Origin: an uncultured Pelagibacteraceae bacterium
GTDB taxonomy: Bacteria; Pseudomonadota; Alphaproteobacteria; Pelagibacterales; Pelagibacteraceae
Direction of reading: 5' to 3'
NCBI GenBank assembly: GCA_902588625.1
Contig: CACIPU010000001.1
Span: forward strand, 41,886 to 105,885
Length of the DNA stretch: 64,000 nucleotides
The position numbers were made by a program, and so were the translations under genes. Shown here piece after piece: positions 1-64,000 of this stretch. Numbering within the stretch: the stretch's first letter is position 1; every line of letters starts with the position of its first letter. The notes beneath the pieces are model-generated. The model made no database searches, was not told the DNA's origin, and saw nothing but the letters and a program-made list of their open reading frames with translations.

Positions 1-280
1 TTAAAAAATATTGATAATAAATGTCATCACCCTTTGCACTTTTTATTTTTTGACTTATAACTTTTTCCTTTTCTATGGACTGTATTTTGTCTGAAAAGTT
101 TTGGACTGTTCCATCTTTTGCTTTTAATTCTACTTCAATTACATTTTTTTCAATATTAATTACGTAGTTTCCAGTTACAACATTATTTATTTTACATCCT
201 TGAAAAGCATAAATTTCTGCTAAGCTTAAATTGTAACAAAAGAAGAAGTTTACAAAGATTATTAAAAAAAATTTTTTCAT
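1..280 (-). CDS. Exported hypothetical protein, C-terminus cut by window edge
   Basis: An ATG at 278-280 on the minus strand opens a frame that runs without a stop to base 2, so at least 93 residues are encoded and the 3' end lies outside the window. The first 21 residues are a plausible signal peptide (MKKFF..., hydrophobic core, then SLA before EIYAF). The exported part has one cysteine (FQGCK) and is lysine-rich. I do not recognise the family. The opposite-strand promoter at 329-356 faces away from it. Role unknown; a small periplasmic protein is the best description. Confidence 0.6.
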   Translation of the reverse strand, partial: MKKFFLIIFVNFFFCYNLSLAEIYAFQGCKINNVVTGNYVINIEKNVIEVELKAKDGTVQNFSDKIQSIEKEKVISQKIKSAKGDDIYYQYFL

Positions 281-328
281 TTTAAATAAATTTATAATAT
301 GTGTTGTATTATTAAACCATTAATTAGT

Positions 329-356
329 TTGAATAGTCTACTTTTTCGATTATAAT
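329..356 (+). promoter_or_regulatory. Sigma-70 type promoter for the 16-codon ORF
   Basis: TTGAAT at 329-334 and a perfect TATAAT at 351-356 are separated by 16 bases. The predicted transcript would start near base 363 and have a leader of about 35 bases before the ATG at 398. This is one of the best promoter matches in the window. Confidence 0.65.
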
Positions 357-397
357 GAAATTTATTGATTCTAAACTTTAACAAAAGGAGGCAAATT

Positions 398-448
398 ATG
401 ATCTGGGTCGCAGCAGCAGTTGTAGTAGTATGGTACATGAATAAATAG
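398..448 (+). CDS. 16-residue hydrophobic micro-protein
   Basis: The ORF encodes MIWVAAAVVVVWYMNK and then TAG. An eight-base perfect Shine-Dalgarno (AAAGGAGG, ending at 391) sits six bases before the ATG, and a near-consensus promoter lies upstream. Few starts in this window have such a ribosome site. The peptide is nearly all aliphatic or aromatic with a short charged tail (NK), enough for one short membrane-spanning or membrane-inserted helix. Its stop abuts the stop of the convergent peptidase gene. I do not know this peptide. The signals support expression; the function is unknown. The alternative is a regulatory leader RNA that happens to contain an ORF. Confidence 0.6.
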   Translation: MIWVAAAVVVVWYMNK

Positions 449-1183
449 TTAACTAATTCTTTTTATTCTAAGTACATTTAAATTTGCAGTTTTATAAATT
501 CTGTCTATTGTATCTTTTATAGACATTATTATAGTTTTTTTTAAAGGACCATATGCGTGTATCAAACTCTTTTTAGAAAGAGCAATTGCAACATGTCCTT
601 TCCAAAAAATTAAATCATTTTTTCTAATATTTTCAATATTTACATTTTTTTTGAAAAACTTTATCTGGTCTTTTGTATCGCGAGGACAGTATTGATTGTT
701 GTAATTAAAAAACACCTGCACAAGACCAGAACAATCTATACCAGTAAAATGTTTTCCTCCCCATTTATATTTTACCCCTGAAAATTTTTTAATATCGTTG
801 AATACGTCTCGATTTCTAAAATTTATTTTTTTTAAATCTTTTTTTTGTATCCAAAATTTTTCAAATTTATAAAAACTAGATTTTTTTTTTACTACTTGAA
901 TCCTAGATCCAAAACTAAGTTTTGTATTAATTTTAAATTTTAGGTTAGGTTTAGAATATATTTTTGCAAACAATTTACTTACCTTATGAGTATTTTTTTT
1001 ATCTAAGAGAAAATTCTTTCTGATAATAAAACCTTTGTAATTATCCATATTATTTTTGATTTTAAGCCATTTTCCATTATTTTTTATAATTTTAAATGTA
1101 TCCCCGTATAAAATTTGAGTAACTACTTTTGAATTAAGATTTTTTTTTTTATATACGTTTATGAAAGATATATTGCTTTTCAC
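449..1183 (-). CDS. NlpC/P60 (C40) cysteine peptidase with N-terminal SH3 domains
   Basis: This 244-residue protein has two bacterial SH3-like segments (about residues 1-60 and 61-118) followed by an NlpC/P60 catalytic domain. The likely triad is Cys151 (in GIDCSGL), His197 (in GHVAI) and His209 (in LIHAYG). Family members cut gamma-D-Glu-DAP or related bonds in peptidoglycan peptides. There is no signal peptide, so it is probably cytoplasmic, as in the YkfC-type enzymes that process recycled murein peptides. The start is GTG at 1181-1183, overlapping the TGA of the upstream AmpG-like gene (GTGA), which indicates translational coupling. The link with AmpG supports a recycling role; exact specificity is inferred. 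Confidence 0.85.
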   Translation of the reverse strand: MKSNISFINVYKKKNLNSKVVTQILYGDTFKIIKNNGKWLKIKNNMDNYKGFIIRKNFLLDKKNTHKVSKLFAKIYSKPNLKFKINTKLSFGSRIQVVKKKSSFYKFEKFWIQKKDLKKINFRNRDVFNDIKKFSGVKYKWGGKHFTGIDCSGLVQVFFNYNNQYCPRDTKDQIKFFKKNVNIENIRKNDLIFWKGHVAIALSKKSLIHAYGPLKKTIIMSIKDTIDRIYKTANLNVLRIKRIS

Positions 1184-2550
1184 TGCAATTTAATTTTTTT
1201 TCTAATAAACCAAAGGCAAATTAATGAAGGTATTACCATTATAGCTGTTATTATAAAAAACGTTCCCCAATCACCATTTAGCCAATCAACGAGTGCACCA
1301 GAAGATGCAGCCAATGTAGTTCTTCCGGCTGTACCAATAGAAGCTAATAGTGCATATTGAGTAGCTGTATAAGTTCTATCAACTAGTAATGAAATAAAAG
1401 CAACAAATGCAACAGTAGCGAAAGCAGCGGCCATATCATCAAAAATTACTGCTATTGCAAAAAGCCATTCAGATTTACCTGACCATGCTAGAATTGAAAA
1501 TAAAATATTTGTCGACGCCATCAGTATTCCAGAAATGAACATAGCTTTAATAACACCTGAGCGAATAGCAAACAAACCCCCCAAAAGAGTAAATACAACT
1601 GTAGTTATCCAACCCAACCCTTTAGAGTAAAGAGCGATATCAGATTTTGAAAAACCAATTTCTTTATAAAATATTATTGACATTCTCCCAAGAAAGGCTT
1701 CTCCTATTTTAAAAAGAAAAACAAAACCAAGTATACCTAAAGCAATTTTAAAACCATTTTTTTTGAAAAAACTTAGTATTGGTCCAGCAATTGTGCCGCT
1801 AGCCCAAGCAATTGATTTAGTAGCCAAATTAGAAGAACCTAATTTTTGCTCAATCATTTTTTCAGTTTCTTTTTGAGACTCCTGTCTTTCGTTTAATTGC
1901 GGTTCATGAACAAACATTAAGCCAATGTTACAAGCAATCACAACAACTCCTAGTACTAAGAATGTAATCTGCCAATAGTTTTCAAAGCCAATATTCTGAA
2001 AGTATTCAGCAGCATTTAAAGCAATTACTCCTCCTAATTTATATCCTGTCCACCAACCAACGACAGCAATTGCTGCCCCTGCTTGCATTGATTTACCTTC
2101 ATTCTCACCTATCTGTTCAATTCTTAAAGCGTCTACAGTAATATCTTGAGTAGCTGATGCGATTGCTACTATCAAACCAATTGTGATTACCAAAGCTAAA
2201 TTTGTTACTGGATCTATTACACTCCAGCATATTAAACTTATCAGTATGGCGCTCTGCATCAATACAATCCAACTCCGACGGTGGCCAATTTTATTAGTTA
2301 GCAGTGGTATACGAATTCTATCTATTATCGGGGCCCACAAGTAATTAAACGCATATACTGCAAAAATTAAACCTGCCCATCCAATTGTACTTCTGCTTAA
2401 ACCATCTTCTTTTAACCACAAACTTAAACTGCTACCGATAATAACCCAAGGAAATCCACTTATGATTCCAAGCAAAAGAATTCTAGCCATTCTTTTTTCA
2501 AAATAAACAGCAAATGTTTCTGAAAGCGTTTGTTTTTTGTATATTTCCAT
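1180..2550 (-). CDS. ampG: AmpG-like MFS permease (muropeptide uptake family)
   Basis: This is a 456-residue membrane protein with about 12-14 hydrophobic segments and the AmpG/PAT branch pattern of the major facilitator superfamily. Visible signs are an N-terminal GISGFPWVIIGSSL segment, a WAPIIDR loop, and TQDITVDALRIE in the fourth or fifth helix. AmpG carries GlcNAc-anhydroMurNAc peptides from the periplasm into the cytoplasm. The following gene is a cytoplasmic NlpC/P60 peptidase that overlaps by four bases, which fits peptidoglycan recycling. Other PAT members carry acetyl-CoA or siderophore-like substrates, so the substrate is not proven. trkH lies 16 bases upstream on the same strand. 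Confidence 0.8.
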   Translation of the reverse strand: MEIYKKQTLSETFAVYFEKRMARILLLGIISGFPWVIIGSSLSLWLKEDGLSRSTIGWAGLIFAVYAFNYLWAPIIDRIRIPLLTNKIGHRRSWIVLMQSAILISLICWSVIDPVTNLALVITIGLIVAIASATQDITVDALRIEQIGENEGKSMQAGAAIAVVGWWTGYKLGGVIALNAAEYFQNIGFENYWQITFLVLGVVVIACNIGLMFVHEPQLNERQESQKETEKMIEQKLGSSNLATKSIAWASGTIAGPILSFFKKNGFKIALGILGFVFLFKIGEAFLGRMSIIFYKEIGFSKSDIALYSKGLGWITTVVFTLLGGLFAIRSGVIKAMFISGILMASTNILFSILAWSGKSEWLFAIAVIFDDMAAAFATVAFVAFISLLVDRTYTATQYALLASIGTAGRTTLAASSGALVDWLNGDWGTFFIITAIMVIPSLICLWFIRKKIKLQ

Positions 2551-2566
2551 AACTTACTTACATTTA

Positions 2567-4018
2567 TCAATTTTTCCAAAATGAAGGAAAAAATAAAACC
2601 AATATGGCAAAGAGCTCAAGCCTACCAAGAAGCATTCCTAAACACAAACTTAATTTAGAAAAATTAGGTAAATCACTAAAATTACCAGTTGGTCCAATAA
2701 TATCGCCAAGTCCAGGGCCAACATTTGATATAGCAGAAGCAGACCCTGATATTGCTGTAACAAAATCTAAACCATCTATAGATAGTATTGCAGCTAAAAC
2801 AAAAAAAATAAAAAAATAAAGAAAAACAAATGTTATTATTGAATATATAAAAGTATTATCAATTTTTTCATTATTATACTTTATAGAAAATATACCACGG
2901 GGATAAACTAACTTTTTTATTTGATTTATTATAAACATACCTAAGATTTGAAATCTAAAAATTTTAATTCCACAAGTAGTTGATCCAGCACACCCACCTA
3001 TAAACATTAAGAAAAGAAAAAAAATTAATGGGAATTTTCCCCAAGCACTAAAATCAGATGTAACATAGCCAGTTCCTGATAAAATCGATACTACATTAAA
3101 AGCAGATATTCTTAAATTTTCCAGAAATTCATATTCAAGGTTACTAAACATTAAGTAAAAAAACATTAGTGAAATAGAAATAATTACAATATATAAAAGA
3201 CCTTTAATTTGAGCATCTTTAAAAAAAATTTTTTTATTGCCTTTTATAAATTTTAAATATGCAATAAATGGGACACTTCCTAAAATTATAAAAATTATTG
3301 AAACTATTTCAATTTTGGAGTTTTGAAAATAACCAATCGACTCACTATAAGTTGAGAATCCTCCTGTAGCTATTGTAGTCATTGAATGTGCAACACTATC
3401 AAACATGTTCATGCCTGCAGATAAATATGCGGCGGCGCAAGCAAAAGTTAAAATTAGGTATATTGAAAAAATTATCAAAGTCACTTCTCTCGTCTTGGGT
3501 AAAATTTTTTCTGCAACATCTGGGCTTTGGTCTTTTTTAAATAATTGCATACCTCCTACATTAAGTAATGGTAATATAGTTATTGCCATTACTATTACAC
3601 CTATACCGCCTAACCATTGTAAAATTGCTCTCCAAATAAGAATACTTTTTGGAGCGTTATCTAAATTAGAAATGATAGTTGATCCAGTAGTTGTTATTCC
3701 TGACATGCTTTCAAAAAAAGCATCAATTATTGTCAAATCAAGAGAACTAAAAAAAAAGGGTAATGAACCAAAAAATGCAATACTAATCCAGGATAAAGCT
3801 GTTAAAAGAAAGGCTTGTTGCAAATTCAATTTTCTCTTTTCCTCTAGGTTAGTAAGAACTAGAAGTATACCAATAAATGTTGTTAGTGAAGCTGAAGACA
3901 AAAAAGTGCTATTTTTTTCATGGTACATATATTCAATTAAAAAAGGTACTAGCATGGATATCCCTAATATTATTAGAAGAACACCAATAGCAAAGAAAAC
4001 TGTCTTGTTATTATTCAT
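2567..4018 (-). CDS. trkH: TrkH-family potassium uptake channel subunit
   Basis: This 483-residue integral membrane protein is the K+-translocating subunit of Trk/Ktr-type uptake systems. All four pore-loop signatures are visible: TTTGST (109-114), ATGGFS (217-222), SGTGYV (314-319) and SNVGPG (431-436). The CAGSTTCGIK segment near 343-352 is the membrane gating loop region of the family. The length is normal. The regulatory NAD-binding partner TrkA is not in this window. It heads a three-gene minus-strand run with ampG and the NlpC/P60 gene, spaced by 16 bases from ampG. The upstream 100 bases are shared with divergent lysK. Confidence 0.92.
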   Translation of the reverse strand: MNNNKTVFFAIGVLLIILGISMLVPFLIEYMYHEKNSTFLSSASLTTFIGILLVLTNLEEKRKLNLQQAFLLTALSWISIAFFGSLPFFFSSLDLTIIDAFFESMSGITTTGSTIISNLDNAPKSILIWRAILQWLGGIGVIVMAITILPLLNVGGMQLFKKDQSPDVAEKILPKTREVTLIIFSIYLILTFACAAAYLSAGMNMFDSVAHSMTTIATGGFSTYSESIGYFQNSKIEIVSIIFIILGSVPFIAYLKFIKGNKKIFFKDAQIKGLLYIVIISISLMFFYLMFSNLEYEFLENLRISAFNVVSILSGTGYVTSDFSAWGKFPLIFFLFLMFIGGCAGSTTCGIKIFRFQILGMFIINQIKKLVYPRGIFSIKYNNEKIDNTFIYSIITFVFLYFFIFFVLAAILSIDGLDFVTAISGSASAISNVGPGLGDIIGPTGNFSDLPNFSKLSLCLGMLLGRLELFAILVLFFPSFWKN

Positions 4019-4118
4019 TTTGGGATTGAAGAGTATTTAAAAATAATCGAAATTCAACATAATAAGACCTTAATTATATCTATATTTTACTAATAAAATT
4101 TAATAAATCTTTTATATC

Positions 4119-5681
4119 GTGATTGATAAATCAATAATTCAAGCTACTAATTCTTGGCCATTTGTGGAAGCTAGAAGATTAATTAAAGATAGACAAAAAA
4201 TCTTTGAAAAAAAAGGAAAAATTATTTTACAAACAGGTTATGGTCCAAGTGGATTACCCCATATCGGCACATTTGCAGAGGTAGCTAGAACCTCAATGAT
4301 GGTTAATGCAATTAAACAACTTGTAGACATTCCTACAGAGATAATAACTTTTTCGGATGATATGGATGGTTTACGAAAAGTTCCAGAGAATATACCAAAC
4401 AAAGATATTCTAGAAAAAAATTTACACATGCCACTAACTAGCATACCTGATCCATTTAAAAAATATAAAAGTTTTGGTGAGCATAATAATGAAATGTTAA
4501 AAAATTTTTTGAACGAATTTAAGTTTAATTATGTTTTTAAAAGCTCAACAGAAATGTATAAAAATGGAATTTTTAACCAAACTTTACTTCTGGTTTTAGA
4601 AAAATATGAACAAATTATGGAAATTATATTACCCACATTAGGTAAAGTTAGACAAAAAACTTATAGTCCATTTTTGCCAATATGTAATAAAACAGGAAAA
4701 GTTTTAGAAGTTCCAATAATAGAAATAGATAAAAAGAATGGAAAAATAATTTATAAAAATGAAAATAAAAAAGAAGAAATGGAGGTAACAAACGGAAAAT
4801 GTAAACTACAATGGAAAGCCGATTGGGCCTTAAGGTGGTATACCTTTGATGTAGATTATGAAATGTATGGAAAAGATTTAACTGAAAGTGCAATACTCTC
4901 AAATAAAATATGTAAAGTTTTGGGGAAAAGGGGCCCAAATGGCTTTGCGTATGAATTATTTCTTGACGAAAAAGGAGAAAAAATTTCAAAGTCTAAAGGA
5001 AATGGAATTACCATTGAGCAATGGTTAAAATATGCATCACCAGAAAGTCTATCTTTGTATATGTATCAAAATCCAAAAAGAGCTAAAAAACTATATGCAG
5101 ACGTTGTTCCAAAAGCAGTTGATGAATATTTAACTTGTATTGATAAATTTAGTGCTCAAGATTTAAAAACACAGCTTTTAAATCCTGTTTGGCACATTCA
5201 CAATGGAAAACCTCCAAATGAAAAATCTATTATGCCATTTTCGGTTTTGTTAAATTTGGTAGGAACTAGTAATGCTTCAGATAAAGAAACGTTATGGAAA
5301 TTTATTAAAAAATATAAAAAAGATATTAATATTTCTGAACACCCAATTTTTGATCAACTTGTAGAATATGCATTAAAATATTTTAAAGATATAGTTCAAC
5401 CAAATAAAAAATTTAGAAAACCAAATGATAAAGAAAAGAAAGCTTTACAAGATTTGATTAAAAGACTTAAAGATTGTAAGGATCATACAGATCCCGAAAC
5501 TATACAATCAATTGTGTATTCAGTGGGTAAAGATAATGGTTATAAAGACAATTTAAGAGAATGGTTTAAAGCGATTTATGAAATAATTTTTGGAGATGAA
5601 GATGGTCCCCGAATGGGTTTCTTCATAAGTTTTTTTGGTATTAAAGAAACAATTGAATTAATTAATAAATATATTAAATAA
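4119..5681 (+). CDS. lysS: Lysyl-tRNA synthetase, class I
   Basis: This 520-residue enzyme charges tRNA-Lys. It is the class I (archaeal/alphaproteobacterial, LysK) form: the HIGH-like motif is PHIG at 47-50 in a GPSGLPHIG context, and the KMSKS motif is KISKS at 288-292. The C-terminal half is the helical anticodon-binding part. The start is GTG at 4119, after an A/T-rich 100-base gap shared with divergent trkH. Its stop TAA overlaps the ATG of pyrD by one base. Class I LysRS is normal in many Alphaproteobacteria, so it is not a sign of recent transfer. Confidence 0.95.
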   Translation: MIDKSIIQATNSWPFVEARRLIKDRQKIFEKKGKIILQTGYGPSGLPHIGTFAEVARTSMMVNAIKQLVDIPTEIITFSDDMDGLRKVPENIPNKDILEKNLHMPLTSIPDPFKKYKSFGEHNNEMLKNFLNEFKFNYVFKSSTEMYKNGIFNQTLLLVLEKYEQIMEIILPTLGKVRQKTYSPFLPICNKTGKVLEVPIIEIDKKNGKIIYKNENKKEEMEVTNGKCKLQWKADWALRWYTFDVDYEMYGKDLTESAILSNKICKVLGKRGPNGFAYELFLDEKGEKISKSKGNGITIEQWLKYASPESLSLYMYQNPKRAKKLYADVVPKAVDEYLTCIDKFSAQDLKTQLLNPVWHIHNGKPPNEKSIMPFSVLLNLVGTSNASDKETLWKFIKKYKKDINISEHPIFDQLVEYALKYFKDIVQPNKKFRKPNDKEKKALQDLIKRLKDCKDHTDPETIQSIVYSVGKDNGYKDNLREWFKAIYEIIFGDEDGPRMGFFISFFGIKETIELINKYIK

Positions 5682-6727
5682 TGTTTTCTATTTTCAAACC
5701 TTTTTTGTTTAGTCTAGATCCGGAAGCAGCACATAATCTGGCTATTAAATCACTTAAATTTAATCCACTTCCTAAAAAAATATTTGAGGTTGAGGATGAA
5801 CAAATGTTAAATGTTAACCTTCTAGGAAAAAAATTTTCTAATCCAATAGGTCTGGCAGCAGGATTTGATAAAAGCGCTGAGGCATTTAATTCATTGTTAA
5901 AATTAGGATTCGGATTTGTAGAAGTTGGTACTGTCACGCCCAAAAAACAGTTAGGAAATCCTAAACCAAGAATTTTTCGTTTGGAAGATGATGATGCATT
6001 AATTAATAGACTGGGTTTTAACAACGATGGTATGGAGATAATTAAAAATCGAATTAAATTAGAAAAAAAAGAAGGTATACTAGGAATTAATATTGGACCC
6101 AATAAAGATACAAAAAATCAAAAAGAGGATTTTTGTGTAGGACTAAAAAAATTTTATGATATTGCGGATTATATTACAATTAATATTTCTTCACCGAATA
6201 CAGAAGGATTGAGAGACTTTCACGAACAAGAAAAATTGATAGATTTATTATCCGCTCTTAATAAAATAAAGGAAGATGTAAAAACGCAAATTCCACTGTT
6301 GTTAAAGATTTCACCTGATATTAAATATGATTATATATCTGAAATAATTGATGTAGCTAACAAAAGTAAAATCTCTGCAATAATACTTACAAACACTACT
6401 AATGCTAATAGAGATAGACTTTCAAGCAAACAGAGAGAAGAAAGAGGAGGTCTTTCAGGAGAGCCGTTACAAGAAATTTCAACAAATATAATCAAAAAGT
6501 TTTACAAAAAATTAGACGGTAAAATTCCTATTATTGGTGTTGGGGGAATTAATTCTGGCAAATCTGCTTATGAAAAAATTATTGCTGGTGCTAGCTTGTT
6601 ACAAATTTACACTGGACTTGTTTATAAAGGACCCACTGTAGCAAAGGATATTAAAAAAGAATTAATTGAAATTTTAAAATCTGAAAAAATAAATAATATA
6701 GAAGATGCCGTTGGAAAAGGTATTTGA
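5681..6727 (+). CDS. pyrD: Dihydroorotate dehydrogenase (quinone), class 2
   Basis: This 348-residue flavoprotein oxidises dihydroorotate to orotate in pyrimidine synthesis, passing electrons to ubiquinone at the inner membrane. The N-terminal helical segment (FSIFKPFLFSLDPE...) is the membrane-associated extension that defines class 2. The catalytic-serine motif SSPNTEGLR and FMN-binding stretches (GLAAGFDK, GVGGI, YTGLVYKGP) are present. It is coupled to lysK by a one-base TAATG overlap. It meets the convergent ccdA gene with no base between the two stop codons (6727/6728). Confidence 0.95.
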   Translation: MFSIFKPFLFSLDPEAAHNLAIKSLKFNPLPKKIFEVEDEQMLNVNLLGKKFSNPIGLAAGFDKSAEAFNSLLKLGFGFVEVGTVTPKKQLGNPKPRIFRLEDDDALINRLGFNNDGMEIIKNRIKLEKKEGILGINIGPNKDTKNQKEDFCVGLKKFYDIADYITINISSPNTEGLRDFHEQEKLIDLLSALNKIKEDVKTQIPLLLKISPDIKYDYISEIIDVANKSKISAIILTNTTNANRDRLSSKQREERGGLSGEPLQEISTNIIKKFYKKLDGKIPIIGVGGINSGKSAYEKIIAGASLLQIYTGLVYKGPTVAKDIKKELIEILKSEKINNIEDAVGKGI

Positions 6728-7444
6728 TTAACCAATTTTTCCCAAAGAAGGGAAATACTCCAAAATAAAAAAACCTAGGATTTGTAAATGGCCAGTTAAA
6801 ATAGCTATTCCAGTTAATAATAAAATAATCCCACCAGCTTTTATTATTATTGGCATATATTTTTTAAAACTCTTAGAAAAAAATAAGAATTTATTGATTA
6901 AAACACCAGAAACAATAAAAGGTATAGCCAATCCCAGAGAATAAGCTGAAAGTAAAAATATACTTTTAATTATACTTTCTTCTATCGTAGCCATTACTAG
7001 TATCGAGCCAAGAATAGGACCTATACATGGCGTCCAACCGAAACCAAATGCTGCACCTACTATAAAAGGGAAAGCTAAACTGTCATTATATTTATTAGTA
7101 AAAATTCTTATATCTTTATTCATAAACTTAAAGTTAAAAATTCCAATAATTTGTGCTGAAAAAAAAATTATTATTATACCAGCAACAATTCTAAGAATTT
7201 CGGAGTTATTTAAAAAAAAACTCCCAAGTAGAGAAGCCGCAGATCCCAAAATTATAAAGACAAGAGAAAAACCTAATGTAAAAAAAACTGTCCTAATTAC
7301 CACGTAATTTTTTTTTTTTTCCAAAAGTTCTTCCAAAGAAGAACCTGAAATATACGAAATATAACCAGGAATTAAGGGGAGAACACAAGGTGATAAAAAG
7401 CTAATTATTCCTGCTAAAAATGCTATAGATAATGAGACATTCAT
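6728..7444 (-). CDS. ccdA: CcdA/DsbD-type thiol electron transporter
   Basis: This 238-residue protein has about six membrane helices and the two conserved cysteine motifs of CcdA, one in FLSPCVLPLIPG near the N-terminus and one in GWTPCIGPILG at mid-protein. The family moves reducing equivalents from cytoplasmic thioredoxin across the inner membrane, usually to keep apocytochrome c cysteines reduced for haem attachment. This suits an organism with the cytochrome c oxidase locus at 58054-63848. The coding strand carries a 13-base A run (T run at 7308-7320 on the + strand) that encodes the KKKN segment near residue 45. Confidence 0.9.
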   Translation of the reverse strand: MNVSLSIAFLAGIISFLSPCVLPLIPGYISYISGSSLEELLEKKKNYVVIRTVFFTLGFSLVFIILGSAASLLGSFFLNNSEILRIVAGIIIIFFSAQIIGIFNFKFMNKDIRIFTNKYNDSLAFPFIVGAAFGFGWTPCIGPILGSILVMATIEESIIKSIFLLSAYSLGLAIPFIVSGVLINKFLFFSKSFKKYMPIIIKAGGIILLLTGIAILTGHLQILGFFILEYFPSLGKIG

Positions 7445-7457
7445 TTAATATATTCTC

Positions 7458-7486
7458 TTGATTCCATTTCTTTCTACATCTATATA
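7458..7486 (+). promoter_or_regulatory. Promoter for rpmB
   Basis: TTGATT at 7458-7463 and TATATA at 7481-7486 are spaced by 17 bases. The predicted start near 7493 gives a very short leader before the rpmB ATG at 7505. It lies in the 60-base gap between divergent ccdA and rpmB. Confidence 0.5.
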
Positions 7487-7504
7487 CAGCATAGGAAATT
7501 TAAT

Positions 7505-7783
7505 ATGTCAAAAAAATGCGAACTAACAGGAAAGTCTCCCCTAAAAGGTCATAAAGTTAGCCATGCTAATAATAAGGTTAAAAGGAAATTTTTTCCTAAT
7601 CTAAAAAAGGTTACTTTTAAAAGCAATATATTAAAAAGAAATATTAAACTTAGTGTTAGTAATTCAGCATTAAGAACAGTTGATTATAAAGGAGGTTTAG
7701 ATTTTTTTTTAAAGAGCGCAAAGTCTTTCAATCTATCTCCTAAGGCAAAAAAACTTAAAAGTAAAATAATTGCAAAATTCTAA
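7505..7783 (+). CDS. rpmB: Ribosomal protein bL28
   Basis: This is a 92-residue large-subunit ribosomal protein. It opens with the typical CELTGKSPLKGHKVSHANNKVKR region (a TGK..GN/H-VSHAN pattern) and has the RPN-like FFPNLKKV segment. The length is in the normal 70-100 range. The queuosine-transporter gene starts eight bases downstream on the same strand, and in many Alphaproteobacteria rpmB lies close to the cobS/cobT pair seen just beyond. Confidence 0.95.
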   Translation: MSKKCELTGKSPLKGHKVSHANNKVKRKFFPNLKKVTFKSNILKRNIKLSVSNSALRTVDYKGGLDFFLKSAKSFNLSPKAKKLKSKIIAKF

Positions 7784-7791
7784 TATATTAA

Positions 7792-8379
7792 ATGATTAAA
7801 ATAAAAAATAGATTTTTTTTTATTTTAGCATTTTTTATGGCGTTAACAGTTGCGCTATCTAATTATCTAGTACAATTTCCAGTTAACTATTTTAACCTTC
7901 AAGATATATTTACTTATGGAGCTTTTACCTACCCAGTAGCTTTTTTGATTACTGATTTGACAAATCGGAGATATGGCAAATTGGTAGCAAGAAAAATTGT
8001 TTATATAGGATTTATTTTAGGTATATTTTTAACATTATATTTTTCAACAGATTTTTCAAATTTAGTTTCAAAAAGAATAGCAATTGCGTCTGGAAGTGCT
8101 TTTTTAATTGCACAATTACTTGATGTGCAGGTATTTGACAAGTTTAGAAGAAAAGTTTGGTTTTTAGCACCACTTATCTCTTCATTGATTGGATCTACAG
8201 TTGATACATTTTTATTTTTTTCGATTGCATTTTATGGAACAGGTATAAATTGGGTAACCTTATCTCTTGGAGACTTACTCATTAAAATATTGGTTACTAT
8301 AGCAATGTTAATACCTTTTAGAATTTTGCTTTCTAGCGTAAATGAAATTACAAAAATAAAAAAAAATTTTAATGTATAG
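7792..8379 (+). CDS. YhhQ/VUT-family queuosine precursor transporter
   Basis: This 195-residue membrane protein has about six hydrophobic helices and the family hallmark segment [18 protein letters not shown] near residues 46-63. YhhQ members import 7-cyano- or 7-deazaguanine precursors for the queuosine wobble modification of tRNA. Uptake would spare de novo synthesis, a plausible economy in a streamlined genome. It follows rpmB by eight bases, and its 3' end overlaps the 3' end of convergent cobT by 11 bases. Substrate is inferred from the family. Confidence 0.85.
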
Positions 8380-10171
8380 TTTTTTGTTTTTTTTCAGAAA
8401 AAAGTTTTGTTAACTGGTTTATCATTACATCTCCAAGTTCTTGAACGTCTGCAATTTTTATTGCTTTTTGGTAATATCTCGTAACATCATGACCAATTCC
8501 AACAGCAAATATTTCAACATTTGAATTTTCTTCTATCCATTTTACTGTTTGCTTCAAATGTTTTTCTAAATAATCACCAGAATTTACAGATAAGGTAGAG
8601 TCATCTACAGGGGCCCCATCTGAAATTACCATTAATATTTTTCTTTCTTCTTTTCTATTAGCAATTCTTTTAAAGGCCCAGAGTAAAGCTTCACCGTCAA
8701 TATTTTCTTTTAATAAACCTTCTTTCAACATTAAACCAAGATTTTTTTTTGATAATTTCCATGGTTTATTCGCAGCTTTATAAATAATATGTCTGAGATC
8801 ATTTAATCTGCCAGGATTAGATGGTTTATTTTCTAAATTCCATTTTTCTCTACTCTTTCCACCTTTCCAATTTTTTGTTGTAAAACCTAAGATTTCAACT
8901 TTAACAGAACATTTCTCCAAAGTTCTTGATAAAATATCTGCACAAATTGCAGCAACAGAAATAGGTCTACCTCTCATAGAACCTGAATTATCAATTAGAA
9001 GAGTAACTACTGTATCTTTAAATTCAGTTTCTTTTTCCATCTTATGAGACAATGCTTGAAAAGGATTTATAATTATTCTTGAAAGTTTTGATGAATCTAA
9101 AATTCCTTCTTCTAAATCAAATTCCCAAGATCTATTTTGTTTTGCTAATAATTGTCTCTGGAGTTTATTTGCAAGTTTTGTAACTAGATTTTGTAAACTA
9201 GTAAGTTGTTGATCTAAGCTTTTTCTAAGTCTTGCAATTTCATCTTCAGACTCTAAGTCTTCAGCGTTTTTTACTTCATCATAATTATTTGTGTATATTT
9301 TATACTTCTCTTTTGCTAACTTTTTATTTATGGATCTTTGTTCTACTGAAATTTCTTTTTCGTTAAATTGATCAACATCATCGCTTTCACTTAAATTTTC
9401 AAAGCTACTATCAGATATTTTCAACTCAGAATCTTCAACATTTTCGTCATCCTTTTTAGATAAACTGTTGTCTTCATCATTATTTTCAGATTTTGAATTA
9501 TCTTCTGCTGTGTTTTCATTTTCTTCTTTTTCTTCTTTAGATTCAGAATCCTTATAATTGAGACTATTAATCAATTTAGAAATTAACTGACTATAAGAAC
9601 TTTGGTCATTAATATTATTATTTAGAAGTTTTAGTTTAGGATTCAGATTATTGTCAAATAATTCTTTCCAGTAGCTGAGTACTTTTTTAGTTGATCTAGT
9701 TTGTTTTATATTAAAAAAATAAGATCTTAAGTACAATTCAAACGCTTCAGTAATAGGAACATCTGCTTCAGTTTTTATTTCATCTATTTTTTTTTCTTTA
9801 AATTTATTTTCATAACATTCTACTATATTATTTTTTACACCTTTTAACTTATTTGATCCTATTTTTTCATATCTAATTTTTTCAGCTATTGCATATAGGG
9901 CTTTACCAGTAGAACTTTTAGGTTCATTTTTAATATAAATTTTTTTGTTATTGTATTTGATTTTTAATGCTTCTGAGTCAGCAAATGCCCTCAAATTAGT
10001 AAAATCTTGAATATTTTTTAACTTGATAATTTCTGGTAAATTTAATGAATTTTTTTTTGATGGTAAGTTATTATCAAAACTAATTTCTAAATCATAATTA
10101 CCCGAAATAGCTTTTACAGCTGAAGTAATAGCTGATTTAAATCTTTCTTTTAATATTTCTTGTTCATCCAT
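8369..10171 (-). CDS. cobT: CobT-like cobaltochelatase subunit (VWA protein)
   Basis: This 600-residue protein has the CobT layout: an N-terminal helical domain, a long acidic low-complexity linker (about residues 200-290, runs of E, D, S and N), and a C-terminal von Willebrand A domain. The VWA metal site is visible as DNSGSMRG near residue 395. In aerobic cobalamin synthesis CobT works with the AAA+ protein CobS and the large subunit CobN to insert cobalt. No cobN or other cob gene is in this window. The gene follows cobS by eight bases. A chaperone-like MoxR/VWA role independent of B12 is possible. Confidence 0.9.
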
Positions 10172-10179
10172 TCGAAAAT

Positions 10180-11154
10180 TTATACTTTGATATTAATTGA
10201 TGATTCTGGTAAATCTTCGCCAAAACATCTCTGATAATATTCAGCAATTATATTTTTTTCTAAGTCATCACATTTGTTTAAAAAAGTAACTCTGAATGCA
10301 TATCCAACATCATTAAATATTTTAGAATTTTCTGCCCAATGTAAAACAGTTCTTGGACTCATAACAGTTGAAATATCACCATTTACAAATCCTTTTCTAC
10401 TTAAGTCAGCAACCTTAATCATGTTGGAGATTATTTCTTTACCTTCTTTAGTATTATAACTTTTATTTTTTGCTATGATGATTTCTAATTCTTTATCAAA
10501 CTTTAAATAGTTTAAGGTCGTTACTATATTCCATCTATCCATTTGACCTTGGTTGATTTGTTGGGTTCCCTGATAAAGTCCACTTGTATCTCCAAGCCCA
10601 ATTGTATTTGAAGTTGCAAATAATCTAAACAATGGATGTTGCTTTAGTATTTTATTTTGATCCAATAGTGTGAAATTTCCTTCTTTTTCTAAAACTCTCT
10701 GTATTACAAACATAACATCAGGTCGCCCAGCATCATATTCATCAAAAACTAGAGCAATGGGGTTTTGAATAGACCATGGAAGAATACCTTCTTTGAATTC
10801 AGTAATTTGTTTACTGTCCTTAATTACAATTGCATCTTTACCAATCAAATCTATTCTACTTATGTGACTATCTAAGTTTACTCTAATACAAGGCCAATTT
10901 AACCTAGCGGCCACTTGTTCTATATGAGTTGATTTCCCTGTTCCATGATAGCCTTGAATTAGAACACGCTTATTAAATGCAAAACCATAAATTATTGCAA
11001 GTGTTGTATCTCTATCAAACTTATATGTACTATCTATTTCTGGTACATACTCATTTTTTTTAGAAAAACCATCTATTTTTAAATCAGAATCTATTCCGAA
11101 CACTTGGTTTACTGAGACTTTAATATCTGGAACCAAATCAGTTAAATTACTCAT
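10180..11154 (-). CDS. cobS: CobS-like AAA+ ATPase
   Basis: This 324-residue MoxR-clade AAA+ ATPase has Walker A GYHGTGKS at 68-75, Walker B LVFDE at 135-139, and a sensor-1 region with ATSNTIG. CobS forms the ATPase ring that pairs with the VWA protein CobT. Here cobT starts eight bases downstream and a J-domain gene ends just upstream (stop at 11160), so the three look cotranscribed. Whether it serves a cobalt chelatase or another client cannot be told from the window. Confidence 0.92.
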
Positions 11155-11159
11155 AATTC

Positions 11160-11678
11160 TTATTTTCTTACCATTGTTAATTTTAAATGACTATAAGCCA
11201 AAGTTATTTTTTTTAATTTATCCTCAAATTTTTTGTTACCTGAGTTTTTATCAGGGTGATATTTTTTTACAAGGGTTTTGAATGTTTTTTGAATAATGGG
11301 CCAACTTGTATCGAATTGTAAACCCATTATTTTAAATGCATCTTTATCCTTATCACTCAGCTTTCGTCCATTTAGGCTATTAATTCTTTTTTCTTGATTA
11401 AAAAAAATGAATTTATCGTTTAAAGCATTAGACCACAGAATATTAAAAAAATTATCTGAAGATGCAAATTGTTGTGTAGGTCGATGCCACGTCATATCTG
11501 ACTTTAAAAAATTTTGAATTTCACTTTCTTCCATTCCATCAAAATAATCCCAACTTTTATTGAAAAGTTTAATATGCTCCTTACAAAGTAACTTATATTT
11601 TTTACTATTATCTTTTTCTGTAGGAGCCTTATAATCACCACTTTCACTACAATTTTCCCACTCGCAAATGTTTTTCAT
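11160..11678 (-). CDS. DnaJ-domain protein with N-terminal Cys/His cluster
   Basis: This 172-residue protein ends in a J domain of about 60 residues whose HPD motif is intact (YHPDKN near residue 145). It should therefore stimulate an Hsp70. The N-terminal part has Cys5, Cys10, Cys32 and His35, a possible small metal site, plus a WDYFDGM segment shared with alphaproteobacterial J proteins that sit beside bolA and cobS. It lacks the Gly/Phe region and CXXCXGXG zinc repeats of true DnaJ. It is the first gene of a likely dnaJ-like/cobS/cobT transcript and diverges from bolA. Confidence 0.85.
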
Positions 11679-11721
11679 TGTTTAAAACTATTACATGTTT
11701 TAATATTTTAGAAGTAAAATC

Positions 11722-11973
11722 ATGACGATTCACGATGAAATAAAAAAAAAAATTAGTAAAAATATAAATTTAGAAAATATAATTTTAATTGATAATTCCT
11801 ATCTTCATAAGAAACATAAGTCTTTTGATATTAATAAAATACATCTTAAAATTATAATAGAGTCGAAAAAACTAAAAAAATTAAGCAAAGTTGACGCACA
11901 TAAAAAAATCTATTCTCTTTTAAGAGAGGAAATGAAGAACAAAATCCATGCTTTAGAAATAGAAGTAAAATAA
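11722..11973 (+). CDS. BolA-family protein
   Basis: This is an 83-residue protein with the BolA alpha/beta fold pattern: an N-terminal helix, the IDNSYLHKKHKS loop, a strand segment (HLKIIIESKKL), then a helix ending in MKNKIHALEIEV. BolA proteins pair with monothiol glutaredoxins in iron-sulfur or redox signalling, and some act as regulators. The usual histidine-rich SHxHxGH loop is reduced to YLHKKHK. It is divergent from the DnaJ-like gene, a neighbourhood known in Alphaproteobacteria. It converges on aroB with four bases between the stops. Confidence 0.82.
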   Translation: MTIHDEIKKKISKNINLENIILIDNSYLHKKHKSFDINKIHLKIIIESKKLKKLSKVDAHKKIYSLLREEMKNKIHALEIEVK

Positions 11974-12007
11974 ATTTTTAAAAGTAATATGATTTTAAAA
12001 ATTTTTT
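11972..12007. terminator. A/T-only hairpin between bolA and aroB
   Basis: Arms at 11972-11983 and 11993-12004 are perfect 12-base inverted repeats made only of A and T, with a nine-base loop and T/A runs on both sides. The hairpin overlaps the stop of bolA and the 3' end of aroB. It could end transcription in both directions, but the stem has no G:C pair, so this is weak. Confidence 0.35.
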
Positions 12008-13090
12008 GATTTCAACATCTTTTAAGAAAATTTCCTTTGGTTTAGTTGTTTTACCAATTTTTTTTAATAAAATTAAATTAATTTTTTCACTAAAGTTTTT
12101 TTTATCTTTTTTCATAAAATAAATAATTTTATTTATTTCTTTTTTTTTAAATATTTTTTTAATATTTACTAATAAATTTAAATTATGGTAATGTTTTTTT
12201 ACTAACAATAATTCTCGCATTGACAACAATTTTTTTCTATATGATAGTTCACTAGCGACTATCATACCTAGTAGAACTGCTTCACCATGATTTAATTTTT
12301 TAGAAAATTTTTTTGCTCCTTCGAACCCATGAGCAAAAGTATGACCAAAGTTTAAAATCATTCTTAAATTTTTTTCTTTTTCGTCTTTACTAACTATAAA
12401 ACTTTTTATTTTACAACTTTTAAAGATAGCTTTAACTAGAAGTTTATTATCTTTTTGAATTATAATTTTTTTTCCATTTTTAAAAAGCCAAAAGAAAAAT
12501 TTTTTATCTAATATTAAGGAATGCTTTAATATTTCTCCGTACCCAGAGACAATTTCTCTTTGAGGCAAACTTTTTAATACAGCAATATCACTTAGAACAA
12601 AATCAGGTTGATAATATGTTCCTATAAGATTTTTTCCATGAGGGGTGTTAATCCCTGTCTTCCCTCCGATAGATGCATCGACTTGTGATAATAAAGTTGT
12701 TGGAATATTAACATATCGCATTCCTCTTTTTGTAAGATTTGCAATAAACGCTGATAAATCTCCTATGATACCTCCTCCAAAAGAAATAACACAATCTGAT
12801 CTATTAAAATTCATTTTTAATAAATTTTTAATAATTTTATTTACAACATAAATATTTTTATTTTTTTCATTAGCAGATAATTTATATAATTTTAGCTCAT
12901 ATTTTTTTAATGGCTTCATTAGTTGAGCTAATAATTTTTTTGGTAATTTTTTGTCACTTATAATGCATATTTTTTTTACTTCTGGTAAATCATTTTTAAT
13001 TAATTTATCTACATTTTTTAAAAGATTATTTCCAAAGTAAATTGGATAACTTTTACTTTTTGTTCTTATTATAAGTTTATTTTTTTTCAT
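11978..13090 (-). CDS. aroB: 3-dehydroquinate synthase
   Basis: This 370-residue enzyme converts DAHP to 3-dehydroquinate, the second shikimate-pathway step. The NAD-binding GGGIIGDLSAFIA motif, the metal-ligand histidines in LNHGEAV and NFGHTFAHGFE, and the GKTGINTPHGKN loop are all present. aroK ends 14 bases inside its start, so the pair is translationally linked. The coding sequence is unusually rich in lysine and asparagine, in line with the base bias. Confidence 0.95.
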   Translation of the reverse strand: MKKNKLIIRTKSKSYPIYFGNNLLKNVDKLIKNDLPEVKKICIISDKKLPKKLLAQLMKPLKKYELKLYKLSANEKNKNIYVVNKIIKNLLKMNFNRSDCVISFGGGIIGDLSAFIANLTKRGMRYVNIPTTLLSQVDASIGGKTGINTPHGKNLIGTYYQPDFVLSDIAVLKSLPQREIVSGYGEILKHSLILDKKFFFWLFKNGKKIIIQKDNKLLVKAIFKSCKIKSFIVSKDEKEKNLRMILNFGHTFAHGFEGAKKFSKKLNHGEAVLLGMIVASELSYRKKLLSMRELLLVKKHYHNLNLLVNIKKIFKKKEINKIIYFMKKDKKNFSEKINLILLKKIGKTTKPKEIFLKDVEIKKFLKSYYF

Positions 13091-13586
13091 AAATATTTAT
13101 AATTTTTTTTACAATATCTTCTTTAGATAACTTATTACAATCAATTTTATAATTAGCTAATTTATAAATACTTTTCCTTTGATCATAGAGTTTTCTAATT
13201 TTTACATTTGTATTTTTTCCAATTGCCAAAGGTCTTTTTTTATTCCATTTTATTCTCTTATTAATAATATCAAGATTTATATCTAACCAAAAAGAGATAG
13301 AGTTTTTTAAAACAGCATCTCTAATAACTTTATTAATAAAAGCTCCACCACCTAGCGCTATAACACTTTTACTTTTTTTAAGTGATTCTAAAACGACCTT
13401 TTCTTCTTCAATTCTAAAAAAGTCTTCTCCTTTTTTTTTGAAAATTTCAGAAATTTTCATTGAAAAGTTCTTTTCAATATTAGAGTCAGTATCAATAAAT
13501 TTTAAATTTTGCTTTTTAGCCACAATTCTAGCTAATGTAGATTTGCCAACGCCCATCATTCCCAATAAAACTACGTTTTTTTTCAC
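13077..13586 (-). CDS. aroK: Shikimate kinase
   Basis: This 169-residue P-loop kinase phosphorylates shikimate. Walker A is GMMGVGKST at 8-16, the substrate-binding DTDS is near 32-35, the GGGAF loop is near 79-83, and the LID arginine segment (KKRPLA) is near 118-123. It precedes and overlaps aroB by 14 bases, a widespread aroK-aroB pairing. The 74 bases to the divergent small membrane protein gene probably hold promoters for both sides. Confidence 0.95.
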   Translation of the reverse strand: MKKNVVLLGMMGVGKSTLARIVAKKQNLKFIDTDSNIEKNFSMKISEIFKKKGEDFFRIEEEKVVLESLKKSKSVIALGGGAFINKVIRDAVLKNSISFWLDINLDIINKRIKWNKKRPLAIGKNTNVKIRKLYDQRKSIYKLANYKIDCNKLSKEDIVKKIINIYEKK

Positions 13587-13660
13587 TGTTAACAGAAATT
13601 TTAAATTTGATTTTTCACAATTATGTCTTATTTATCGAGTGTAAATATAATTTAATAAAT

Positions 13661-13846
13661 ATGCAACTTAGATTAACACCTAGAAAAAACAGAAATTTAA
13701 TTAGTATAACTTTTATAATCAAGGTTGTAATAATCGTACTAGTTTTATTTTTAGGAATATTTTTGCTTAATAAAATTGATTTTCCAACTCCAACAAAACT
13801 TATTAAGCAAGAAATCAGCAATGATAAGCTTATCACACTTAAATAA
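13661..13846 (+). CDS. Small single-pass membrane protein
   Basis: The chosen ATG at 13661 gives 61 residues: a basic N-terminus (QLRLTPRKNRN), one strong transmembrane helix (about residues 13-37), and a periplasmic or cytoplasmic tail with FPTPTK and ISNDKL. A farther upstream in-frame start would add 18 residues of poor quality. It overlaps the next gene by 26 bases, which argues that both are real and cotranscribed. I do not recognise a function; small proteins of this shape are found near aroK in related genomes, but that is from memory and uncertain. Confidence 0.6.
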   Translation: MQLRLTPRKNRNLISITFIIKVVIIVLVLFLGIFLLNKIDFPTPTKLIKQEISNDKLITLK

Positions 13847-15560
13847 ATTAATATTATTTTTACTGTTTTTCATTTTAGTAAGTTTCGAGCCTTCACTTAG
13901 CGAAGACGAACCTGTTGATATCTGGGCGAATTCAGATGATAACCAAGAAGATTCAAAAGAAATTAGTCAAGGAGAAGATATTCTTATCGAAAAACCGATT
14001 TTGTCAGAAAGTATAAATAAAATAGAAATTAAAATTGATGAAAATATAATTGAAAATCCGAGTCAATCAGTAATTGGAATATTTGACCCTAAAGAAAATA
14101 ATTTTAATTTAGATATGTGGAAAAATACTGATGGAGAGGATATTAAAAAAATTTTAACAAGAATAAATAAAATAGAACTTTCTAATTCTTCAGAAGAATT
14201 ACTTTTTCAAGTTTTATTTACTAACGCGTATCCTCCTAAAAAAAATTTAAGCTCAGAAGAATTTTTAAAAATTAAGATAGATTGGTTGATTTACAAAAAA
14301 AGAATTAAAGATTTAGAATTATTATTAAAAAATAATCCGGACTCGGTACAAAATTCAAAGGCAGTAAAATTTTTAATAAATGAATATTTATCTTCAGCTA
14401 ATATTAAATCTGCTTGCGAAAAAATAAATCTCATCCAATCTAAAATTGAAAATAATTATCTAGAAAAGTTTAAAATTTATTGTTTAATAAATAATAATAA
14501 ACAAGATGAAGCTCAATTAATCTATGATCTTTTAGTAGAAAGAGGATTTGAAGATAAATTTTTTGAAGATAAAATTAATTTTCTATTAGGGATTAGTTCA
14601 AGCACATCACAAAAAATTTTAGATAATAATTTATTAAATTTTTATTTATCATATATTACTAGTGATGACTTTAAATATGAACCTAATGAAAAAACTAATA
14701 ATTATATTTGGAGATATCTTACTTCCGCAAACTTAATAGAAGTAAATAATCTAGAAAACGAAAACATCATATCAACTTATGAACAAGCTGCAGCAAAAAA
14801 TTCATTTAATAAGGATGAAATATTTAAAATTTATCTTAAAATGGGTTTTAATTTTAACCAACTATCTAACTCACAAGAAATTTATAAAAATTTATCACCC
14901 TATAAAGCAAGAGCGCTAATTTACCAAAGTATTTTATTAACTGATAATATTGAAAAAAAAATTAGATTATCTATTTTACTTAAGGAGCTATTTATTAAAG
15001 ATAAAATTTTGAATGTTTATATCCTGGAATTATCAAATATATTAAAATCTATAAAGGCTGATGAAATTCCAGAAAATTATGTTAATTTTGTAAATGAAAA
15101 TATAGATGAAAAAAATAATAATAAGATTAAGTTTGATAATGATATTTTGCATAGATCTAAAGTTATAAGACATTTCATTGAAAAAAATTCTAAATTATCA
15201 AGAACAGAAAAAGATTTTAAAACTGTTTATAAAAAAATAAAAAGAAATAAGAAATATTTTATTTCTATAAAAGATATTGTTGTACTCGAATCACTTGCTG
15301 CTGATGGTATTTCTTTACCTGAAGATTTAGATTACTCAGCATTATCCACTCAACTCACTGTGCCAAAAAATTTATACGATTTAGTAAATGAAAATCAGCT
15401 TGGTTTAGTAATGCTAAAAATTGTAGAAATAATAGGTGAAGATAATGTTTACAACCTAGATCCAGAGACAGTGTATTTTTTAGTTAAAATACTTAATGAA
15501 CTCGATTTAAAAAAAATTAGAAATAATATTCTAAGTGAAGCTTTGCCAGTTAGAAGTTAG
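13821..15560 (+). CDS. Large exported helical protein of unknown function
   Basis: I start this at ATG 13821, which puts a clear signal peptide first (hydrophobic LILFLLFFILV, then a SLSEDEP cleavage region) and gives 579 residues. An upstream in-frame start at 13776 would bury it behind 15 extra residues. The mature N-terminal 100 residues are acidic and contain two related motifs, VDIWANSDDN and LDMWKNTDGED. The rest is helical and looks like degenerate TPR-type repeats, ending in LSEALPVRS. It overlaps the small membrane protein gene upstream and precedes def. Probably periplasmic; function unknown. Confidence 0.7.
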   Translation: MISLSHLNKLILFLLFFILVSFEPSLSEDEPVDIWANSDDNQEDSKEISQGEDILIEKPILSESINKIEIKIDENIIENPSQSVIGIFDPKENNFNLDMWKNTDGEDIKKILTRINKIELSNSSEELLFQVLFTNAYPPKKNLSSEEFLKIKIDWLIYKKRIKDLELLLKNNPDSVQNSKAVKFLINEYLSSANIKSACEKINLIQSKIENNYLEKFKIYCLINNNKQDEAQLIYDLLVERGFEDKFFEDKINFLLGISSSTSQKILDNNLLNFYLSYITSDDFKYEPNEKTNNYIWRYLTSANLIEVNNLENENIISTYEQAAAKNSFNKDEIFKIYLKMGFNFNQLSNSQEIYKNLSPYKARALIYQSILLTDNIEKKIRLSILLKELFIKDKILNVYILELSNILKSIKADEIPENYVNFVNENIDEKNNNKIKFDNDILHRSKVIRHFIEKNSKLSRTEKDFKTVYKKIKRNKKYFISIKDIVVLESLAADGISLPEDLDYSALSTQLTVPKNLYDLVNENQLGLVMLKIVEIIGEDNVYNLDPETVYFLVKILNELDLKKIRNNILSEALPVRS

Positions 15561-15622
15561 CCGGTAATATAAAAAATTACAATTACTTGACTAAAATAGT
15601 CTTATAATTTATTCATACTTTA

Positions 15623-16147
15623 ATGGCTCTTAGACAGATTTTAACAGAACCTAACAGTATATTAAGACAGAAATCCCTTCCAGTGGATTTGGTTGACGAA
15701 AATATTCAAAGTCTTATGGATGATATGTTGGAAACGATGTATGGAGCACCTGGCATAGGTTTGGCTGCAATTCAAATAGGTATACCAAAAAGGGTTATAG
15801 TTTTAGATATTGATCAAAAAGAGGGAAAAAAAAATCCTATATTTTTAGTAAATCCGGAGATAATTCAAAAATCAAAAAATTTATCAACATATGAAGAGGG
15901 CTGTTTATCAGTGCCTGGCCAATTTGCTGAGATTGATCGTCCTGATAAATGTAATATTAAATATTTAGATTATTATGGAGTAAAAAAAGAAATCAACGCT
16001 GAAGGTATGCTTGCTACGTGTATTCAGCATGAAATGGATCATTTAGAAGGTATTTTATTTATTGATTACTTGTCAAAATTAAAAAAAACAATGATTGTAA
16101 AAAAACTTTCAAAACAAAAGAAAGCACTAGAAAGAATTGTAGTTTAA
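15623..16147 (+). CDS. def: Peptide deformylase
   Basis: This 174-residue metallohydrolase removes the formyl group from new proteins. All three motifs are intact: GIGLAAIQ at 45-52, EGCLS with Cys94, and HEMDH with His136, Glu137 and His140. It is followed at 16 bases by fmt, which adds the formyl group to initiator tRNA, and then by truA, a conserved order. The 62-base upstream gap contains a GACTA-AAA-TAGTC inverted repeat (15589-15601) and a TATAAT at 15603-15608. Confidence 0.96.
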   Translation: MALRQILTEPNSILRQKSLPVDLVDENIQSLMDDMLETMYGAPGIGLAAIQIGIPKRVIVLDIDQKEGKKNPIFLVNPEIIQKSKNLSTYEEGCLSVPGQFAEIDRPDKCNIKYLDYYGVKKEINAEGMLATCIQHEMDHLEGILFIDYLSKLKKTMIVKKLSKQKKALERIVV

Positions 16148-16163
16148 ATTCAGCGGTATAAAA

Positions 16164-17084
16164 ATGTCATTTAATATAGTTTTTATGGGAACTCCTAAGT
16201 TTTCAGTTCCAACTCTAGATCTGTTACTAAAAAATAAATTTAATATTATAAAAGTTTACACTCAACCACCTAAAAAATCAAAAAGAGGCCAAAAAATTAA
16301 TTCATCTCCAGTAGAGGAGTACTGCAAAAAAAATAAAATAAGTTTTAGAAATCCTGAGGTTCTAGATTCTCAAGAAGAGTTTAAGATTTTTGAAAAACTT
16401 TCAGCAAACTTAGTTGTTGTCGTTGCCTATGGAAAAATAATTCCAAAAAGTTTTTTAAAAATAGCTAAATTTGGATTTATAAATATTCATGCCTCCCTGC
16501 TACCTAAATGGAGAGGAGCTGCACCAATTCAAAGAGCAATAATGAATAGAGATAAAAAGATAGGAATTAGTATTATGAAGATAAAAGAAAAATTAGACAG
16601 TGGACCTGTTTTAGTATCGAAGAAATTTGAACTAGATCAAAATGCAACTCACGATGAAATTGAAAAAAAACTTTCCATAGAAGGAGCAGATTTATTGATT
16701 CAGAGTTTAAAATCTATTGAAAAAGGGAATTTAAAATTAGTAGAACAAGACGAATCACAAGCCACCTACGCAAAAAAAATAGATAAAAATGAAACAAAAA
16801 TTAATTGGAACAAAGATGCTAATAAAGTTTTAGCGCATATCCATAGCCTTAGTCCTAGCCCTGGCGCTTGGTTTGAGATTGATAAAGAACGTTTTAAAGT
16901 TTTAAGAGTTAAAATATCTTCAGAAAATGGTCAACCTGGTTATGTTCTTGATGAAAATTTAACTATTGGATGTGGATTAAATTCCATTCAAATTATTGAA
17001 TTACAACGCCAGGGGAAAAATAGACAAACTAGCAAAGAATTTTTACTAGGTAAAAAAATTAGCAAAGGAACGATTCTAATTTAA
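16164..17084 (+). CDS. fmt: Methionyl-tRNA formyltransferase
   Basis: This 306-residue enzyme formylates Met-tRNA(fMet) using 10-formyl-THF. The GMGTPKFS start, the catalytic region with HASLLPKWRGAAPIQ, and the LDSGPVL loop match the family, followed by the C-terminal tRNA-binding domain. Its last base is the first base of truA (TAATG), so the two are coupled. It follows def closely. Confidence 0.96.
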   Translation: MSFNIVFMGTPKFSVPTLDLLLKNKFNIIKVYTQPPKKSKRGQKINSSPVEEYCKKNKISFRNPEVLDSQEEFKIFEKLSANLVVVVAYGKIIPKSFLKIAKFGFINIHASLLPKWRGAAPIQRAIMNRDKKIGISIMKIKEKLDSGPVLVSKKFELDQNATHDEIEKKLSIEGADLLIQSLKSIEKGNLKLVEQDESQATYAKKIDKNETKINWNKDANKVLAHIHSLSPSPGAWFEIDKERFKVLRVKISSENGQPGYVLDENLTIGCGLNSIQIIELQRQGKNRQTSKEFLLGKKISKGTILI

Positions 17085-17821
17085 TGCAAAGATATAAAAT
17101 CATTATAGAATATGAAGGGACTTCATTTGTGGGATGGCAATTTCAAAAAAATGGCCAATCTGTTCAAGAAGTATTACAAAAAGCAATATTTAATTTTTCA
17201 AAAGAAAAAGTAATTGTCACAGGAGCGGGAAGAACAGACTCAGGGGTTCATGCCTTGCAGCAAGTAGCACACTTTGATTTAAAAAAAAAAATAAAAAAAA
17301 AAAATCTTTTACATGCTATTAACCATAATATAGTAAATAAATCTGTAACGGTTTTAAAAATTAATAAAGTAAATAAAAATTTTCATTCAAGGTATGATGC
17401 TAAAAAAAGAACTTATTTATACTTAATTATTAATAGGCAATCACCCTTAGCGATTCAAAAGAACAAAGCTTGGCAGATAAGAAAAAAACTTGATATAAAA
17501 GCTATGAAAAAAGGTGCAAGATTATTATTAGGAACTCACAATTTTTCAACATATAGAGCTGCAGCGTGTGGAGCTAAATCACCCATTAGAACAATGGAAA
17601 AAATTTTAATAAAAAAAAATAAAGATAAAATTTCTTTAAGGTTTACATCTAAATCTTTTTTACAGCAGCAAGTTCGCTCAATGGTTGGTTGTATTAAATA
17701 TTTAGGAGAAGGAAAGTGGACTTTAGACAATTTTCAAAAATCATTTAAATCAAAAAATAGAACTAAATGTGCCCCTCCAGCGCCAGCATTTGGATTATAT
17801 TTAAAAAAAGTTTCTTATTAA
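17084..17821 (+). CDS. truA: tRNA pseudouridine synthase A
   Basis: This 245-residue enzyme makes pseudouridine at positions 38-40 of the tRNA anticodon arm. The catalytic aspartate is Asp52 in GRTDSGVHA. The N-terminal YEGTSFVGWQ and C-terminal SFLQQQVRSMVG segments are typical. Two A runs (17281-17291 and 17293-17304) encode the KKKIKKKN stretch and are slippage-prone. Its stop codon overlaps the convergent deacetylase stop on a shared TTAA. Confidence 0.96.
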   Translation: MQRYKIIIEYEGTSFVGWQFQKNGQSVQEVLQKAIFNFSKEKVIVTGAGRTDSGVHALQQVAHFDLKKKIKKKNLLHAINHNIVNKSVTVLKINKVNKNFHSRYDAKKRTYLYLIINRQSPLAIQKNKAWQIRKKLDIKAMKKGARLLLGTHNFSTYRAAACGAKSPIRTMEKILIKKNKDKISLRFTSKSFLQQQVRSMVGCIKYLGEGKWTLDNFQKSFKSKNRTKCAPPAPAFGLYLKKVSY

Positions 17822-18747
17822 GTTGCTTCTATTAAAGATTTTACGTGAAGGTCAACACTTTCTCTAAGAGCATTTAAATCATAACCTCCTTCTAAAATAG
17901 AAATAACTTTTCCAGCACAGAGTTTTTTTGCAATTACTAGTATTCTTTTAGTTAAAGTATAATAGTCTTCAGATTCAAGGTTCATTTGAGCAAGAGGGTC
18001 ATCTTTATGAGCATCAAATCCAGCTGATAGTAAGATGAATTCAGGTTTAAATTGTTTTAATTTTTTAAAAATAGTTTCATAGGCATTTAAAAATTCATGA
18101 GATTGTGTGTCGGCACTTAGTGGGACGTTTAATATATTATTTTTATTTCCTTTTTCATTAGCTGCACCAGATCCAGGGTAGTACGGATACTGATGAGAAG
18201 AAATATATAAAACATTTTCTTTATCATAAAAAATATTTTGAGTTCCATTGCCATGATGAACATCAAAATCAATAATAGCTACTTTCTTTAATTTATACTT
18301 TTCCAATAAATAGTATGCACCAACGGCTACATTATTATAAACACAAAATCCCATTGCTTTATGTTTTTCAGCATGGTGTCCGGGAGGCCTTACTGCACAA
18401 AAAGCATTATTGAAATCATTTTTCATCACACCATCTATTGCAGTTAAAATTGAACCTACAGCATCTTTGGTAGCTTCTTTACTACCTGGGGAAACTATTG
18501 TATCTCCATCTAGAAAATTCAAACCTTGTTTAGGAAAAGATTCAGTTATGCTATTCAGGTAGTTTTTATCATGAGCATACTCTAAATATTTAAGATCAAA
18601 TACTTTAGGTTTTTTCCAAATTAAACTTTTTGTTTTTGTTTTTTTTAAGTGATCTATAACTACAGTTACACGGTCTGCTCTTTCAGGATGTCCTTGTCCC
18701 GTATCATGATTTAAGTAAGTATCTGTAGTTATTATTCCTGTTTTCAT
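17818..18747 (-). CDS. Histone-deacetylase family hydrolase
   Basis: This 309-residue zinc hydrolase belongs to the HDAC/AcuC/acetylpolyamine amidohydrolase superfamily. Visible motifs are RPPGHHAE (catalytic His pair), the zinc ligands in DFDVHHGNGTQ, and SAGFDAH, plus a C-terminal LEGGYDL. Bacterial members deacetylate acetylpolyamines or acetyl-lysine proteins; the substrate is not shown here. It lies between truA and dapE, sharing TTAA stop bases with truA, and is the most 3' gene of the long minus-strand run from rpmH. Confidence 0.9.
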   Translation of the reverse strand: MKTGIITTDTYLNHDTGQGHPERADRVTVVIDHLKKTKTKSLIWKKPKVFDLKYLEYAHDKNYLNSITESFPKQGLNFLDGDTIVSPGSKEATKDAVGSILTAIDGVMKNDFNNAFCAVRPPGHHAEKHKAMGFCVYNNVAVGAYYLLEKYKLKKVAIIDFDVHHGNGTQNIFYDKENVLYISSHQYPYYPGSGAANEKGNKNNILNVPLSADTQSHEFLNAYETIFKKLKQFKPEFILLSAGFDAHKDDPLAQMNLESEDYYTLTKRILVIAKKLCAGKVISILEGGYDLNALRESVDLHVKSLIEAT

Positions 18748-18807
18748 TTTTAATTTAATTTTTTTAATTGTTTATAATTGGAATTAAAGTTAGATGGTTT
18801 AAGAAAT

Positions 18808-19977
18808 TCAAAGTATCCTTTTTTTATTCTTTTTCCCAACGTTAAAATAATTTTCTAATATATTTAAATATATATTAGTTAACTTTTTTAGATCCGGCAA
18901 AGAAACAGACTCATCAATTTTATGCATAGTTTTTCCTACTAAACCAAATTCTAAGCAAGGTGCTATTTTTCTTATAAATCTAGCATCAGAAGTTCCACCA
19001 GTCGTGGATAACTTAGGTTTAATTTTAGTAATTTTTTTTATGGTATTTTGAATCATAAAAGTTGTTTTATTTGGTTTTGTTAAAAAAGCCTCACCAGAAA
19101 TTTCGTATATCACTTGGAATCTACATTTTGATTTTTTAGTTATTGATCTGAATATAGCGTTTAACTTTTTTTTTAGCGAACTAGAAGAATGTTTGCTATT
19201 AAATCTAATATTAAATACTGCATTTGCTGATCCTGGGATTACGTTATCTGCATAATTATCTATATTAATTTTAGTTATTTCTAAGTTTGATGCTTGAAAA
19301 TTTTTTGTTCCTTTGTCCAATTTAATTTCTTTTAATTTGTTTAAAATTTTAACCATTGAATCTGATGGATTGTTTGCTCTGTGAGGGTAGGCCACGTGCC
19401 CTTGCGTACCAATTACTGTTAGTCGTCCAGTAATACTTCCTCTTCTTCCAATTTTGATCATTTCCCCAAGTTTATTTGGATTAGTTGGCTCTCCAACTAA
19501 GCAGAAATTAATTTTCTCTCTTTTTCTTTTTAAGAATTCAACTACTTTTTTTGTCCCATGAGTTGCTATACCCTCTTCATCTCCAGTAATTAATAAACTT
19601 ATAGAACCGTTAAATTTTTTATTTTTTGTTTTAAATTTACTTACAGCGGCGACAAAGCATGCGATCGAAGCTTTCATATCGTTAGCACCCCGACCAATTA
19701 ATTTATTATTTTTAACAGCTGGTTTAAAAGGATTTATACTCCACTCACTTATATTTCCTGGCGGAACAACATCTGTATGACCTGCATAACAAAAATTAGG
19801 AGATGATTTACCAAGTTTTGCATATAAATTTTTAATATTTTTAAAATTTATTAATTGGCATTTAAAACCAAGAGATCTTAAATTTTTTGCTAAAAGATTT
19901 ATTGCTCCAGCATCTTTTGGAGTTATGCTTGGCCTACGAATTAATTCTTTTGCAAATCTTAGCTCATTAATTGACAT
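18808..19977 (-). CDS. dapE: Succinyl-diaminopimelate desuccinylase
   Basis: This 389-residue M20-family zinc peptidase relative makes LL-diaminopimelate. Metal-binding and catalytic motifs are visible: GHTDVVPPG near 66-74, GRGANDMK near 95-102, TGDEEG near 130-135, and the family GGTSDARF segment near 322-329. It supplies DAP for cell wall and lysine. dapD, the preceding pathway enzyme, starts seven bases upstream. Confidence 0.96.
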   Translation of the reverse strand: MSINELRFAKELIRRPSITPKDAGAINLLAKNLRSLGFKCQLINFKNIKNLYAKLGKSSPNFCYAGHTDVVPPGNISEWSINPFKPAVKNNKLIGRGANDMKASIACFVAAVSKFKTKNKKFNGSISLLITGDEEGIATHGTKKVVEFLKRKREKINFCLVGEPTNPNKLGEMIKIGRRGSITGRLTVIGTQGHVAYPHRANNPSDSMVKILNKLKEIKLDKGTKNFQASNLEITKINIDNYADNVIPGSANAVFNIRFNSKHSSSSLKKKLNAIFRSITKKSKCRFQVIYEISGEAFLTKPNKTTFMIQNTIKKITKIKPKLSTTGGTSDARFIRKIAPCLEFGLVGKTMHKIDESVSLPDLKKLTNIYLNILENYFNVGKKNKKRIL

Positions 19978-19983
19978 GATTTT

Positions 19984-20811
19984 TTAGTCTCTTAATAAAT
20001 CGTTAATTGAAGTTTTGCTTCTTGTTTTTTCATCAACTTTTTTTACGATTATTACACAATACAAAGAAGGTCCATCAGGATTATTTTTGCTTGGCATAGC
20101 TCCTGGGACCACAACTGAGTAATCAGGAACTTTACCATAATATACTTCACCTGTTGAACGATCAATGATTCGCGTTGATGCTCCTATATAAACCCCCATG
20201 GATAGTACAGATCCTTTTCCAACAATAACTCCTTCGGCTATTTCAGCTCTAGCTCCTATAAAACAATTATCTTCAACTATGGTTGGGTTTGCCTGCATCG
20301 GTTCTAATACTCCACCTATTCCAGCTCCTCCAGATATATGACAATTTTTTCCAACTTGAGCACAAGATCCTACTGACGCCCATGTATCAATCATACTACC
20401 TTCATCTACATAAGCTCCAATATTTACAAACGAAGGCATTAGCACTACATTTTTTGCAATGAAGGCACCTTTTCTTATCACCCCATTAGGTACATATCTA
20501 AATCCAGCTTCGATCATTTTTTTTTCATCCCAACCCTGTGTTTTGCCTTCAATTTTATCGTACCAAGTTGAATAAGGTCCTTTAGATGCTTTCATTTTAT
20601 TTACTCTAAAACTTAACAATATTCCTTTTTTTATCCATTGATTTACACCCCACCGGTTATCTTTTTTTTCTGCAACACGTATTTTTCCTGAGTCTAATAA
20701 ATCTATAGTTTGGGTAATAGCATTTAATATTTTTTTATCAGATTTAGAATTAATCTGATTTTTATCATCCCAAGCATTATTAATAATTTTTTCAAAAGTA
20801 TCAGTGTTCAT
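19984..20811 (-). CDS. dapD: Tetrahydrodipicolinate N-succinyltransferase
   Basis: This 275-residue enzyme of the left-handed beta-helix acyltransferase fold adds succinate to tetrahydrodipicolinate. The hexapeptide-repeat region (residues about 105-225) includes [20 protein letters not shown] and [12 protein letters not shown], which are DapD landmarks. Its start overlaps the stop of the HAD gene by one base (TAATG), and dapE follows, so the succinylase branch of lysine synthesis is encoded together. Confidence 0.96.
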
Positions 20812-21482
20812 TATGCAATTTTTTCTAAATTAATTTTTCTTAAAAATTCAGATAAGTCATTTGTTTTGTAATTAACAAAATCGCTATCTGAAAATTTTTT
20901 GGCCCAAGGTTCATCATTTTCAATCCAAATTGTTTTCATACCCATTTCATATGCTGGTTTTAAATTTCTTGCAATATCTTCAACAAATACACTTAATTTT
21001 GGGTCAATTTTATGTTTTTCTATTAATTTTTTATAGGGTTCTATAGATGGTTTAGGTATAAAATCACAGTCTACAATATCAAAAATGTCATCAAAAAGTT
21101 GATTAATACCAATTTTTGTAGTCACATTTATTGCGTGTTTTTTAGATCCATTAGTAAATATAATTTTTTTTCCATCAAGTTTTTCAATTTCTTTATATAG
21201 TTTTATATCTTTTTTTAAAAAATTTATATCAATATCATGAACAAATTCTAAAAATTCATTAGCATCTATTTTATGATTTTTTATCATCCCATTTAAAGTA
21301 GTATTATATTCATAAAAATAATTTTTTTGTATTTTTTTAGCTTCATCAATACTAACATTAAGTTTTTCAGAAATATATTTAGACATTTTTTTATCTACCT
21401 GTTCAAAAACTTTAGTTTTACCAGAATATAAAGTATTATCTAAATCAAAAATCCAATATTTAATTGTTTGAAATGATTTCAT
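20811..21482 (-). CDS. HAD pyrimidine 5'-nucleotidase-like phosphatase
   Basis: This 223-residue HAD-superfamily hydrolase has motif I FDLDNTLY (nucleophile Asp13, general acid Asp15), motif II FTNGS, and a VEDIARN motif III/IV region. The DNTLY form is that of SDT1-type pyrimidine 5'-nucleotidases. Its position between argB and dapD is conserved in Alphaproteobacteria. It overlaps argB by four bases and dapD by one, so translation is coupled. The physiological substrate is not known. Confidence 0.85.
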
Positions 21483-22366
21483 TTTCTTATAAGGGTTCCC
21501 GAACCTTTGTCTGAAAATAATTCAAAGAGAATTGAATGTGGTTTTCTACCATCTATAATAACCACACCTTTTACTCCATTGTTTACTGCATCTATGCAAG
21601 TTCTTATTTTAGGGATCATTCCCTCACTTATTGTTTCATCATAAATTAATTTTTCCGCCTCACTTGATTTGATTTCAGAAATTAATTTTTTACTTTTATC
21701 ATAAACACCTTCAACATCTGTCATAAGCATTAATCTTCTTGATTTTAAACTTTTTGCAAATGCACCAGCAGCAGTGTCAGCATTAATGTTATAGGTTTGA
21801 TTTTTTTTATCTAAACCTATAGGAGAAATTACTGGTATATAGTTTTCTTTTATTAAATTTTTAATTATTTTATCTTCAATTTTAGTTGGTCTACCTACAA
21901 AACCCAGAACTTTATTTTTTTGTTCTACATAAATTGAAACATTTTCTTTTACAGTTATAGATTTTGCTTTACATCCTTTTTTCTCAAGGGCTTTAACAAT
22001 TTCTTTATTAAATTCTATCATTATTTCTTCAACAACTTTTATAACTTTTTCATCAGTAACTCTAAGACCCATTATAAATTTAGTTTCTATATTTAATTCA
22101 TTAAGTCTCTTTTTAATTCTTGGCCCCCCGCCATGCACGACAATAGGAGTTAATCCCAATTTTTTTAAGGTGGTTACATCGTTAACAAAATTATTAAATA
22201 AATCTGGATCTAAAAGAACTCTACCACCACATTTTATAACTATTTTTTCTTTAGAATATTTTTTAATATACTTATTTATTTCATGGATATCCGGCCCATC
22301 CTTTGGCCAAAATTCTTTTACCCTATTGTCTAATATCTTATTATCTACAATTTCACTTATTGGCAT
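21479..22366 (-). CDS. argB: Acetylglutamate kinase
   Basis: This 295-residue amino-acid kinase phosphorylates N-acetylglutamate in arginine synthesis. It has the phosphate loop KCGGRVL near 44-50, the VVHGGGPRI loop near 76-84, and the MLMTDVEGVYD nucleotide segment near 212-222. It starts four bases after yidC ends. In many Alphaproteobacteria a GTPase gene, engB, lies between these two; here there is no room for one. Confidence 0.95.
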   Translation of the reverse strand: MPISEIVDNKILDNRVKEFWPKDGPDIHEINKYIKKYSKEKIVIKCGGRVLLDPDLFNNFVNDVTTLKKLGLTPIVVHGGGPRIKKRLNELNIETKFIMGLRVTDEKVIKVVEEIMIEFNKEIVKALEKKGCKAKSITVKENVSIYVEQKNKVLGFVGRPTKIEDKIIKNLIKENYIPVISPIGLDKKNQTYNINADTAAGAFAKSLKSRRLMLMTDVEGVYDKSKKLISEIKSSEAEKLIYDETISEGMIPKIRTCIDAVNNGVKGVVIIDGRKPHSILFELFSDKGSGTLIRK

Positions 22367-22370
22367 TCAT

Positions 22371-24056
22371 CTAGACCGTTTTTACTTTTGTCCCTCTCAT
22401 TATTACCCATTGCTGCGCAATAGTTAATATATTATTTACTGTCCAGTAAACAACCAAACCTGAAGGGAATGGAGCCAATATAATTGTTAAAAATATTGGG
22501 AAAAACATAAAAATTTTTGCTTGAATTGGATCAGGTGGAGTTGGATTTAATTTTTGTTGAATAAACATACTAATCCCCATCAATATTGGCCAAGCACCGA
22601 TCATTAAAAAAGTTGGCGGGTCCCAAGGAATTAATCCAAATAAATTAAAGATAGAAGTAGGATCTCTATCCGATAAATCTTTTATCCATCCAAAGAAAGG
22701 TTGATGTCGCATTTCTAAAGTTACGTAAAGCATTTTATAAATTGCAAAAAAGAATGGAATTTGAATTAAAACTGGCAAGCAACCTGAAACGGGATTAACT
22801 TTTTCCCTTTTATAAAGAGCCATCATTTCTTGTTGTAATTTTACCTTATCTCCTTTATGTAATTCTTTTAATCTAATCATTTCAGGTTGAAGAACCTTCA
22901 TCTTTGCCATTGATTTAAAAGAATAATTAGCGAGTGGAAAAAATACTAATCTTATTAAGGCGGTAATAATGACTATGGCTACCCCAAAGTTTCCTGTAAG
23001 TTTAAAAAAGTAATCAATTATAAAAAATAATGGTTTTGTAAAAAAATAAAACCAGCCCCAATCAATTGCTAAGTCAAATTTTTCTATACCTAAGTCTAAT
23101 GCGTAGTTATCAATAACAGAAACTTCTTTAGCAGCAACAAAAGTGTTAATATTATTGCTGATGACACTTCCAGGATTAAGTATACTTGCTTCTTTAATTA
23201 TAAAATTTGCTCTATATTTTCCTGCTTTAGATAAAAACTCTGCTTTAAAATCTTTCCCTTTTTCTGGAACTATTGCGGTAAGCCAATATTTATCAGTTAT
23301 TCCTAACCAGCCACTACTACTATTAATACTAAATTTTTCTTTTTCAACATCATCAAGATTTTTTTCTTTTAGTTCTTCCCCGAAAACACCCAGAAAACCT
23401 TCATGCAAAATATAAATTTGTCTTCCCTCTGGCTTACCTTTTCTAGATATTTGTGCGTAGGGATAAAATTGAAATGATTTATTTGAAGTATTTTTTATAC
23501 TTTGTGTAATTTTAAATAAAAATTTATCGTCTAATTCAATTTTTTTTGTAAAAATCAAACCATCATTATTTTCCCACTCTAAAGTAATTGGAGATTGTGA
23601 TGTTAATTTACTATTTCCTTTGATCTTCCAAAGAGTATCAATAACAGGCAAATTAGTTTTTTCATTACCACTAGATGCCCAGCCTGTTTCTATATAATAT
23701 TCATTTGTAGAATTTTTTGGATTTAAAAAAGTTACTTGTTTTTTGCTATCTAACTTCTCTTTATAATTTTTAAAAGTTACATCATCAATTATGGCTCCTT
23801 TTAAAGATATTGAACCTATAATATTATTATTTTCAATTTTAACCCTTTTAGTGCTATCGATTATCGAGTCTCTTGAAGCTTCTTTTTTAATTTCTTTTTC
23901 TTCATCACTTATTGAAGGTGAAGAACTATCCTCACTACTTGTTATTGTTTTTTCAATAGTATTTTGTTCCGTTACAGGAGGTTCAAAAAAAACAGCCCAA
24001 AATACCAAAACTATTGTTGATAGAATGACTGCAAGTAATACATTTCTTGTATCCAT
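22371..24056 (-). CDS. yidC: Membrane protein insertase YidC
   Basis: This 561-residue insertase has an N-terminal membrane anchor, a large periplasmic beta domain (about residues 60-330), and the conserved C-terminal five-helix core with FKSMAKMKVLQPEM and the GCLPVLIQIPFFFA segment. It inserts membrane proteins with or without SecYEG, which matters here for the many transporters and oxidase subunits. Its ATG directly follows the yidD stop with no gap. Confidence 0.96.
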   Translation of the reverse strand: MDTRNVLLAVILSTIVLVFWAVFFEPPVTEQNTIEKTITSSEDSSSPSISDEEKEIKKEASRDSIIDSTKRVKIENNNIIGSISLKGAIIDDVTFKNYKEKLDSKKQVTFLNPKNSTNEYYIETGWASSGNEKTNLPVIDTLWKIKGNSKLTSQSPITLEWENNDGLIFTKKIELDDKFLFKITQSIKNTSNKSFQFYPYAQISRKGKPEGRQIYILHEGFLGVFGEELKEKNLDDVEKEKFSINSSSGWLGITDKYWLTAIVPEKGKDFKAEFLSKAGKYRANFIIKEASILNPGSVISNNINTFVAAKEVSVIDNYALDLGIEKFDLAIDWGWFYFFTKPLFFIIDYFFKLTGNFGVAIVIITALIRLVFFPLANYSFKSMAKMKVLQPEMIRLKELHKGDKVKLQQEMMALYKREKVNPVSGCLPVLIQIPFFFAIYKMLYVTLEMRHQPFFGWIKDLSDRDPTSIFNLFGLIPWDPPTFLMIGAWPILMGISMFIQQKLNPTPPDPIQAKIFMFFPIFLTIILAPFPSGLVVYWTVNNILTIAQQWVIMRGTKVKTV

Positions 24057-24308
24057 TTATTTCTTTCCTTTTCTTAAACTTCGTGCAGGATCATATCCGG
24101 AGCCCCCACCTAAAATCTTAATTGGATGACATCTTAAAATTCTTTTTAAACCTAATAGAGATCCCCTTAATGTTCCATTTAGCTTTAAAGAATCTATAAA
24201 GTATTCAGAACACGTAGGAAGGTATCTGCAGTTAGAATGAAAATATGGTGAAATAAAATATTTGTAAAATTTAATTATTTTAATTAAAAAACTGTTTAAA
24301 ATTTTCAT
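24057..24308 (-). CDS. yidD: YidD membrane-insertion factor
   Basis: This is an 83-residue protein with the YidD hallmark RYLPTCSEYFIDSL and CHPIKILGGGSGYDP, and an amphipathic N-terminus that places it at the inner membrane face. It assists YidC-dependent insertion. It lies between rnpA (gap of three bases) and yidC (no gap), the standard order. Confidence 0.95.
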   Translation of the reverse strand: MKILNSFLIKIIKFYKYFISPYFHSNCRYLPTCSEYFIDSLKLNGTLRGSLLGLKRILRCHPIKILGGGSGYDPARSLRKGKK

Positions 24309-24311
24309 AGT

Positions 24312-24665
24312 TCAATTATTTGTCAATTTTATTTTTTTAAATGTTTTATTTGCTTCAATCAAAAGTTCTTTAAATTTATCTCTATATACATTATTTTTAC
24401 CAAAAATTACATAAGTGTAATTTAGGTCTATTAATTCACCTTCATTTAAAATTTTTTGTATAACATACCTTAATCTTCTTTTTATCTTATTTCTCACTAC
24501 CGCATTCCCAATTTTTTTTTTCATTACGAAACTTATATTTAGATATTTATTATTTTTTATTAAATTTTTATCATAATAAATTGTATAGTATTTTGTAGTT
24601 AACCTCTTTTTCTTTAAAATTTTTTGAAAATCTTTACTTTTATTTAGGCTCTTAAATTTGATCAT
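24312..24665 (-). CDS. rnpA: Ribonuclease P protein component
   Basis: This 117-residue basic protein binds the RNase P RNA for 5' maturation of tRNAs. The RNR signature is visible as AVVRNKIKRRLRYV near residues 55-68. It follows rpmH by 13 bases. The sequence is diverged and very lysine-rich, but the position and motif are secure. The RNA subunit gene is not in the window. Confidence 0.94.
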   Translation of the reverse strand: MIKFKSLNKSKDFQKILKKKRLTTKYYTIYYDKNLIKNNKYLNISFVMKKKIGNAVVRNKIKRRLRYVIQKILNEGELIDLNYTYVIFGKNNVYRDKFKELLIEANKTFKKIKLTNN

Positions 24666-24678
24666 TTTAGAACATCAT

Positions 24679-24813
24679 TTAAGTAGATATTCTTCTTCTT
24701 CCTCTGGCTCTTCTTCTTGCAATAGTCTTTCTGCCACCTTTTTTTCTCATTCTAGATCTAAAACCATGTCTACGTTTTCTTACTTTTTTGCTTGGTTGGT
24801 AGGTTCTTTTCAT
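24679..24813 (-). CDS. rpmH: Ribosomal protein bL34
   Basis: A 44-residue ORF from ATG at 24811-24813 to TAA at 24679-24681 reads [18 protein letters not shown] and continues as an Arg/Lys-rich chain with [11 protein letters not shown]. This is a complete bL34. It heads the rpmH-rnpA-yidD-yidC run. It is short and easily missed. Confidence 0.96.
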
Positions 24814-24857
24814 AAATTTATTTAGTTGTTGTTAAATTTTTTTGATATTTATAGGAA

Positions 24858-24877
24858 ATAAGTACATATAAGTACAG
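24858..24877. repeat. Two tandem copies of a 10-base unit (ATAAGTACA + T/G)
   Basis: ATAAGTACAT at 24858-24867 is followed at once by ATAAGTACAG at 24868-24877. The repeat lies in the 76-base divergent region between rpmH and the TVP38-like gene. A period of one DNA helix turn is what a dimeric or tandem regulator site would show, though chance in A/T-rich DNA is possible. Confidence 0.5.
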
Positions 24878-24889
24878 ATAAAAATTATT

Positions 24890-25612
24890 ATGAAAGTAAA
24901 TAAATTAAATCTTAAACTCATTATTGGGGTAATCTACTTATCTGTAATTTCAATCGGCCTATACTTTTTATTTTCCGTTATAGATATTAAAGATTTAACG
25001 AGTTATGAATTTATAAGAGCCAATAGGGATGTTATTTTAGAATACAAAAAAGAAAATTTTTTAATATTAATTTCAGCCTTTATTATTTTCTCAATTATCT
25101 GGGTATTACTTTTGGGCTTCGCGACCCCTTTATTGCTTTTTGCAGGATTTGTATTTGGAAAATGGTGGGGAATAATACTTGTATCTGTAGCAACAACAGC
25201 TGGAGCCACTTTATTATATTTATTAGTGGGTTTCTTTTTTCAAGCGACAATAAAAAGTAAACTGGAGTCTAAATTTTCAAATTTAAGAGAGTATTTTATT
25301 AAAAATGATCTTTTGTATTATACAAGTTTTAGATTTATTGGAGGAGGAGGAACACCTTATGCAATTCAAAATATAATCCCTGTTTTATTTAATATGCCAG
25401 TTAAAAATTATATTTTAGCAACCTTTATGGGCAGCATGCCCTCCATGTTTGTTACTGTATCATTAGGAAGTGGAATTGAAAATGTTATAGATCACAATTC
25501 AACATTGAATTTTTATAATGTTCTTTCCTCTCCGGAAATTTACTTACCAATAGCTGGTTTTGTTATTATTTTGATTTTAGCATTTATAGTTAAAAAGTAT
25601 TACTTCAAATAA
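24890..25612 (+). CDS. TVP38/TMEM64 (VTT/DedA-superfamily) membrane protein
   Basis: This 240-residue protein has about six hydrophobic segments and a central VTT-domain region: FATPLLLFAGFVFGKWWG (residues about 77-94), the GATLLYLLVGF segment, then FRFIGGGGTPYAIQN and a PSMFVTVSLG stretch. Relatives move lipids across membranes or take part in envelope homeostasis. It diverges from rpmH and is followed after 74 bases by the oxygenase-like gene. Function beyond the family is unknown. Confidence 0.8.
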   Translation: MKVNKLNLKLIIGVIYLSVISIGLYFLFSVIDIKDLTSYEFIRANRDVILEYKKENFLILISAFIIFSIIWVLLLGFATPLLLFAGFVFGKWWGIILVSVATTAGATLLYLLVGFFFQATIKSKLESKFSNLREYFIKNDLLYYTSFRFIGGGGTPYAIQNIIPVLFNMPVKNYILATFMGSMPSMFVTVSLGSGIENVIDHNSTLNFYNVLSSPEIYLPIAGFVIILILAFIVKKYYFK

Positions 25613-25686
25613 TTGATTAATTATGAAATTAATTTTTATTTCTTGTATTTTTAATTATAAAGATTATTTTAAAATTTTATTAGATT

Positions 25687-26382
25687 ATGCAACATAAATA
25701 TTTAGATAAAATAAAGAGTTTAGAAGGCCCACCAAGAAAAGTTAATATCTTTTCTGGAAAAGAAATAAGTATGATACAGGAACTTTATACAATGTTGCCT
25801 GAAAGAATGTTTAATAAAAAACAAAATGTTAGAAAAAAAGTATGGGAACAAAATTATAAAAAAGAATTAGATGAAATTTATTTAAATAAATTAAAAGAAG
25901 TTTTAGGAGATTTCAAAATGGATAATTTAAAGTCTGACAAGGGTGAGGATTATTATGGACTTTTTCATGAAAGTTTTGCTCCATTACCCATTCATGTTGA
26001 CTCAGGATTTAATCCAGATGATATACCGTATAAACAGATAGTTACACCTTTAGCCCCAATAGGTGATACAATTTTTTTTAAACAAAGATGGTATGGAAGA
26101 TCGACAACTTTTACTATAGATCCTGATGATTTAAAATTTAAGCCAAAAGCAGATCAAAATGATAGATCTGACAAACATATAGGTAATAAAGAATTTGATA
26201 AAGAAATGCACAAAAAATATTTAACGCATATTGATATTAATAATTTAAAAGGAATGGAAATTGAACTCATATATAACTGGAAAGTTGGAGAGTCTCTTAT
26301 TGTTGACAGAACTCATATACATTGTGCTTCTTCAAGAATTGATCAGAAGAAATTAGGTTTAACAACATTTACTAAAAAATAA
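25687..26382 (+). CDS. 2OG-Fe(II) oxygenase-like protein
   Basis: This 231-residue protein shows a plausible non-haem iron dioxygenase site: His103 and Asp105 in the HVDSGF motif (H-x-D), and a distal His210 or His212 in the DRTHIHCASSR stretch, followed by basic residues that could hold 2-oxoglutarate. It has no signal peptide or membrane segment. I do not recognise a named family. Its 12-base spacing to the following FkbM methyltransferase suggests a shared transcript, perhaps modifying a surface or small-molecule substrate; that is inference. Confidence 0.65.
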   Translation: MQHKYLDKIKSLEGPPRKVNIFSGKEISMIQELYTMLPERMFNKKQNVRKKVWEQNYKKELDEIYLNKLKEVLGDFKMDNLKSDKGEDYYGLFHESFAPLPIHVDSGFNPDDIPYKQIVTPLAPIGDTIFFKQRWYGRSTTFTIDPDDLKFKPKADQNDRSDKHIGNKEFDKEMHKKYLTHIDINNLKGMEIELIYNWKVGESLIVDRTHIHCASSRIDQKKLGLTTFTKK

Positions 26383-26394
26383 ATTGATCACGTA

Positions 26395-27369
26395 ATGATT
26401 AAATATGTATTATTAAGAATAATTAAGATTTTTAACCGATTATTATTAAAAGTAATTAATTTATTGGTTCCCATTATTTCTAGAATTTTAATATGGTTTA
26501 ATTTACAGTCTGGAACAGTAAATTTGTTAAACAAATTAAGATCTCAGTCTCATAAAACTCAAGATCACTATGATTTAATATCAAAACTATTGAATACCAA
26601 AAAACTAATTGCTCTTGATGCTGGTGCGCAAGGAGGTTTTTTAAATGGAAGCATTTTTCCTAAAAGATATAATTCTTTTTTCTCCCCAATAGTTGTTGAA
26701 CCAATTTCAGAAGAAGCAAAAAAACTAAAAGATAAAAATTATAAAGTCGTTGAAAAAGGGCTCTGGAGCTCTAATTGTAAAAAAAAATTATATATTTTAG
26801 GAAAACGTCCAGGAAGCTCATCGATGTATAAACCAAATAAAGATATTTTTGATTTATATGATTTTAAAAAAAAAAATTTTCATTTATTTGATATTTCAAA
26901 AGAAATAGAAGTTAATTGCTCTACAATTATGGAAAGTTTAAATGAACTAAGTATAAAAAATTTAGATTTTTTAAAAGTGGATACTCAAGGAGCAGAACTA
27001 GAAATTTTAAAGGGTTTAGGTGAATATTATCCTTTAATGATGAAAATAGAATTACAGATTATACCTATGTACCATGGAGTACCCAATTGGAGCAAATTAC
27101 TTGAGCATATCTACAATTTAAATTATATGACTTGCGAATGGATAGAAATAGGATCTCACTTGACTAGAACGCCCGCAGAAATGGACATGATATTTATTCC
27201 TAACTATTTATCAGAAAAAGGTAAAAAAATAATCTTATCCAAAGAAAATGAATTTATAAGTCTAATGTTGATTTTTGGCCATATTAAACTTTTGCAAAAT
27301 ATTTCTACGAAACTGAATTTTTCAGCAAATCAAGAAATACAGAAATTAAGTGATAATTATTTCAAGTAA
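26395..27369 (+). CDS. FkbM-family methyltransferase
   Basis: This 324-residue protein has a hydrophobic or amphipathic N-terminus (about residues 5-40) that may bind membranes, then a SAM-dependent methyltransferase domain with LIALDAGAQGGF (SAM loop near 74-85) and LDFLKVDTQGAELEILKG, the FkbM signature, followed by EMDMIFIP. FkbM enzymes O-methylate sugars or secondary-metabolite hydroxyls. It follows the oxygenase-like gene by 12 bases. A second FkbM gene lies at 46538-47212 in the LPS region. Confidence 0.8.
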   Translation: MIKYVLLRIIKIFNRLLLKVINLLVPIISRILIWFNLQSGTVNLLNKLRSQSHKTQDHYDLISKLLNTKKLIALDAGAQGGFLNGSIFPKRYNSFFSPIVVEPISEEAKKLKDKNYKVVEKGLWSSNCKKKLYILGKRPGSSSMYKPNKDIFDLYDFKKKNFHLFDISKEIEVNCSTIMESLNELSIKNLDFLKVDTQGAELEILKGLGEYYPLMMKIELQIIPMYHGVPNWSKLLEHIYNLNYMTCEWIEIGSHLTRTPAEMDMIFIPNYLSEKGKKIILSKENEFISLMLIFGHIKLLQNISTKLNFSANQEIQKLSDNYFK

Positions 27370-27533
27370 CAAGTTTTAATTCGTATTAGGTATTTTGTTT
27401 ATATAATTTCTCGTAAAATTAGAACTATCAAATACACCACATAAATATAAACAATAAATTGCCATATTATTTATGTAACTTGACATTATGGCAAACAACA
27501 AAGTAAAAAGTAATTCTAACAGATGGTAAATTT
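27370..27533. other. 164-base intergenic region with candidate promoter
   Basis: No gene is evident. It holds TTGACA at 27480-27485 with only a weak -10 (GTAAAA) 17 bases on, a TATAAT at 27402-27407 without a good -35, and the 16-base string TAAAATTAGAACTATC at 27414-27429 that recurs at 30425-30440. A 13-codon frame from 27488 has no support. Confidence 0.4.
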
Positions 27534-27737
27534 ATGGGAATACATTACGATTATAAATCAAAACGTGGCGAAAGAGCTATGCTAAAAGAAGCTAAAAGAA
27601 AAGCACGTTTAGCGCAGCGTAGAGCAAAAAGATTATTATCGACTGATACCGAGTCTGTAACAAAAGAAGAAATTAAAACACACGATATTAAAAAAACAAT
27701 AACACTTGATGATCTGACTAATCCAAGTCAGAAATAA
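27534..27737 (+). CDS. Small basic hypothetical protein
   Basis: This 67-residue protein has a strongly basic first half (GERAMLKEAKRKARLAQRRAKR) likely to form one positively charged helix, and a more acidic C-terminus (VTKEEIKTHD, LDDLTNPSQK). No membrane segment. The composition suggests RNA, DNA or ribosome contact, but no family is recognised. It precedes a 37-codon lysine-rich ORF and dcd, spaced by five bases. Confidence 0.6.
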   Translation: MGIHYDYKSKRGERAMLKEAKRKARLAQRRAKRLLSTDTESVTKEEIKTHDIKKTITLDDLTNPSQK

Positions 27738-27742
27738 AATGA

Positions 27743-27856
27743 ATGCAAGTGAATTTAAAAAAAGAAGAAAAAAAACAAAGAATTGAAAAGTTATTTAAAA
27801 ATAACATAAAGAAGCGTAAAATTTTTCTAAAAAAAATCAAAAAAAATAATAAATAA
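27743..27856 (+). CDS. 37-residue lysine-rich peptide upstream of dcd
   Basis: ATG at 27743 opens 37 codons ([12 protein letters not shown]..., then [15 protein letters not shown]) ending in TAA at 27854-27856, whose last base is the first base of the dcd ATG (TAATG). The same one-base overlap marks lysK-pyrD, fmt-truA and dapD in this window, which supports real translation. About half of the residues are Lys or Arg. A competing ATG at 27739 gives only 15 residues. Function unknown. Confidence 0.5.
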
Positions 27857-28410
27857 TGAGCGTTTTATCAGATCGTTGGATTAAAAAAATGGCTCTAGAG
27901 AAAGACATGATAAAACCTTTTGTTCCCAAACAAAAAAAGGGAAAGCTTATATCTTATGGACTATCATCTTTTGGCTACGATGCAAGAGTTTCAAATGAAT
28001 TTAAAATTTTTACAGATGTTGATTCTGCAGTAGTTGATCCTAAAAATTTTAAGAGTAATAGTTTTGTATCAAGAAAAGTTGACGAATGTATTATTCCTCC
28101 AAATTCTTTTGTCCTAGCTAGCACTGTGGAATATTTTAAAATACCAAAAGATGTTTTAGTTATTTGTTTAGGCAAGTCTACTTACGCAAGATGTGGAATA
28201 ATTGTAAATGTAACACCTCTTGAACCTGGGTGGAACGGACATGTGACACTCGAATTTTCAAACACAACACCTTTGCCAGCAAAAATTTATGCTAATGAAG
28301 GAGCTGCTCAGTTTATTTTTCTAAAAGGAAACGAAGAACCATCTATTACATATGAAAAAAGAAATGGCAAATATATGAATCAAACTGGAGTAACTCTACC
28401 AAAAGTGTAG
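27856..28410 (+). CDS. dcd: dCTP deaminase
   Basis: This 184-residue trimeric enzyme deaminates dCTP to dUTP, feeding dTMP synthesis. It shows [10 protein letters not shown] near 35-44, the [15 protein letters not shown] helix ([11 protein letters not shown]), and the catalytic EGAAQFIF segment with the active-site Glu. Its ATG overlaps the TAA of the small upstream ORF by one base. murA follows after 12 bases. Confidence 0.95.
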
Positions 28411-28422
28411 TTAAGTTCTTCA

Positions 28423-29682
28423 ATGGAAAAATTGGAAATTATAGGTAAAAAAAAATTATCAGGTGTCATTTCAATCTCTGGATCAAAAAATGCAACGCTT
28501 CCAATATTAGCCGCAACAATATTAACAGAAAAAAAAGTTAAAATAAAAAATGTTCCAATTGTAAGAGATGTTGAAACAATGGTTTCGCTATTAAATACTA
28601 TTGGATCATCCGTTAAATTAAATAAAAAAAAAAAAATAATTGAAATTATAAATAATAAGAATTTAAAAACATTAGCTCCATATAATCTTGTAAAAACTAT
28701 GAGAGCAGGAATTTTAGTTCTTGGTCCACTATTAGCAAAATATGGTTCGGCTAAAGTATCTTTACCAGGAGGATGCTCTATTGGATCTAGACCGGTAGAT
28801 ATTCATCTATCTGCTCTGAAAAAAATGGGAGCAAACGTCAAAGTTAAGAACGGATATATTATTGCCTCTACCAAGAAAAGCTTAAGAGGTTGTTTAATTA
28901 AATTTCCCAAAATATCAGTTGGAGCTACACAAAATATACTAATTGCCTCATGTTTCGCAAAAGGAAAAACAAAATTAAGAAATTGTGCTTCGGAACCCGA
29001 AATACAAGATTTAATTATTTTTTTAAAAAAATTAGGATGCAAAATTAATAAAATTGGTGAGAGAAGCATAGATGTAGAGGGCGTAAAAAATTTAAAACCT
29101 ACTATTCATAGTGTAATTTTTGACAGAATAGAAGCTGGAACATATATAATTGCAGCAGCCTTAACAAATGGAAGATTAAAAATAAAAAACATTGATCCTA
29201 AAATTATTTCTACAGAAATTAACATGTTGAATAAAATGAAAGTCCAAATAGTTAAAAAAAAAAATTATGTTATTGTTAGCCGTCCTAAAAAGATCTGTGG
29301 TATTAATATTGAGACTAGACCTTATCCAGGTTTTCCAACTGATCTTCAGGCCCAAATAATGGTTTTAATGACAAAAGCCGAAGGGATATCTACAATTAAA
29401 GAAAATATTTTTGAAAACAGATTTATGCATGTTTCTGAACTAAGAAGAATGGGAGCAAATATTGAGATTGAAGGTAATCGAGCTAAAATTTATGGAAAAA
29501 ATCAGTTATACGGAGCTGAATTAATGGCAACAGATTTAAGAGCTTCTGTAAGCTTAGTTCTTGCAGGGCTTGCGACTGAAGAAAAAACAATAATAAATAG
29601 AATTTATCACTTAGATAGAGGATATGAGCAAATTGAAAAAAAATTATCAAGTTGTGGAGCTTATATAAAAAGATTAAAATAA
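28423..29682 (+). CDS. murA: UDP-N-acetylglucosamine 1-carboxyvinyltransferase
   Basis: This 419-residue enzyme makes the first committed peptidoglycan precursor from UDP-GlcNAc and PEP. The catalytic, fosfomycin-target cysteine is Cys118 in PGGCSIGSRPVD. The ISGSKNATLPI start and the RPYPGFPTDLQAQ segment are conserved. A 13-base A run at 28624-28636 encodes KKKKI near residue 68 in an essential gene. Together with the DAP genes and AmpG it shows an ordinary peptidoglycan wall. Confidence 0.96.
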   Translation: MEKLEIIGKKKLSGVISISGSKNATLPILAATILTEKKVKIKNVPIVRDVETMVSLLNTIGSSVKLNKKKKIIEIINNKNLKTLAPYNLVKTMRAGILVLGPLLAKYGSAKVSLPGGCSIGSRPVDIHLSALKKMGANVKVKNGYIIASTKKSLRGCLIKFPKISVGATQNILIASCFAKGKTKLRNCASEPEIQDLIIFLKKLGCKINKIGERSIDVEGVKNLKPTIHSVIFDRIEAGTYIIAAALTNGRLKIKNIDPKIISTEINMLNKMKVQIVKKKNYVIVSRPKKICGINIETRPYPGFPTDLQAQIMVLMTKAEGISTIKENIFENRFMHVSELRRMGANIEIEGNRAKIYGKNQLYGAELMATDLRASVSLVLAGLATEEKTIINRIYHLDRGYEQIEKKLSSCGAYIKRLK

Positions 29683-29769
29683 TATTAATAATGAAAGCAA
29701 GATAAAAAAGTAAATTTAAATATTGAACTATCTTAATGCTTTTAATAAAAATATATAAAGGAATTTAAA

Positions 29770-29985
29770 TTGGCTAAACAAGATTTTTTAGAATTTAGAG
29801 GAGAGGTAAAAGAACTCTTACCAAATGCTATGTTTAAAGTTAAGCTAGAAAATAATCACGAAGTTTTAGCGCATACAGCTGGAAAATTAAAAAAAAATAG
29901 GATAAGAATATTGACAGGAGATAATGTTTTAGTTGAGGTTACTCCCTATGATCTTACTAAAGGTAGAATAATTTATAGGTTTTAA
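29770..29985 (+). CDS. infA: Translation initiation factor IF-1
   Basis: This 71-residue OB-fold protein reads [21 protein letters not shown], then [17 protein letters not shown], matching IF-1 throughout. The start is TTG at 29770, with AAAGGAA upstream. Its TAA is followed by three bases and then the first base of tRNA-Phe, so the two must be cotranscribed and the mRNA 3' end is probably made by tRNA processing. Confidence 0.96.
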
Positions 29986-29988
29986 TTA

Positions 29989-30064
29989 GGCCAGGTAGCT
30001 CAGTTGGTAGAGCAGAGCCCTGAAAAGGCTTGTGTCGGCGGTTCGAATCCGTCCCTGGCCACCA
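29989..30064 (+). tRNA. tRNA-Phe (GAA)
   Basis: The cloverleaf is complete: acceptor GGCCAGG/CCTGGCC, D arm GCTC...GAGC, anticodon loop CTGAAAA giving GAA, T arm GGCGG-TTCGAAT-CCGTC, discriminator A73 at 30061, and an encoded CCA at 30062-30064. It begins three bases after the infA stop codon. Confidence 0.97.
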
Positions 30065-30084
30065 TTTTAAAGCAATATTTTAAC

Positions 30085-30113
30085 TTGACATATCTCCTTA
30101 CAACCTATTAAAC
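30085..30113 (+). promoter_or_regulatory. Candidate promoter for the first cold-shock gene
   Basis: A perfect TTGACA at 30085-30090 is followed 17 bases later by TTAAAC (30108-30113), or 15 bases later by TATTAA (30106-30111). The -10 is weak. Transcription would begin close to the leader hairpin at 30118. Confidence 0.45.
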
Positions 30114-30117
30114 GAGT

Positions 30118-30142
30118 TTTATTGTAGTTTTACTGCAATAAA
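30118..30142 (+). promoter_or_regulatory. Leader hairpin of first cold-shock gene
   Basis: TTTATTGTAGT (30118-30128) pairs with ACTGCAATAAA (30132-30142) through 11 base pairs including one G:U, with a three-base loop. It lies in the 5' leader, near the predicted transcript start and 28 bases before the ATG. A hairpin with the same outer stem is in the leader of the second copy. It may stabilise the mRNA or tune it to temperature. Confidence 0.55.
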
Positions 30143-30170
30143 TTATAATAAATAAGTGAGGATAGAGTAA

Positions 30171-30377
30171 ATGAGTCTTAAAGGAAAAGTAAAGTGGTTC
30201 AATGGAAAAAAAGGTTATGGTTTCATTGAAAGAGAAGACAAGGAAAAAGATGTTTTTGTACATCACACAGCTGTAAGGGATGCTGGACTAAAATATCTTA
30301 ATGAAGGTGATGAATTAACGTTTGAAGTTGAGAACGGCGAAAAAGGTCCTTCCGCAGTAAAACTGCAAAAAGCTTAA
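30171..30377 (+). CDS. Cold-shock domain protein, copy 1
   Basis: This 68-residue CspA-type protein has both RNA-binding motifs, RNP1 as KGYGFIE and RNP2 as VFVHHTA. It binds single-stranded RNA or DNA and melts RNA structure. A GAGGATAGAG leader precedes the ATG. It is followed by a paralogue at 30507; the pair share a 29-base identical block within the RNP region. Cold induction is typical but not universal in the family. Confidence 0.95.
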
Positions 30378-30446
30378 TCGTATTTCAATAAATTTCACAA
30401 AATTTGAGATGGAACTACTTCATATAAAATTAGAACTATCTCAATA

Positions 30447-30473
30447 TTTATTGTTAGATGGACTAACAATAAA
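30447..30473 (+). promoter_or_regulatory. Leader hairpin of second cold-shock gene
   Basis: TTTATTGTTAG (30447-30457) and CTAACAATAAA (30463-30473) form a perfect 11-pair stem with a five-base loop, 33 bases before the ATG. The lower stem (TTTATTG/CAATAAA) is the same as in the copy 1 leader although the apical pairs and loop differ, so structure appears kept rather than sequence. Confidence 0.6.
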
Positions 30474-30506
30474 ATTAAGTAAACTAAAAAGTAAGGAAAG
30501 TTAAAA

Positions 30507-30710
30507 ATGAGTATAAAAGGAAAAGTAAAATGGTTTAACCCCACAAAAGGTTATGGCTTCATCGAAAGAGAAGACAAGGAAAAAGATGTTTTCGTTCATT
30601 CTTCTGCTGCTAAGGCGGCAAATATGAACCTAAACGAAGGTGACGAACTAACGTTTGAAGTTGAGAATGGTGAAAAGGGTCCATCTGCAGTAAACTTGCA
30701 AAAAGCTTAA
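30507..30710 (+). CDS. Cold-shock domain protein, copy 2
   Basis: This 67-residue CspA-type protein has KGYGFIE and VFVHSSA motifs. It differs from copy 1 mainly in the loop after RNP2 (KAANMNLNE against [10 protein letters not shown]). An AAGGAAAG ribosome site precedes the ATG. The two genes are a tandem duplication with separate leaders, each with a matching hairpin, so they are likely expressed independently but under a similar RNA-level control. Confidence 0.95.
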
Positions 30711-30724
30711 TCTCATACAATCTG

Positions 30725-30762
30725 TTGTTGCAAAGTAAAGAATTTATGTTACTTTGCAACAA
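30725..30762 (+). terminator. Long hairpin after second cold-shock gene
   Basis: TTGTTGCAAAGTAA (30725-30738) and TTACTTTGCAACAA (30749-30762) form a perfect 14-pair stem with a ten-base loop, starting 15 bases after the stop. No T run follows, so it is not a textbook intrinsic terminator; it may protect the 3' end or mark an RNA processing site. Confidence 0.5.
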
Positions 30763-30892
30763 TGATTAAAAAACTAAAAAACTCAAATATTTTTAATGCA
30801 AAACATCTTTTTGCACATGCTAGGCTATTGCTTAGCTATTAATCATACATAAAAATTTTAATTTACAAAAATATAATATAAAAAGGAGAAAT
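30763..30892 (+). other. Gap before tRNA-His with small hairpin and -10 box
   Basis: No gene is evident. TGCAAAA (30797-30803) can pair with the TTTTGCA that closely follows. A TATAAT at 30872-30877 could serve tRNA-His, though its -35 is poor. AAAAGGAGAA at 30881-30890 is a strong Shine-Dalgarno placed just before ATGCAGCAGTAG at 30891, a three-codon frame that overlaps the tRNA. Confidence 0.4.
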
Positions 30893-30969
30893 GCAGCAGT
30901 AGCTCAGTTGGTTAGAGCACTAGTTTGTGGAACTAGGGGTCGGTGGTTCGAATCCACCCTGCTGTACCA
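30893..30969 (+). tRNA. tRNA-His (GTG), lacking encoded G-1, with A73
   Basis: Acceptor GCAGCAG pairs with CTGCTGT (closing G1:U72), D arm GCTC...GAGC, anticodon stem CTAGT/ACTAG with loop TTGTGGA giving GTG, T arm GGTGG-TTCGAAT-CCACC. The discriminator is A (30966) and CCA is encoded (30967-30969). The base before position 1 is T, so the G-1:C73 identity pair of most bacteria is missing. Atypical A73 tRNA-His is known in a clade of Alphaproteobacteria. Confidence 0.95.
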
Positions 30970-30974
30970 AAATA

Positions 30975-32309
30975 ATGAGTAAAGAAAAAAATCTTAAACC
31001 TTCTAAGGATTTACCTTTAGGTTTTGTAGATAGGCAAGAAAAAGAGTTATTAATCCGTGATTTTATAATTTCTAATATTAAAGAAGTTATGACTAAGTAC
31101 GGATTTCAATATCTCGAAACACCAAGTTTCGAGTATACGGATAGTATTGGAAAATTTTTGCCAGATAAAGACAGACCTGGCGAGGGAGTTTTTTCATTTA
31201 AAGATGAAAATAAATGGCTATCACTTAGGTATGATCTTACAGCTCCTTTAGCGAGATATGTTGCTAAAAATTATTTAGAAATTCCAAAACCTTTCAAAAG
31301 ATATCAATTAGGAACAGTATGGAGAAACGAAAAACCAGGACCTGGAAGATTTAGAGAGTTTTTGCAGTTTGATGCAGATTATGTAGGAACGAAGAGCTTA
31401 CAATCTGATGCTGAACTTTGTGTATTAATATCAGAGATATTAGAAAAATCTGGATTAGATAAAAAAGATTATACTGTGAAGATTTCTTCTAGAAAATTCA
31501 CAGATAAACTCTTTGAGAAATTAAAAATTAAATCAAAAGAGCAAATATCAACTGTTTTACGCGCCCTTGATAAGATTGATAGACTTGGATGGGTAGAGGC
31601 AAAGAAACTTCTCGGAGAAGGCAGAAAAGATAAATCTGGAGACTATACAAAAGGCGCAAATCTTAATAACGATCAGATAAAAATAATTGAAAATGCCTTA
31701 AAAAGCAAAACGCCTGATAGTGAAGATATTTTAGAGATCGTTAAAATATTTAAAGATTATAATTTTGAAAATTATAAATATGATCCATCGGTGATCAGAG
31801 GTTTAGAATATTATACAGGACCTATTTTCGAAGTTAATTTAAATTTTAAGGTAAATAATTCAAAAGGACAAACCATTCAATTTGGTTCAATAGGTGGAGG
31901 GGGAAGATATGATAATCTTGTCAGCAATTTTGGAAATTTTGATTGTCCAGCAACTGGAATATCAGTCGGTCTCGATAGGCTAGTTTTTGCTTTAATGCAA
32001 AAAAAAGATTTCAAAATAAAAAATACTCGACCCGTAGTTATATGTGTTTTTGATAAAAACAAAAACAAAGAATATATCGGGATATTAAGCAAACTTAGAA
32101 TATTAAATATCAGCTCTGAGATTTATCCGGGGGAGGGTAAGCTAAAAAAACAAATGGAGTATGCAAATAAGATTGGATCTCCAGCTGTCATTTTATATGG
32201 AGATGACGAAATAAAATCAGGGAAAGTAACTTTAAAAAATCTTAAGACTGGTAGTGAGAGTTCTGTTAAAACTGAAGACTTGGCAAATGAAATTAAAAAA
32301 CTACTCTGA
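30975..32309 (+). CDS. hisS: Histidyl-tRNA synthetase
   Basis: I start at ATG 30975 (444 residues), five bases after the tRNA-His CCA; an in-frame start at 30927 would lie inside the tRNA. Class II motifs are clear: motif 2 as WRNEKPGPGRFREF (residues 116-129) and motif 3 with GISVGLDRL. The motif 2 loop reads RNEKPGPGR where E. coli has RHERPQKGR, matching the alphaproteobacterial type that recognises A73 tRNA-His. With five bases between tRNA and ATG there is no room for a separate Shine-Dalgarno. hisZ and hisG follow. Confidence 0.95.
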   Translation: MSKEKNLKPSKDLPLGFVDRQEKELLIRDFIISNIKEVMTKYGFQYLETPSFEYTDSIGKFLPDKDRPGEGVFSFKDENKWLSLRYDLTAPLARYVAKNYLEIPKPFKRYQLGTVWRNEKPGPGRFREFLQFDADYVGTKSLQSDAELCVLISEILEKSGLDKKDYTVKISSRKFTDKLFEKLKIKSKEQISTVLRALDKIDRLGWVEAKKLLGEGRKDKSGDYTKGANLNNDQIKIIENALKSKTPDSEDILEIVKIFKDYNFENYKYDPSVIRGLEYYTGPIFEVNLNFKVNNSKGQTIQFGSIGGGGRYDNLVSNFGNFDCPATGISVGLDRLVFALMQKKDFKIKNTRPVVICVFDKNKNKEYIGILSKLRILNISSEIYPGEGKLKKQMEYANKIGSPAVILYGDDEIKSGKVTLKNLKTGSESSVKTEDLANEIKKLL

Positions 32310-33333
32310 AAATATAATAAAAGTTTTTAAGAAAGATGGTTTTGTTTTATCAGAACCAGATGTTCTCTTAGACTCAGATTATATTATTCAAAGATCAGGT
32401 GAGAATTTTAGAAAGTTAATGCTTACCTTTGAGGACGATAGTGGAAAGAGTGTGTGTTTAAGACCAGACTTAACAATTGCTTCCTGTATAAAATATTTAA
32501 AAGACAATTCTAAAACTAATTCAAAAATTTTTTACTCAGGACAAGCTTACAGAAGATCGAATAACTTAAAGGATAAAGTTGTCAATGACCAGTTAGGAAT
32601 AGAGATTTTAGGTTCTAAAAATAAGTCTACTGATGATTTAAAAGTTTTGAAAACAATTGCAAGCTCAATTAAAAAAGTAAAAATAAAAAATACATCAATC
32701 AAGATGGGCGACGTAAGTTTATTTCAAAAGCTAATAGAATCTTTAAAAATTCCAGAAAGATGGAAGATGAGATTAAAGAGACACTTTTGGAGACCTCAAT
32801 ATTTTGAAGATTTGCTTAAAAGACTTGAAACTAACTCTGATGTAGATCCAGCAGCAGTCGAGTTAGATAAAAAAAGATTTATTGAAATGAAAAATCTTGA
32901 ACAAACCAAAGAAATTGCAAGTCGTAAAGTTTCTGAGATTTTGTCTAGATTTGATAGAAAAATAAAAGATCCAAGATCTTTTGCCGAAAATAAAAAAATA
33001 GCAAAAATTATTAGAGATTTTTTAAAAATTAATTGCCCAATCAACCAATTAGACAAAACATTAAAAAGGTTTGTTAAAAAAAATAAATTAAGTGATAGTG
33101 TTTTCAAAGATTTATCAACTATAAAGAATTTATCGAAAATAAATTCAAATACTATTTTTTCAACAAATTTCGGTAGAGATATAGAATATTACACTGGAAT
33201 AGTTTTTGAGATATACAACTCATCAAAAAAAGAGATAGCACGAGGTGGAAGATATGATGGTTTATTGAAAAGTCTAGGCTCAAAGAAAAATATTTCAGCA
33301 GTTGGAGCTGCAATTAATTTAAATAACTTATAA
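32287..33333 (+). CDS. hisZ: ATP phosphoribosyltransferase regulatory subunit
   Basis: This HisRS-like paralogue without tRNA-charging function is the partner that activates the short form of HisG. I prefer ATG 32287 (348 residues, MKLKNYSENI...), since the earlier in-frame ATG at 32254 adds 11 residues within hisS. It keeps the class II-like core (VCLRPDLTIAS, YSGQAYRRS, GRDIEYYTGI, RGGRYDGLL). It overlaps hisS by 23 bases, and hisG starts three bases after its stop. Confidence 0.88.
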   Translation: MKLKNYSENIIKVFKKDGFVLSEPDVLLDSDYIIQRSGENFRKLMLTFEDDSGKSVCLRPDLTIASCIKYLKDNSKTNSKIFYSGQAYRRSNNLKDKVVNDQLGIEILGSKNKSTDDLKVLKTIASSIKKVKIKNTSIKMGDVSLFQKLIESLKIPERWKMRLKRHFWRPQYFEDLLKRLETNSDVDPAAVELDKKRFIEMKNLEQTKEIASRKVSEILSRFDRKIKDPRSFAENKKIAKIIRDFLKINCPINQLDKTLKRFVKKNKLSDSVFKDLSTIKNLSKINSNTIFSTNFGRDIEYYTGIVFEIYNSSKKEIARGGRYDGLLKSLGSKKNISAVGAAINLNNL

Positions 33334-33335
33334 AT

Positions 33336-34013
33336 ATGAAAAATTTAATTACCATAGGCCTACCAAGCAAAGGAAGATTAAAAGAGGATTCAATAAGTTT
33401 TTTTGAAAAAAATAATTTTAAGCCAACTTCCAATGGAGGTGAAAGAAATTACTTTGCTCAGATAGAAAATTTACCTAACTCAAAAATCATTTATTTACAC
33501 GCCAAAGAGATAATCCAAAGACTTGGTGATGGAACAATTGACGTAGGGATTTCTGGCTTAGATTTATTACAAGAATCCTCTATAAATCTTCAGAAAAAAA
33601 TTGAAATTAAAAGAAAACTAGATTTTGGTGTTGCTGATGTAGTAGTTGCAATTCCTAATGATTGGATAGATGTTCAAACATTAGCAGATCTAGAAGAAGT
33701 TTCTTTTGAATTTAGAGACAAAAGAAATACCAGGTTGCGAGTTGCTACGAAGTATCCAAATTTAACTAATAATTTTCTAGTCTCAAAAGGAATCACCCAA
33801 TACAAACTTGTACCAAGTCTTGGCGCAACAGAAACTTATCCATTTATTGGATCATCTGAAATTATTATAGATATAACCTCGACTGGGAAAACTTTACAAG
33901 ATAATAATCTTAGAGTTCTTAAAGATGGATGTATTTTAAATTCTCAAGCTTGTTTGCTTTTTTCAAAAAAAAAGGCTGCAATAGTGCAGCCTTTTTTAAA
34001 TTCATTAATTTAA
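33336..34013 (+). CDS. hisG: ATP phosphoribosyltransferase, short form
   Basis: This 225-residue enzyme catalyses the first step of histidine synthesis from ATP and PRPP. It is the short HisG lacking the C-terminal regulatory domain, so it needs HisZ, which is encoded immediately upstream. GLPSKGRL starts the protein and the PRPP loop region is DITSTGKTL near 180-188. The last 15 or so codons (KKKAAIVQPF) contain the inverted repeat of a terminator shared with groEL. Confidence 0.94.
   Translation: MKNLITIGLPSKGRLKEDSISFFEKNNFKPTSNGGERNYFAQIENLPNSKIIYLHAKEIIQRLGDGTIDVGISGLDLLQESSINLQKKIEIKRKLDFGVADVVVAIPNDWIDVQTLADLEEVSFEFRDKRNTRLRVATKYPNLTNNFLVSKGITQYKLVPSLGATETYPFIGSSEIIIDITSTGKTLQDNNLRVLKDGCILNSQACLLFSKKKAAIVQPFLNSLI
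33965..33997. terminator. Bidirectional intrinsic terminator inside hisG 3' end
   Basis: GGCTGCA (33974-33980) and TGCAGCC (33985-33991) form a perfect G/C-rich stem with a four-base loop. An A run precedes it (33965-33973) and a T run follows (33992-33997), so it works in both directions: for hisG on the plus strand and for groEL, ending at 34019 on the minus strand. It lies wholly inside the hisG reading frame. Confidence 0.85.
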
Positions 34014-34018
34014 CGGGT

Positions 34019-35972
<1,954 letters not shown>

Positions 35973-36005
35973 ATTTACAATTCTCCTTAGTTATTTTCGA
36001 GTCTC

Positions 36006-36034
36006 ATATAGATACAGAGATGCAAAATTACAAG
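36006..36034 (-). promoter_or_regulatory. Sigma-32-like heat-shock promoter of groESL
   Basis: On the minus strand CTTGTA (36034-36029) and CTATAT (36011-36006) are spaced by 17 bases, followed by GAG. This resembles the alphaproteobacterial sigma-32 consensus (CTTG, 17-18 bases, CYTATNT). No CIRCE inverted repeat is visible in the leader, so HrcA control is unlikely. Confidence 0.6.
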
Positions 36035-36110
36035 TATGTTTTAATAAAATATTAAAAAATAAGGTAAAATAGTGTATTTTTAAGCTACCTTAGGCTAATC
36101 GTTTAACTTG

Positions 36111-36929
36111 ATGAACAAAAAAACAATTAAAGGTTTAAAAGAAATACATGAAAAATATGATGCTTTTTTCATTGATTTATGGGGCGTCGTGCATAATGGA
36201 ATTAAACTGTATCCAGAGGCTATAGATGTTTTAGAAAATATATGCAGACAAAAAAAAAGATTTATCTTAATGTCAAATGCCCCAAGGCCTTTGAAAGATG
36301 TTCAAAAATTTTTATTAAAAATGAAAATGAGTGAAAGATTTATTAAAAATATTTTTACTTCAGGTGAGGCGGCAATTAGAAGTTTAAAACAAAACTTATA
36401 CGGAAAAAACTTTTATCATTTGGGCCCAAAAAGAGATAGCAATCTATTTGAAGGATTTGAAAATAATAAAAAAAATATAGATAAAGCAGACTTTATATTA
36501 TGCTCTGGTTTTTTAGACGGACAAGAAGAATCTTTAGAATATTATAAATTTTTTTTAAAAAAATATATAAGACTCAAAATGGTATGCACTAATCCAGATT
36601 TAATAGTTCATAGAGGAAAAGAAAAAGAATATTGCGCCGGAACTTTGGCTAATATTTTCAAAGAATTAGGTGGCAAAGTAATATATTTTGGTAAGCCGTA
36701 TCCAGAAATATATAATTTTTGTACAAAAAAAAATGAAAAGGTTCTTGTTATTGGAGACAATATTCGTACTGATATTAAAGGAGCAAATAATATGAATTTT
36801 GATTCATTGCTTATAACAAGTGGCGTTCATAAGGATGAATTTTTGGATATAAAGTTAGAAAATTATGAAGATGTATTAAAAAAATATAATGTTAAAACTA
36901 ATTATTATCAAGAAAGATTAATCTGGTGA
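36111..36929 (+). CDS. HAD-IIA family hydrolase
   Basis: I start at ATG 36111 (272 residues); a TTG one codon upstream adds a single residue. Motif I is FFIDLWGVVHNG, motif II is the MSNAPRP region near 61-67, and the VIGDNIRTDIKGANN motif near 215-229 binds the metal. These match the HAD-IIA (NagD-like, TIGR01459-type) sugar or nucleotide phosphatases. It lies three bases before ribF, so it may act on flavin-related phosphates, but that is only context. Confidence 0.85.
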   Translation: MNKKTIKGLKEIHEKYDAFFIDLWGVVHNGIKLYPEAIDVLENICRQKKRFILMSNAPRPLKDVQKFLLKMKMSERFIKNIFTSGEAAIRSLKQNLYGKNFYHLGPKRDSNLFEGFENNKKNIDKADFILCSGFLDGQEESLEYYKFFLKKYIRLKMVCTNPDLIVHRGKEKEYCAGTLANIFKELGGKVIYFGKPYPEIYNFCTKKNEKVLVIGDNIRTDIKGANNMNFDSLLITSGVHKDEFLDIKLENYEDVLKKYNVKTNYYQERLIW

Positions 36930-36932
36930 ATT

Positions 36933-37877
36933 ATGAAAGTATATAATCATACAAAAATTGCAGAAACTTATAAAAATTCTGTATTAGCCATAGGTAACTT
37001 TGATGGAATTCACTTAGGTCATCAAAAAGTTTTTAGTTATTGTAAAAAAATTGCAAAAAAAAATAAAATAAAATTTGGGGTTTTGACATTTTCTCCATTG
37101 CCTGTAATGTTTTTTAATAAAAAAATAAAAAACTTTAGAATCAATTCAGAATATCAAAAGTTAGATTTTTTAAAAAAAAATTATGTAGATTTTGTTGTTA
37201 GTATAAAATTTGATAAAAAATTTTCGAATATTTATGCAGAAGATTTTATAAAAAAAATTATATATAAAAAAATAAATCCAAATTTAATTGTAGTTAGTAA
37301 TAACTTCAAATTTGGAAAAAATAGAAAAGGAGATACAAAATTATTAAAAAAGTTTAGTAAAAAATACGATTATAAACTATTAGAAATCAGTCCGTTTAAA
37401 AATTCTAAAAAAGTTGTTTCATCTACGATAATTAGAAAGAGCTTAGAGAAAGGGGAAATAAATTTAGCTAATAAACTTCTTGCAAGAACCTGGTTTGTTG
37501 TAGGAAAAGTTGTACGCGGAAAAAAAATAGGCAGAAAGTTAGGGTTTCGTACATGCAATATTAGCATGAAAGACTATATTTTGCCTAGACATGGCATATA
37601 TGCGGTTAAAGTATCTTTAAATAATTCTAATGAAAAAAAATTATATAATGGTGTTGCCTACTTAGGTTCACGACCAACATTTAACGGCAAAAAAGTTATT
37701 TTAGAAACTAATATATTTAATTTAAATAAAAAATTATATGGCAAAAAAATAAAGGTTTACTTCTTAAAATTTTTAAGAGGAGATCAAAAATTTACAAATT
37801 CTTATCAATTAACAAGACAAATGAATAAAGATGTAATTTTAGCAAAAAAAGGTTTACAAACAAAGTTATTATCATGA
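36933..37877 (+). CDS. ribF: Bifunctional riboflavin kinase / FAD synthetase
   Basis: This 314-residue enzyme makes FMN and then FAD. The N-terminal adenylyltransferase domain has GNFDGIHLGHQ near 19-29 and the STIIRKSL segment near 166-173. The C-terminal riboflavin kinase domain has RGKKIGRKLGFRTCNI near 194-209. The ribF-ileS-lspA order is widespread. Its TGA overlaps the ileS ATG (ATGA). Confidence 0.95.
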   Translation: MKVYNHTKIAETYKNSVLAIGNFDGIHLGHQKVFSYCKKIAKKNKIKFGVLTFSPLPVMFFNKKIKNFRINSEYQKLDFLKKNYVDFVVSIKFDKKFSNIYAEDFIKKIIYKKINPNLIVVSNNFKFGKNRKGDTKLLKKFSKKYDYKLLEISPFKNSKKVVSSTIIRKSLEKGEINLANKLLARTWFVVGKVVRGKKIGRKLGFRTCNISMKDYILPRHGIYAVKVSLNNSNEKKLYNGVAYLGSRPTFNGKKVILETNIFNLNKKLYGKKIKVYFLKFLRGDQKFTNSYQLTRQMNKDVILAKKGLQTKLLS

Positions 37878-40633
37878 ACAAACAAAATATTCATTTACCC
37901 AAAACTTCATTTTCAATGAAAGCAAATTTACCAACCAAAGAACCTAAAATTCTTAAAATTTGGGAAACATTAGATCTATATAAAAAATTAAGAAATTTAA
38001 GAGAAGGAAAAGAAAAGTTTGTTTTACACGACGGTCCTCCATATGCGAATGGTCATATACATATGGGTACAGCTCTTAATAAAATTCTTAAAGATATTAT
38101 TGTCAGATTTCATCAAATGAATGGCAAGGACTCTGTTTACGTACCAGGTTGGGATTGCCATGGATTACCAATAGAATGGAAAATTGAAGAACAATACAAA
38201 AAAAATAAAAAAAATAAAGATGAAGTTCCAATTAAAAATTTTAGAAGGGAATGTCGAGAGTTTGCAGAAAAATGGATTAAAATTCATGTAGAAGAATTTA
38301 AAAGGTTGGGTGTAGAGGGCGATTGGAAAAATTATTATTCAACAATGAGCTTTAGCTCTGAAGCACAAATAGTTAGAGAGCTAGGAAAATTTTTAATGGA
38401 TGGCACTTTGTATCAAGGTTATAAACCCGTACTTTGGTCAACTGTTGAAAAAACTGCTTTAGCTGATGCCGAAGTAGAGTATAGAGATCACACCTCAAAT
38501 ACTATTTTTACTGCATTTAAAGTTAAAAAAACTGAAAAAGAATTTTTAAAGAATAATCATATTATAATATGGACAACAACCCCCTGGACCATCCCTGTTA
38601 ATAGAGCTTTAGCATATAATGGTAAAATAAAATATTCTGTAATTAAGATTGGAAAAGATGGAAAATATTTTAAAGATGAAAACATAATTATTGCTAGCGA
38701 ACTTGTAAAAACAGTTTTGAACGAATGTGGAATTAAAGATTTTAAGATAACAAAAGAGTTCGAAGGTAAAGATTTAAAAAATACAATTTGCTCGCATCCT
38801 TTTGAAAAGATGGGTTACAAGTATGAAGTTCCACTTTTAGAAGGTGATTTTGTTACACTAGATCAAGGAACTGGTATTGTGCATTCTGCCCCTAGTCACG
38901 GACCAGATGATTTTAATCTTTGTTTAAAATACGGTATTAAAGCTTCAAACACTATAAATGATGGCGGCCTATATACTGATGAAGTGCCTTTTTTTTCAGG
39001 CATTCATATTTTTAAAGCTGATGAGAAGGTAATTGAAAAATTATTAGAGCATAAAAGTTTATTAATGCAGGGTAAATTAAAACATAGTTTTCCACATTCT
39101 TGGAGATCTAAAGCTCCATTAGTTTATAGAGCAACCTCCCAATGGTTTATTTCTATGGAGAAAAAAGATTTAAGAAAAAAAGCACTTAAAGCAATCGATA
39201 GTACTAAGTTTTATCCAGATAAAGGTAAAGCTAGAATAAGGTCAATGATAGAAACTAGACCTGATTGGTGCATATCAAGGCAAAGAATTTGGGGAGTTCC
39301 TTTACCTTTGTTTATTTCAAAAAAAACAAAGGAACCTTTGAAGGATAAAGATATAATTGAGAATATTGCAAAAATTTATGAAAAAGAAGGATCAGATTGT
39401 TGGTTTACTGATGACCCACAGAAATTTTTAGGTACAAAATATAATAAAAAAGATTACATAAAAACTAGTGACATCGTAGAAGTTTGGTTTGATAGTGGAG
39501 CTTCACATAGCTATGTTTTAGAAAAAAGAAAAGATTTAATGTGGCCAGCATCAATGTATTTAGAGGGATCAGATCAACACAGAGGTTGGTTTCATTCCTC
39601 ACTATTAGAATCTTGTGGGACCAGAGGTAGAGCTCCTTATAATAGTATTTTGACACATGGTTTTGTTGTTGATGGAAAAGGTTTAAAAATGTCAAAATCA
39701 ACTGGTAATGTTATTGCTCCTGAAGAAATATTAAAAAAATATGGAGCAGATATTTTAAGAACATGGGTTGCCGCTTCTGATTATTCAGAGGATCTAAAAT
39801 TAGACTACTCAATCTTAGAACAGCATGCAGAGTCTTACAGAAAAATCAGAAATACTTTTAGATTTTTATTAGGAAATTTAAAAGATAAAAAAAACAATTT
39901 TGATTTAAAATCAAAAGAAATAGAAAAATGGCCAGAATTAGAACGTTTTATTTTGCATAAAATTTACCTATTAAATAAAAATTTTGAAATATATTTTAAA
40001 GAATATAATTTTCATAAACTTTATAAAGAGTTAGTTAATTTTTGTTCGTTGGAACTATCAGCGTTTTATTTTGATATAAGAAAAGATACACTTTATTGTG
40101 ATGAAATTTCATCAACAAAACGAAAGGCATGTATTAATTTATTAGAATTAATTTTAGACATGCTGTTAAAATGGTTTGCTCCAATACTATCTTTTACTAC
40201 TGAAGAAATTTTCCAAATAATAAATCCAGGTGAAAGTTCGAGTATACATCTACAAGATTTTCCACAAATTCCTAGCAAATGGGAAAATAAAAGTTTGTTT
40301 GATAAGTGGCAAAAATTTAAAATAATTAGAAAGGTTGTTAATGCTGCTATAGAGGTTAAAAGAGCAAATAAGGATATAGGATCTAGCCTTGAGGCAGACG
40401 TTTCAATATATTTAAATGATGAATATTTAAAAGTAGTTAACGGGCTTGATTTGTCTGAAAATTTTATAACTTCTAAGGCCGTAGCAAAAAAAAATACTAA
40501 TGAAAGTAATTTTTTTCAATTAAATGAAGTAGAAGGTATAAGTGTTTTTGTAAAAAAAGCAGAAGGTAAAAAATGTTCAAGATGTTGGAAAATTTTTCCT
40601 AATTCGTGTGAAAGATGTAATATACAAAATTAG
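37874..40633 (+). CDS. ileS: Isoleucyl-tRNA synthetase
   Basis: This 919-residue class I synthetase has a HIGH motif as GHIHMG near residue 59, a KMSKSTGN motif near 599-606, the editing (CP1) domain between them (with TTTPWTIP), and a C-terminal zinc-type cluster CSRCWKIFPNSCERC with four cysteines. The zinc cluster marks the bacterial long form. It overlaps ribF by four bases and precedes lspA by six. Confidence 0.97.
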   Translation: MNKQNIHLPKTSFSMKANLPTKEPKILKIWETLDLYKKLRNLREGKEKFVLHDGPPYANGHIHMGTALNKILKDIIVRFHQMNGKDSVYVPGWDCHGLPIEWKIEEQYKKNKKNKDEVPIKNFRRECREFAEKWIKIHVEEFKRLGVEGDWKNYYSTMSFSSEAQIVRELGKFLMDGTLYQGYKPVLWSTVEKTALADAEVEYRDHTSNTIFTAFKVKKTEKEFLKNNHIIIWTTTPWTIPVNRALAYNGKIKYSVIKIGKDGKYFKDENIIIASELVKTVLNECGIKDFKITKEFEGKDLKNTICSHPFEKMGYKYEVPLLEGDFVTLDQGTGIVHSAPSHGPDDFNLCLKYGIKASNTINDGGLYTDEVPFFSGIHIFKADEKVIEKLLEHKSLLMQGKLKHSFPHSWRSKAPLVYRATSQWFISMEKKDLRKKALKAIDSTKFYPDKGKARIRSMIETRPDWCISRQRIWGVPLPLFISKKTKEPLKDKDIIENIAKIYEKEGSDCWFTDDPQKFLGTKYNKKDYIKTSDIVEVWFDSGASHSYVLEKRKDLMWPASMYLEGSDQHRGWFHSSLLESCGTRGRAPYNSILTHGFVVDGKGLKMSKSTGNVIAPEEILKKYGADILRTWVAASDYSEDLKLDYSILEQHAESYRKIRNTFRFLLGNLKDKKNNFDLKSKEIEKWPELERFILHKIYLLNKNFEIYFKEYNFHKLYKELVNFCSLELSAFYFDIRKDTLYCDEISSTKRKACINLLELILDMLLKWFAPILSFTTEEIFQIINPGESSSIHLQDFPQIPSKWENKSLFDKWQKFKIIRKVVNAAIEVKRANKDIGSSLEADVSIYLNDEYLKVVNGLDLSENFITSKAVAKKNTNESNFFQLNEVEGISVFVKKAEGKKCSRCWKIFPNSCERCNIQN

Positions 40634-40639
40634 TTTAAT

Positions 40640-41110
40640 ATGAAAAAAATTCTAGTAATTTTAATAACTTTTTTTTTAGATAGGATTTCCAAAATTTATT
40701 TACTGAATCTCCAAGAATCTGGAGTTGACATTGATTTATATATCAATTCTTTTTTAAATTTATATCTAGTTTGGAATACTGGTATAGGCTTTGGACTGAT
40801 ATCTCTCGAGTCTAATATTTATTACCATATTCTCACTGCGGTAATAGTAATGATTAATTTTGGTTTAATATTTTATCTTACTAAAACAAAAGGTTTTTAT
40901 TCATATCTAATTGCATTAATAATTGGTGGATCACTAGGAAACTTATTTGATAGAATGTATTATTTTGCAGTACCCGATTTTATTGATATTCATATAGGCA
41001 ATTATCACTGGTTTATATTTAATGTTGCTGATATCTTTATCTCATTAGGTATAATCGGAATCATATTTATTGAAATAACAAAAAAGGAAAAAATTTCAAA
41101 CAATGTTTAA
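40640..41110 (+). CDS. lspA: Lipoprotein signal peptidase
   Basis: This 156-residue four-helix membrane aspartyl protease removes signal peptides from prolipoproteins. The catalytic pair is Asp113 (in AVPDFIDIH) and Asp131 (in FNVADIF), with GNLFDR at 100-105. It overlaps by eight bases the next gene, which itself encodes a probable lipoprotein substrate. Confidence 0.95.
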
Positions 41111-41423
41111 AAAAATAATATATTTTTTTATATTAATAATATTTACATCTTCTTGCGCTGATACTTTTAGTTCGGTGAAGCGTGGTTTAACGGGAGCCAA
41201 AGGGAATTCTGCTGACGAATTCTTAGTTAAAAAAAAAGATCCTCTTATTTTACCACCTGATTTTGAAAATTTACCAACGCCAGATGAAAATGTTTCTGAG
41301 ATAGAAGAATCATTATTTGAAGATACAATGAATTCTGCTAGCACAGAGGGTGAAACAACTGAAGAAAAAAGTAAAGCAAGTTCGGCCGAATCCTCTATCT
41401 TGAGAAAAATTCAATCAAAATAA
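41103..41423 (+). CDS. DUF3035-type lipoprotein
   Basis: This 106-residue protein has a lipoprotein signal peptide with the lipid-anchored Cys18 (TSSCAD). The next part ([34 protein letters not shown]) carries the DEFxVxxxxPLxxPPxF pattern of DUF3035, followed by an acidic, disordered C-terminus. The family sits next to lspA in Alphaproteobacteria. Function is not known; it is probably anchored in the outer or inner membrane. Confidence 0.85.
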
Positions 41424-42632
41424 ATGATTAAAAAAGAAAGTTTTTTTCAAAATTATTTTATAGAGTCTGGTAACTACAAAAAAAATATAAAAAAGACTAC
41501 AAATATTTTTAAAAATTTTAAAGAAGACTTTCGTAAAGGTAAATTACCTATTTTGGAAACTTATAATAAAAATTATAAATTTAAATTTATAAATAAAACT
41601 TTGAAAAAATATTCAAAATTTAAAAATATTATTATTATTGGTATGGGTGGTTCAATTTTAGGTACAAAAACTATTTATTCTTTTTTAAATAAAAAAATAA
41701 GAAAAAAAGTATTTTTTTTTGATAACTTAGATCCAAATATAATTTTAGAATACAAAAAAATAAAGAATTTAAAAAATTCATGCTTCATTATAGTTTCAAA
41801 ATCAGGAAATACTTTAGAAACTTTAACGAATCTTAGTATTATATTTTCAAAAAATTTATTTAAAAATAAATTAGTTATTATTACTGAAATTAAAGACAAT
41901 CATTTAATGAATTTTGCAAGTAAATATAAAGCTGAATTGATAGAACATAAAAAATTTATAGGTGGAAGATATTCAGTTATGTCTGAAGCTAGTATGTTCC
42001 CAGCATTATTAATGGGAGTAAATATTAGAAAATTAAAAAATCTTAAAAATTTTATAAAAGATAAAAAATTTGTAACATCTTTAATCAGAAATGTAGCTAG
42101 TATTTTTACTTTATATTCAAAAGGTTTTAAGAATTCAGTAATTTTAAATTATGATACAAATTTAAGGTCTTTAGGGCATTGGTATCAACAACTTACAGCT
42201 GAAAGCTTAGGAAAAAAAGGAAAAGGAATTAATCCCATATTAACAACTGGACCAAAAGATCATCATAGTTTATTACAACTTTATCTTGATGGACCAAAAG
42301 ACAAATTTTTTACATTTTTTAATTCAAATAAACTAAATGGAAAATTAAGAACTTCAAAAGAAACTCTAACAAATAAAACTAAATTTATTAAAAATAAAAA
42401 ACTGAATAATATTTTAAATGCACAAATTAAGGCAACCAAGAATGTATTTAAACAAAAAATGATCCCCTTTAGAGAAATTACATTTGTACAAAAAAATGAG
42501 GAAGAACTAGGTAAAATCTTTACATTTTTTGTTTTAGAAACTATCCTTCTAGCAAAACTAATGAAAGTCAATCCATTTGACCAGCCAGCGGTAGAGCGGG
42601 TAAAAATAGAAACACAAAAGTTTCTAAATTAA
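41424..42632 (+). CDS. pgi: Glucose-6-phosphate isomerase
   Basis: This 402-residue enzyme interconverts glucose-6-phosphate and fructose-6-phosphate. The sugar-isomerase loops are visible: GMGGSILGTKTI near 73-84, SKSGNTLETL near 124-133, QQLTAESLGKKGKG near 254-267 with the catalytic Glu, and DHHSLLQL near 277-284. It is shorter than the about 550-residue E. coli form, as in other compact versions. It starts at the base after the DUF3035 stop and shares TTAA stop bases with convergent rsmD. Confidence 0.92.
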   Translation: MIKKESFFQNYFIESGNYKKNIKKTTNIFKNFKEDFRKGKLPILETYNKNYKFKFINKTLKKYSKFKNIIIIGMGGSILGTKTIYSFLNKKIRKKVFFFDNLDPNIILEYKKIKNLKNSCFIIVSKSGNTLETLTNLSIIFSKNLFKNKLVIITEIKDNHLMNFASKYKAELIEHKKFIGGRYSVMSEASMFPALLMGVNIRKLKNLKNFIKDKKFVTSLIRNVASIFTLYSKGFKNSVILNYDTNLRSLGHWYQQLTAESLGKKGKGINPILTTGPKDHHSLLQLYLDGPKDKFFTFFNSNKLNGKLRTSKETLTNKTKFIKNKKLNNILNAQIKATKNVFKQKMIPFREITFVQKNEEELGKIFTFFVLETILLAKLMKVNPFDQPAVERVKIETQKFLN

Positions 42633-43192
42633 AACCTACCAAAAATTATTTTTGATACACCATAAATTCTTTCGTCTATTACATTCAAATACTCAGGGAA
42701 GTTATCTTTTGTTTCTTTATTTCTATGTATAATTAAAATTCCATTTTTACTTAATAATTTTTTATTAAAAATTAATTTTATTAAATCATTTAGAGCTTCA
42801 TCTTTAAAAGGTGGATCACAAAAAATTAGATCAAATTCTAATTTTATATCGTTAATTTTGTTTAAAAATTGAAAGACATCTTCAAAAAAAGTTTTTGTCT
42901 TATTTTTAATTTTTAATTTTTCAATATTTTTATCTAAAATTTTAAAGGCTAATTTATTATTTTCTACAAAACTCACGTGGGCAACTTTTCTTGATATACA
43001 TTCAATACCAAAAGATCCTGACCCAGCATATAAATCTAAGACACGGCATTTTTCCATTTGTAATAAAATTTTTTTTGAATGAATTAATAAATTAAAAATG
43101 CTTTCTCGAACCATATCTTTGAGAGGCCTAGTTGATTTTTCTTCAGGCATATTTAGTTTTGTTCCCTTGAAACTTCCAGATATAACTCTCAT
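42629..43192 (-). CDS. rsmD: 16S rRNA (guanine966-N2)-methyltransferase
   Basis: This 187-residue SAM-dependent enzyme has MRVISGSFKG at the start, TRPLKDMVRESIFN near 21-34, the SAM loop LDLYAGSGSFGIE near 53-65, and the catalytic FCDPPF near 124-129. It methylates G966 of 16S rRNA. Its ATG overlaps the purD stop (ATGA). Confidence 0.95.
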   Translation of the reverse strand: MRVISGSFKGTKLNMPEEKSTRPLKDMVRESIFNLLIHSKKILLQMEKCRVLDLYAGSGSFGIECISRKVAHVSFVENNKLAFKILDKNIEKLKIKNKTKTFFEDVFQFLNKINDIKLEFDLIFCDPPFKDEALNDLIKLIFNKKLLSKNGILIIHRNKETKDNFPEYLNVIDERIYGVSKIIFGRF

Positions 43193-44463
43193 GATTTTTT
43201 ATTATCTATAGCCTTCCATCCAATATCTTTTCTAAAAAAACCATCAGACCAATTAATTCTTTTAATATTAGCAAGGGATACTTTTCTAGCTTCACTAAGC
43301 TTGTCAGATACCGAAACAATATTTAGCACTCTACCTCCATTTGAATAAATTTTATTATTTTTTTCATATGTTCCAGCATGAAAAATTTGGTTATCTCTAT
43401 TTAATAAAATATTAGATAAATTTTTAATTTCACTATTTTTGATATATTTATAGGGATATCCTTTAGCGCAAATGACAATCGTAATAGAATTTTTTTTTGA
43501 CCACTTAATATTTAGATTATTAAGTTTATTATTTACAGCATTATCTATAATTTCTAATAAATCTGTTTCTAATCTCATCATAAGTACTTGGCATTCAGGA
43601 TCTCCCAATCTTATATTATATTCAATTAGATATGGATCTCCTTTTTTAATCATCAAACCAACATATAAAAATCCTTGATATGGATGACCGGCCTTTTTCA
43701 TTGCGCGTAGCGTAGGATCAATAATTTTTTTTTTTATTTTTTCTTCTAGTTCTTTTGTAAGCAATGTTGAAGGAGAGTAAGCACCCATTCCTCCGGTATT
43801 TGGTCCCGTGTCTTTCTCACCAACTCTTTTGTGATCATGGGCTGTTCCAAAAAATTTATAGGATTTTTTATCAACTATTGCAAAATAACTTAACTCTTCT
43901 CCTTCAAGAAATTCTTCTAATATAACTTTACTTGATGATTTAAATTTCCCGTCTAAAATTTCTTTTGTATTTGTCAGAGCTTCACCAATAGATGTACATA
44001 CAGTGACCCCTTTTCCAGCAGCTAATCCATCGGCTTTAACTACAATTGGAACTCCATTTTTTTTTATAAACTTCGACGCATCTTTAAATTTTTTAAACAC
44101 CTTGAATTTTGCTGTTGGAATATTATTAATTTTACATAATTTTTTCATAAATGCTTTAGATCCCTCTAGTTGCGAAGCATATTTGTCTGGACCAAATACA
44201 ATAATTTTTTTTTCTTTTAGATAGTCTACCAATCCCTCTACCAAAGGTTGCTCAGGACCAACAATAACTAAATCAATATTATTTTTTTTTATTATTTTAT
44301 AAAGATTATTAAAATTAGAAATATCTAAATCAATATTATGGGCTATATTTCTAGTTCCAGCATTACCAGGTATACAAATTAATTTTTTAATTTTTGAAGA
44401 TTGTTTTAATTTATAGCAAATAGCGTGTTCTCTCCCACCACTTCCTATGACAGCTAAATTCAT
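43189..44463 (-). CDS. purD: Phosphoribosylamine-glycine ligase
   Basis: This 424-residue ATP-grasp ligase makes GAR in purine synthesis. GSGGREHAI opens the protein, GPEQPLVEGL is near 70-79, the ATP-grasp lid and binding region includes VVKADGLAAGKGV near 142-154, and NTGGMGAYSP is near 222-231. It overlaps rsmD by four bases. Divergent DUF2093 starts 31 bases away. Confidence 0.96.
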   Translation of the reverse strand: MNLAVIGSGGREHAICYKLKQSSKIKKLICIPGNAGTRNIAHNIDLDISNFNNLYKIIKKNNIDLVIVGPEQPLVEGLVDYLKEKKIIVFGPDKYASQLEGSKAFMKKLCKINNIPTAKFKVFKKFKDASKFIKKNGVPIVVKADGLAAGKGVTVCTSIGEALTNTKEILDGKFKSSSKVILEEFLEGEELSYFAIVDKKSYKFFGTAHDHKRVGEKDTGPNTGGMGAYSPSTLLTKELEEKIKKKIIDPTLRAMKKAGHPYQGFLYVGLMIKKGDPYLIEYNIRLGDPECQVLMMRLETDLLEIIDNAVNNKLNNLNIKWSKKNSITIVICAKGYPYKYIKNSEIKNLSNILLNRDNQIFHAGTYEKNNKIYSNGGRVLNIVSVSDKLSEARKVSLANIKRINWSDGFFRKDIGWKAIDNKKS

Positions 44464-44494
44464 ATATTATAGATACACTAATATTTAAATATTT

Positions 44495-44692
44495 ATGAGT
44501 GGAAATAAAGCAAAACTAAAATTTAATGCAAATGATTTTGAAATAATAGAATCAGGCGATTATGTAGTTTGCGCTGTATCTGGAAAAAATATACAAATTT
44601 CTCAATTAACCTACTGGAATGTTGAATTACAAGAAGCATATTTTTCGCCAAAGGAAGCTCAACAAAGATATGAAGAGTTAAATAAAAAATGA
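44495..44692 (+). CDS. DUF2093 small protein
   Basis: This 65-residue protein has the alphaproteobacterial DUF2093 pattern: KLKFNANDFEIIESGDYVVCAVSGKNI, then LTYWNVELQEAYFSPKEAQQRYEE. It has no signal peptide. Function is unknown. Its stop overlaps the start of the M23 peptidase by four bases (ATGA), so the two are coupled. Confidence 0.88.
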   Translation: MSGNKAKLKFNANDFEIIESGDYVVCAVSGKNIQISQLTYWNVELQEAYFSPKEAQQRYEELNKK

Positions 44693-45477
44693 GAATTATA
44701 TTTTGCGTAATTATTATATTGTTTACAACCTCTAGTTTTGCTGCAACATTTAAGGGCAAGTTCATTCAGGGAGCATTTATTGTTGGAAAAACTGAACCGG
44801 GCTCCGTGGTTTTTGTTGATAAGAGAAAAGTCAAAGTTTCATCTGATGGTTATTTTGCTTTTGGATTAGGAAGAGATAGGAAAAATGATGTTGTAATAAA
44901 AATAAATGAGAAAAAAATAGTAAAAAAAATTTTTAAAAGAGAATATAAAATTCAAAGAATAGATGGTCTTGAAGAAAAAAAAGTAACCCCACCAGAAGAA
45001 GTTTACGAAAGAATCAAAAAGGAAAATAAATGGATTGGAGAAGCGAGGGCAATTAATAGCGATTTAGTTTTTTTTAAAAATGCATTTATAAAACCTTTAG
45101 AAAAAGCAATCATTACGGGCGTGTATGGTAGTCAAAGAATTTTAAATGGAAAACCTAAATGGCCTCATTATGGTATAGATTTTGCTGCAGAAGAGGGTAC
45201 TGAAATAAAAGCTATGTTGGATGGGGTCGTAACTTTAGCAGAATCAGATCTATTTTATACTGGTGGCACTTTAATATTTGATCATGGTCATGGAATTTCG
45301 ACATTGTATATGCACATGCAAACATTAATGGTTAAAAAAGGTCAAAAGGTAAAGCAAGGAGATGTTATAGGAACTGTTGGCTCAACAGGAAGATCAACAG
45401 GAGCGCATTTAGATGTGAGGCTTAATTGGTTTCAAACTCGTTTAGATCCAGCAACTGTATTAAATATAAAGAACTAA
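44689..45477 (+). CDS. M23-family peptidoglycan peptidase (LytM-like)
   Basis: This 262-residue protein has a signal peptide (RIIFCVIIILFTTSSFA) and a C-terminal M23 domain. Zinc and active-site landmarks are HYGIDFAA (His and Asp ligands), LYMHMQ, and GAHLDVRLNW, in which the usual HLH is HLD. The HLD form is, to my knowledge, recurrent in one branch of the family and may still bind metal. It probably cuts or regulates cutting of peptidoglycan in the periplasm. It shares CTAA stop bases with the convergent glycosyltransferase. Confidence 0.88.
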   Translation: MRIIFCVIIILFTTSSFAATFKGKFIQGAFIVGKTEPGSVVFVDKRKVKVSSDGYFAFGLGRDRKNDVVIKINEKKIVKKIFKREYKIQRIDGLEEKKVTPPEEVYERIKKENKWIGEARAINSDLVFFKNAFIKPLEKAIITGVYGSQRILNGKPKWPHYGIDFAAEEGTEIKAMLDGVVTLAESDLFYTGGTLIFDHGHGISTLYMHMQTLMVKKGQKVKQGDVIGTVGSTGRSTGAHLDVRLNWFQTRLDPATVLNIKN

Positions 45478-46541
45478 TAGCAAGAAGAAATTTTTTTAAC
45501 TAATTTTTTAATTAATTTAATCTCATTAATTTCAGAATATTTTTTAGAAAGCTTTCTTCTATGGGTTATAGTTTTTTTATGCCAATTTTCAGGTAAATTT
45601 TTAACAGTGTTTAATATTTTTTCAGAAAATTTTTTAATATCGCCAGACTGAACTTCTTCAAATATTGGCTTGTTCCAATATTCTTTGCCACCACCACCTG
45701 TATATCCAATAACCTTATTTCCTGCAATAGCTGCTTCAAGTGGGGGCATTCCAAATCCTTCAGTATAAGAAAAAGATAAAAATATTTTTGATTTAGCAAG
45801 TTTAGCAAAAAGTTTTTTTTCATCTAAATTATTTAATGATTCCATTTTCCATCTTTTTGGCAATTTTTTAAATAAAAATAATGAAAGTATGTGAAAATGA
45901 TCGCTAAGTTTTCTTGGCATAAAAGTTATTAAATTTTTTTTTTTATTAGGCACATTAAATTTTTTATGGTCAAATGAAATATTTACCTTAAAAATTTTAT
46001 TTTTTTTATTAGGAAAAATAAATTCCAAACATTTGTAAGTTTCTTTTGACGTTGTTATTATAAATTCAGCTTTATTATAAGATTCAAATAGTTTTTCATG
46101 ATCATAAAATGAATTCATATGGTAAAAGCCCTGTACAAAAATTGAATATTTGATTTTTTTTTTTATTAAGAAATCATTTGCAAAATGGGCCCAAATTTCT
46201 GGGAGAATTACAAAATCAGTTTTAGGATTGAAGTTCATATCTTTTTTAATTAAAATTTTATTTTTTGTCCAAGACGTAGACGGTGTGAACGATTTTACCG
46301 CTTTCATTTCATTTCCATACCAACCATATTTTTTTGATGATTTATTAAAGATTCTTTTTTTAAAGGATAAAAAAATTTTATCTATCTTCTTTTTTTTTAG
46401 ATGTAATATATGAGATGATATATTATCTATTTTAAATTTATTTATTAATTCACTGTGTTGATAAATTACTTTAGATCCACCCGATGCGCTTTTGTGTGCA
46501 GGCAATATGTAAATAATATTTATTTTTTTTATATTTTTCAT
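45474..46541 (-). CDS. Glycosyltransferase (GT4-like)
   Basis: This 355-residue protein has a GT-B pattern: an N-terminal IIYILPAHKSASGGSKV acceptor-side segment and a C-terminal donor-site region with SKIFLSFSYTEGFGMPPLEAAIAGNKVIGYTGGGGKEYW near 252-290 (the EGFGxPxxEA signature). It likely transfers a sugar in LPS or surface polysaccharide synthesis, given the upstream lipid A genes. It overlaps the FkbM gene by four bases. Confidence 0.82.
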   Translation of the reverse strand: MKNIKKINIIYILPAHKSASGGSKVIYQHSELINKFKIDNISSHILHLKKKKIDKIFLSFKKRIFNKSSKKYGWYGNEMKAVKSFTPSTSWTKNKILIKKDMNFNPKTDFVILPEIWAHFANDFLIKKKIKYSIFVQGFYHMNSFYDHEKLFESYNKAEFIITTSKETYKCLEFIFPNKKNKIFKVNISFDHKKFNVPNKKKNLITFMPRKLSDHFHILSLFLFKKLPKRWKMESLNNLDEKKLFAKLAKSKIFLSFSYTEGFGMPPLEAAIAGNKVIGYTGGGGKEYWNKPIFEEVQSGDIKKFSEKILNTVKNLPENWHKKTITHRRKLSKKYSEINEIKLIKKLVKKISSCY

Positions 46542-47212
46542 ACCATTTTTTCAAAAATATTGCTGTTAATTCCAGTCCAAATTTTTTGGTATTTATTGTA
46601 CTTTAAAAAATCCATAATTTCGCTTTCATTAATAAATTGTATTTCAATACATACATATTTTGGTTTATATAATTTAAAGTCTAAAGATTTAAGCACTTTA
46701 TAATCATACCCTTGAACATCTATATTTAAAAAATCAATTTGTCTTCCATTATACTTAGAATTTTTTAAAACATCATTAAGAGTTTTAGCTTCAATTTCTT
46801 TTTTTTTATATTTTCTATTTTTATCTATATAATCATGCTTTAAAAAAATTTTATTTGCAGTGGATTGTGGATCATGTTTTTTTGAAGAATAAAAATCTAT
46901 TTTTTCACTCTTATCAGATATAGCAATATTAAAATTTTCATCTTCAGGTCTTATAAAATTAAACAAATCAATTGAAAATTGATTAGCGTCGATATTTATA
47001 CCCCTCCACCCGTTTTGATATAAAATCATAGTATTGTTGTGTCTAATTGGATGGTAAGCACCGACATCCACATAGAAACCTTTCTTTTTTAAATCTAATT
47101 TTTTTTTTAAAAATAAATCCTCGCCTTCACTAGAATAATATTTTCTTTTAATAAAATATTTTTGTTTGAAATATAAGTTATGAATAATATGAAAAAATTT
47201 AATAATGTTCAT
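46538..47212 (-). CDS. FkbM-family methyltransferase
   Basis: This 224-residue methyltransferase has YYSSEGEDLFL, then GFYVDVGAYHPIRHNNT (SAM-binding, near 41-57) and QNGWRGINIDA, followed by IDFLNIDVQGYDYKVLKSL, the FkbM pattern. It lacks a signal peptide. In this operon the likely substrate is a sugar of the LPS core or a surface glycan. It is seven bases from the acyltransferase gene and overlaps the glycosyltransferase. Confidence 0.82.
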   Translation of the reverse strand: MNIIKFFHIIHNLYFKQKYFIKRKYYSSEGEDLFLKKKLDLKKKGFYVDVGAYHPIRHNNTMILYQNGWRGINIDANQFSIDLFNFIRPEDENFNIAISDKSEKIDFYSSKKHDPQSTANKIFLKHDYIDKNRKYKKKEIEAKTLNDVLKNSKYNGRQIDFLNIDVQGYDYKVLKSLDFKLYKPKYVCIEIQFINESEIMDFLKYNKYQKIWTGINSNIFEKMV

Positions 47213-47218
47213 TCTTCA

Positions 47219-48094
47219 TCATTTCCAACGATTATGTGACCAAATCCATTGCTTTGGATTTTTAATTATCATTTTTTCAATAACTTGGTTAATTTTAAGT
47301 GTAATATTTTTTGCATCCTCATCATCACTTCCAGTTTTTTCAATTTTATATGGCTCGTGCACATTTATTTCAAAATTTGTACCATCTTTTCTTTCTATAG
47401 AAATAGGAACTAACTTACAGTTATATTTTAAAGCAAGCTGCGCGGGTATAGTTGTTGTATGTGCTAGTTTGTTAAAAAAAAGGGTTCTAGGTCCTTCACT
47501 GACCCGTTGATCAACCATTAAAGCAATGCTGTATCCATCTTTTACTTTACTAATTATTTCCCTCATGCCCATTCTACCTTTAGGAATCTGATTAGGGCAA
47601 ATATATTTCATTCTTAGATATTCCATTAATGGATTTAAAAAAAAATTATTTAATGGTCTATAAATTGCAGCGCACTTAATTCCAAATTTATCTAATTCCA
47701 TAGCCATTAGTTCAAAATTTGCAAAATGACATGAATAAAAAATTACTACCTCATTTTTTTTTTTAATATTTTCTAAATATTTGATGCCATTAATTTTCAT
47801 ATGATTAAAATTTGTTCTATTAAATTTAAAATCTTTTAAAAAAACATATTCTGCAAAAGTTCTTCCAATATTGGACCACATACTATTAATAATCTTAGCT
47901 TCTTCTTTTTTATCTATTTCACCTAATGCTGTTTTTATATTCTGTTTAATGATTTTCCTTGACCTAAATAACGGACCAAAAGATCTTCCAAGGAGACCTC
48001 CAAGGTTAGAAGCATTTTTAAGGCCTATTATTTTAAATATAACGAACAAGGAAATAATACTTATAAATTCAAAAAAATATTTAATAATTTTCAT
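47219..48094 (-). CDS. Lipid A biosynthesis acyltransferase (LpxL/HtrB family)
   Basis: This 291-residue inner-membrane protein has an N-terminal helix and the family H-x4-E catalytic motif (HFANFE near 123-128), with FRSRKIIKQNI near 41-51 and VDQRVSEGPRTLFF near 196-209. It adds a secondary acyl chain to lipid A. Its place after waaA and lpxK supports this role, and its start overlaps lpxK by four bases. Which position it acylates is not clear. Confidence 0.88.
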   Translation of the reverse strand: MKIIKYFFEFISIISLFVIFKIIGLKNASNLGGLLGRSFGPLFRSRKIIKQNIKTALGEIDKKEEAKIINSMWSNIGRTFAEYVFLKDFKFNRTNFNHMKINGIKYLENIKKKNEVVIFYSCHFANFELMAMELDKFGIKCAAIYRPLNNFFLNPLMEYLRMKYICPNQIPKGRMGMREIISKVKDGYSIALMVDQRVSEGPRTLFFNKLAHTTTIPAQLALKYNCKLVPISIERKDGTNFEINVHEPYKIEKTGSDDEDAKNITLKINQVIEKMIIKNPKQWIWSHNRWK

Positions 48095-49026
48095 ATAATT
48101 TTTTTTATCTCCTCAATAAAGTCGTTTTTATTTTCTATTTCCACCTTTATTCTTAAAAAATTTATATTTTTTTTATACTCTTGATTAATTCTGAAATAAT
48201 CTTTTTCAGTTGTTAGAAGGGTAGATTTTTTTTCTTTTGCTTTGTTAACCAAGTCATTGAGCTCTTTTTCAGAATAATTGTAATGATCAGGAAATTTTAT
48301 TTCTTCTAATAAGTTTATCCCATTATCTTTAAGCAGTTTAAAGAAATTGTTAGGATTTGCGATTCCAGCAAAAGCTAATACTTTTTTATTTTTAAATTCA
48401 TTTATATTTAATGGAATATATTTTGTGTAGAAAATTTTTATTTTTTTATTTTGACTATATATTTTTTCTTCTATATTTATATTTTTTTTACCATTAATAA
48501 CTACGCAATGAGCTCTTTTTAAAGCTGAAATGTTTTCCCTCAGTGGTCCAGATGGAATAAGTAAACCATTTCCAACCCATTGTCTTTCATTAAAACAAAC
48601 AATAGATAAGTTTTTATATATTGAAAAATCTTGAAACCCATCATCCAAAATTACAATATCAGCTTTATTTTCTGTCGCTTCTTTTATGGCTTCAATTCTT
48701 TTTTTATTTTGATAAAAAGATCCTATTGATTTTTGCAGTTCAGCTTCGTCATTAAAAGAATGATATTTTTTTCTAATAAAGGCAGGATTTTTATTTAAGT
48801 TTTTTAAAATGGTAAATATTTCAACACACATGGGAGTTTTTCCAGTTCCACCAAGATATATATTGCCAACACAAATAACAGGAATTTTAGATCGATAGTT
48901 TTTTGAAAAATAATATTTTATAAAATTTATTAATTTAAATATCAAAGAAACAGGAAAAAGAATAATAGAAAAATAAGATAATTTAGTCTGGTCCCAAAAC
49001 TTTGGTTTGAAAAAATTCATATACAA
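48091..49026 (-). CDS. lpxK: Tetraacyldisaccharide 4'-kinase
   Basis: This 311-residue P-loop kinase phosphorylates the 4' position of the lipid A precursor. The Walker-type loop is GGTGKTP near 58-64, with VILDDGFQDF near 124-133 and LLTTEKDYFR near 276-285. It lies between waaA (gap of four bases) and the acyltransferase. Confidence 0.94.
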   Translation of the reverse strand: MYMNFFKPKFWDQTKLSYFSIILFPVSLIFKLINFIKYYFSKNYRSKIPVICVGNIYLGGTGKTPMCVEIFTILKNLNKNPAFIRKKYHSFNDEAELQKSIGSFYQNKKRIEAIKEATENKADIVILDDGFQDFSIYKNLSIVCFNERQWVGNGLLIPSGPLRENISALKRAHCVVINGKKNINIEEKIYSQNKKIKIFYTKYIPLNINEFKNKKVLAFAGIANPNNFFKLLKDNGINLLEEIKFPDHYNYSEKELNDLVNKAKEKKSTLLTTEKDYFRINQEYKKNINFLRIKVEIENKNDFIEEIKKII

Positions 49027-49030
49027 TTAT

Positions 49031-50296
49031 TTATACATATTTTTTTAATTCCATAACCACATTATTAAATATATTTTGACCATAATTTTCTATTTTTTCT
49101 TCAATATGCTTATTTCTTGGGTTATCCCGTTCTAATTCACTAATTAATAATTGAGTAAGTTCATTTAAATCATTTATTTTTTTACTTACTCCAAGTTTAT
49201 TTAGGTAATCATAGGTTTCAAGAAAGTTACTAACATACGGTCCATGTATAACTTTACAGCCAAGTCTTGCTGGTTCAATTGGATTTTGTCCACTATCATT
49301 TACTAAAGATTTGAGCAAAGATTTTCCAAGAAAAACATATTTTGCAACATTATAGAACTTAAGAGTTTCTCCATACGAATCTACTAAAATTATATCTGTT
49401 TCGTTGTTAATTTTTTTTAGGTTACTAGATAAAATAATTTTTAAATTAAGTTTTTCTAAATCATATTTAATTTTTTTTACTCTATTAATATGTCTAGGAA
49501 TAATTATGGTTAAAATGTTTTTATATTTTTCTTTAATTTTTAAATGTGTTTTCGCACAAATTATTTCTTCATTTTGGTGTGTACTTGAGGCACACCATAT
49601 TTTTCTATGATCAATTTTATTTAAAATATCTAAGTCTAATTCCCTTTTTTTATTATGCTCAGTATTTGAAAATTTAAGATTTCCATAACTCCTGACTTTT
49701 TTTGCGCCTAAAATATTGAGAAATTTTTCACTTTCAGCATTAGAAGCTAAACACAAGTCAAATTTCCCAAATATTTCTTTAGAAAAATTTGTAAACATAT
49801 TCCATCTTTTAAAGGTTTTTTTTGTAATTCTAGCGTTAATTAATAATAGAGGAATTTTTTTTCTACTAATATTTGAAATTAAGTTTGGCCAAATTTCTGA
49901 GTCTATAAAAATTGATAAATTTGGCTTCCAATGATCTAAAAACTTCTTTGTTAAAAAAAGTACATCTAGTGGTAAAAATTGATGTATTACTTTTGAGTTT
50001 TCATAAAATCTTTTTTCTAAAATCTTACCAGAACTTAATGTAATTGAGGTTATAAGTATTTTATTAATTTTTTTTTCTTCAATACAATTATCTATTAATG
50101 GAAGTATACTCATTGCTTCACCAACACTAGCTACATGAAACCACACCAAAAATCCTTCCCCTCTCAATTTATCAATTTTCGATAATTTTTCTTTGTATCT
50201 TAGAGGGTGTTCTTTTTTTTTTATTTTCCTTAAAAATAAATATATTGGAGCAAAAAAATAAAAAAGGTATGTAAAAATTTTATACCAAAAATACAT
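49031..50296 (-). CDS. waaA: 3-deoxy-D-manno-octulosonic acid transferase
   Basis: This 421-residue GT30 enzyme adds Kdo to lipid IVA. It has an N-terminal membrane anchor, WFHVASVGEA near 53-62 with the catalytic Glu, IDSEIWPNLI near 132-141, and GGQNPxEPA-like SGQNPIEPARLG near 350-361. It starts two bases after msbA ends. Confidence 0.94.
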   Translation of the reverse strand: MYFWYKIFTYLFYFFAPIYLFLRKIKKKEHPLRYKEKLSKIDKLRGEGFLVWFHVASVGEAMSILPLIDNCIEEKKINKILITSITLSSGKILEKRFYENSKVIHQFLPLDVLFLTKKFLDHWKPNLSIFIDSEIWPNLISNISRKKIPLLLINARITKKTFKRWNMFTNFSKEIFGKFDLCLASNAESEKFLNILGAKKVRSYGNLKFSNTEHNKKRELDLDILNKIDHRKIWCASSTHQNEEIICAKTHLKIKEKYKNILTIIIPRHINRVKKIKYDLEKLNLKIILSSNLKKINNETDIILVDSYGETLKFYNVAKYVFLGKSLLKSLVNDSGQNPIEPARLGCKVIHGPYVSNFLETYDYLNKLGVSKKINDLNELTQLLISELERDNPRNKHIEEKIENYGQNIFNNVVMELKKYV

Positions 50297-50298
50297 AA

Positions 50299-52044
50299 TT
50301 ATGCACTTAGTTGTTTACTATATAAATTTTTATATATTTTGGAATTTTCAAGTAATTCAGCATGAGTTCCAACATCAGATATTTTTCCTTGATTCATGAC
50401 AATAATTTTATTAGCTCTTATAATAGTTGACAATCTATGAGCTATAACCAAAGTTGTCTTATTTTTTGTTAAATTCATGATTGCATTTTGAACTTTTTCC
50501 TCTGATTCGGCATCTAATGACGAGGTTGCTTCATCTAGTAAAATTATTGGAGAATTTTTAAGAACAGCGCGTGCAATAGAAATTCTTTGTTTTTGGCCTC
50601 CAGATAATCTAATCCCATTTTCTCCAATAATGGTTTCAAATTTATTTGGCAATTTTTCTATAAACTCAGTCGCGGCCGCAAAATCACAAGCCTTTTTTAA
50701 TTCCTCTTCCGACGCATTCATATTGGCGTAAGCTATATTAGCGCGAACAGTATCATCAAATAAAATTATATCTTGACTGACCATAGATATGCTTTTTCTT
50801 AAAGAAGAAAGAGAATACGATCGGATGTTTTGTTCATCGATATAAATGTTACCTCTTTTAGGATCATAAAACCTTGGTAGTAAGTTTATTATTGTGCTTT
50901 TGCCAGCACCACTATGACCTACTAAAGCTGCTGTTGTACCACCCTCAACTGTAATACTGATATCTTGTATAGCTTGCTCTTGAGTATTTGGATATGAAAA
51001 ATTAACCTCATCAAATTTTACATTACCTTTTTTAATATTAAGATTTGGAGCAGTATCTAGTTCTTTTATACTTGGTTCAGAATCTAGAATATTAAAAATT
51101 CTATCCGCTCCTACAGCTCCTTGATTAAAAAGCATATTAATAGTCGCTAACGATCTAATCGGTTGGTAAGCTAACATCATAGCAGTTAAAAAAGAGAAAA
51201 AATTATTTATTTCCATCTCACCACTCGCAATCATAAATCCTGAGTAATATATAAAGCCAGCTATCATTATACCCGTTAAACATTCCATAATTGGAGTTGC
51301 TCTTATTAAAATTTTACCTATTTTAATTTGTATATTTGTTCTTTCGTCAATTTTTTTTGATGATCTTTCAAATTCAAAATCCTCTTTTTGATAAATTTTT
51401 ATCATTCTAGTACCTTTAATAATTTCTGATAAATAAGATGTTATATTACCTTCAATTTTTGCACTTTCTGCAACAGCTTTATTGATTCTTTTTCCTAAAG
51501 ATTTTGCAACAACAGCTGCTAACGGCATCATAATTAATGCAAACAAAGCAAGGTTCCAATTTTGATAAAACATTAAACCAACTAATACAATTAAGGTTAA
51601 CGAATCTTTCATAAGATTTAATATTCCTGACCCCACCAATGCAGCTACTTGGCCAACATCATAAAAAAAATGGGCAATATATTTTCCTGAATGTTTCGAT
51701 TCAATTGTATTTATATCTGATTTTAAAATACAAGAAGCTAATTGAATTTGCATAGCTTTTACAACGTTATTAGATATATTTATTAATATAGTTCGAGCAG
51801 CATATAAGGAGGCACCCTTAACTGTAAAAGCTAGTGCAATAGCAAACGGTATTAATAACATCATAGTTTTGTCCTGTTCTACAAAAATTTTTTTAATTGC
51901 TGGATCTAATAACCAAGCAATCGCCCCAGTTGAACCCGCAACAACGAGAGAAAGAAGAAGAGAAATTAACAGTTTAAAAAGATATTTTTTAACATAAGAA
52001 TTAAATAGTCTTAATAAAGTTTCTTTAAGTTTAGAAAAGTTCAT
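50299..52044 (-). CDS. msbA: Lipid A export ABC transporter MsbA
   Basis: This 581-residue half-transporter has six membrane helices and a C-terminal ATPase domain with Walker A GHSGAGKS near 373-380, signature LSGGQKQR near 478-485, and Walker B IILLDEATSSLD. Homodimers flip lipid A-core across the inner membrane. The neighbours waaA, lpxK and an LpxL-type gene make MsbA the best call over other exporters. Its ATG overlaps the stop of ubiA (ATGA). Confidence 0.93.
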   Translation of the reverse strand: MNFSKLKETLLRLFNSYVKKYLFKLLISLLLSLVVAGSTGAIAWLLDPAIKKIFVEQDKTMMLLIPFAIALAFTVKGASLYAARTILINISNNVVKAMQIQLASCILKSDINTIESKHSGKYIAHFFYDVGQVAALVGSGILNLMKDSLTLIVLVGLMFYQNWNLALFALIMMPLAAVVAKSLGKRINKAVAESAKIEGNITSYLSEIIKGTRMIKIYQKEDFEFERSSKKIDERTNIQIKIGKILIRATPIMECLTGIMIAGFIYYSGFMIASGEMEINNFFSFLTAMMLAYQPIRSLATINMLFNQGAVGADRIFNILDSEPSIKELDTAPNLNIKKGNVKFDEVNFSYPNTQEQAIQDISITVEGGTTAALVGHSGAGKSTIINLLPRFYDPKRGNIYIDEQNIRSYSLSSLRKSISMVSQDIILFDDTVRANIAYANMNASEEELKKACDFAAATEFIEKLPNKFETIIGENGIRLSGGQKQRISIARAVLKNSPIILLDEATSSLDAESEEKVQNAIMNLTKNKTTLVIAHRLSTIIRANKIIVMNQGKISDVGTHAELLENSKIYKNLYSKQLSA

Positions 52045-52904
52045 AGAATATTAAATGAAAGTATAAATAAAAAAATTAAAAAGCCTGTTAAATTATTATT
52101 TTTAAAAGCATTTAAACAAAAAAGTGAATTTGAAATATTTGAAATTTTTACTTGATATATCAATGTAGCGATGAATGGTGTCATTAGTAATATGAAATAT
52201 CTATTTATTTCTGTCATAAAAAACATTATTAAGATAAAAAAAGTACATAAGCTATAACAAGTTCCAACAAATATTTTTACATTCTTTTTAAATTTGATTG
52301 ATGTCGATTTAACACCAATAATTTCATCATCACGAATATCTTGGAGTCCATAAATCGTGTCATAGCCTAGTGTCCAAAATATGGCTGCTATATATAATAT
52401 AATTGGTGTAATTGATATGTTATTTTCCAAAGAGGACCAACCCATTATTACACCCCAATTAAATGTTAAACCTAAAAAAAGTTGTGGCCAATAAGTAATT
52501 CTTTTCATAAATGGATAAGCGAATGCTAAAACCATTGAACCCATTCCAAGAAGAATTGTTAAATAATTAAATTGTAAAAGTATAGAAAGTGCAATTAAAC
52601 AAAGTATTACTACATAAAGGAAAGCCTTTTCTACTGAAATTTTTTTAGACGCAATAGGTCTTCTTTTTGTTCTCTTTACTTTCTTATCTAAATCTTTGTC
52701 AACAATATCATTAAAAATACATCCAGCACTTCTCATTAAAATTGAACCTAAAAAAAATAATATTAGATATTTAAAATATAGTGATGTTTCAGCACCATAG
52801 TAATAACCAAGTGATAGTCCCCATGCACAAGGCCAAAACAAAAGCATGAATCCAATCGGTTTATTTAATCTAGTTAACTCGATGAAAATTTTTATATTTT
52901 TCAT
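52041..52904 (-). CDS. ubiA: 4-hydroxybenzoate polyprenyltransferase
   Basis: I use ATG 52904 (287 residues, MKNIKIFIELTRLNKPIG); an upstream in-frame start at 52928 would add eight residues. The first prenyl-diphosphate motif is NDIVDKDLD near 66-74, followed by VKRTKRRPIAS, and the second is near YDTIYGLQDIRDDE. It prenylates 4-hydroxybenzoate in ubiquinone synthesis. It leads the lipid A operon and overlaps msbA by four bases, an unusual pairing of quinone and LPS genes. I saw no clear promoter in the 69 bases upstream. Confidence 0.92.
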   Translation of the reverse strand: MKNIKIFIELTRLNKPIGFMLLFWPCAWGLSLGYYYGAETSLYFKYLILFFLGSILMRSAGCIFNDIVDKDLDKKVKRTKRRPIASKKISVEKAFLYVVILCLIALSILLQFNYLTILLGMGSMVLAFAYPFMKRITYWPQLFLGLTFNWGVIMGWSSLENNISITPIILYIAAIFWTLGYDTIYGLQDIRDDEIIGVKSTSIKFKKNVKIFVGTCYSLCTFFILIMFFMTEINRYFILLMTPFIATLIYQVKISNISNSLFCLNAFKNNNLTGFLIFLFILSFNIL

Positions 52905-52973
52905 TTGATATTGGTCTGTAAATAACAAATGGCTAATCTATAATCAATGCGATTCGTATAATATTAAATTAGA

Positions 52974-53948
52974 TTATGGAATTATGATCGCAGGTCCTTT
53001 AATTTTTCTTAATTCTAAATCTTTATGTGCTTGAACAACCTCATCCAACCTATACTCTTTAAATAATTTTATCTTAATTTTTCCTAGTTTGATCCATTTA
53101 AAAAGTTTGTCAGCACCTTCTTGAATTTCATTTTTTGTACTTAAATAGTGCCACATCGCAGGTCTTGTAAAATATAATCCTTTTGGCTGAATATATTTTT
53201 TTACATCTATATTTTCAATAGATCCAGAGGCGTTTCCAAAGGAAACCATCATGCCTCTAGTTTTTAAACATTCAATTGATTTATGAAATGTATTTTTTCC
53301 TACACCGTCATAAACTACTGGTACTCCAATTTTTTTAGTAATTTCTAAAACTTTTTTAGCAAAATCATCTGTTGAATAATTTATTACAAAATCACAACCA
53401 TTTTCTTTAGCTATACTGATTTTTTCATCTGATCCTACCGTACCAATTACCTTACAGCCTAAACTTTTTGCCCATTGGCAAAAAATTTGTCCAAGACCAC
53501 CTGCGGCAGCATGAAATAATATAGTTTCATTTGAGGAAACAGGATATGTTTTATAAAGAAGATAATATGCCGTTAAACCTTTTGTCATTAGAGTTGCTGC
53601 AACTTGGTGGCTAATTCCCTCAGGTATTTTTACTAAGTTTTTTGTTGGATAATTTCTTTTTGAAGAATAAGCGCCAAGTGGAGCTCCTGCATAAGCAACA
53701 CTATCACCTACGGAAAATTCTTTAACTTTTGATCCAATTTCTTTTATTATTCCTGATGCTTCACCACCTATTCTGGAGGGCAATTCGAGAGGATATAAAC
53801 CTGAGCGATGATAGGTGTCTATAAAATTTAAACCTATAGCTTTATGTTCAATTGTAACTTCATTTGGAGCTGGCTTTTCTAGATTAATTGTTTCTAATTT
53901 TAAAACTTCAGGTCCACCAGTTTTTTCAATTTTTACAACTCTTATCAT
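52974..53948 (-). CDS. Zinc-independent quinone oxidoreductase (QOR-type MDR)
   Basis: This 324-residue medium-chain reductase lacks the structural zinc cysteines and has the GroES-like N-terminal domain (GLNFIDTYHRSGLYP near 54-68) and a Rossmann domain (AAAGGLGQIFCQWAKSLG near 146-163). It reduces quinones with NADPH, usually by one electron. It overlaps the pirin gene by four bases. Confidence 0.9.
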   Translation of the reverse strand: MIRVVKIEKTGGPEVLKLETINLEKPAPNEVTIEHKAIGLNFIDTYHRSGLYPLELPSRIGGEASGIIKEIGSKVKEFSVGDSVAYAGAPLGAYSSKRNYPTKNLVKIPEGISHQVAATLMTKGLTAYYLLYKTYPVSSNETILFHAAAGGLGQIFCQWAKSLGCKVIGTVGSDEKISIAKENGCDFVINYSTDDFAKKVLEITKKIGVPVVYDGVGKNTFHKSIECLKTRGMMVSFGNASGSIENIDVKKYIQPKGLYFTRPAMWHYLSTKNEIQEGADKLFKWIKLGKIKIKLFKEYRLDEVVQAHKDLELRKIKGPAIIIP

Positions 53949-54784
53949 TTTTGTACAAAATTTCCATTTTGATAATCTTCTACAGCTTGAAGAATTTCTT
54001 GTTTAGTATTCATAACGAATGGTCCACCTCTAGCAATAGGTTCACCTATTGGTTTTCCAGATATTAATAAAAATTTTGCCTTTGTGATACATCTAACTTT
54101 TAGTTTTTCGCCTTTTGTAAGAAGTATTAGTGTAGAACCATTAATTTTATCATGGCTTTCACCACCAATTTTTATTTCTCCCTCAATTAGATAAATAAAA
54201 GTATTATGAGTAGAGGGTAGGTTAAAATTGAAATCCTTATCTTTTTTAAGCTCAATATCAAAATATACTGGCGCGACGTTGTGGCCTTTAACAGGACCTT
54301 CAGCGTCACCAAATTTTCCAGCAATAGTTTTTATTTTTTTATCTGAATCTTTGTGAACCTGCATTTGTTTAGAGTTTATGTATATGTATTCAGGTTTATT
54401 CATCTTTAATTTTGCAGGCATATTTATCCATAATTGAAAACCATGAAGTTTACCTTCGGTCATTGCAGGCATTTCAGAATGAATTATACCACCACCTGTT
54501 TTCATCCATTGCACATCACCCGCTGACATTCTTCCTTTTGCGCCAGTACTATCTTCATGCTCAAACTCACCAGTAAGCATATAGGTTACAGTTTCAATTC
54601 CTCTATGAGGATGAGGAGGAAAACCACCAATATAGTCATCTTTATTTTCTGATCCAAATTCATCTAGCATTAAAAAGGGATCAAAATAATTAGGCTCAAC
54701 ACCAATACTTCTCTTTAATTTAACACCCGCACCATCAGACGCTGGTATTGGATCAATGATTTTGCTTACTTCAATATTTTTCAT
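53945..54784 (-). CDS. Pirin-family protein
   Basis: This 279-residue bicupin has the pirin metal-site signature FPPHPHRGIETVTYMLTGEFEHEDS (near 55-79) and the GGGIIHSEMP segment near 97-106. Bacterial pirins include quercetin dioxygenase-like enzymes and redox regulators. It lies five bases after the DoxX gene and overlaps the quinone reductase, which hints at handling of quinones or related compounds. Confidence 0.9.
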   Translation of the reverse strand: MKNIEVSKIIDPIPASDGAGVKLKRSIGVEPNYFDPFLMLDEFGSENKDDYIGGFPPHPHRGIETVTYMLTGEFEHEDSTGAKGRMSAGDVQWMKTGGGIIHSEMPAMTEGKLHGFQLWINMPAKLKMNKPEYIYINSKQMQVHKDSDKKIKTIAGKFGDAEGPVKGHNVAPVYFDIELKKDKDFNFNLPSTHNTFIYLIEGEIKIGGESHDKINGSTLILLTKGEKLKVRCITKAKFLLISGKPIGEPIARGGPFVMNTKQEILQAVEDYQNGNFVQK

Positions 54785-54789
54785 TAAAT

Positions 54790-55167
54790 TTATTTAAACT
54801 TTTTATCTAAGCTAAAATCTTTTGAGCCATTAACTACTAAGAATAAAAAACCACCCGCAAGCCCAATATTTTTAAAAAAAGCAATAAACTGCATTTGATT
54901 TGAAAAGTCTGTATGAAAAATAACTGCTGTAGCTATACAAAAAAGACTTAACAAAGCAGCAGAAATTTTAACTTGGTAGCCAACTATTATAAGGATAGGT
55001 GCCACAACTTCTAAAACTATAGCTGGAATTAACAAAATTCCTGGAACTCCTAAAGATTCCATCCAACCATGGCTACCTTCATAATTTCCAATTTTACTTA
55101 TACCGCTTAATAAAAAAATTGCTGAAATAAATACTCTACCTACTAAATCTAAGACGTTTGATAACAT
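54790..55167 (-). CDS. DoxX-family membrane protein
   Basis: This 125-residue protein has about four hydrophobic helices and the DoxX pattern: GRVFISAIFLLSGISKI near 10-26 and FFKNIGLAGGFLFL near 99-112. DoxX proteins are linked to redox stress and sulfur or thiol metabolism, but their chemistry is not settled. It lies between pirin and CDGSH genes. Confidence 0.87.
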   Translation of the reverse strand: MLSNVLDLVGRVFISAIFLLSGISKIGNYEGSHGWMESLGVPGILLIPAIVLEVVAPILIIVGYQVKISAALLSLFCIATAVIFHTDFSNQMQFIAFFKNIGLAGGFLFLVVNGSKDFSLDKKFK

Positions 55168-55185
55168 TTTTATATTACCTTTCCT

Positions 55186-55425
55186 TTATTGTTTATTGTG
55201 TGACCCATCACAAAATGGTTGATCAGTAGTTTGTTTGCAAGCACAAAAAAACATTTTTTTTGTATCAGTAGCTTTATATATAACAGGTTTAAATTCTGAA
55301 CCCTTGTGAGAATTATCACAAAAAGGTTGATTTTTACTTAAACCACACGAGCACCATGCATAATTTTTTCCTTCTATTACATCAACACCGATCGGGCCAT
55401 CACCTGCTTTTTGTCCTTTTATCAT
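55186..55425 (-). CDS. Double CDGSH iron-sulfur protein
   Basis: This 79-residue protein has two CDGSH motifs, each with three Cys and one His to hold a [2Fe-2S] cluster: Cys25, Cys27, Cys36, His40 (FCDNSH) and Cys61, Cys63, Cys72, His76 (FCDGSH). The family (mitoNEET-like) carries redox-active, transferable clusters. A GAGGAGA ribosome site precedes the ATG. It is 18 bases before the DoxX gene. Confidence 0.93.
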   Translation of the reverse strand: MIKGQKAGDGPIGVDVIEGKNYAWCSCGLSKNQPFCDNSHKGSEFKPVIYKATDTKKMFFCACKQTTDQPFCDGSHNKQ

Positions 55426-55444
55426 TTTATCTCCTCTAATTTAT

Positions 55445-56113
55445 TTAAATAATTTTAAGTAGTTCTTCTAAATTATTAATAACATACTTTGGTTTATAAC
55501 TTAATTTGTCGAATACTTTATTTAAGCGATTAACCCAAACAGCGTTATAACCAAAAACTCCGCCCCCAGAAACATCCCATGTATTTGAACTCATAAAACA
55601 AATATTTTCAGGTTTGCAGTTGTATTTTTTAATAGGCATTTCATAAACTCTTGAATCAGGTTTATAAACCCCAATAGACTCAATTGAAAAAACATCATCA
55701 AAATAGTTTTGAATATTATTACTTTCTACTAACATTTTTAGAAGTTCTGGAGTTCCGTTAGATAGAATAGCAATTTTAATCTTTTTAGCTTTTAGACCCT
55801 CTAAACATTTTTTAACTTCGGGGTAGGGACTAAGTTTTTTGTATAAATCTAATAGCTCATTTCTCATTTCTTTTTTAATTTTAAAAGTTTCCATAGTGTG
55901 ATCTAAAGAATCTTCTGTAATTTCCCAGAAGTTTTTATGTTTTTTCATAAGACTTCTTAGCCATGTATATTCAAGTTGAGTAGTTCTCCAGGCATTTGCA
56001 AAACCTTCCCATTTACTTCCAAGCTTTTTTTTACATTTTGCTGCTGCAGAATTGACATCAAAGAGAGTCCCGTATGCATCGAACACACAAGCTTTGACAT
56101 TTTCAATTTTCAT
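55445..56113 (-). CDS. 2-haloacid dehalogenase-like HAD hydrolase (type II)
   Basis: This 222-residue HAD protein has motif I FDAYGTLFDVNSAA (nucleophile Asp11), ILSNGTPELL motif II near 114-123, a conserved Lys in GVYKPDSRVY near 147-156, and FMSSNTWDVSGG near 171-182. This is the type II haloacid dehalogenase pattern; the FMSSN-WD segment is typical of true dehalogenases. Its substrate is unproven. It overlaps the MBL gene by four bases. Confidence 0.85.
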   Translation of the reverse strand: MKIENVKACVFDAYGTLFDVNSAAAKCKKKLGSKWEGFANAWRTTQLEYTWLRSLMKKHKNFWEITEDSLDHTMETFKIKKEMRNELLDLYKKLSPYPEVKKCLEGLKAKKIKIAILSNGTPELLKMLVESNNIQNYFDDVFSIESIGVYKPDSRVYEMPIKKYNCKPENICFMSSNTWDVSGGGVFGYNAVWVNRLNKVFDKLSYKPKYVINNLEELLKII

Positions 56114-57174
56114 AATAAATCTTTTAGTTTTTGAACTTCACCAATCTTAAATATAATAGCATCTTCTTTTTTAAAACCATATTTTTCTGCACCTGCTTTA
56201 AAACGAGCAGGTGGTTCCATAATTGGTTCAAGTGATAATACAACTGTTCCCCAATGCATTCCAATCACTTTTTTACTTTTTAGATCTTGAGCAATGTTTA
56301 ATGCTTCTTCAGGGTTAGTATGGTAAATGGATTTATCTTTTTTTGGTGCCATAGGATAAAAATTATAAGCTCCAATATTAATAAAAGACAAATCTATAGG
56401 CCCATATTTTTCTCCAAGTTCTTTATAGATATTTCCATAACCTGTATCACTAGCAAACAATATTTTTTTATTTTTATATTCGATTAAAAAATTACCCCAC
56501 AATGTTTTATTGGTATCCCACAAACTTCTTTTTGACCAATGCACTGCAGGCAAGAAGGTAACTTTTAAATCATTTACTTTTATTTTGTCATACCAATCCA
56601 TTTCGCTTACATTTGCAAAACCATTTCTTGTAAAGTATTTTCCAAGCTTAAGCGGAGCTAATACTTTTGCCTTTTTGTAGGGAAATCTTTGTATAGTTCT
56701 AGTGCTCAAATGATCATAATGATTATGTGTTAGTAAAAATAAATCTACTTCAGGTATCTCTTTAAGATTAATTGCTGGATCTACAAATCTTTTTGGGCCA
56801 AAGATTAAAGGTCCCATATTTTTTTCAAAAACAGGATCAGTAATGATTGTAGTGTTGCCAAGTTTAATTAAAAATGTAGCATGTCCTATCCATGCAACAT
56901 AATCTTTATCTTTATAATCCTTTAGATTTTTTAAAACTTCTTTTTTGTTTATGACATGATCTGACGGAAAACTCATATTAAGTTTCTTTTTTTCTTCTTT
57001 AAATATCTTAAAACTCCAATTAAAAGAAGAATCTCTTACGGGGGAACCTTCAGGGTTTCTAAAAGTACCGTCAGGTAAGTGATGATAAGGTAAATCTTTC
57101 ATAGTATTTCCAAAAGTATTATAGTTGATCGAAAATAAAATAACTAACAATGGTAGTAAAATTTTTTTCTTCAT
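56110..57174 (-). CDS. Exported metallo-beta-lactamase fold hydrolase (NAPE-PLD-like)
   Basis: This 354-residue protein has a signal peptide (KKKILLPLLVILFSINYNTFG) and an MBL domain with the metal motif HNHYDH (His150, His152, Asp154, His155). The WIGHATFLIKLG start and FGPKRFVDPA segment resemble NAPE-PLD/RomA-type phosphodiesterases, which act on N-acyl-phosphatidylethanolamines or similar lipids. It is probably periplasmic. Its ATG overlaps the rsmE ATG on CATG, so its promoter must lie inside rsmE. Confidence 0.85.
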   Translation of the reverse strand: MKKKILLPLLVILFSINYNTFGNTMKDLPYHHLPDGTFRNPEGSPVRDSSFNWSFKIFKEEKKKLNMSFPSDHVINKKEVLKNLKDYKDKDYVAWIGHATFLIKLGNTTIITDPVFEKNMGPLIFGPKRFVDPAINLKEIPEVDLFLLTHNHYDHLSTRTIQRFPYKKAKVLAPLKLGKYFTRNGFANVSEMDWYDKIKVNDLKVTFLPAVHWSKRSLWDTNKTLWGNFLIEYKNKKILFASDTGYGNIYKELGEKYGPIDLSFINIGAYNFYPMAPKKDKSIYHTNPEEALNIAQDLKSKKVIGMHWGTVVLSLEPIMEPPARFKAGAEKYGFKKEDAIIFKIGEVQKLKDLL

Positions 57175-57895
57175 GAATACAAAAATAAGATTATATTTTT
57201 CTGATAAGATTGAAAGTGATTTAGTGGCACATCTAAATAAAGAACAATCACATTATATAAAAGATGTTATGAGATTAAAGGAAGGAGATATATTCTCAGT
57301 TTTTAATACCCAAGGAGAGTGGAATGCCATTGTTCAAAATTACGAAAAACAAGGAACCAAAATTAGAATATTAGAAAAGACTAGAGATAAAAAAAATGAA
57401 CAAAATATTTGGTTAGCTTTTACTCCAATTAAACAAAACCCAATGAATTTTTTAATTCAAAAAGGAACTGAACTAGGGATTCAAAAATTTATTCCAATTT
57501 TATCAGAAAGAACTTCTGTCAAAGATATTAATAATGAACGAGTTAAAAAAATTATTATAGAATCAGCTGAGCAGTCAAATAGAATTTCAATTCCAGAAAT
57601 TGAACCGTTAAAAATATTAAAAGATTTTTTATTTACATTTCCCAAAAATGGAATTTTAGTTTTTTGTGATATCAATTGTAATCAAAGTGACTTCAAAAAA
57701 ATTTTATTAAAAAAAGATCTAAGCCCAGTTTGTATACTTATTGGACCCGAAGGTGATTTTTCTGAAAATGAAAGAAAATTAATAGTTGATCTAGAACAGT
57801 CTAAATCTATTTCATTAGCCAAAAATATATTAAGAGCCGAGACTGCAGCAATCGCAGCGGTAACTTTAGTAAACTATCACTTGAATCTAAGTTGA
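57173..57895 (+). CDS. rsmE: 16S rRNA (uracil1498-N3)-methyltransferase
   Basis: I use ATG 57173 (240 residues, MNTKIRLYFS); an earlier TTG at 57125 would lie inside the opposite gene. This SPOUT methyltransferase has the HYIKDVMRLKEGD N-terminal region, NPMNFLIQKGTELGI near 84-98, and the knot segment LIGPEGDFSENE near 188-199 with ILRAETAAIAA. It methylates U1498 of 16S rRNA. Its start codon overlaps the divergent MBL start codon. Confidence 0.94.
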   Translation: MNTKIRLYFSDKIESDLVAHLNKEQSHYIKDVMRLKEGDIFSVFNTQGEWNAIVQNYEKQGTKIRILEKTRDKKNEQNIWLAFTPIKQNPMNFLIQKGTELGIQKFIPILSERTSVKDINNERVKKIIIESAEQSNRISIPEIEPLKILKDFLFTFPKNGILVFCDINCNQSDFKKILLKKDLSPVCILIGPEGDFSENERKLIVDLEQSKSISLAKNILRAETAAIAAVTLVNYHLNLS

Positions 57896-58053
57896 AATTT
57901 AAAACTGCATCAAGTTGACACAGCAATTGCATAATTTTTTAGGAGAATCTTGTGACAATAATTTTCATTTACAATTGATAACGTTGTCATAAAAAGCAAA
58001 AAGTTGTAAAAGTACATAAATATTTAACAGTTTTAATAAAGGAATTTAAAGTA
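57896..58053 (+). promoter_or_regulatory. coxB upstream region with TGACA half-sites and a dyad
   Basis: The 158-base gap before coxB contains TTGACA (57915-57920), TGACA (57953-57957) and a near-palindrome TGATAACGTTGTCA (57976-57989). No clean -35/-10 pair is visible, so a regulator-dependent promoter is possible. AAAGGAA at about 58038-58044 is the ribosome site for coxB. Confidence 0.4.
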
Positions 58054-58890
58054 GTGTTTGTAGCAATTATTTTTATATTAATTATTATTGCCTCAATATG
58101 GTTTCATATATGGAGCCCATGGTGGTGGACACCTGTTGCTTCTAATTGGGGAAATATTGATACTACCATCGAACTCACATTTTGGATTACTGGTTCTGTT
58201 TTTGTTGCTGTATGTTCTTTTATGGCATGGTGTGTTTGGAAATATAGATACAGGCCAGACAGAAAAGCAGAATATAAACCTGAAGATAAAAAATTAGAAT
58301 TTAGATTAACAGCATTAACAGCATTAGGAGTAATAGCGCTACTAGCCCCAGGATTAGTAGTTTGGAATAAATATGTAACCGTTCCAGATAATGCTCTTAA
58401 AATTGAAGTGGTGGCATACCAATGGGGATGGAATTATAGATTGCCGGGAGACGATGGAGTTTTAGGAACAACTGATATCAAATTAATTAATGATGAAAAT
58501 CCATATGGACTAAATCTTGACGACCCAAATAGTAAAGATGATATTTTAGTAATGGATGCAGATCTACATTTAGAAATTAATCAACCAGTTAAGGTTGAAC
58601 TTAGATCGTATGATGTTTTACATAATTTTTATGTTCCGCAGTTTAGAGCTAAGATGGATACACTTCCAGGTCTTATTACTTACTATTGGTTTACACCTAC
58701 TAAAACTGGAGATTTTGAAGTTTTATGTGCAGAATATTGTGGTACTGGACATTATGCAATGAGAGGAAAGGTTCAAGTTGATGAAAAGGCTGACTACTCA
58801 AATTGGTTAGCACAACAAATTACACACGAAAAAATGATTGCCCAGAATAAAAAAGATAAAAAATTACTAACAGCAGAAATAAAAAACTAA
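58054..58890 (+). CDS. coxB: Cytochrome c oxidase subunit II
   Basis: This 278-residue protein has two membrane helices and a periplasmic cupredoxin domain with the full CuA site: His190, Cys225, Glu227, Cys229, His233 and Met236. It takes electrons from cytochrome c. The start is GTG at 58054. An aromatic YQWGWNYRLPG segment (122-132) is the electron-entry region. The intact CuA site marks a cytochrome c oxidase, not a quinol oxidase. Confidence 0.96.
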   Translation: MFVAIIFILIIIASIWFHIWSPWWWTPVASNWGNIDTTIELTFWITGSVFVAVCSFMAWCVWKYRYRPDRKAEYKPEDKKLEFRLTALTALGVIALLAPGLVVWNKYVTVPDNALKIEVVAYQWGWNYRLPGDDGVLGTTDIKLINDENPYGLNLDDPNSKDDILVMDADLHLEINQPVKVELRSYDVLHNFYVPQFRAKMDTLPGLITYYWFTPTKTGDFEVLCAEYCGTGHYAMRGKVQVDEKADYSNWLAQQITHEKMIAQNKKDKKLLTAEIKN

Positions 58891-58900
58891 GGAGAAAAAT

Positions 58901-60727
58901 ATGGACGAAGAAAATAATAATAACAAAATAGAAACAAAAGCAGCCGACTCCTCGTCAGGCAGCTATGTTCCACCTGCAGATAATATTCCTGCTAGTGAAA
59001 TTCCAGAGCAAGAATTGTATCATGCAAAAAGTTTTTGGACTCGTTGGGTGTTTTGCCAAGATGCTAAAGTAATTGGAGTTCAATACGCTTTAACAGCAAC
59101 AGCTGTTGGTTTAATAGGTTTAATTTTATCATGGGGAATGAGATTACAACTAGGTTTTCCTGAAACATTTTCTTTCTTAGGTCCAGCAACTTATTATCAA
59201 TCAGTTACTATGCATGGAATGATCATGGTCGTTTATTTGCTTACCGCATTATTTTTAGGAGGCTTTGGTAATTATTTAATTCCATTAATGGTTGGAGCAA
59301 GAGATATGGTTTTTCCTTACGTAAACATGGTTAGTTTTTGGATGTTTCTTGTTGCGGTTTTAGTATTAATTTCCAGTTTTTTTGTCCCTGGAGGGCCCAC
59401 AGGAGCCGGATGGACTTTGTATCCACCACAGGCAATTATGCCTGGCACCCCAGGTTCTGAAATGGGAATAGTTTTAATGCTAATTTCTTTATCACTTTTT
59501 GTAATTGGTTTTACAATGGGTGGTTTAAACTATGTAATTACAATTTTACAAGCACGAACTCGTGGTATGACACTAATGCGTATGCCCCTTACAATTTGGG
59601 GAATTTTTACTGCCACAGTTCTTGCCTTACTTGCTTTTCCAGCACTGTTCGTTGCTTGTATAATGATGACTTTAGATAATTTATTAGGAACAAGTTTTTT
59701 CATGCCGGAAATATTTACGATGGGTGAACAACTGGGAACATCTGGAGGAAGTCCAATCTTATTTCAACATTTATTTTGGTTTTTTGGTCATCCTGAAGTT
59801 TATATTGTAGCACTACCTGCCTTCGGAATAGTTTCAGACCTTATTTCGGTTCATGCAAGAAAAAATATATTTGGTTACAGAATGATGGTTTGGGCAATTG
59901 TAATTATAGGAGCTTTAAGTTTTGTAGTTTGGGCACACCATATGTATGTCAGTGGAATGAACCCATATTTTGGTTTCTTTTTTGCAACTACTACATTAAT
60001 TATTGCGGTACCTACCGCAATTAAAGTTTATAACTGGGTTCTCACTTTGTGGAGAGGGAATATACATCTTACAATTCCAATGCTTTTCTCTTTAGGTTTT
60101 ATTGTAACTTTTGTTAATGGAGGAATTACAGGATTGTTTCTTGGAAATGTAATTATAGATATTCCTTTATCTGATACTTATTTTGTTGTAGCGCATTTTC
60201 ACATGGTTATGGGAATAGCTCCACTTATGGTAATTTTTGGAGCCATCTATCATTGGTTCCCTTTAATTTCAGGAAGACATTTAAATCAGACTCTAGGAAA
60301 AATACACTTTTGGATATCTTTTGTAGGAGCTTATGCAATTTATTTCCCAATGCATTATTTAGGTTTCATAGGAGTGCCACGAAGATATTATGAAATGTAC
60401 GATAGTCCATATATGACAACAGGAGTTGGTTTAAATCAGTTTATCACAGTAGCAGCTTTGATTGTTGGTTTTACCCAAATTTTATTTTTGTACAACATTA
60501 TTCATAGCGCGTTTTATGGAGAAAAATCTGAAAAAAACCCATGGAAAGCAAACTCTCTAGAATGGCATACACCCGAGATGCCGCCAGAACATGGAAACTT
60601 TGGAAAAGAGTTACCAGTAGTTTATCGTTGGCCTTATGATTTTAGTGTACCTGGAATTGATAGAGAATATATTCCACAGCACGTTGCACCAAGTGAAGTT
60701 CCAACTGCAAAGGTTGAAAAAACGTGA
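58901..60727 (+). CDS. coxA: Cytochrome c oxidase subunit I
   Basis: This 608-residue protein is the haem-copper catalytic subunit. Ligands are visible: His105 and His434 (low-spin haem a), His432 (haem a3), and His297, His346, His347 (CuB), with the crosslinking Tyr301. Glu299 in GHPEVY and Asp135 mark an A1-type proton pump. The N-terminal 45 residues are a soluble extension rich in Glu, Asn and Pro, longer than in the mitochondrial type. AAGGAGA precedes the ATG. It overlaps the next gene by four bases (GTGA). Confidence 0.97.
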   Translation: MDEENNNNKIETKAADSSSGSYVPPADNIPASEIPEQELYHAKSFWTRWVFCQDAKVIGVQYALTATAVGLIGLILSWGMRLQLGFPETFSFLGPATYYQSVTMHGMIMVVYLLTALFLGGFGNYLIPLMVGARDMVFPYVNMVSFWMFLVAVLVLISSFFVPGGPTGAGWTLYPPQAIMPGTPGSEMGIVLMLISLSLFVIGFTMGGLNYVITILQARTRGMTLMRMPLTIWGIFTATVLALLAFPALFVACIMMTLDNLLGTSFFMPEIFTMGEQLGTSGGSPILFQHLFWFFGHPEVYIVALPAFGIVSDLISVHARKNIFGYRMMVWAIVIIGALSFVVWAHHMYVSGMNPYFGFFFATTTLIIAVPTAIKVYNWVLTLWRGNIHLTIPMLFSLGFIVTFVNGGITGLFLGNVIIDIPLSDTYFVVAHFHMVMGIAPLMVIFGAIYHWFPLISGRHLNQTLGKIHFWISFVGAYAIYFPMHYLGFIGVPRRYYEMYDSPYMTTGVGLNQFITVAALIVGFTQILFLYNIIHSAFYGEKSEKNPWKANSLEWHTPEMPPEHGNFGKELPVVYRWPYDFSVPGIDREYIPQHVAPSEVPTAKVEKT

Positions 60728-61359
60728 AAAAAAAAGAAGAAAGTTTTTTTAAATTAATTAGTCAAAAACCTTGGGAGGCTTCCCAAGCAATTTTGGATAA
60801 CGAGCACGACGGAAAAACTTTTATAGTTAGTAAAGCTAAGCTTGGCGTTAGAACTGTAATGGTAGTAAGTACTGTTATTTTTTCATTATTTGTTGTTTCT
60901 TATTCAGACAGAATGTTGGTTCATGATTGGAGAAGTTTGTCCCAACCATGGTTACTTTGGATTAACACATTAATTTTAATTTTAACAAGTGTTATGTTTC
61001 ACAGAACTAAAGTTTTAGCTGAAAGAAATGAATTTGATAAAACAAAGAATAGCTTATTAATAGTTGGTTTTTTAACTTTTGCCTTTCTTACAGGCCAATT
61101 GTTAGTTTGGCAACATTTTGTTAATTTAGGACAGTATGCTTCAACTAACCCAGCAAACGCATTTTTCTATGTTCTGACAGCATTACATGGGCTTCATGTG
61201 TTAGGTGGTTTATATTTTTGGGGAAAAGTAACAACTCAATTATTTAAAGAAAGTTATAACGTATCAAAGATTAAACATAACATTGAACTATGTGCTATAT
61301 ATTGGCATTTCTTACTTATAGTTTGGTTTGTTTTATTTGGTTTAATGGTAGCAACATAA
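60724..61359 (+). CDS. Cytochrome c oxidase subunit III-like protein, first copy
   Basis: This 211-residue membrane protein starts with GTG inside the coxA stop. Its hydrophobic helices and the segments GQLLVWQHFVNLG, YVLTALHGLHVLGGLYF (near 157-173) and the late IYWHFLLIVWFVLFGL match heme-copper oxidase subunit III. It differs from the next gene, which is also subunit III-like, so the locus has two. Confidence 0.88.
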   Translation: MKKKEESFFKLISQKPWEASQAILDNEHDGKTFIVSKAKLGVRTVMVVSTVIFSLFVVSYSDRMLVHDWRSLSQPWLLWINTLILILTSVMFHRTKVLAERNEFDKTKNSLLIVGFLTFAFLTGQLLVWQHFVNLGQYASTNPANAFFYVLTALHGLHVLGGLYFWGKVTTQLFKESYNVSKIKHNIELCAIYWHFLLIVWFVLFGLMVAT

Positions 61360-61373
61360 TAGAAAGTAATTTA

Positions 61374-62081
61374 ATGAGCGAAATAGATACTTCAAAACTT
61401 CCTCAAGGTGGCAAAGGTTTTGTCCACGACTTTGCTGCAGACCAAACAACGTTTAAAGGAGTTCCTTGGGGTAAAGCGATGATGTGGATTTTTCTATTAA
61501 GTGATACATTTATTTTTAGTTGTTTTTTAATTTCTTTAATGACGGCCCGAGCATCTACAACTGTAGAATGGCCATACCCTAGCGAAGTTTTTGGATTAAC
61601 AATGTTTGGCGTTGAAGTTCCTTTACTACTAATAGCAATTATGACCTTCGTACTAATTACCAGTAGCGGTACGATGGCGCTTGCTGTCAAATATGGATAC
61701 GAAAAAAATAGAAAGATGTGTGCTTGGCTTATATTAGCCACAGCCATCGGTGGACTTACATTTGTTGGAATGCAAGCTTTCGAATGGTCAAAATTGATTT
61801 TTCATGACGGTGTAAGACCTTGGGGAAATCCTTTTGGGGCAGAACAATTTGGAGCCTTCTTTTTTATGATAACTGGATTTCATGGAACGCACGTATCAAT
61901 TGGAGTCATTTTCCTATTTATTTTTGCTAGAAAGACTTTTAGGGGTGATTTTGATACTGGGCGAAGAGGTTATTTTACAAGCATGAAATCTGATTATAAA
62001 GCCATAGAAATTCTAGGACTGTATTGGCATTTTGTAGATTTAGTCTGGGTATTTATTTTTGCATTTTTCTATCTTTGGTAA
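61374..62081 (+). CDS. Cytochrome c oxidase subunit III-like protein, second copy
   Basis: I start at ATG 61374 (235 residues); an in-frame ATG at 61290 would lie inside the previous gene. Helices include PWGKAMMWIFLLSDTFIFSCFL, FVGMQAFEWSKLIF near 129-142, GFHGTHVSIGVIFLF near 170-184, and LYWHFVDLVWVFIFAFFYLW at the C-terminus, all typical of subunit III (the WHFVDxVW motif). It follows the first copy by 14 bases. Confidence 0.92.
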   Translation: MSEIDTSKLPQGGKGFVHDFAADQTTFKGVPWGKAMMWIFLLSDTFIFSCFLISLMTARASTTVEWPYPSEVFGLTMFGVEVPLLLIAIMTFVLITSSGTMALAVKYGYEKNRKMCAWLILATAIGGLTFVGMQAFEWSKLIFHDGVRPWGNPFGAEQFGAFFFMITGFHGTHVSIGVIFLFIFARKTFRGDFDTGRRGYFTSMKSDYKAIEILGLYWHFVDLVWVFIFAFFYLW

Positions 62082-62086
62082 AAAAT

Positions 62087-62416
62087 ATGGAACAAAATAA
62101 TAAAAAAACTACAACTCATAGCATCGGTATCTATTTATGGATTTGGGGATTATTATTTGTATTTAGTACTTTTTCATACATGGTTGATTGGTATAATTTT
62201 CAGGGACTTCTTAGATGGTCTTTGATTATATTCTTTATGTTACTTAAGGCAGGACTAATAATGGCAATATTTATGCATCTATACTGGGAAAGATGGGCTA
62301 TTGTAAATGTTCTTTTATGGCCAATGACTGCAATAATGGTCTTTGTCGGAATAATGGTTGCGGAGTCCGAGTATACTTTTTTTACACGTGCCCTATATTT
62401 TGTTACGGGTGGCTAA
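62087..62416 (+). CDS. Cytochrome c oxidase subunit IV-like protein
   Basis: I start at ATG 62087 (109 residues, MEQNNKKTTTHS). Three hydrophobic helices and the segments LKAGLIMAIFMHLYWERW near 61-78 match the bacterial subunit IV (CyoD/CtaF-like) family. It lies between the second subunit III gene and ctaB. Small subunits of this type stabilise the oxidase. Confidence 0.83.
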   Translation: MEQNNKKTTTHSIGIYLWIWGLLFVFSTFSYMVDWYNFQGLLRWSLIIFFMLLKAGLIMAIFMHLYWERWAIVNVLLWPMTAIMVFVGIMVAESEYTFFTRALYFVTGG

Positions 62417-62441
62417 ACTCATAAATATTTTAAGTTTATAA

Positions 62442-63347
62442 ATGCCAAACATTAAATCAAAAACACTAAAATTAGATTACTTTATTTATATAAAAGCTTT
62501 TTTTAACTTGATGAAGCCTCGAGTGATGTCTTTAGTAATTTTTACGTGTGCAGTTGGTTTATTAATTGCTCCCATTAAAATAAATTTTCTTGATGCAGTC
62601 TTCTCCCTTATTGCTGTTGCTTTAGGATCTGGTGCAGCTGGAGCTCTCAATATGTGGTACGAATCAGATCTCGATTCAATTATGACAAGGACCTGTCTCA
62701 GGCCTATACCAACAGGAAAATTAACAAGAAACCAAGCGTTAATATTTGGAATATTATCCTCAATTTTTTCTATAATAACTCTTTATTTATTTTCAAATTT
62801 AGTTGCAGCTCTAATACTCTCTGTAACAATCTTATTTTATGTTTTTGTTTACACAATTTGGTTAAAGAGAAAAACCCCACAAAATATTGTTATCGGAGGT
62901 GCTGCTGGTGCTTTACCACCAGTAATTGGTTGGGCTATAGCAGCAAATGAAATTTCACTTGAACCGATAATATTATTTTTAATTATATTTATATGGACAC
63001 CTTCTCATTTTTGGGCTTTAAGTTTATATAAATCTGAAGATTACAGAAAAGCTAAAATTCCAATGTTGCCTATAACATCAGGAGTAAAAACAACAAAGTT
63101 AAATATACTAATATATTCTATTATATTGCTACCAGTTTCTATATCTCCGTTTATTTTAAATTTTTCAGGAGCGATATACCTAACAATGTCAGTTGCCTTA
63201 AGCACTTATTATATTTTTGTTTCATACAAACTATTTAAAGAAAAAAATTTAGTAAAAGAAAAAAAATTAGCAACGAAATTATTTGCTTATTCAATATTAT
63301 ACCTTTTTATGATCTTTACATCTATTTTAGTAGATAGGTTTATATAG
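62442..63347 (+). CDS. ctaB: Protohaem IX farnesyltransferase (haem O synthase)
   Basis: This 301-residue UbiA-superfamily membrane enzyme adds a farnesyl chain to haem B. Key features are LMKPRVMSLVIFT near 23-35, the Asp-rich motif NMWYESDLDSIMTRT near 69-83 followed by CLRPIPTGKL, and WTPSHFWALSLY near 185-196. It supplies the haem of the oxidase encoded upstream and precedes cox11 by 15 bases. Confidence 0.95.
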   Translation: MPNIKSKTLKLDYFIYIKAFFNLMKPRVMSLVIFTCAVGLLIAPIKINFLDAVFSLIAVALGSGAAGALNMWYESDLDSIMTRTCLRPIPTGKLTRNQALIFGILSSIFSIITLYLFSNLVAALILSVTILFYVFVYTIWLKRKTPQNIVIGGAAGALPPVIGWAIAANEISLEPIILFLIIFIWTPSHFWALSLYKSEDYRKAKIPMLPITSGVKTTKLNILIYSIILLPVSISPFILNFSGAIYLTMSVALSTYYIFVSYKLFKEKNLVKEKKLATKLFAYSILYLFMIFTSILVDRFI

Positions 63348-63362
63348 AACTTGATTTAAAAA

Positions 63363-63848
63363 ATGAGAGTTATTAAAGAAAACTATTTGAAGCTTTTTTC
63401 TATTTCAATTTTATTGATAGTTTTAATTGTTGGAATTAGTATTTTTTTTAATCAATCGACAAAGTCTGATAAACCTATAATATTAAACTTACTTACTAGT
63501 GTTCATCCAAATTTACCTTGGACTTTTAAACCAATAAATTCAAATATTATTGTAAAACCTGGAGAAGTAAAAACAATTGATTATATTGTAGAAAATTTAG
63601 ACAATCGAGAAACGTCTGGCATTGCAACATTCGCATACTTTCCTAATCAATTTGGAAACTATATTAGAAAGTTAAATTGTTTTTGTTATGACGCTCAAAC
63701 TTTAAAAGCAAATCAAAAGGGTAAGTATTCAGTAGTTTTGTTAATTGACCCAGAGGTGACAAAAGATAACAAGACAAAAGATATCAAAGAAGTTACTATA
63801 CAGTTTACTTTTTTTGACTATAAAGAATATAAGGAAAATAAAATTTAA
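63363..63848 (+). CDS. ctaG: Cox11/CtaG copper chaperone
   Basis: This 161-residue protein has one N-terminal membrane anchor (residues about 12-30) and a periplasmic domain with the copper motif NCFCYDAQTLK near 111-121 (the CxC pair) and HPNLPWTFKPI near 48-58. Cox11 delivers copper to the CuB site of subunit I. Its stop overlaps the next ATG by one base (TAATG). Slightly shorter than usual but complete. Confidence 0.92.
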   Translation: MRVIKENYLKLFSISILLIVLIVGISIFFNQSTKSDKPIILNLLTSVHPNLPWTFKPINSNIIVKPGEVKTIDYIVENLDNRETSGIATFAYFPNQFGNYIRKLNCFCYDAQTLKANQKGKYSVVLLIDPEVTKDNKTKDIKEVTIQFTFFDYKEYKENKI

Positions 63849-64000
63849 TGATTACCAAAACTTTAATATTAAAATCAAATAGTATAAATTATTTATGCAC
63901 AGTTTGTGTTACTGATAATAATGGAGCCAAAATAGCTTTAACTATTATTATTTCGTCATTAGCTTTGTTAGGTTTAGCAAATTGGGCTTGGAATAAATAT
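63848..64000 (+). CDS. Possible membrane protein, cut by window edge
   Basis: An ATG overlapping the cox11 stop (TAATG) opens a frame that stays open for 51 codons to the end. It encodes MITKTLILKSNSIN..., two cysteines (CTVC), then a hydrophobic segment (IALTIIISSLALLGLA) ending in NWAWNKY. Its overlap and position suggest another oxidase-assembly gene, but no family is recognised in the part visible. Confidence 0.4.
   Translation, partial: MITKTLILKSNSINYLCTVCVTDNNGAKIALTIIISSLALLGLANWAWNKY

Follow-up and report, generated by a model that had tools for sequence, protein, structure and literature searches.

The window analysed here is a stretch of 64,000 nucleotides (G000:C1:41886-105885) from a Pelagibacteraceae source genome of 989,831 bases and 78% completeness. 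Near its left edge a forward-strand microORF occupies positions 398-448, with its ATG at 398-400 and its TAG stop at 446-448, and encodes the peptide MIWVAAAVVVVWYMNK. Upstream on the same strand lie a -35-like TTGAAT (329-334), a TATAAT -10 box (351-356) after a spacer of 16 nt, the sequence TGATTCT (366-372), which contains a GANTC (CcrM) site, GATTC, at 367-371 and 10 nt 3' of the -10 box, and the Shine-Dalgarno (SD) sequence AAAGGAGG (384-391), separated from the ATG by a gap of six bases (392-397). Rechecked on the window sequence, the letters and coordinates of promoter, SD, gap and 16-codon ORF given in the initial annotation proved exact.

The microORF is flanked by two reverse-strand genes. 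The divergent one (2-280) is a 5' part cut by the window edge, and the whole gene (L133:10883-12166) encodes a 427-aa protein with MORN repeats (Pfam MORN, 1.4e-28). On the other side lies an SH3 and NlpC/P60 peptidoglycan hydrolase-type gene (449-1183), which is convergent with the microORF and whose stop abuts the microORF stop; beyond it lies an AmpG-family muropeptide MFS transporter gene (1180-2550, reverse strand; TIGR00901, 373.8 bits with a cut-off of 350). No same-strand gene follows the microORF in the window.

The SD signals of long genes were surveyed in the 59 window ORFs of at least 120 aa, with the start of the longest ORF taken as the gene start. AGGA, GGAG and GAGG were absent 4-16 nt upstream in 54 of them and AGGAGG preceded none, in agreement with the initial statement that most long genes here have a weak SD or none, although the survey undercounts SDs because longest-ORF starts were used. 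The combination AGGAGG-N4-10-ATG occurs three times in the window against 1.13 expected, a number reached in 11 of 100 shuffles, and promoter-like sites in positions 1-1300 are fewer than in shuffles (4 against a mean of 9.2). Taken alone, the start signals of the window microORF are within chance, and it is raised above chance by its conservation in relatives. Folding against shuffled sequences (four folds made in all) indicated an unstructured mRNA of the window gene (z +1.4) with an open SD, which led to rejection of a conserved RNA structure as the unit at this place; the Rfam scan of the window returned tRNAs only.

Conservation of the frame and the wider peptide family

The NlpC/P60 gene was detected in 48 of 60 relatives. 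Among the same-genus (g1) loci with a 3' flank, 11 of 14 contain a convergent hydrophobic microORF at most 450 nt from NlpC/P60, and eight of these are close orthologues of the MIW/MVW/MLW...WYMNK or ...NQ type. In two of the remaining genomes, G001 and G005, a different gene occupies the microORF spot, and in the third, G017, a microORF is found about 2 kb off, behind tRNA-Ser. The outcome named beforehand as speaking against a gene, the same neighbours with the ORF absent or its frame broken, is set against these 11 of 14 loci where the microORF is kept, and inspection by eye of the same-genus NlpC/P60 loci revealed no case of a kept promoter with a broken frame.

The proposed comparison of synonymous and non-synonymous change was made on seven distinct orthologues, leaving out G013, which is identical to G012. 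Codon differences are biased to the third position, with 6, 4 and 13 of 15 columns variable at codon positions 1, 2 and 3, respectively. Three genomes (G019, G012, G009) encode one and the same peptide, any two of them differing in 4-5 synonymous codons, and NG86 estimates range over 0-0.32 for dN and 0.5-3.0 for dS (18 of 21 pairs giving a dS). A strict pattern matched 9 of the 23 genus genomes and gave no framed match in the other 374 genomes of the family, four matches outside the genus having been dropped since their lengths are not multiples of three. The same microORF is present on 7 named contigs of the species-genome collection (uncultured Pelagibacteraceae isolates AG-464, AG-404 and AG-414), which we take to be SAR11. 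At the level of sequence comparison the microORF at 398-448 is confirmed as a real conserved reading frame, and with this conservation and third-position bias the initial suggestion of an overlooked hydrophobic micro-gene is upheld; the idea of a single tiny gene is not, since the gene is one member of a family spread over four genera.

This family was collected by looser searches into a table of 65 members from four Pelagibacteraceae genera, whose upstreams all differ (65) and which encode 51 different peptides in 60 different coding sequences. Of the 22 NlpC/P60 loci with flank in the sister genus g2, 18 have a MSG(W/L/F)EIL-type microORF, a count that includes one doubtful look-alike (G168); the loci of G090, G131, G068 and G156 have none. 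In the g2 groups of one length the variable columns at codon positions 1/2/3 are 4/7/15 of 17 and 6/6/17 of 18. The MSGWEIL-type pattern matched 47 of 397 Pelagibacteraceae genomes (genera g2, g4 and g6), and the reversed control pattern matched 0; for the table 30 places of these 47 genomes were used, G062 and G119 were added and 15 were left out, and a 22-aa MHW microORF was also excluded. The 51 peptides are 15-21 residues long with a mean GRAVY of 1.49 and without Lys or Arg in the first six residues, while Trp stands within the first five residues in 33, an aromatic residue within the last eight in 48, and Asn or Gln within the last three in 44. For the most divergent peptides, for example METALVLMVILIAYNTFN and MEILIMVLIVVALTK, family membership is likely rather than proven and is argued from length, composition and signals. 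SD strength does not count as independent evidence here, because most members outside the NlpC/P60 locus were found via an SD filter.

Several search routes were discarded. Ten peptides used as a protein profile recovered matches in 9 of 36 genomes but not in G016, itself a training member, and therefore DNA profiles (R1, R2) were used; these gave false matches near E 5e-4, so that a match was accepted if its E fell under about 1e-4 or if a hydrophobic ORF was in frame. A second profile match in the window (59864-59920) was rejected as lying inside a long open frame that reads by eye like cytochrome oxidase, and the loose pattern GGAG-ATG-TGG lacked specificity, matching in 54 of 60 genomes, in many of which the reversed pattern was about as frequent. 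Database searches of the family were made with relatives of 20-22 aa, the 16-aa peptides being below the minimum length of the tools: four such relatives gave nothing over cut-off in Pfam, NCBIfam and PHROGs, and one gave no match in PDB. Open-text literature on SAR11/Pelagibacter small proteins did not describe the family among the matches listed, and catalogues like AMPSphere (PMC10491242) may contain the peptides unnamed. For SAR11 strain HIMB5 at least three conserved intergenic sORFs with function not known are mentioned in Stav et al. 2019 (PMC6429828), which resemble the present family, as compared by description, in being conserved short ORFs in SAR11 intergenic DNA.

Other short frames were seen around these loci. 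In genus g2 a second microORF of MHWILLGIAIGLIFYLGDKYLF type (22-23 aa; L145:1431-1496, reverse strand; same place in L146-L165) is located directly 3' of NlpC/P60 on the same strand and is convergent with the MSG microORF where both occur; it had no Pfam, NCBIfam or strong PHROGs match. The 15-aa microORF MEILIMVLIVVALTK (L246:1439-1486, forward strand) lies just upstream of an MSG microORF. In four loci of other genera (L019, L021, L022, L027) the region 3' of NlpC/P60 shares a block AAGAACA...GACCGAATCA...TGTTCT, with an 11-codon ORF in three of them, and this block may belong to the promoter of the neighbouring helicase-like gene. The NlpC/P60 frames themselves are broken by many stops in L023 (G017) and L166 (G147).

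Arrays behind tRNA-Ser and tmRNA ends

Members of the family are often multiplied: five microgenes are packed in 0.8 kb behind tRNA-Ser in G080 (L279:5212-5990), three copies occur in G072, twin copies in G003, and five copies around the MORN gene plus one elsewhere in G011. The arrays of G011 (L125:7551-10315) and G080 consist of divergent micro-genes, several of which are followed by GC-rich hairpins, and a clear terminator-like stem closes the last microgene of the G080 array.

Between tRNA-Ser(GGA) and NlpC/P60 the DNA differs from genome to genome, and the copy number of microgenes varies as well. In G000 the tRNA-Ser is followed by its own 3' end twice more (25-mer with 0-1 mismatch), and such repeated ends can be read as the mark of stepwise island accretion. 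Left of the window in the same genome, three tRNA-Ser 3' end copies (L133:3619, 4690 and 5341) have signal-peptide-like protein genes between them. Other family members adjoin pieces of tmRNA, none of which reaches the gathering score of Rfam alpha_tmRNA, and in L280, L281, L234, L242, L243 and L221 tmRNA-end pieces are repeated along variable regions with micro-genes beside or near them. The start of 13 of the 65 members lies less than 300 nt from a tRNA-Ser 3' end or a tmRNA-end 25-mer. Such an end is present in the examined flanking DNA of 38 members, 37 of which are on the same strand as the end, and is absent there for the other 27.

GANTC sites and the GcrA/CcrM machinery

The description of the promoter as near-perfect was correct in its letters, but TTGAAT is not conserved; what the orthologues share is a TATAAT-like hexamer (in most of them TATAAT or one mismatch) and then GANTC 4-11 nt on. 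Across the family 34 of 65 members have GANTC at -45..-12, compared with 22 of 174 controls; the controls are ORFs of 120 aa or longer, taken from the window and 33 loci, that have no less than 70 nt of intergenic DNA upstream. The Fisher value of 9e-10 for this comparison overstates because the 65 members are related. TATAAT with at most one mismatch stands 3-11 nt before 29 of 36 GANTC sites against 24% in shuffled upstreams. The middle base of these 36 sites varies (T16, A15, G3, C2), both orientations occur, and 23 have the YGAKTCG form on either strand, which points to a methylase site and not to one fixed operator word. YGAKTCG is the GcrA motif of Haakonsen 2015 as given in PMC7987155, where sites either side of the promoter are stated to be able to act; the window site TGATTCT is one base off the full motif.

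The distribution of the site differs between groups. GANTC within 70 nt is present in 10 of 10 single g1 copies beside NlpC/P60 or the MORN gene, in 14 of 18 at the g2 NlpC/P60 locus, and in 6 of 6 of the tmRNA-side type, where it is located inside the SD, while it is found in 3 of 9 g6 members and in 0 of 9 of the g4 group with GGAGGTAATTAA-type starts. Within g1 it is lacking at this distance in the second G003 copy, in G017 and in five of six G011 copies, and overall 31 of the 65 members have no GANTC at -45..-12. The window as a whole (1-64000) is poor in GANTC, with 115 sites where 147 are expected and with 115 or more in 99 of 100 shuffles, and such scarcity is reported for genomes with CcrM in PMC3973325. 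The window GATTC, 10 nt after TATAAT, would fit a GANTC within about 40 nt of a sigma-70 start, with the start site at its putative position.

GcrA (PF07750) scores above the Pfam cut-off in 32 of 40 genomes, one of them the window genome (L291:765-1277), and the G006 protein matches the solved GcrA at 4e-25. PF01555 methylases are found in 33 of 40 genomes (32 over cut-off), with matches of 362-366 aa in 15 of 23 genus genomes, and a CcrM orthologue exists in the genus, one G017 protein matching CcrMI 6pbd at 5e-140; CcrM was not found in the 78% complete window genome G000. Two papers report CcrM homologues in SAR11 (PMC3973325) and methylated GANTC in Pelagibacter linked to the cell cycle (PMC9516812). 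The arrangement is like the Caulobacter GcrA/CcrM regulon in the GANTC beside a sigma-70 -10 box, the presence of GcrA and CcrM in the genus and the many YGAKTCG sites, and differs in that here we infer the regulation, the target is a micropeptide, the window site is one base off and some members have no site.

Possible function of the micropeptides and rival explanations

On balance we lean towards the reading that the conserved frame at 398-448 encodes a 16-residue hydrophobic peptide predicted to insert into the inner membrane, its synthesis being likely timed in the cell cycle by GcrA at CcrM-methylated GANTC. It builds on what was observed: the frame is conserved, GANTC follows the -10 box, the window genome encodes GcrA, and CcrM is encoded in the genus. 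A sigma-70 promoter would transcribe the microgene from a start near GANTC with a short leader, the meeting of GcrA with methylated DNA would give a burst of transcription, and the unstructured leader together with the strong SD would make translation efficient. With its Ala/Val core flanked by Trp/Tyr belts and its polar Asn-Lys end, the peptide may then be anchored so that it spans the bilayer fully or half-way, though a hydrophobic core of this length is short for spanning it, which speaks against this reading. Its role, the least certain part, might be that of a small subunit or membrane modulator, not a killer, produced in a burst during envelope growth beside the muropeptide-recycling pair of NlpC/P60 and AmpG. 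The arrays behind tRNA-Ser and tmRNA ends would reflect copying and spread of the paralogues.

The main rival, which we hold to be unlikely though worth serious attention, is a type I toxin-like gene, a mini-Ibs which, once released from an RNA antitoxin, would depolarise the membrane, and which would serve islands as an addiction or growth-control gene. The length, the hydrophobicity, the tandem copies (G003, G080, G072, G011) and the island ends resemble known type I toxins; sequence and hydropathy fit a predicted small hydrophobic membrane peptide, and the E. coli Ibs toxins (IbsC/SibC) are likewise single hydrophobic peptides of 15-30 residues in multiple, sometimes tandem copies. According to PMC8309996, IbsC has 19 residues and is still toxic at 15 with ten hydrophobic. 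In the folded mRNA of paralogue G011_1 (z -4.4) a downstream CUCCU pairs with the SD, and with the stops abutting, the NlpC/P60 mRNA could overlap the 3' end of the micro-mRNA in the window. The window mRNA, however, is unstructured and its strong SD is open, the promoter carries GANTC, and the family peptides differ from such toxins in having Trp/Tyr at both ends and an Asn/Gln-rich C-end. Antisense promoters, moreover, were not enriched in a consensus scan of 51 members, which could miss an unusual promoter (10/51 against 29% of shuffles at 9 of 12 positions, 3/51 against 4% at 10 of 12), and an exact TATAAT occurs in 2/51 antisense against 17/51 sense.

That the peptides are island-borne exclusion factors, blocking entry of rival phages or islands and diversified by this contest, appears rather improbable: the nearness of 13 of the 65 members to tRNA-Ser/tmRNA ends, the common strand of 37 of 38 and the varying copy number agree with it, but two family patterns found no member in IMG/VR viral contigs, and the copy beside NlpC/P60 is fixed at one spot through the genus, unlike a contest gene. 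Still less weight is given to a leader or dual-function RNA, in which the RNA or the act of translation matters and not the peptide; the very short frame and the hairpins after several array copies could be so explained, against which stand the third-position bias, the convergent NlpC/P60 gene in place of a same-strand downstream gene and the purely tRNA content of the Rfam scan of the window. A chance ORF behind a chance promoter, to which the start signals alone would be no obstacle, is refuted by the conservation of frame, place and start signals, and we regard it as barely credible.

Membrane proteins with a single hydrophobic segment, long unannotated, are known in KdpF, CydX, MgtS and TisB, which have about 29 residues or more; the present family shares the single segment, is shorter and fits no Pfam or NCBIfam family. 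The synthetic WALP16 has 16 residues with an Ala-rich core between Trp belts, and the window peptide is like it in length, core and belts, differing as a natural gene product with a Val-rich core and a polar C-end. Extending the reading of a GcrA-timed membrane peptide to all members, we tentatively raise the possibility, which we consider a good deal less secure, of a spreading, previously unrecorded SAR11 family of membrane micropeptides of 15-21 residues, natural WALP-like helices among the shortest conserved proteins, which CcrM/GcrA GANTC promoters would switch on once in each cell cycle and which would have multiplied through accretion behind tRNA-Ser/tmRNA.

The new element is the GANTC just 3' of the -10 box. 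Few cell types in the sea are more abundant than SAR11 bacteria, whose very small genomes nevertheless keep and multiply a gene of 16-20 codons that is passed over by standard annotation. Should it be translated, its products would rank with the shortest conserved membrane proteins, and the placement of GANTC offers a direct route to testing for cell-cycle control in this lineage, in which few regulators are known.
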